NCBI GenBank assembly: GCA_003224135.1
Contig: QHYO01000239.1
Location: 1-14,670, forward strand
Length of the DNA stretch: 14,670 nucleotides
Direction of reading: 5' to 3'
Source of the DNA: Acidobacteriota bacterium
Lineage (GTDB): Bacteria; Acidobacteriota; Terriglobia; Acidiferrales; UBA7541
The notes under the pieces are model-generated. The model was not told the DNA's origin and searched no databases. It saw only the letters and a program-made list of their open reading frames with translations. The first letter of the stretch is position 1; each line of letters starts with the position of its first letter. The translations under genes were made by a program, and so were the position numbers. Of the stretch, positions 1 to 14,670 are shown one piece after another.

Positions 1-75
1 GGAGTTTTCTTGTTCGTGTCAGCGACGCTCGTCTTGCTGCTACCAAGGAAAGCACAAGCGCTGGCAAAGCGCTGA
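1..75 (+). CDS. C-terminal end of a membrane protein (partial, possibly a transporter)
   Basis: The first 24 codons of the window read open in frame 1 and stop at TGA 73-75. They encode a hydrophobic stretch (GVFLFVSATLVLLLP) followed by a short basic tail (RKAQALAKR). One last transmembrane helix followed by a positively charged cytoplasmic end is typical of the C-terminus of MFS-type or other polytopic transporters. The gene begins outside the window, so the family cannot be named. The piece is short enough that a chance open frame is possible, but the clear helix-plus-basic-tail pattern argues for a real gene end. Confidence 0.45.
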   Translation, partial: GVFLFVSATLVLLLPRKAQALAKR

Positions 76-211
76 TTGTTGCCGAGTGGTCGCAACTCTT
101 ACCTAATCGCGTTGCATCAGATTTGCCCGTCATACGACTGGAATCCGGCCCAGACCTGGCTTCAGAGGTTGTGTCGGGAATCGCCTGTTTTTCATCGTGT
201 AGTGTAACTTC

Positions 212-241
212 TTGACAGCCTCCGCCGTATCTCAGGCTAAA
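212..241 (+). promoter_or_regulatory. possible promoter of the DUF4386 gene
   Basis: A perfect -35 hexamer TTGACA lies at 212-217. The best -10 candidate at 17-18 bp spacing (GGCTAA/GCTAAA, 235-241) is poor, matching the consensus at about half its positions. It lies 20-50 bp ahead of the ATG at 262. The position fits, but the -10 is weak. Confidence 0.3.
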
Positions 242-261
242 CCTCTCACAAGCGAGGACAC

Positions 262-975
262 ATGAGTTCCACCAAGAACCCAGGCAGATTCGCGGGCTTG
301 CTGTATCTACTTACGTCAATAGTTGGCTTCTTCGCTTTGGGCTATGTTCCCGGCAAGCTGATCGTGCACGCAAACGCATCGGCGACGGCCAACAACATCG
401 CGGCCTCCGAGACGCTCTTTCGCCTTGGCATCGCGGGCGAACTCATCGGCCAGGCCGGTTTTATCTTCGTGGCTCTCGCTTTGTACGACCTGCTCAAGGG
501 GGTCAACCGGCGGCACGCCTCGCTCATGGTGACATTGATTGTGGTCTCGATCCCGATAGCGTTTCTGAATGAGCTGAACGCAATCGCTGCCCTCGTCCTC
601 GTGCGCGGGGCTGATTTCCTATCTATATTCGAAAAGCCTCAGCGGGATGCTCTGGCTATGCTTTTCCTCAATCTGCATCATCACGGATTTGTTGTTGCCG
701 AAATATTTTGGGGTCTTTGGCTCTTGCCCCTCGGACTGCTTGTGTACAGGTCGCGATTCCTGCCGCGGTTCCTTGGCGTTTGGCTCGCCCTCGCCGGCTT
801 CGCCTGGGTGATCCTGAGCCTTACGGGCATACTGTTGCCGCAATATCAGGACAAGGTGAATACCTACTCTCAGCCCGCCTTCTTCGGGGAAATTGCGTTC
901 ATGCTGTGGCTCGCGATCAAGGGCGCCAGGCCGCCAGCTCTGGACTCTACAGCCTTATCGTCGGCGGCTGGTTAG
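262..975 (+). CDS. DUF4386 family integral membrane protein
   Basis: This 237-residue protein matches the DUF4386 family of small polytopic membrane proteins of unknown biochemical function. Six hydrophobic segments can be seen at about residues 10-29, 55-77, 85-115, 141-162, 170-193 and 205-219. Family-like features are the N-terminal RFAGLLYLLT and the NLHHHGFVVAEIFWGLWLLPLG stretch around 137-158. The ATG at 262 follows GAGGA at 254-258; the spacing is short but acceptable. The C-terminus is an Ala/Ser-rich tail. The next gene follows closely on the same strand, so co-transcription is possible. No function can be assigned. The family call is fairly secure from the overall pattern, although the family is loosely conserved. 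Confidence 0.8.
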   Translation: MSSTKNPGRFAGLLYLLTSIVGFFALGYVPGKLIVHANASATANNIAASETLFRLGIAGELIGQAGFIFVALALYDLLKGVNRRHASLMVTLIVVSIPIAFLNELNAIAALVLVRGADFLSIFEKPQRDALAMLFLNLHHHGFVVAEIFWGLWLLPLGLLVYRSRFLPRFLGVWLALAGFAWVILSLTGILLPQYQDKVNTYSQPAFFGEIAFMLWLAIKGARPPALDSTALSSAAG

Positions 976-1056
976 GCTGCACTTGGTGGGTTGTCGGCTA
1001 ACCGCACATGGTCTCAAAGCAGCTATCGTTCGTCGGCGAAGATCGTCAAAAACTCC

Positions 1057-2202
1057 ATGAGGCCAGGCATACTTTTCGTCCTTGTCTTTCTCCTCGCGTC
1101 CGTCGCTTGCTCCCAGGAGTTGCGGTTCGTCTATCCTGTACCCGCGCCGACGGATTTTACTCAGCGCAATCTTGTCTACAAGCAGACCGGCCAGATCGTG
1201 TTGTCTCTGGACCTGTTTCTCCCTACCCCCTCCGCTCGCTCAAAGCCATTGCCCGTGTTCATAATTTTCAATGGTTTTGGTGGTGGATTCATGCGGACTT
1301 CGGCGCAATCTCATGGCTGGGCGAAGGCTGCGACTGCACATGGGTTCGCAGCGATCACGGCCGAGACTACGGCTGAACACGTCGCCGAAGACTTTGACTC
1401 TCTTGCCTTCTACCTCAGGCAGCACTCTGATGATCTGCGAATCGACCCTGAGCGCCTTGTGGTTATCGCTTGGTCCGGCAATGTGTCCGCAGGACTTCCA
1501 GCTGTCGAGGACCCGCAACGCAAAGCCATCAAGGCTGCCGTGATCTATTATGGATCGGCGGATGTCGCCCAGGTCCGTCTCGATCTGCCTGTCCTTTTTG
1601 TGCGCGCAGGCCTTGATCAGCCGTTGACGAATCAATCCTTCGATAGGAGGATTGCTGCGGGCATCGCCTCGAACGCGCCCTGGACTGTGCTGAACTATCC
1701 TGGCGGGCACCACGGTTTTGACGTTTTAGATGATAACAATCTGTCTCGCGAAATTATCGAGGAGACGTTCCGTTTCGCGCAGCTCGCAATCTCCGGCTCT
1801 CATCAATCCGCCCTGCAGGGCGGGCTCGCCGAAGCGAGCGCGGCAGGGGCGATGTTCACCGACAACTTTGCCAGGGCGGCGGCCCTCTATCACGATCTCG
1901 TCGTCGCCCATCCTCAGGATGCTCGCCTGCTGCTCTCGTATGGAAACGCTCTGAGCGGGGTGAAGCAGTACAAAGAGGCGCGCGCACAATTCGATCGCGC
2001 AAAAACGATCGGCGGCCTTGGCCAGCGCGATCTCGGCTTACCTGCAGCCAAAGCCTGCGCGCTCGACCACGATCCGGAAGCCGCTATGGCTTGGCTCAAG
2101 ACGATTCCTCCTCAGTTTCTCCCGGCATCTATTCAGTCGGATCCGGACTTCGTCTCACTAAAAGACCGCGACGACTTTCAGGCGTTGTTCCATACCCACT
2201 AA
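1057..2202 (+). CDS. exported alpha/beta hydrolase with TPR-like C-terminal tail
   Basis: The frame could start upstream at a TTG (991), but ATG 1057 is preferred because it places a hydrophobic signal sequence (MRPGILFVLVFLLASVACSQ) at the N-terminus of a 381-residue product. Residues about 60-260 look like a dienelactone-hydrolase/BAAT-type alpha/beta hydrolase: an oxyanion-loop-like NGFGGGF at 72-78, a nucleophile elbow AWSGN with Ser140, a strand ending in Asp187 (AGLDQP), and a catalytic-His motif GGHHGFD at 216-222. The elbow has Ala instead of the usual first Gly. Residues about 265-370 are helical and resemble TPR repeats (alternating Ala/Leu, with YGNALSGVKQYKEARAQFD). Export to the periplasm or outer face is likely. 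The substrate is unknown; esterase or peptidase-like activity is plausible. A Cys at position 18 could suggest a lipoprotein, but the lipobox is poor. Confidence 0.75.
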   Translation: MRPGILFVLVFLLASVACSQELRFVYPVPAPTDFTQRNLVYKQTGQIVLSLDLFLPTPSARSKPLPVFIIFNGFGGGFMRTSAQSHGWAKAATAHGFAAITAETTAEHVAEDFDSLAFYLRQHSDDLRIDPERLVVIAWSGNVSAGLPAVEDPQRKAIKAAVIYYGSADVAQVRLDLPVLFVRAGLDQPLTNQSFDRRIAAGIASNAPWTVLNYPGGHHGFDVLDDNNLSREIIEETFRFAQLAISGSHQSALQGGLAEASAAGAMFTDNFARAAALYHDLVVAHPQDARLLLSYGNALSGVKQYKEARAQFDRAKTIGGLGQRDLGLPAAKACALDHDPEAAMAWLKTIPPQFLPASIQSDPDFVSLKDRDDFQALFHTH

Positions 2203-2301
2203 GTTGAGAATGCAATTGGGTGGTTAACTGTTGAACTGATCCGATGACTCCTGAATGGTCGGCAAGCAAGAAGTAATTTGGTTCCTTCCTGTGTCCCGTC
2301 A

Positions 2302-2332
2302 TTCGGCCAGAATTCTGTCGGCCGAACTTTTT
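2302..2332 (+). terminator. intrinsic terminator after the hydrolase gene
   Basis: A perfect 7-bp inverted repeat TTCGGCC (2302-2308) / GGCCGAA (2320-2326) encloses an 11-base spacer that contains part of the palindrome CAGAATTCTG. It is followed by C and then a run of five T at 2328-2332. A GC-rich stem followed by a T-run is the classical rho-independent design. It lies 100 bp after the hydrolase stop and before the amidohydrolase start, so it would separate the two transcription units. Confidence 0.55.
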
Positions 2333-2368
2333 CCGCGCTTGGTCCGTATTTCGAATAGGGCGACAGCG

Positions 2369-2374
2369 TACAAT
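2369..2374 (+). promoter_or_regulatory. possible -10 box of the amidohydrolase gene
   Basis: TACAAT at 2369-2374 matches the -10 consensus at five of six positions, but no good -35 lies 16-18 bp upstream. Transcription would begin near 2380. That would make ATG 2386 almost leaderless and leave a normal leader for the downstream ATG 2410, which supports the later start. Confidence 0.3.
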
Positions 2375-2409
2375 AGGGATCACACATGGCCGACAAGGGG
2401 ATCTTTAGG

Positions 2410-3918
2410 ATGAAAATATTCTCCTTCCTATGTGTGTTGCTTCTCCCGGTAGCGGCCATTGCTCTACCCTCGCCAAACCAGGCGCCGGACCGAACCTGGA
2501 TTACTGACGTACGCATCATTTCGCCAGAGAAGCTAGATCACATCGAGAAGGGCAGCGTGCTGATTGAAAACGGACGCATCGTTCGCGTCGCGCGAAAAAA
2601 GGGAGTGAAGAAGCCTGCCGGCGCAACGGTAGTTTCGGGAGAAGGACAGTTTCTTATTCCGGGTCTGATCGACTCGCACGTCCATCTTGCTTCTATTCCT
2701 GGAGTGAGGCCTGAGGTGAACTTTGGTCCGGCCGAAGCCAAACCCACGTGGATCAAGCAATACTTCAAACAGCTTCCGCGTTCCTACCTTTACTTCGGCT
2801 ATACCACGCTCGTCGATTTGGCGGTGGTCGATCGGAGGGTGTTGGAGGACTTCAGGCAAGCTCCGCTGCACCCGGACTTATATGACTGCGGGGAGTCTTT
2901 GCCTTTTGCCAATGGCTACCCGATGTCGTTTGCGCCACCTGAAGCACGATTCCAACTGTTTCCCAATTTCATCTACGACTCTAACCAAGCCTCCAGCATT
3001 CCCGCTCAATACACACCGCAAGACCACACTCCCGCCGCGGCGGTAGCCGGGGTTAAGGGGTCGGGCGGAATTTGCGTTAAAACTTATTTCGAACGCGGCT
3101 TCGCGGGAGACAGGAACTTGCCGGTGATGGGCCTGGACGTTTTGGCGGACGTCCGCAAGGCTGCAACTCAAGCCGGCCTGGTGCTGATGATGCACGCCAA
3201 TTCCTTTGAAGCTCAGAAATTTGCCGTCGACGGGCACGTGGACGTTATCGCCCACGGAATGTGGAATTGGGGAGACCTCGACAAGCAGACGGAGCTCCCT
3301 ACGGAAATCGAGAAGGTCCTCGATCGGATCGCGGAAGAGAAAATTGGATATCAACCGACGCTTCAGGTCATGCACGGTCTGCGCGCCTATTTCGATCCCG
3401 AATATCTGAAGACGAAAGCGATCCCCAAGGTCCTTCCTGCGGAAATGTTGGAGTGGTTCGAATCTCCGGAAGGTAAATGGTTCAAAAAAGAAATCGCTGA
3501 GGACAATGCGCCGGACGCCGCCATGCGTGAAGAATTCGACCATGGTCCAGTCCGCCGTGTGCAAAAGGTGGTTGCCTACCTGGCGGGCAAAGATGCCAAC
3601 TTCCTCTTTGCCACGGATACCCCTTCGGCACCTACCTACGGAAATCTGCCAGGCTTGAACGGTTATCAGGAGATGCAGCAGCTTCAAAGGGCCGGATTGT
3701 CTCTCGAGCAGATTTTCAGAGCCGCCACCATCAATAACGCGCGGGAATTCAAGCTTGATTCACAGCTCGGAACCATCGAACCGGGGAAAATTGCAAACCT
3801 CGTCCTGCTGAAAAAATCCCCGTTAGAAAGCCTTGAAGCCTACGACACTATCGTCACCGTTTGGGTTCATGGAAGATCAGCTTCACGGGGCATTTTGGCC
3901 GCCAATTCGAGCAAATGA
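2410..3918 (+). CDS. exported metal-dependent amidohydrolase
   Basis: The frame opens at ATG 2386, but ATG 2410 is the better start. It puts a clean signal peptide first (MKIFSFLCVLLLPVAAIA, likely cut after Ala18) and is preceded by AAGGGGA. The 502-residue product belongs to the amidohydrolase superfamily (imidazolonepropionase/prolidase-like exported subgroup). Visible in order (502-residue numbering): N-terminal beta-sandwich strands ending in LIPGLIDSHVHL with metal ligands His90 and His92; a candidate carboxylated Lys224 (CVKTYF); His262 (MMHAN); His282 (IAHGMW); and Asp403 in ATDTPSAPTYGN. The C-terminal GTIEPGKIANLVLL returns to the sandwich domain. All expected metal-site residues appear present, so the enzyme should be an active periplasmic or extracellular hydrolase of C-N bonds. 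The substrate cannot be read from sequence. Length is normal for the family. Confidence 0.88.
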   Translation: MKIFSFLCVLLLPVAAIALPSPNQAPDRTWITDVRIISPEKLDHIEKGSVLIENGRIVRVARKKGVKKPAGATVVSGEGQFLIPGLIDSHVHLASIPGVRPEVNFGPAEAKPTWIKQYFKQLPRSYLYFGYTTLVDLAVVDRRVLEDFRQAPLHPDLYDCGESLPFANGYPMSFAPPEARFQLFPNFIYDSNQASSIPAQYTPQDHTPAAAVAGVKGSGGICVKTYFERGFAGDRNLPVMGLDVLADVRKAATQAGLVLMMHANSFEAQKFAVDGHVDVIAHGMWNWGDLDKQTELPTEIEKVLDRIAEEKIGYQPTLQVMHGLRAYFDPEYLKTKAIPKVLPAEMLEWFESPEGKWFKKEIAEDNAPDAAMREEFDHGPVRRVQKVVAYLAGKDANFLFATDTPSAPTYGNLPGLNGYQEMQQLQRAGLSLEQIFRAATINNAREFKLDSQLGTIEPGKIANLVLLKKSPLESLEAYDTIVTVWVHGRSASRGILAANSSK

Positions 3919-3932
3919 CCTGCCATTCCCGA

Positions 3933-3969
3933 GAGGTCTGTTAGCGGAAAGACCTCGCTTCCAGAGGTC
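3933..3969 (+). other. overlapping alternative hairpins downstream of the amidohydrolase
   Basis: GAGGTCT (3933-3939) pairs with AGACCTC (3950-3956) around a 10-base loop. The same GACCTC (3951-3956) can instead pair with GAGGTC (3964-3969) around a 7-base loop. The two stems exclude each other. No T-run follows, so this is not a standard intrinsic terminator. It sits just past the amidohydrolase stop and may protect the 3' end or aid termination. Confidence 0.35.
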
Positions 3970-4085
3970 AGGTCGCCGGTCGCATGGGCAAGGCGAACCG
4001 GCTCGTTCAGACGAGAAGAGAATCATAGGCTCTCTTGTCATCTCTGTTGGATCTACCGGTCGATGATCTGTAACGGTAGTCGTTG

Positions 4086-4427
4086 CTAACGTCTTGTACC
4101 CGTCCTGGACTTGGCGTGCCTTGCAGGGGCGCGCAAAATCGCTTTCAGCAAACCTGGAAATCGGTGGTTAAGATCTTTGTGTCGAAGGGTATTCAATAAA
4201 GCTGTGCCTTCGCGGCGGGTAGCGACAACTCCGGATTCCCTCAGGACGCGGAAGTGATGGGACAAAGATGACTTTGGCTTGTCGATCTTGAATTCGCCGC
4301 ACGGAAGTGATTCCACATCGGAAAGCTGCCGGACGATGTTCAGCCGGATCGGATCGCTAAGGGCATAAAGGACCGATGAGATTTCCAGTTCATCTCTTCG
4401 CGGTTCTTTGGGCAAGTAGATTCGCAT
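4086..4427 (-). CDS. ArsR-family winged-helix transcriptional repressor
   Basis: The open frame extends back to a start at 4493, but a strong Shine-Dalgarno (AGAGGAGGAG, 4431-4440 on the minus strand) sits directly before two tandem ATGs at 4430 and 4427. Start 4427 has the better spacing, giving 113 residues. The protein has the compact ArsR/SmtB winged-helix fold: SSVLYALSDPIRLNIVRQL (residues 18-35), recognition helix around KSSLSHHFRVLRESG (52-66) and wing VVATRREGTALL (67-78). It has one Cys (Cys43) and lacks the ELCVCDL metal site, so the signal is unlikely to be a classical thiol-bound metal. It is divergent from the MDR oxidoreductase at 4516, and the shared intergenic inverted repeats suggest that it represses that gene and itself. 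The C-terminus is an unusually basic tail. Confidence 0.85.
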   Translation of the reverse strand: MRIYLPKEPRRDELEISSVLYALSDPIRLNIVRQLSDVESLPCGEFKIDKPKSSLSHHFRVLRESGVVATRREGTALLNTLRHKDLNHRFPGLLKAILRAPARHAKSRTGTRR

Positions 4428-4445
4428 CATCTCCTCCTCTGTATA

Positions 4446-4475
4446 TTGACATGTTTTGTTCGATCGTTCTATTAT
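4446..4475 (+). promoter_or_regulatory. strong sigma-70-type promoter for the MDR oxidoreductase
   Basis: A perfect -35 TTGACA (4446-4451) and a near-consensus -10 TATTAT (4470-4475) are separated by 18 bp. Transcription would start near 4482, leaving a leader of about 34 bases with AGGAGG at 4501-4506, nine bases before ATG 4516. The -10 overlaps the putative operator. Confidence 0.7.
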
Positions 4476-4494
4476 TCGATTGTAGTCGAACAAT
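4456..4494. promoter_or_regulatory. putative ArsR operator (TTCGA/TCGAA inverted repeats)
   Basis: ATTATTCGA (4471-4479) and TCGAACAAT (4486-4494) form an inverted repeat with 8 of 9 positions paired and a 6-base spacer, which is the usual shape of an ArsR-family operator. A further half-site TTGTTCGA (4456-4463) is a perfect inverted match to TCGAACAA (4486-4493). The sites overlap the -10 box and the start region of the plus-strand promoter, so a bound repressor would block RNA polymerase. Assignment to the adjacent ArsR protein is inferred from position. Confidence 0.65.
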
Positions 4495-4515
4495 GGAATA
4501 AGGAGGACACTGGAA

Positions 4516-5479
4516 ATGAAAGTCTGGGCACTGCACGGCTTCGGATTAAATCAGTTGAGATTTGAGGAAAGGCCGGTCCCCAAGCCGACAGCGAACGAGG
4601 TGCTAATTCGGATCGCTTCCGTCTCTCTGAATTACCGGGACAAGCTCCTCTACGATGGATTGTATAACCCAGAGCTGCGCTTCCCGATTGTTCCCGTTGC
4701 AGACGCTGCTGGAGAGGTGGTCGAAGTAGGCGGAGCTGTCAACCGATTTCGCATCGGCGACAAGGTTGTCACGCAATATGCCACGAAGTGGATCGACGGA
4801 GATCCCCAAGACGGTGAGTACCGCCACACTATCGGGAACACAATTTCGGGCGCGCTGGCGGAGTACATTGTCATCGACGAGCAGACACTGGTCGGCAGCG
4901 GTGACTGTGTGGAACGCCCTGGTTTGCAAAGGTAATTTGAAGCCGGGAGACACTGCCTTGCTTCAAGGCACGGGAGGCGTTTCCATTTTTGCTCTGCAGC
5001 TATCGACTGCACTAGGCGCAAAGGCAATAGTCATTTCGAGCAGCGACGAGAAGCTGCGACGCGTCCAAGAACTCGGCGCGGCCCACGGTATCAACTACTC
5101 GCGTTTTCCAGAATGGCAAGAAAAGGTTCTTGAACTGACGGATCAACGAGGTGTTGACCACGTCATGGATGTCGTAGGAGGAGAGAGCCTCAACCGATCC
5201 TTGAAAGCCGCGCGCCCGGGTGGAAATGTCTTTGCAATTGGACTCCTCGATGGTCTGACATCGACCGTTGAATTGTTTCGGCTGCTGACGAAACAGGTCA
5301 ACATTCAAGGGATTACTACCGGTTCTCGGGCCATGTTCGAGAAAATGAACAAGACTCTCACCCAGCTGAAACTGCGGCCGGTTATCGATTCTGTCTATCC
5401 CTTTGCCAATGCATTGTCTGCATTTCATCATTTAGAGAGGGGCGCCTTCGGCAAGATCGTGATTCGCGTCAGGTCCTGA
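4516..5479 (+). pseudogene. MDR-family NAD(P)-dependent oxidoreductase, broken by an internal out-of-frame deletion
   Basis: The start is clear (AGGAGG, nine bases, ATG 4516). The first frame gives a typical medium-chain dehydrogenase/quinone-reductase N-terminus (RPVPKPTANEVLIRI, VSLNYRDKLLYDGLY, GEVVEVG, FRIGDKVV, GALAEYIVIDEQTLV) and then runs to TAA 4933-4935. The rest of the family sequence continues from about 4890 in the +1-shifted frame: SAAVTVWNALV, the nucleotide-binding GTGGVSIFALQ, DVVGGESLNRSL, and the C-terminal HHLERGAFGKIVI, stopping at 5479. About 16 codons usually found between EQTLV and the AAVTVWNAL-type segment are missing, consistent with loss of roughly 47 bp near 4892-4903. 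The catalytic-zinc Cys is not evident in the N-part, so the ancestor was probably of the zinc-independent type. As written, only a truncated 139-residue N-domain would be made. Confidence 0.85.
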
Positions 5480-5660
5480 GAGGCAAAGGGGAAGACGCCG
5501 GTTTAAGGGATTAGGGCAGAGCCTAAGCGGATTTCCCGTTTAGTGCGGTGCGAGCGTAGAAGAAAAGCTGTCTTTCATGAATTGACAGTGCCCGCGCCCA
5601 CGCAATCGCGCAACGATTTCCAGTCGAAGCATAAATGTGTAACCGCAAATTGTATCGTGA

Positions 5661-6035
5661 TCACTTCTTGGAAGATTGTCGCGGTGAACGCGACTCTACC
5701 TGACTGCGTGGGTGCTTTCTTTCTCTCGGACAGTTGAGCCACTCTTCTAGCAGTATCCTGACACTTTTGCCCACCTCCTTCCCGATTGCCTTGCGAATGC
5801 CTGCGTTGATTGGCAGTTTATGCCTGCCGTCGCCCAGTGCCATAAATGCGCTTCGCAACGGGTATCCGTCAACTTTAGCCTTAACCTTAACCAAGCCTCG
5901 CGTTCCGAAAAACGCAACGGACTTCGGCCAGATCACATAGGTCCATCCGGCCTTTTTAGGGCTTTTTTGCAGTTTCGCCATGAATGCCTGGTTTAGCAGT
6001 TTTGGCTTGTCGCGCTTTCCGTCACCCTCTTTCAC
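5661..6035 (-). CDS. DUF1905 domain protein
   Basis: This small protein carries the DUF1905 fold: residues about 20-105 include [57 protein letters not shown] and [12 protein letters not shown], all typical of the family. The chosen start is GTG 6035, which has a strong GGAAGGAG (6041-6048) five bases upstream; this gives 124 residues. The frame also opens at GTG 6119, overlapping the stop of the upstream gene, but that start lacks a ribosome binding site and adds sequence unlike the family. ATG 5981 is a third option at the domain edge. A Lys/Arg/Ser-rich C-terminal tail follows the domain. The biochemical role of DUF1905 is unknown. The gene is probably co-transcribed with the DinB-like gene upstream on the same strand. 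Confidence 0.8.
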
Positions 6036-6115
6036 GGAATCTCCTTCCTCGTTCTGCGAGTATTCAGATGCCTTTCGCCACTTTATAGAGAACTCCAAAA
6101 GCACCAGATGGCAAT

Positions 6116-6961
6116 TCACGCCACAATTGCAACAAGCCGAAGAACATGTTCACCAAGCGCGATATTGCCGATGATGTTGGTTTGCAGGCGAGCAGCGTTT
6201 GGATCAATCCCTTTCGTAAATATTCGCCACGCGATGGACTGCGGAATCGTGACGTGTGCAGCGACGGAGGAGGGCAACTTGTCTATAAAGGTCCATCGGT
6301 TTTGTGTTTTGAGCAGACACCACTTTCCCCCACACTCCCCAGATACTTCAATGAGGACAGCCGTACCATCCGATTCCGAGACGCGATCGAAGACGTGTGG
6401 AAGGCCGCGCAGGAAGGTATCCAATACCGGATGATAAAGCCGAGGAGTCATAATGCCTGGACGATTGGTTGCCAGCCGAATTTGCTGCTGGTGATGCCAG
6501 CGCTCGGTCAGTTCGCGGGCATTGTCGAACCATACCAGTGAGGTCATTTCTCCTGCCCAGGAGACCCCGATTCCGGCCGTGGCAAACGGATCGAGAGATT
6601 CATAGAAGTCCGCCGTTTGAGCACACGTTAGCTGCATGAGCTGGGTTAAAACTCTTGGACTGAGACGCCGGTAAACGGTAACACCTTCACGGTTCAGCCG
6701 ATTCACGAGAGCAATTACATCCTCATGCGAGTTGACGGCTACTCTTTCAACCCGGCACTGATCTCTTCCCATGGCCAGTTTGCGCAGGGCTGTGTCCAAC
6801 AAATGCGCAGCAATCTCGCGTACATTCCATTGCGGTACGACTGTAGGCAAATCCCACTCTGCAGAATCGAGCGAACTCAGCAGCTCGATCAGATGGCGAT
6901 CCACTTCACGAATGATGGGAGTGCAAAGAATTGGCTGTGTTCCGCTGAGCTCCGCACTCAT
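6116..6961 (-). CDS. DinB/maleylpyruvate isomerase-like metalloenzyme
   Basis: This 281-residue protein matches the maleylpyruvate isomerase N-terminal (MDMPI/DinB-like) superfamily of thiol-dependent metal enzymes. The four-helix N-domain shows the signature [10 protein letters not shown] at 45-54 (candidate ligand His53) and [15 protein letters not shown] around 150-164, where Glu153 and His157 fit the second half of the His/Glu/His metal site. Residues about 180-280 form a second domain with SCP2-like character, as in TIGR03083 proteins. The ATG at 6961 is preceded by AAGGAG ten bases upstream. In actinobacteria such enzymes use mycothiol. The likely host here would not make mycothiol, so another thiol, or no thiol, may be used. 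The substrate is unknown. The DUF1905 gene lies just downstream. Confidence 0.75.
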
Positions 6962-7347
6962 GAAAATCCCTCTCCTTAAAAGCGATTAGAATACACGTAT
7001 CAGTCGTTGCAGCTGCACTGTTTTCGTCTCCGCGCGAGACCACTGAGCGTCACTGATGGACTCGTCGTGACCTTGTAGCAAAGCCGAATCTAAGCAAAAC
7101 AGGGAATCTCTACCGGCCTTGCGATTTCCAACCCCAACACAGCGACTCGCACTATGTTTTCGAACCGAGCTCCGTTCGAGGTATTTCGCAACCCATCACG
7201 CAACCCACAAGATGTGTGTTGTCTGGTGCGACTTGCGCTGCGCTTGGCAACTTCCGCGCAATGCGGCCACTCGCGCCGATGAATCTCACGATTTGAGCGG
7301 CCTGTCTCGGATCAGCTAGAATTCAGCTTCGGAACTGACACACACCG
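6962..7347. other. intergenic region between divergent genes
   Basis: This 386-bp stretch separates the minus-strand DinB-like gene from the plus-strand GH15 gene. It holds the ribosome binding site of the former (AAGGAG, minus strand, near 6972-6977) and a promoter candidate for the latter at 7293-7322. I see no convincing gene, RNA or long repeat in the remainder. Short open frames here lack coding character. Confidence 0.6.
7293..7322 (+). promoter_or_regulatory. probable promoter of the GH15 gene
   Basis: TTGAGC (7293-7298) and TAGAAT (7317-7322) are separated by 18 bp. The -10 matches consensus at five of six positions. The predicted start near 7329 leaves a leader of about 19 bases before ATG 7348, which has only a weak ribosome binding site. 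Confidence 0.45.
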
Positions 7348-7926
7348 ATGAGCTTCGAACCGATTGAAAATTACGGGGTGATCGGCAATATGTGCTCGAT
7401 TGCTCTTGTGAGTGTGAACGGTTCAATCGACTTTCTCTGCTACCCCAATTTCGATTCTCCCACTGTGTTTGCAGCGCTGCTCGATGACGAGAAGGGTGGC
7501 TGTTTCGAGATTCAGCCGCAACTCGGAAAAAGGAAGGTACGACAACTGTATTTGCCAGACACGAACATTCTGCTCACGCGATTTCTTGCCGAGGAGGGTG
7601 TGGCCGAGCTGACTGACTACATGCCCATTGCTACCGACGGGGAGCAACCGAACGAGATTATCCGCACCCTGGCTGTGATCAGGGGCGAGATCGAATTCAA
7701 GATGCGATGCCAGCCACGATTTGATTATGCGAGGTGTGGGCACACCGTGAACATCGAAGATCAGTATGCGATTTTTTCGCCAGTGAGCGACGCTTGTCCG
7801 CCGCTGGCGCTGTACTCCACCGTTGCCCTGCGACAACAATCCCAGGATGCAATCTCGAATTTCACCCTGCGAGCCGGTGAGCGGGTCACGTTTGTCTTTG
7901 GTGGAGTTCGTCCCCAAGGACAGTAG
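7348..7926 (+). CDS. GH15 enzyme, N-terminal domain half (5' part of a gene split by in-frame TAG)
   Basis: These 192 residues are the N-terminal beta-rich domain (TREH_N type) of bacterial glycoside hydrolase family 15 proteins of about 600 residues. The opening is diagnostic: IENYGVIGNMCSIALVSVNG, FLCYPNFDSPTVFAALLD and the GGCFEIQP strand. Later come VAELTDYMPIA, IIRTLAVIRGEIEF and the domain end GERVTFVFGGV. Translation stops at TAG 7924-7926, but the same frame reopens at ATG 7933 with the catalytic domain and no frame change. A single base change from a sense codon (for example CAG, GAG or TCG) would explain the stop. On its own this half has no catalytic residues. It could be a fragment, or part of a two-chain enzyme if the second half is made by reinitiation. 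Confidence 0.85.
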   Translation: MSFEPIENYGVIGNMCSIALVSVNGSIDFLCYPNFDSPTVFAALLDDEKGGCFEIQPQLGKRKVRQLYLPDTNILLTRFLAEEGVAELTDYMPIATDGEQPNEIIRTLAVIRGEIEFKMRCQPRFDYARCGHTVNIEDQYAIFSPVSDACPPLALYSTVALRQQSQDAISNFTLRAGERVTFVFGGVRPQGQ

Positions 7927-7932
7927 CCCGAG

Positions 7933-9165
7933 ATGCAGTTCGTCGAGCAGCGCTTCCACGAGACCGCACGTTTCTGGAAGGGATGGATCGCGAAATCAAA
8001 GTACAAGGGCCGGTGGCGCGAAATGGTCAACCGTTCGGCCCTAATGTTGAAGCTGTTGATTAGCCGGGAGCATGGATCGCTGGTTGCGGCGCCGACATTT
8101 TCACTGCCAGAACAACTTGGTGGGCCGCGCAATTGGGATTATCGCTTCACATGGTTGCGAGATTCGGCTTTCACTCTCTACGCGCTGATTCGACTGGGTT
8201 TTGTCGAAGAAACGGAGTCCTTCATCGGCTGGCTGAAGGGGCGGCTCGGTGACGATGCGGAGCGGGGGCCGTTACAAGTCATGTACGGAATTGATGGCAG
8301 GCGGAAGCTCGATGAGCTGACGCTGGATCATCTGCCGGGGTATGAAAATTCAAAGCCCGTGCGCATCGGAAACGCAGCCTATCAGCAGTTGCAGCTCGAT
8401 ATTTATGGCGAAATGATGGATTCCATCTATCTGGCAAACAAGTACGGAGACTCGATTTCCTATGCCGGGTGGCAAGAAGTTCAGCGGATCTTGGAGTGGC
8501 TGGGCAAGAACTGGCAACGGCCCGATGAAGGTATATGGGAGGTTCGTGGCGGAGCGCGAGAATTCCTGCACTCGCGGTTGATGTGCTGGGTGGCTTTCGA
8601 TCGAGCACTGCGGCTTGCGCAGAAGCGCTCCCTTTCTGGGCCATTCGACGCTTGGCTGCGAACGCGTGACGCGATTCGAAACGATATCTTTACGAACTTC
8701 TGGGATGATGATTTGCGCTCGTTTGTGCAGTCGAAGGGCACGAAGGATCTGGATGCGTCGGTTCTGCTGATGCCGCTCATGCGGTTCATCAGCCCGGTCG
8801 ATCCGATGTGGCTCTCGACAATGAAAGCGATTGAAGCACGGTTAGTCGAGGATACCCTTGTCCGTCGCTACGAGGCGGAACGCACGCAGGTGGACGGGAT
8901 TCCAGGCGGAGAAGGCAGCTTCACTGCATGCTCATTTTGGTACATCGAATGCCTGGCGCGCTCCGGGGACTTGGAAAAGGCCCAACTGTTATTTGAGAAA
9001 CTCCTGGGATATGCCAACCATCTTGGTCTCTACTCGGAGCAAATCGGTCCAAGCGGGCAACATCTCGGGAACTTCCCACAGGCCTTCACGCATCTGGCGC
9101 TGATCAGCACCGCGACGTATCTGGACAGGGTCCTTTCCGGCAAGGACGACTCGGTGTGGCGCTAG
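7933..9165 (+). CDS. GH15 glucoamylase/trehalase-like catalytic domain (3' part of a split gene)
   Basis: These 410 residues, in the same frame as the preceding half, form the (alpha/alpha)6 barrel of family GH15 enzymes, which hydrolyse alpha-glucosidic bonds (glucoamylases, trehalases, glucodextranases). Family landmarks in order: RWREMVNRSALMLKLL (28-42), the substrate-binding NWDYRFTWLRDSAF (67-80), QVMYGIDGR (115-123), QLQLDIYGEMMDS (152-164), PDEGIWEVRGG with the general acid (198-207), LDASVLLMPL, and GLYSEQIGPSG with the general base near residue 365, then GNFPQAFTHLALIS. All active-site elements are therefore in this half. The ATG lies six bases after the TAG, and AAGGA at 7916-7920 is 12 bases upstream, so reinitiation is conceivable. 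No signal peptide is seen, so the enzyme should be cytoplasmic. It probably acts in storage-polysaccharide or trehalose metabolism. Confidence 0.88.
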   Translation: MQFVEQRFHETARFWKGWIAKSKYKGRWREMVNRSALMLKLLISREHGSLVAAPTFSLPEQLGGPRNWDYRFTWLRDSAFTLYALIRLGFVEETESFIGWLKGRLGDDAERGPLQVMYGIDGRRKLDELTLDHLPGYENSKPVRIGNAAYQQLQLDIYGEMMDSIYLANKYGDSISYAGWQEVQRILEWLGKNWQRPDEGIWEVRGGAREFLHSRLMCWVAFDRALRLAQKRSLSGPFDAWLRTRDAIRNDIFTNFWDDDLRSFVQSKGTKDLDASVLLMPLMRFISPVDPMWLSTMKAIEARLVEDTLVRRYEAERTQVDGIPGGEGSFTACSFWYIECLARSGDLEKAQLLFEKLLGYANHLGLYSEQIGPSGQHLGNFPQAFTHLALISTATYLDRVLSGKDDSVWR

Positions 9166-9367
9166 CATTTCTCACCTTGCTGCGGCAGGAAGGACATGTG
9201 GTGGAATTCAATCTACCAATAGGCGATAAGGCGTACGCATCATCGCTTGGCGCTGGTGTCGTTCGAGTTTAGTCCCCATTCGCGTTGATCTCTCAAGTCT
9301 TTACCCTAGTCTCGCTGCAGGGATTTGCTCCCTTGAGCCCTCGCACTTCACATGATATTTCCTTAAC

Positions 9368-9409
9368 GTTTCAGGCCAATCCGATAGGGAATCGTTCCTT
9401 GCCTGAAAC
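9368..9409 (+). repeat. nested hairpin in the leader of the stressosome operon
   Basis: GTTTCAGGC (9368-9376) and GCCTGAAAC (9401-9409) form a perfect 9-bp inverted repeat. Inside its 24-base loop a second small stem GGAA (9388-9391) / TTCC (9395-9398) closes over TCG. The element ends 29 bases before ATG 9439 and has no T-run, so it is not a standard terminator. It could be an operator-like dyad or an RNA structure near the ribosome binding site. Confidence 0.45.
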
Positions 9410-9438
9410 AACCCGAGTGGAGCGCCACAGGAGGTTCT

Positions 9439-10341
9439 ATGATCAAGCGTAACAGTTCGCCCCGGGCCTCTGGATTGCGCAATCCTCCGGCCGTGAAGTT
9501 AACCCTGAGCGAAGCGCCTTCTGAGCTTTTGCGCGAGCTAGTTGCGCACCTCCGCCAGAATCGCACGCAACTCCGCGAGGAGTGGGTCGCACGTATCTCG
9601 GAGACTCGGTTGCTCACCGCGATGACCAAGGATGAAATCTTCGCCGAAGCGACGTCGGTGTACGACAGCTACGTCGAAGCGCTCGAGACGGAAACCTTCG
9701 AAGCCCTTCAGGCCTACGCCAGAAACCTCTCGGAAAGGATTATTCCCCGCGGCGTCGAAACGCACGAAGTCGTCGGTATTGTTCTCCTCTTGCGTGACGT
9801 GCTCGCTCGCTCTCTGTTCGCCAAATATCAAACCGATTTCAGAAAACTAAACCGCATCCTCGACGCATACGAGCCGGCCGCCAACCGCATTGCCAACACC
9901 GTCGCTGTCGGTTTCGTCCAGGAGCGCGAACGTGTGATCCGCCAACAGCAAGAAGCCATCCGCGAACTCTCCACTCCCGTCTTGCAGGTTCGAGAGCGGC
10001 TTCTCATCCTGCCGATCATCGGCGTCATTGATCCACAGCGTGCCCGCCAACTCACCGAACAATTGCTCCGCGGTATCCGCACCAACCGGGCCAAGGTTGT
10101 CGTCATTGATATCACAGGTGTCGCGGCCATGGACGTGACCGTTGCCAACCACCTTGTTCAGACCGTTGAGGCTTCACGCCTCCTCGGTGCCACCGTCATT
10201 GTTACGGGTCTTTCTCCAGAAATCGCCCAGACCCTTGTCACCATCGGCGTCGATCTCGGAAAGATGAATACCGTCGGCGATTTGCAGGGCGGTATTGAAC
10301 AGGCGGAGCGCCTGCTTGGTTATAAAGTCGTGCCGTCGTAG
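9439..10341 (+). CDS. rsbR: RsbR-type stressosome co-antagonist (RsbRD-like N-domain plus STAS)
   Basis: RsbR paralogues sense stress and, with RsbS, build the stressosome that holds the kinase RsbT. This 300-residue protein has a helical RsbRD-type N-domain (about 25-160; LREEWVARI, YDSYVEALE, RGVETHEVVGIVLLLRDVLARSLF), a linker helix (161-177) and a C-terminal STAS domain (about 178-295; LSTPVLQVRERLLILPIIGVID, VVVIDITGVAAMD, LLGATVIVTGLSPEIAQTLVTIGVDL). The start is firm: AGGAGG (9429-9434) lies four bases before ATG 9439. The two positions matching phosphorylated Thr171 and Thr205 of B. subtilis RsbRA (34 apart) are Pro199 and Val233 here, with a Thr at 234. The protein is soluble and has no haem-binding globin signature. 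It begins a co-directional cluster with rsbS, rsbT and rsbX. The alignment behind the phosphosite remark is from memory. Confidence 0.9.
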   Translation: MIKRNSSPRASGLRNPPAVKLTLSEAPSELLRELVAHLRQNRTQLREEWVARISETRLLTAMTKDEIFAEATSVYDSYVEALETETFEALQAYARNLSERIIPRGVETHEVVGIVLLLRDVLARSLFAKYQTDFRKLNRILDAYEPAANRIANTVAVGFVQERERVIRQQQEAIRELSTPVLQVRERLLILPIIGVIDPQRARQLTEQLLRGIRTNRAKVVVIDITGVAAMDVTVANHLVQTVEASRLLGATVIVTGLSPEIAQTLVTIGVDLGKMNTVGDLQGGIEQAERLLGYKVVPS

Positions 10342-10392
10342 CAACTACTTTAGAGGCCTTTACCGCCCGGGCCGCGCTGGAAGAAGGTCAAC

Positions 10393-10694
10393 TTGGAAGT
10401 TCCAATTCTGAAGCAAGGAGAGTTTCTTATCGCGACGATTCAGGCCGCCCTGTCCGATGCCGATCTTGAGCATCTGCGAATGGCCCTCATTCAGCGCGTC
10501 GTTCGTTTTCGCTCGAGAGCAGTGATTGTTGACGTGACGGCGATGGATGTGATGGATTCCTTCGCTTCGCGTACGCTGAAGGAGATCGCCCAGATGATCC
10601 GCCTTCGCGGTGCGGAAACCGTGATCGTATTACGGCTTTAGATCTCGAAGAGGGGCTGGCGTACTTGAGTCAGAAATTCAAGAATCTCAACTAA
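10393..10694 (+). pseudogene. rsbS: RsbS-type STAS protein with an internal out-of-frame deletion
   Basis: RsbS is the small STAS-only scaffold of the stressosome; RsbT phosphorylates one Ser to release itself. From TTG 10393 (AAGG upstream) the frame gives a good RsbS N-part: EVPILKQGEFLIATIQAAL, VVRFRSRAVIVDVTAMDVMD, and the phosphoacceptor Ser56 (MDSFASRT, equal to B. subtilis Ser59). After AETVIV (residue 79) it reads three foreign residues and stops at TAG 10639-10641, giving 82 residues instead of about 120. The expected RsbS C-terminus (TALDLEEGLAYLSQKFKNLN) follows immediately in another frame from 10632 to TAA 10692-10694. About 22 residues (the GIQPxVA...LGI segment) are missing, consistent with a loss of about 64 bp. 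Either the gene is damaged or the sequence has an error. The truncated product would lack the last STAS strand and helices. Confidence 0.85.
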
Positions 10695-10706
10695 GAGAGA
10701 TGCGCA

Positions 10707-11126
10707 GTGCCGGCTGAGGAATCTCGTGTTCCGATCAACTCAGACCAGGACATCGTTCTTGCCCGGCAAAAGGGAAGAGCGTTGGCTGCCGATTCCGGTT
10801 TCTCGCCCGTCGATGCCACGCTCATTGCGACCGCCATCTCTGAACTGGCGCGCAACATCGTGACCTACGCGAAACACGGCGAGATCACACTGAGTGCTTT
10901 GGCTGAGTCCGGCCGCCGCGGCATCGGGATCGTCGCTTCTGATCAAGGTCCCGGAATAGCCGACATTCGGCAGGCGCTCCGCGATGGATTTTCGACCTCC
11001 GGCAGTTTTGGCCTCGGACTTCCGGGGGTTCGTCGTTTGATGGATGAATTCGAAATTTCCTCCGCGCCCGGCCAGGGAACAAGGGTGATGGTAAAAAAGT
11101 GGCGACAAGAGCGACTGGAAAAGTGA
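10707..11126 (+). CDS. rsbT: RsbT-type switch protein kinase
   Basis: RsbT phosphorylates the STAS domains of RsbS/RsbR and, once free, binds and activates a partner protein. This 139-residue GHKL-fold kinase has the expected boxes: DQDIVLARQKGRALA (13-27), the N box AISELARNIVTYA (43-55; Glu46, Asn50), G1 DQGPGIAD (79-86), FGLGLPGVRRLMDEF (101-115) and GQGTRVMV (122-129). The start GTG 10707 has AAGAGAGA just upstream and lies 12 bases after the original rsbS stop, as expected for coupled genes. It overlaps or abuts rsbX at its 3' end. No RsbV/RsbW pair is present, so its output partner is probably the downstream histidine kinase with the RsbU-like N-domain. Confidence 0.9.
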   Translation: MPAEESRVPINSDQDIVLARQKGRALAADSGFSPVDATLIATAISELARNIVTYAKHGEITLSALAESGRRGIGIVASDQGPGIADIRQALRDGFSTSGSFGLGLPGVRRLMDEFEISSAPGQGTRVMVKKWRQERLEK

Positions 11127-11725
11127 GCTTCATGGAGTTTGGAATCGCCGCGGCCGCAGTCGAAGGACAGAGCGAGTCGGGGGATATTCATGTGATGCAA
11201 TATGTGCGGGACCGCTTGCTCCTGGCGGCCATCGACGGAATCGGCCATGGCGACAGTGCCGCCGCGGCCGCACTGGCGGCCTCAGCCGTCTTGAAAGCGA
11301 ATCCTTCGGAGAGCTTGGAAACCCTGATGCAGATGTGTCACGATGTGCTTCGCTCCACACGCGGTGCGGTCATGAGTCTTGCCTCGATTTTTCCCCGCCT
11401 GGGCCAGATGCGCTGGCTCGGCGTCGGAAATGTGCAGGGCATGGTGCAACGAGCAGGCGCTGCAAAAGGTACCGTCCAGGAAGTGCTGTTGCTCAGAGCG
11501 GGCGTGCTTGGCGCGCAAATGCCTTCCCTTCAAGCGGCCACCGTTCCCCTCCGGACCGGCGACAGAATCATTTTTGCCACAGACGGCATTCGCAGCGGAT
11601 TCGTCGCTGACCTCTCTTCTCTCGATACCCCGCAGCGCTCGGCCGACAGGATCCTCCAACAACACTGCCGCAGCAATGACGATGCTCTCGTGGTCGTCGC
11701 GCGATATCTAGGGAACACGCCATGA
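11123..11725 (+). CDS. rsbX: RsbX-type PP2C/SpoIIE-fold feedback phosphatase
   Basis: RsbX removes phosphate from RsbS/RsbR and resets the stressosome. The product (200 residues from GTG 11123) shows the PP2C metal-site pattern: SGD with Asp21, AIDGIGHG with Asp38-Gly39, a late strand IIFATDGIRSGF and SNDDALVVVARY. Starts at GTG 11099, GTG 11123 and ATG 11132 are all possible. GTG 11123 was chosen because its GTGA overlaps the rsbT stop, which favours translational coupling; this choice is uncertain. The 3' end overlaps the histidine kinase start (ATGA 11722-11725), so rsbT, rsbX and the kinase form one tightly coupled unit. The length matches RsbX of B. subtilis (about 200 residues). There is no N-terminal sensory domain, which separates it from RsbU/RsbP. 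Confidence 0.85.
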   Translation: MSFMEFGIAAAAVEGQSESGDIHVMQYVRDRLLLAAIDGIGHGDSAAAAALAASAVLKANPSESLETLMQMCHDVLRSTRGAVMSLASIFPRLGQMRWLGVGNVQGMVQRAGAAKGTVQEVLLLRAGVLGAQMPSLQAATVPLRTGDRIIFATDGIRSGFVADLSSLDTPQRSADRILQQHCRSNDDALVVVARYLGNTP

Positions 11726-12666
11726 CACACGCTACCAGGCCCCGGCACAAGTCCGCCCCCACTCGCGAGGAGCTCTACCGCACTGCTCTCGCCGAATACG
11801 TCTCTGATGGTTCGGAAAATGCGCGCGGTAAGGCCTACGATCTAGGCCGCGCTTTTCTGAAGGACGGCGTCAGCCTTGTCGAGCTGGCAGCCATGCATCA
11901 CTCCGCGCTCTGCGAAGCACTGCGTTCGGGTCCCGGTAAGGCGGCGACAAGCGACGTTCTTTCCCGCGCAGCCGAGTTTCTATCGGAAAGCCTTTCTTCC
12001 TATGAAATGGCTCATCGCGGTTTTCAGGAGGCTGTTGGTGCGCTCCGCCGAATGAATGAAGTTCTCGAAGAGGAAATCAAACGCATCGCTTACGCCGTTC
12101 ACGATGAGGCCGGCCAGCTTCTTGTTGCCGTCCACCTCGCACTTGCCGACGTGGCGCGCGAAGCCCCTGACTCACGATGGCGCATCGAGACGATCAATGA
12201 CCTGCTGAAAAAAGTTGAAGTCCAGCTTCGCCAGTTCTCCCACGAACTTCGTCCCACGATCCTTGACGATCTCGGCTTGGTTCCCGCCATCCGCTCTCTT
12301 GCCGGCGCCGTTTCCAAGCGCTCGAATCTGCCGATCCGCGTCTCCGCGGAAATTCCGAAACGCCTCTCATCCTCTGCTGAAGTTGCCGTCTATCGTGTTG
12401 TGCAGGAAGCTTTGACCAATGCCGTAAAGCACGCACAGGCGCGCTCTGCCTCCGTCGAAATCCTCGAGCAAGACTCTACTGTTCATTGCATCATTCAAGA
12501 TGACGGAGTCGGATTTTCGCCGGAGTCCGTTAATCAAAAAGGTGAGCGCAAGGGACTTGGGCTATTGGCCATGCAGGAAAGACTCAATGCCATCGGAGGA
12601 ATCATTCAGTTTGAATCAGCACCCATGCGCGGTACTACCATTCGGTTGTCGCTCCGGAGACCCTAG
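11722..12666 (+). CDS. soluble NarL-type histidine kinase with RsbU-like N-terminal domain
   Basis: Residues about 14-108 resemble the RsbT-binding N-domain of RsbU: ELYRTALAEYV, GKAYDLGRAFLKDGVSLVELAAMHHSAL and FLSESLSSYEMAHRGFQEAV are the conserved helices. Residues 109-180 are a HisKA_3 dimerisation domain with phosphoacceptor His127 in YAVHDEAGQLL and the second helix FSHELRPTILDDLGL. Residues 215-312 are the ATPase: VVQEALTNAVKHAQA (N box, Asn233), DDGVGF (260-265), GLGLLAMQERLNAIGG (278-293). There is no membrane segment. ATG 11722 overlaps the rsbX stop as ATGA, and the NarL-type regulator follows 11 bases after its stop. Inference: RsbT binds the N-domain and controls kinase activity. 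The kinase call is firm. The RsbU-domain call is by pattern similarity and would need a profile search. Confidence 0.85.
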   Translation: MTHATRPRHKSAPTREELYRTALAEYVSDGSENARGKAYDLGRAFLKDGVSLVELAAMHHSALCEALRSGPGKAATSDVLSRAAEFLSESLSSYEMAHRGFQEAVGALRRMNEVLEEEIKRIAYAVHDEAGQLLVAVHLALADVAREAPDSRWRIETINDLLKKVEVQLRQFSHELRPTILDDLGLVPAIRSLAGAVSKRSNLPIRVSAEIPKRLSSSAEVAVYRVVQEALTNAVKHAQARSASVEILEQDSTVHCIIQDDGVGFSPESVNQKGERKGLGLLAMQERLNAIGGIIQFESAPMRGTTIRLSLRRP

Positions 12667-12677
12667 ATAGGACAAAG

Positions 12678-13310
12678 ATGCCCATTCGCATAGTGCTGGC
12701 CGATGATCATGTGCTCGTCCGCCAAGGTCTTCGGGCCTTGCTTGAGCGAGAAGGCTTGCAGGTGATTGGCGAAGCCGCTGATGGCCGCGAGGCCGTACAA
12801 CAGGTACAAACACTTCGGCCCGACGTGGTGATTATGGATATCAGCATGCCCACCCTCAATGGTCTCGATGCTGCCCGCGAAGTCTCGAAGTCTTTTCCGA
12901 AGACCAAGACCATTCTTCTGACCCAGCATGAAGAAGATGTTTATGTATCCGGAGCGCTCGAAGCCGGCGTTCGGGGCTATGTCCTGAAGAACCAGGTCGC
13001 GAGCGATCTGCTCCACGCCGTGCAGCGTGTCTCCTCAGGCCAGGTCTATCTGAGCCCCGGCGTCTCGCAAGCTGTCGTATCCGCGTACCAATCGCGGCCG
13101 GGAAAATCCGCTGACCCTCTCACGCTGCGCGAACGCCAGGTCCTCCAACTCATCGCAGAAGGCAAATCCACAAAGGACATTGCTTCTATTTTATTTATCA
13201 GCGTAAAAACCGCCGAATCCCACCGTTCGCGCCTCATGCAAAAACTCGAAATTCACGAGATTGCCACACTCGTGCGCTATGCCATTCGTCACGGCCTCGT
13301 TCGCCCGTGA
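12678..13310 (+). CDS. NarL/LuxR-family response regulator
   Basis: This 210-residue protein has a receiver domain (1-120) and a LuxR-type helix-turn-helix (about 145-208). The receiver shows Asp9/Asp10, phosphoacceptor Asp54 (VIMDISMP), Thr82 (ILLTQHEED) and Lys104 (GYVLKN). The output domain has LTLRERQVLQLIAEGKSTKDIA and ISVKTAESHRSRLMQKL, typical of DNA binding. It follows the histidine kinase by 11 bases with TAGGA before ATG 12678, so the two almost certainly form a cognate pair. It probably activates genes in response to the stressosome signal. Its targets are not evident, although its own operon and the GGDEF gene 218 bp downstream are natural candidates. Confidence 0.93.
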   Translation: MPIRIVLADDHVLVRQGLRALLEREGLQVIGEAADGREAVQQVQTLRPDVVIMDISMPTLNGLDAAREVSKSFPKTKTILLTQHEEDVYVSGALEAGVRGYVLKNQVASDLLHAVQRVSSGQVYLSPGVSQAVVSAYQSRPGKSADPLTLRERQVLQLIAEGKSTKDIASILFISVKTAESHRSRLMQKLEIHEIATLVRYAIRHGLVRP

Positions 13311-13528
13311 CCTTCTGCTTACAGTTTTTCCGTTAGGGCAAATCCCCGATCAGTAAACGGGCCATTCCTCCACGCAATCTAGGGCGTCAACCTGATTTTC
13401 CTTTTTCCCGATTCCCGTATTCTGCGCCCGAGCAGCGCCGGTGCTCCCTTCTCACTAATCTTGGGCGTCTCTCCCAATTCGCCTAGCTTAGCGGACTCCG
13501 GCGTTGCCCAAAGAGGGCTCGACTCGAC

Positions 13529-14335
13529 ATGAAGGCCTCTCCCGGCGACGGTGGATTGCAGATCTCTCAGTTCGATCTTTCTCGCCCGAGTGTTTTCTGG
13601 TCCCCTCACGGCGAGGTGGTCGATGACGATCCCCTCATGAAATCAGTCGAGCACAGTTTTGACGGAGAGGAAGAACACGGCCAACTCGATCATCTAATCT
13701 CGCAACTCGCTCTGTGCGCTCCCGCCTCAAATGCCAGCTTTGACGAACTCCAGAGTTTTCGCAAAATCCTCCTCGAAGCAGCTCGCGCCGTCTCCATGCG
13801 GTCCCGTTTTCTCGACCGGCTTCGCTCCTTTGCGCTCACTGACGACCTGACAGGGCTATACAACCGTCGCGGCTTCCTCATCCTTGGGCTGCAGAATCTT
13901 AAGCTGGCCAGCCGCACAGGCTATTCTCTTCTTCTCTTTTTTGTAGACATTGACCAGTTCAAGCGCATCAATGACTCTCTCGGGCACCTTGAGGGCGACG
14001 CCTTTCTCCTCTGCTGCGCCGAAATCCTCAAGAGCACGTTCCGGGACTCAGACATTATTGCGCGGATCGGCGGCGATGAGTTCGTGATCCTCGCTCAGGA
14101 GACATCAGAAAACAGCAGCGAAGCCATTTTCCACAGGCTAGAATCCGCCTTGCAGTTGCTGAACGAGAAAGTGGATTCCCCTCACAAGCTTTCTCTCAGC
14201 GTTGGCGTGGCGCGGTTTGATCCGCAAAATCCTGTTTCCCTTGGAGAGCTTCTCTCCGTTGCCGATCGCGAGATGTTCGAGCGAAAGCGCGGGCGCGTTT
14301 CTCGGGTACAGGATCAAGGCGACCGCTCTTCATGA
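13529..14335 (+). CDS. GGDEF diguanylate cyclase
   Basis: This 268-residue cytoplasmic protein joins an N-terminal region without recognised domain (1-95, acidic GEEEH at 46-50, then a helical linker FRKILLEAARAV) to a full GGDEF domain (about 100-265). Key elements: LTDDLTGLYNRRGF (103-116), FFVDIDQFKRINDSLGH with metal-binding Asp140 (137-153), the inhibitory I-site RDSD (172-175) five residues before GGDEF (181-185), and LSVGVARF. All catalytic residues are intact, so it should make c-di-GMP with product inhibition. ATG 13529 is the first start; ATG 13637 is an alternative. It lies 218 bp after the response regulator on the same strand and may be its target or a co-transcribed output of the stressosome cluster. 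No receiver domain is fused to it. Confidence 0.92.
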   Translation: MKASPGDGGLQISQFDLSRPSVFWSPHGEVVDDDPLMKSVEHSFDGEEEHGQLDHLISQLALCAPASNASFDELQSFRKILLEAARAVSMRSRFLDRLRSFALTDDLTGLYNRRGFLILGLQNLKLASRTGYSLLLFFVDIDQFKRINDSLGHLEGDAFLLCCAEILKSTFRDSDIIARIGGDEFVILAQETSENSSEAIFHRLESALQLLNEKVDSPHKLSLSVGVARFDPQNPVSLGELLSVADREMFERKRGRVSRVQDQGDRSS

Positions 14336-14378
14336 TCCATTGAATGATTGAAGGGTGACGAACCAAGGAGCTAGTTCT

Positions 14379-14382
14379 CTAG
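14379..14382. other. probable CTAG target duplication of the IS701-like element
   Basis: CTAG at 14379-14382 directly abuts the presumed IS end. IS701-family elements, as I recall, duplicate a 4-bp YTAR-type target, so CTAG here fits. A second CTAG lies at 14371-14374. Only one end of the element is in the window, so the duplication cannot be confirmed. Confidence 0.4.
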
Positions 14383-14670
14383 CAGGCTGCGGGAAAACCC
14401 CCGCGATCAGCAGTTCATATAGGCTGATGCGACGAGCCGCGGGGCCGGAAGTCGGGCGGAATTTTCTGGGTGCGTAGGTCCAGTTGACCGGCTCGAGCAG
14501 AGGGGGAAAAACGGCTTCTCTCCGCGACCAGGAAGCCGTATGCGGCGATGCACAGTGTGCCGTGATGATGAAATCCGCGCCAGCTGCGACCTTCGTAGTG
14601 GCCTAATCCCAGTTCTTGCTTCAACTCTTCATAGTCACGCTCAATGATCCAACGATGCTTGGCTAGTCTC
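14383..14670 (-). mobile_element. IS701-like insertion sequence, one end (continues beyond window)
   Basis: The element carries a minus-strand IS701-type transposase C-terminus (14415 to window end). Its outer edge is placed at CAGGCTGCGGGAAAAC (14383-14398), a typical IS terminal-repeat style sequence 17 bases past the transposase stop. GCGGG (14389-14393) and CCCGC (14400-14404) form a small hairpin at the end that could stop transcription. The edge is inferred, because the other terminal repeat is outside the window. Confidence 0.6.
14415..14670 (-). CDS. IS701-family transposase, C-terminal part (5' end outside the window)
   Basis: On the minus strand the frame is open from the window end to TGA 14415-14417. 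It reads LAKHRWIIERDYEELKQEL, then LGHYEGRSWRGFHHHGTLC and AAYGFLVAERSRFSP. These are the conserved C-terminal features of IS701/IS4-like DDE transposases: the catalytic Glu in the YEELKQELGL segment and the following GRSWRGFHHH motif. The first TTG near 14624 is not a real start, because the coding pattern continues upstream without break to the edge of the window. The C-terminal tail looks normal, so the gene is truncated only by the window. The element sits 47 bp downstream of the diguanylate cyclase gene and leaves it intact. Confidence 0.88.
   Translation of the reverse strand, partial: RLAKHRWIIERDYEELKQELGLGHYEGRSWRGFHHHGTLCIAAYGFLVAERSRFSPSARAGQLDLRTQKIPPDFRPRGSSHQPI

Follow-up and report, generated by a model that had tools for sequence, protein, structure and literature searches.

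The question raised by this locus is where a stressosome sends its signal when the genes of its core lie beside a two-component system. The window, that is, the whole 14,670-nt stretch of soil Acidobacteriota DNA that was analysed, carries seven + strand ORFs between positions 9439 and 14335, all co-directional. Their order is rsbR, rsbS, rsbT, rsbX, soluble HisKA_3 kinase, NarL-type regulator and GGDEF gene. The ORF list and domain search bore out the domains named in the first-pass annotation: RsbRD_N and STAS in RsbR, STAS in RsbS, HATPase in RsbT, SpoIIE in RsbX, HisKA_3 and HATPase_c in the kinase, REC and a LuxR HTH in the regulator, and GGDEF in the last protein. They also revealed an RsbU_N domain in the kinase, which had been overlooked. 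The features are as follows.

9293..9308, no strand assigned: candidate regulator-binding dyad TCAAGTCTTTACCCTA, matching 11/12 positions of TMRGGTNNNNACCYKA, ~130 nt 5' of rsbR
9439..10341, + strand: rsbR, RsbRD_N (globin-like in the model) and STAS, with P199 and V233 at the columns of the two Thr phosphorylated by RsbT in B. subtilis/Listeria RsbR
10393..10641, + strand: rsbS, 82 aa, with a 61-nt gap and frameshift; Ser56 column kept, end of STAS missing
10707..11126, + strand: rsbT, GHKL-type switch kinase
11099..11725, + strand: rsbX, PP2C/SpoIIE feedback phosphatase; candidate starts GTG 11099, GTG 11123 and ATG 11132
11722..12666, + strand: soluble histidine kinase, RsbU_N, HisKA_3 and HATPase_c
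11776..12012, + strand: RsbU_N domain (PF08673) inside the kinase, candidate RsbT dock
12678..13310, + strand: NarL-type response regulator with a KTxE-type recognition helix
13529..14335, + strand: GGDEF protein, GGDEF motif intact

The stressosome genes R, S, T and X are in order, and their products have relatives among stressosome proteins of solved structure. RsbX was closest in the PDB to 3zt9, presumably a Moorella protein; the only PDB sequence matches of RsbT were anti-sigma F factor chains. Constraint by codon position was seen in the genes of the window. Coupled expression had been claimed for the cluster, and the junctions agree with this from rsbT to the regulator: the stop codon of rsbX and the start codon of the kinase gene share the four bases ATGA (11722-11725), the regulator starts 11 nt 3' of the kinase stop, and rsbT and rsbX overlap as GTGA (11123-11126) if rsbX starts at GTG 11123 and not at one of the other in-frame starts. 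The claim does not extend to the GGDEF gene, which lies 218 nt beyond the regulator. The searches also agree with the claimed absence of the usual output. Across the genome assembly RsbU_N was matched by the cluster kinase alone, with no RsbU phosphatase among the matches, and no SigBFG match exceeded the cut-off in the 85%-complete assembly (best score 134.6 bits, from a 583-aa ORF, vs a cut-off of 234.35). Neither RsbV nor RsbW was found among the cluster genes.

The N-terminus of the kinase matched RsbU_N with an E value of 5e-9 (36.6 bits vs a curated cut-off of 25.5). Because the kinase begins with RsbU_N, the RsbT-docking domain of RsbU, a route from RsbT to the kinase appears to be the best supported. 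A profile of 56 kinase relatives found the B. subtilis RsbU structures 2j70 (E 6e-6) and 1w53 (E 6e-5); when the N-domain of the window was compared alone with the PDB by sequence, RsbU was reached at a non-significant E of 0.22-1.5, ranked below unrelated chains. RsbU_N was present in 119 of the best 120 kinase relatives listed. In the predicted model the N-domain has four helices, and a single helix (residues 73-147) links it to the helix that bears the phospho-acceptor His127 (pLDDT 83). In a structure search with the whole kinase model, the listed matches were mainly over the kinase part and RsbU was not among them. Residues H127, N233, D260, G262 and G264, which we take to be the phospho-acceptor His and the N and G box residues, were invariant in the 56 kinases. 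The cognate REC-LuxR regulator adjoins the kinase, and the partial distance correlation between the two was 0.85 in a test on the 56 complete loci of 81, from which the duplicate filter dropped none.

Unlinked rsb and kinase-regulator genes in related genomes would have spoken against this arrangement, and the synteny check found the reverse. R-S-T-X-kinase was kept in 13/13 same-genus loci examined and, more widely, the order R-S-T-X-(RsbU_N-kinase)-NarL regulator was found in 54 of the 67 RsbR-selected loci with room for it, under titles of several phyla. Among 396 genomes of the phylum, 15 had RsbU_N, 15 had a close RsbR and 11 had both (hypergeometric P ~2e-15, assuming independent genomes). 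Four genomes were RsbR-positive without RsbU_N; the contig ends before the kinase in three of them, and the fourth had no rsbT or rsbX within the stretch examined. A further 15 RsbU_N genes were detected in the phylum; 13 of them had rsbT within the examined stretch, and none of the 14 with a readable output was an RsbU phosphatase. The domain on the kinase and its co-occurrence with RsbR support the proposed step from RsbT to the kinase. The output is exchanged in Gemmatimonadetes-titled loci, where a sigma-54 activator replaces the kinase; RsbU_N was not detected in these activators, either with Pfam (two scanned) or with the local profile. Their aligned N-termini look receiver-like.

Docking of RsbT is one of several ways to read this linkage. 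RsbT might instead act on the kinase by transient phosphorylation, as proposed for the V. vulnificus kinase VvD1 in PMC9237108, which reports that no RsbT-D1 interaction was found. Of the RsbU contact residues E24, Y28, I74 and I78, one in four (E24) was kept by hand mapping to the single window sequence, and the RsbT-RsbU_N pair showed no special coupling in the distance matrices (partial correlation 0.13, against 0.52 for RsbU_N-RsbX and 0.42 for RsbT-RsbX); both results would fit phosphorylation. The E24 counterpart, E32 of the kinase, is invariant in the 56 relatives. We nevertheless consider transient phosphorylation improbable, given that the window kinase carries RsbU_N, which was not detected in V. 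vulnificus, and that the presence of this domain follows rsbT. For the PP2C target of RsbT, a study in the reference list of PMC4976288 reports in its title that kinase-dead RsbT still activates it. The kinase-regulator pair could also be a neighbour with its own signal, in which RsbU_N serves for dimerisation alone or for binding some other partner, the linkage to rsbRSTX being historical. Two kinases of the phylum with weak RsbU_N matches (L072, L073) lack rsbT within the stretch examined, and in some relatives (L041, L151, L163) inserted PAS domains separate RsbU_N from the kinase core and give those kinases other inputs. This explanation has very little probability in view of the order kept in 54/67 loci and of a dyad at the rsbR promoter of an operon that also encodes the regulator.

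The presence of this dyad 5' of rsbR, TMRGGTNNNNACCYKA, follows the type of the regulator's recognition helix. It was found in 35/40 operons with KTx[ED] regulators, 0/11 with STxN regulators and 0/13 sigma-54 activator loci, compared with 47/7800 shuffles for the same pattern and range; these counts are not fully blind, as the best matches in further loci had already been seen when the IUPAC pattern was set and the range was extended to 420 nt. With TTxN regulators it occurred in 1/2 (L164, 11/12 positions). An earlier uniform count with the same IUPAC pattern, over the range from 300 to 100 nt, gave 36/59 kinase-type loci, 0/13 sigma-54-type loci and 2/6 cut loci. Regulator subtype and dyad both track phylogeny. 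The conserved dyad tied to regulator type supports the proposed step from the kinase to transcription, and suggests that the regulator autoregulates through this candidate site. A regulon search with the strict pattern returned 40 matches in 13 of 15 genomes vs three for the reversed-pattern control (all in G014); 12 of the 40 were at rsbR promoters and 30 were taken on as loci. No strict-pattern match came from G023 or from the genome of the window itself. Setting aside rsb, the second regulator gene and the surroundings of GGDEF genes, the strict pattern marked no clear target that recurred between genomes. Twenty dyad-flanking or in-cluster proteins were scanned and included PilZ, GGDEF, HrcA, sugar transferase, LuxR-type and other proteins, with six unmatched. 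One site has PilZ proteins on both sides. We regard these neighbours as suggestive only.

A c-di-GMP output had also been proposed, and this part of the scheme has the weaker support. The GGDEF gene was linked in 11/13 same-genus loci, and it was the next classified gene 3' of the regulator in another ten loci, whose titles name Gammaproteobacteria, Steroidobacteraceae, Acidobacteria or Terriglobia. The protein is thus usual in close relatives, but its place and strand are movable. That it is unrelated to the stressosome output is possible, although we lean to the contrary. The domain search found no RsbU_N in it, the 218-nt spacing separates it from the regulator, it was divergent in 3/13 same-genus loci and absent from the examined stretch in two, and none was found 3' in Nitrospirae- or Bacteroidetes/Ignavibacteria-titled loci within the stretches covered. 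Weighing against this are the linkage in the same-genus and the ten further loci, and the dyad-bearing region that the divergent GGDEF gene and rsbR flank in common. The first 100 residues of the protein matched no Pfam family at E 0.001. Direct control of the GGDEF protein by RsbT was considered and is not favoured, since RsbU_N is lacking.

The first-pass annotation counted a full RsbRSTX set, and this did not hold. The rsbS ORF has 82 aa, with a 61-nt gap and frameshift against 14/14 relatives (120-124 aa), so its STAS domain is not intact and a full-length set on the window's contig is ruled out. The phosphoserine column (S59 in B. subtilis) is kept as Ser56 in alignment with Listeria RsbS, and 78/79 RsbS matches have Ser there. 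The nearest database RsbS, 120 aa long, is 100% identical across 96% of the 82-residue query, and among the best 120 of 3903 matches a single one (93 aa) was below 117 aa. As far as seen in the relatives compared and matches listed, the truncation would be private to this MAG contig or else an assembly error, the latter being plausible because the assembly is fragmented (804 contigs). The closest kinase relatives among the best 120 listed (P0001-P0003, 93-94% identical) are on metagenome contigs of ~2-2.5 kb. A decaying pseudo-operon, with rsbS truly deleted and other genes broken too, is rather unlikely: besides the rsbS gap, a GH15 gene has an in-frame stop (7924-7926) and an alcohol-dehydrogenase-like gene is divided between frames (4516-5479), but the other six cluster genes are open with constrained codon positions and near-identical intact RsbS proteins are known. 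Should the sequenced contig truly have lost this part of rsbS, sequestration of RsbT would be poor there and the kinase perhaps constitutively driven.

The conservation of RsbR across the phylum is about that of ribosomal protein uS12, which points to a ligand that is universal or to very strict demands of assembly. Its predicted structure resembles globin sensors. H37 was invariant and H109, in the region where we would expect the haem ligand, was not conserved; haem in this RsbR is possible but not favoured. The phosphothreonines T171 and T205 of B. subtilis RsbR, described in PMC3944199, are replaced by P199 and V233. The first site is Pro in 80 and Ser in one of the window and 80 RsbR-selected loci, and the second is Ser in 33, Val in 24, Ala in 22 and Leu in two. 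The T171-type phosphosite is therefore missing from most of the subfamily. Eight more loci of the Acidobacteriota phylum have Pro (five), Ser (two) or Thr (one) at the first site, and in one of them, L071, the second site is Thr. PMC3944199 reports that B. subtilis with both T171A and S59A still signals.

We consider it probable that rsbRSTX here forms a minimal stressosome operon and has the RsbU_N-HisKA_3 kinase and the NarL-type regulator as its output. In the proposed mechanism, RsbR and RsbS would sequester RsbT until a signal at the globin-like domain of RsbR causes its release. Free RsbT would then dock on RsbU_N of the kinase dimer and order the long helix leading to the phospho-acceptor, thereby switching the kinase. 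The kinase would phosphorylate the regulator, which may bind the dyad 5' of rsbR and would thereby probably amplify the operon that encodes it. In some relatives the regulator perhaps binds elsewhere too, at a few places next to c-di-GMP genes. The system would be reset by RsbX via RsbS-Ser-P. The GGDEF protein would form a linked second arm, more likely regulator-controlled or parallel than under direct RsbT control. More tentatively, and with slightly less than even confidence, we propose a widespread Gram-negative stressosome class without the priming RsbR phosphothreonine. Its RsbR would be near-frozen across several phyla, its RsbT would activate a histidine kinase within a positive loop via the rsbR-promoter dyad, soil lineages would add a c-di-GMP arm, and a fixed sensor would be joined to swapped outputs (either the RsbU_N-kinase or the sigma-54 activator of the Gemmatimonadetes-titled loci, in which no RsbU_N was recognised).

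Compared with the RsbRST-RsbU-RsbVW-SigB pathway of B. subtilis, the locus shares the R, S, T and X set and the RsbT-docking domain but differs in its output, a histidine kinase instead of the RsbU phosphatase, with no SigB match above the cut-off in the assembly. Like the V. vulnificus D1/D2 system, it joins rsbRSTX without SigB to two-component and c-di-GMP signalling, although PMC9237108 reports no RsbU_N detected there; the Vibrio RsbR phosphosites are Ser199/Thr233, against Pro/Val in the window. In Moorella thermoacetica, RsbT is reported to control the GGDEF protein MtG, a diguanylate cyclase (Quin et al. 2012, as cited in PMC12143880 and PMC4976288), so that there too an RsbU N-domain and RsbT control a non-phosphatase output; the domain is on the GGDEF protein itself in Moorella, and on the kinase in the window, where the GGDEF protein lacks it. 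The closest likeness in design is to some Proteobacteria, in which PMC9237108 places RsbU_N histidine kinases beside rsbRSTX, and to the NreB-named RsbU_N kinase of a gammaproteobacterium in the Fig. 5E legend of PMC12143880. Stressosome genes are there followed by a kinase with an RsbU N-domain and predicted coiled-coil linker, probably the same architecture. The PMC9237108 survey began from haem globin-coupled RsbR; the window RsbR is globin-like in its predicted model. The accessible text of these two papers does not describe the Acidobacteriota loci, operator, window-family GGDEF linkage, replaced RsbR threonine or RsbR conservation. The locus is thus of a known kind in outline, given the RsbU_N kinases by rsbT in some Proteobacteria and the Moorella GGDEF protein, with unusual features of its own. 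Natural stressosomes without the T171-type site bear on whether signalling needs RsbR phosphorylation, and the locus offers a concrete conserved route by which a stressosome would feed into a two-component system, its predicted operator being open to direct assay.

Seven genes on the + strand, at 9439-14335 by ORF calls, make up the cluster, with the following Pfam assignments.

9439-10341, +, rsbR (RsbRD_N and STAS)
10393-10641, +, rsbS (STAS; 82-aa ORF)
10707-11126, +, rsbT (HATPase)
11099-11725, +, rsbX (SpoIIE)
11722-12666, +, kinase gene (RsbU_N, HisKA_3 and HATPase_c)
12678-13310, +, regulator gene (REC and GerE)
13529-14335, +, GGDEF gene (GGDEF)

The kinase bears a predicted dock for RsbT, namely RsbU_N (PF08673), the RsbT-docking domain of RsbU, which scored 36.6 bits against a Pfam cut-off of 25.5. 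This domain was present in 119 of the best 120 kinase relatives listed from the protein database (5192 matches in all). A profile built from 56 kinase relatives matched B. subtilis RsbU structures in a sequence search (2j70, E 6.2e-6; 1w53, E 6.4e-5); the window's N-domain, used as a single query, gave no significant match to RsbU in the PDB (E 0.22-1.5). The predicted kinase model (pLDDT 83.1, pTM 0.48) has a core similar to DesK and VraS and four N-terminal helices, the fourth of which spans residues 73 to 147 and includes His127; according to PMC12143880, RsbU is activated by RsbT through ordering of such a linker. The same paper describes RsbU residues E24, Y28, I74 and I78 as buried at the RsbT interface. 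Only E24 has an identical counterpart in the kinase, E32, which is invariant in 56 aligned sequences, and by hand mapping Y28, I74 and I78 correspond to G36, S88 and S92. The first-pass annotation had proposed that a stress signal passes from RsbT to the kinase and on to transcription and c-di-GMP, without sigma-B; since the kinase carries this predicted dock, the core idea appears right in kind and stronger than claimed.

The proposed junctions were borne out, with GTGA between rsbT and rsbX (for one of three possible rsbX starts), ATGA between rsbX and the kinase gene, and 11 nt from kinase to regulator; the spacing from regulator to GGDEF gene is 218 nt. The RsbRSTX set had also been taken as intact, which does not hold in this contig, where rsbS is broken. 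Aligned with 14 relatives of 120-124 aa (13 from the same genus and one from another family of the same class), the window rsbS lacks 61 nt and shifts frame, losing the end of the STAS domain and retaining the phosphorylated serine column. The nearest RsbS among the matches listed has 120 aa and is 100% identical across 96% of the query, and among the best 120 of 3903 matches a single one (93 aa) is shorter than 117 aa. The lesion may be a mutation private to this genome or an error of assembly; two genes besides rsbS are interrupted on the contig.

The window is an entire contig (14,670 nt) of an assembly with 804 contigs, 4.54 Mb and 85% completeness. A trehalase-like GH15 gene (7348-9165) has an in-frame TAG at 7924-7926, and a gene at 4516-5479, which from the look of its sequence we take to be alcohol-dehydrogenase-like, is divided over two frames. 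At the contig end (14415-14669, - strand) there is a sub-threshold DDE transposase match (20.8 bits, cut-off 23), and such a fragment may be the reason why the assembly stops there.

A full-length kinase match was found in 13 of the 24 same-genus genomes searched. Another genome had two half matches at contig ends (G017) and another a fragment (G015), and the remaining nine, six with a completeness of 90% or more, gave only far weaker kinase matches. The R-S-T-X-kinase order was kept in all 13 loci fetched, so that the rsb genes and the kinase stay together in related genomes, as the synteny check of the first-pass annotation would have it. The regulator was whole in 12 of these loci, with a 46-residue match alone in the other.

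Across the phylum, RsbU_N was found in 15 of 396 genomes (16 matches, 14 genomes above the cut-off; L071-L073 score under it as whole ORFs) and a close RsbR also in 15, with 11 genomes common to both (hypergeometric P 2.2e-15 if genomes are independent). In three of the four RsbR-positive genomes without RsbU_N the contigs end short of the kinase, and in the fourth (G327) the fetched stretch has rsbR- and rsbS-like genes and no rsbT or rsbX. Leaving the window aside, there were 15 RsbU_N genes; 13 of them had rsbT within the fetched stretch and 13 encoded kinase domains. One (L060) is cut off by the contig end beyond its PAS domains, one (L070) encodes a GAF-sigma54 activator and has a second rsbT of its own, and none of the 14 readable ones was an RsbU phosphatase.

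Variant arrangements were also observed. In L070 (G355:C303, 1812-5909), whose RsbR has Thr as its first phosphosite, the stressosome R-S-T-X set precedes this extra rsbT and the RsbU_N-GAF-sigma-54 activator gene (HTH_8), through which RsbT might act directly on sigma-54 transcription. L061 (G192:C153, 5496-7475) has rsbT, an RsbU_N kinase and a regulator, with no rsbR, rsbS or rsbX match in the fetched stretch. L072 and L073 encode kinases that match RsbU_N weakly, together with a NarL-type regulator, and rsbT was absent from the stretches fetched; G131, the genome from which L072 comes, carries a stressosome locus at another place (L069).

Searching named genomes with RsbR yielded 471 loci, of which the best 80 were kept; because they were picked by RsbR similarity, this set is not a census. 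The best-matching loci were Acidobacteria MAGs, many with a gp2 label, and the submitters' titles, from which all phylum names here are taken, also included Gammaproteobacteria, Betaproteobacteria, Nitrospirae, Bacteroidetes/Ignavibacteria, Eisenbacteria and Gemmatimonadetes. Genes were classified with local profiles in the 67 loci having at least 3.5 kb downstream: rsbS, rsbT and rsbX were present in all 67, RsbU_N in 55, and RsbU_N together with a REC-LuxR regulator in 54. All 12 without RsbU_N were Gemmatimonadetes-titled and had a sigma-54 activator. This was the next classified gene after rsbX in L124, L130, L134, L138, L140, L144, L147-L149, L153, L155 and L157; no RsbU_N was recognised in these activators, and ten aligned N-termini seem receiver-like. 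In the Ignavibacteriales-titled L171, local profiles identified a second RsbU_N protein, a HisKA-REC hybrid kinase (2640-4847), upstream of the rsb operon.

The GGDEF gene lies downstream on the same strand in eight of the 13 same-genus loci, is divergent upstream in three, and was not in the fetched stretch of two. It is the next classified gene past the regulator in ten RsbR-selected loci (L112-L116, L118, L119, L122, L123 and L132), titled Gammaproteobacteria, Steroidobacteraceae, Acidobacteria or Terriglobia. The catalytic part in linked loci is 37-53% identical to the window's. We conclude from sequence that the GGDEF protein would be functionally linked to the cluster; Pfam recognised no RsbU_N in it, and it is probably not a direct RsbT target.

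RsbR (window 9439-10341, L093-L172) is about as conserved as ribosomal protein uS12 across the phylum, and the other operon genes diverge freely. In eight genomes from other families, RsbR was 81-88% identical to the window's (local alignments, leaving out the variable first RsbR residues) and uS12 of the same genomes reached 84-90%, with RsbT at 51-67% and RsbX, in seven of the eight, at 38-45%. Within the genus uS12 was more conserved (97-99% vs 91-99%). Between the window and four same-genus loci, 48-69% of third codon positions differ in each compared gene, and at second positions the figures are 0.7-5.7% for rsbR, 22-33% for rsbX and 27-29% for the kinase gene. Because third positions have diverged while rsbR second positions were kept, the conservation reflects constraint rather than recent transfer.

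The RsbR model (pLDDT 78.7, pTM 0.50) is similar to Listeria RsbR and weakly to globin sensors. The phosphothreonine columns (T171 and T205 of B. subtilis RsbR) were placed via PDB variants of Listeria RsbR and a B. subtilis paper. Of the window and 80 loci, 80 have Pro at the first site and the remaining one Ser; the second site holds Ser (33), Val (24), Ala (22) or Leu (2). Eight further phylum loci have Pro (5), Ser (2) or Thr (1) at the first site, and one has Thr at the second, so the close RsbR subfamily has generally, though not universally, lost the first site. According to PMC3944199, the B. subtilis stressosome is believed to be primed by phosphorylation of T171, but a simplified strain with T171A plus S59A still signals. 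V. vulnificus RsbR differs in having Ser199 and Thr233 at the two sites (PMC9237108).

Upstream of rsbR, gp2-type loci have a dyad such as CTCAGGT-CTTT-ACCTGAG, a candidate operator. The pattern TMRGGTNNNNACCYKA, matched at 11/12 or better in the stretch from 420 to 100 nt before a fixed RsbR codon, could be scored in 78 of 81 loci (the window and 80 others); the window copy, TCAAGTCTTTACCCTA, matches at 11/12. Among operons with a KTx[ED] regulator, named for what is presumably its recognition helix, 35 of 40 had the dyad; the counts were 1/2 with TTxN regulators, 0/11 with STxN regulators, 0/13 for the sigma-54 type, and 5/12 for loci without a classified regulator, and 47 of 7800 dinucleotide shuffles matched. 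Outside L093-L111, the loci of the first derivation, it was present in 17 of 22 KTx[ED] operons, window counted, a figure not fully blind as pattern and range were loosened after further loci had been seen. A narrower range gave 36/59 kinase-type, 0/13 sigma-54-type and 2/6 cut loci. Since regulator type and dyad share phylogeny, this supports without proving the regulator as the putative binder. At a threshold of 9, a second dyad preceded a second regulator gene in four (L099, L103, L108 and L110) of 12 loci with such a gene, and weakly in L102. A one-mismatch match at ~1501 of L209 (G013:C37) is flanked by a divergent pair of PilZ-domain genes, through which the regulator may reach a c-di-GMP target.

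The gene neighbourhoods of stressosomes have been reviewed, and the wiring in the window is not the first of its sort. Among the open-access papers searched, RsbU_N by that name occurs with a histidine kinase in PMC9237108 alone; one paper names a stressosome together with Acidobacteria and three together with sigma-54, and none together with Gemmatimonadetes. PMC9237108 describes rsbRSTX modules whose outputs are c-di-GMP signalling and phosphorelays; RsbU_N is present in some of them, unlike the V. vulnificus stressosome, which is presented there without it. PMC12143880 states that some Proteobacteria have rsbT operons with RsbU N-domain kinases and includes, in a figure, a model of one from a gammaproteobacterium; for the Moorella case, PMC4976288 and PMC12143880 refer to Quin et al. 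2012. The additions to these systems most worth following are the candidate operator dyad, the substitution at the RsbR phosphosite and the almost invariant RsbR sequence.
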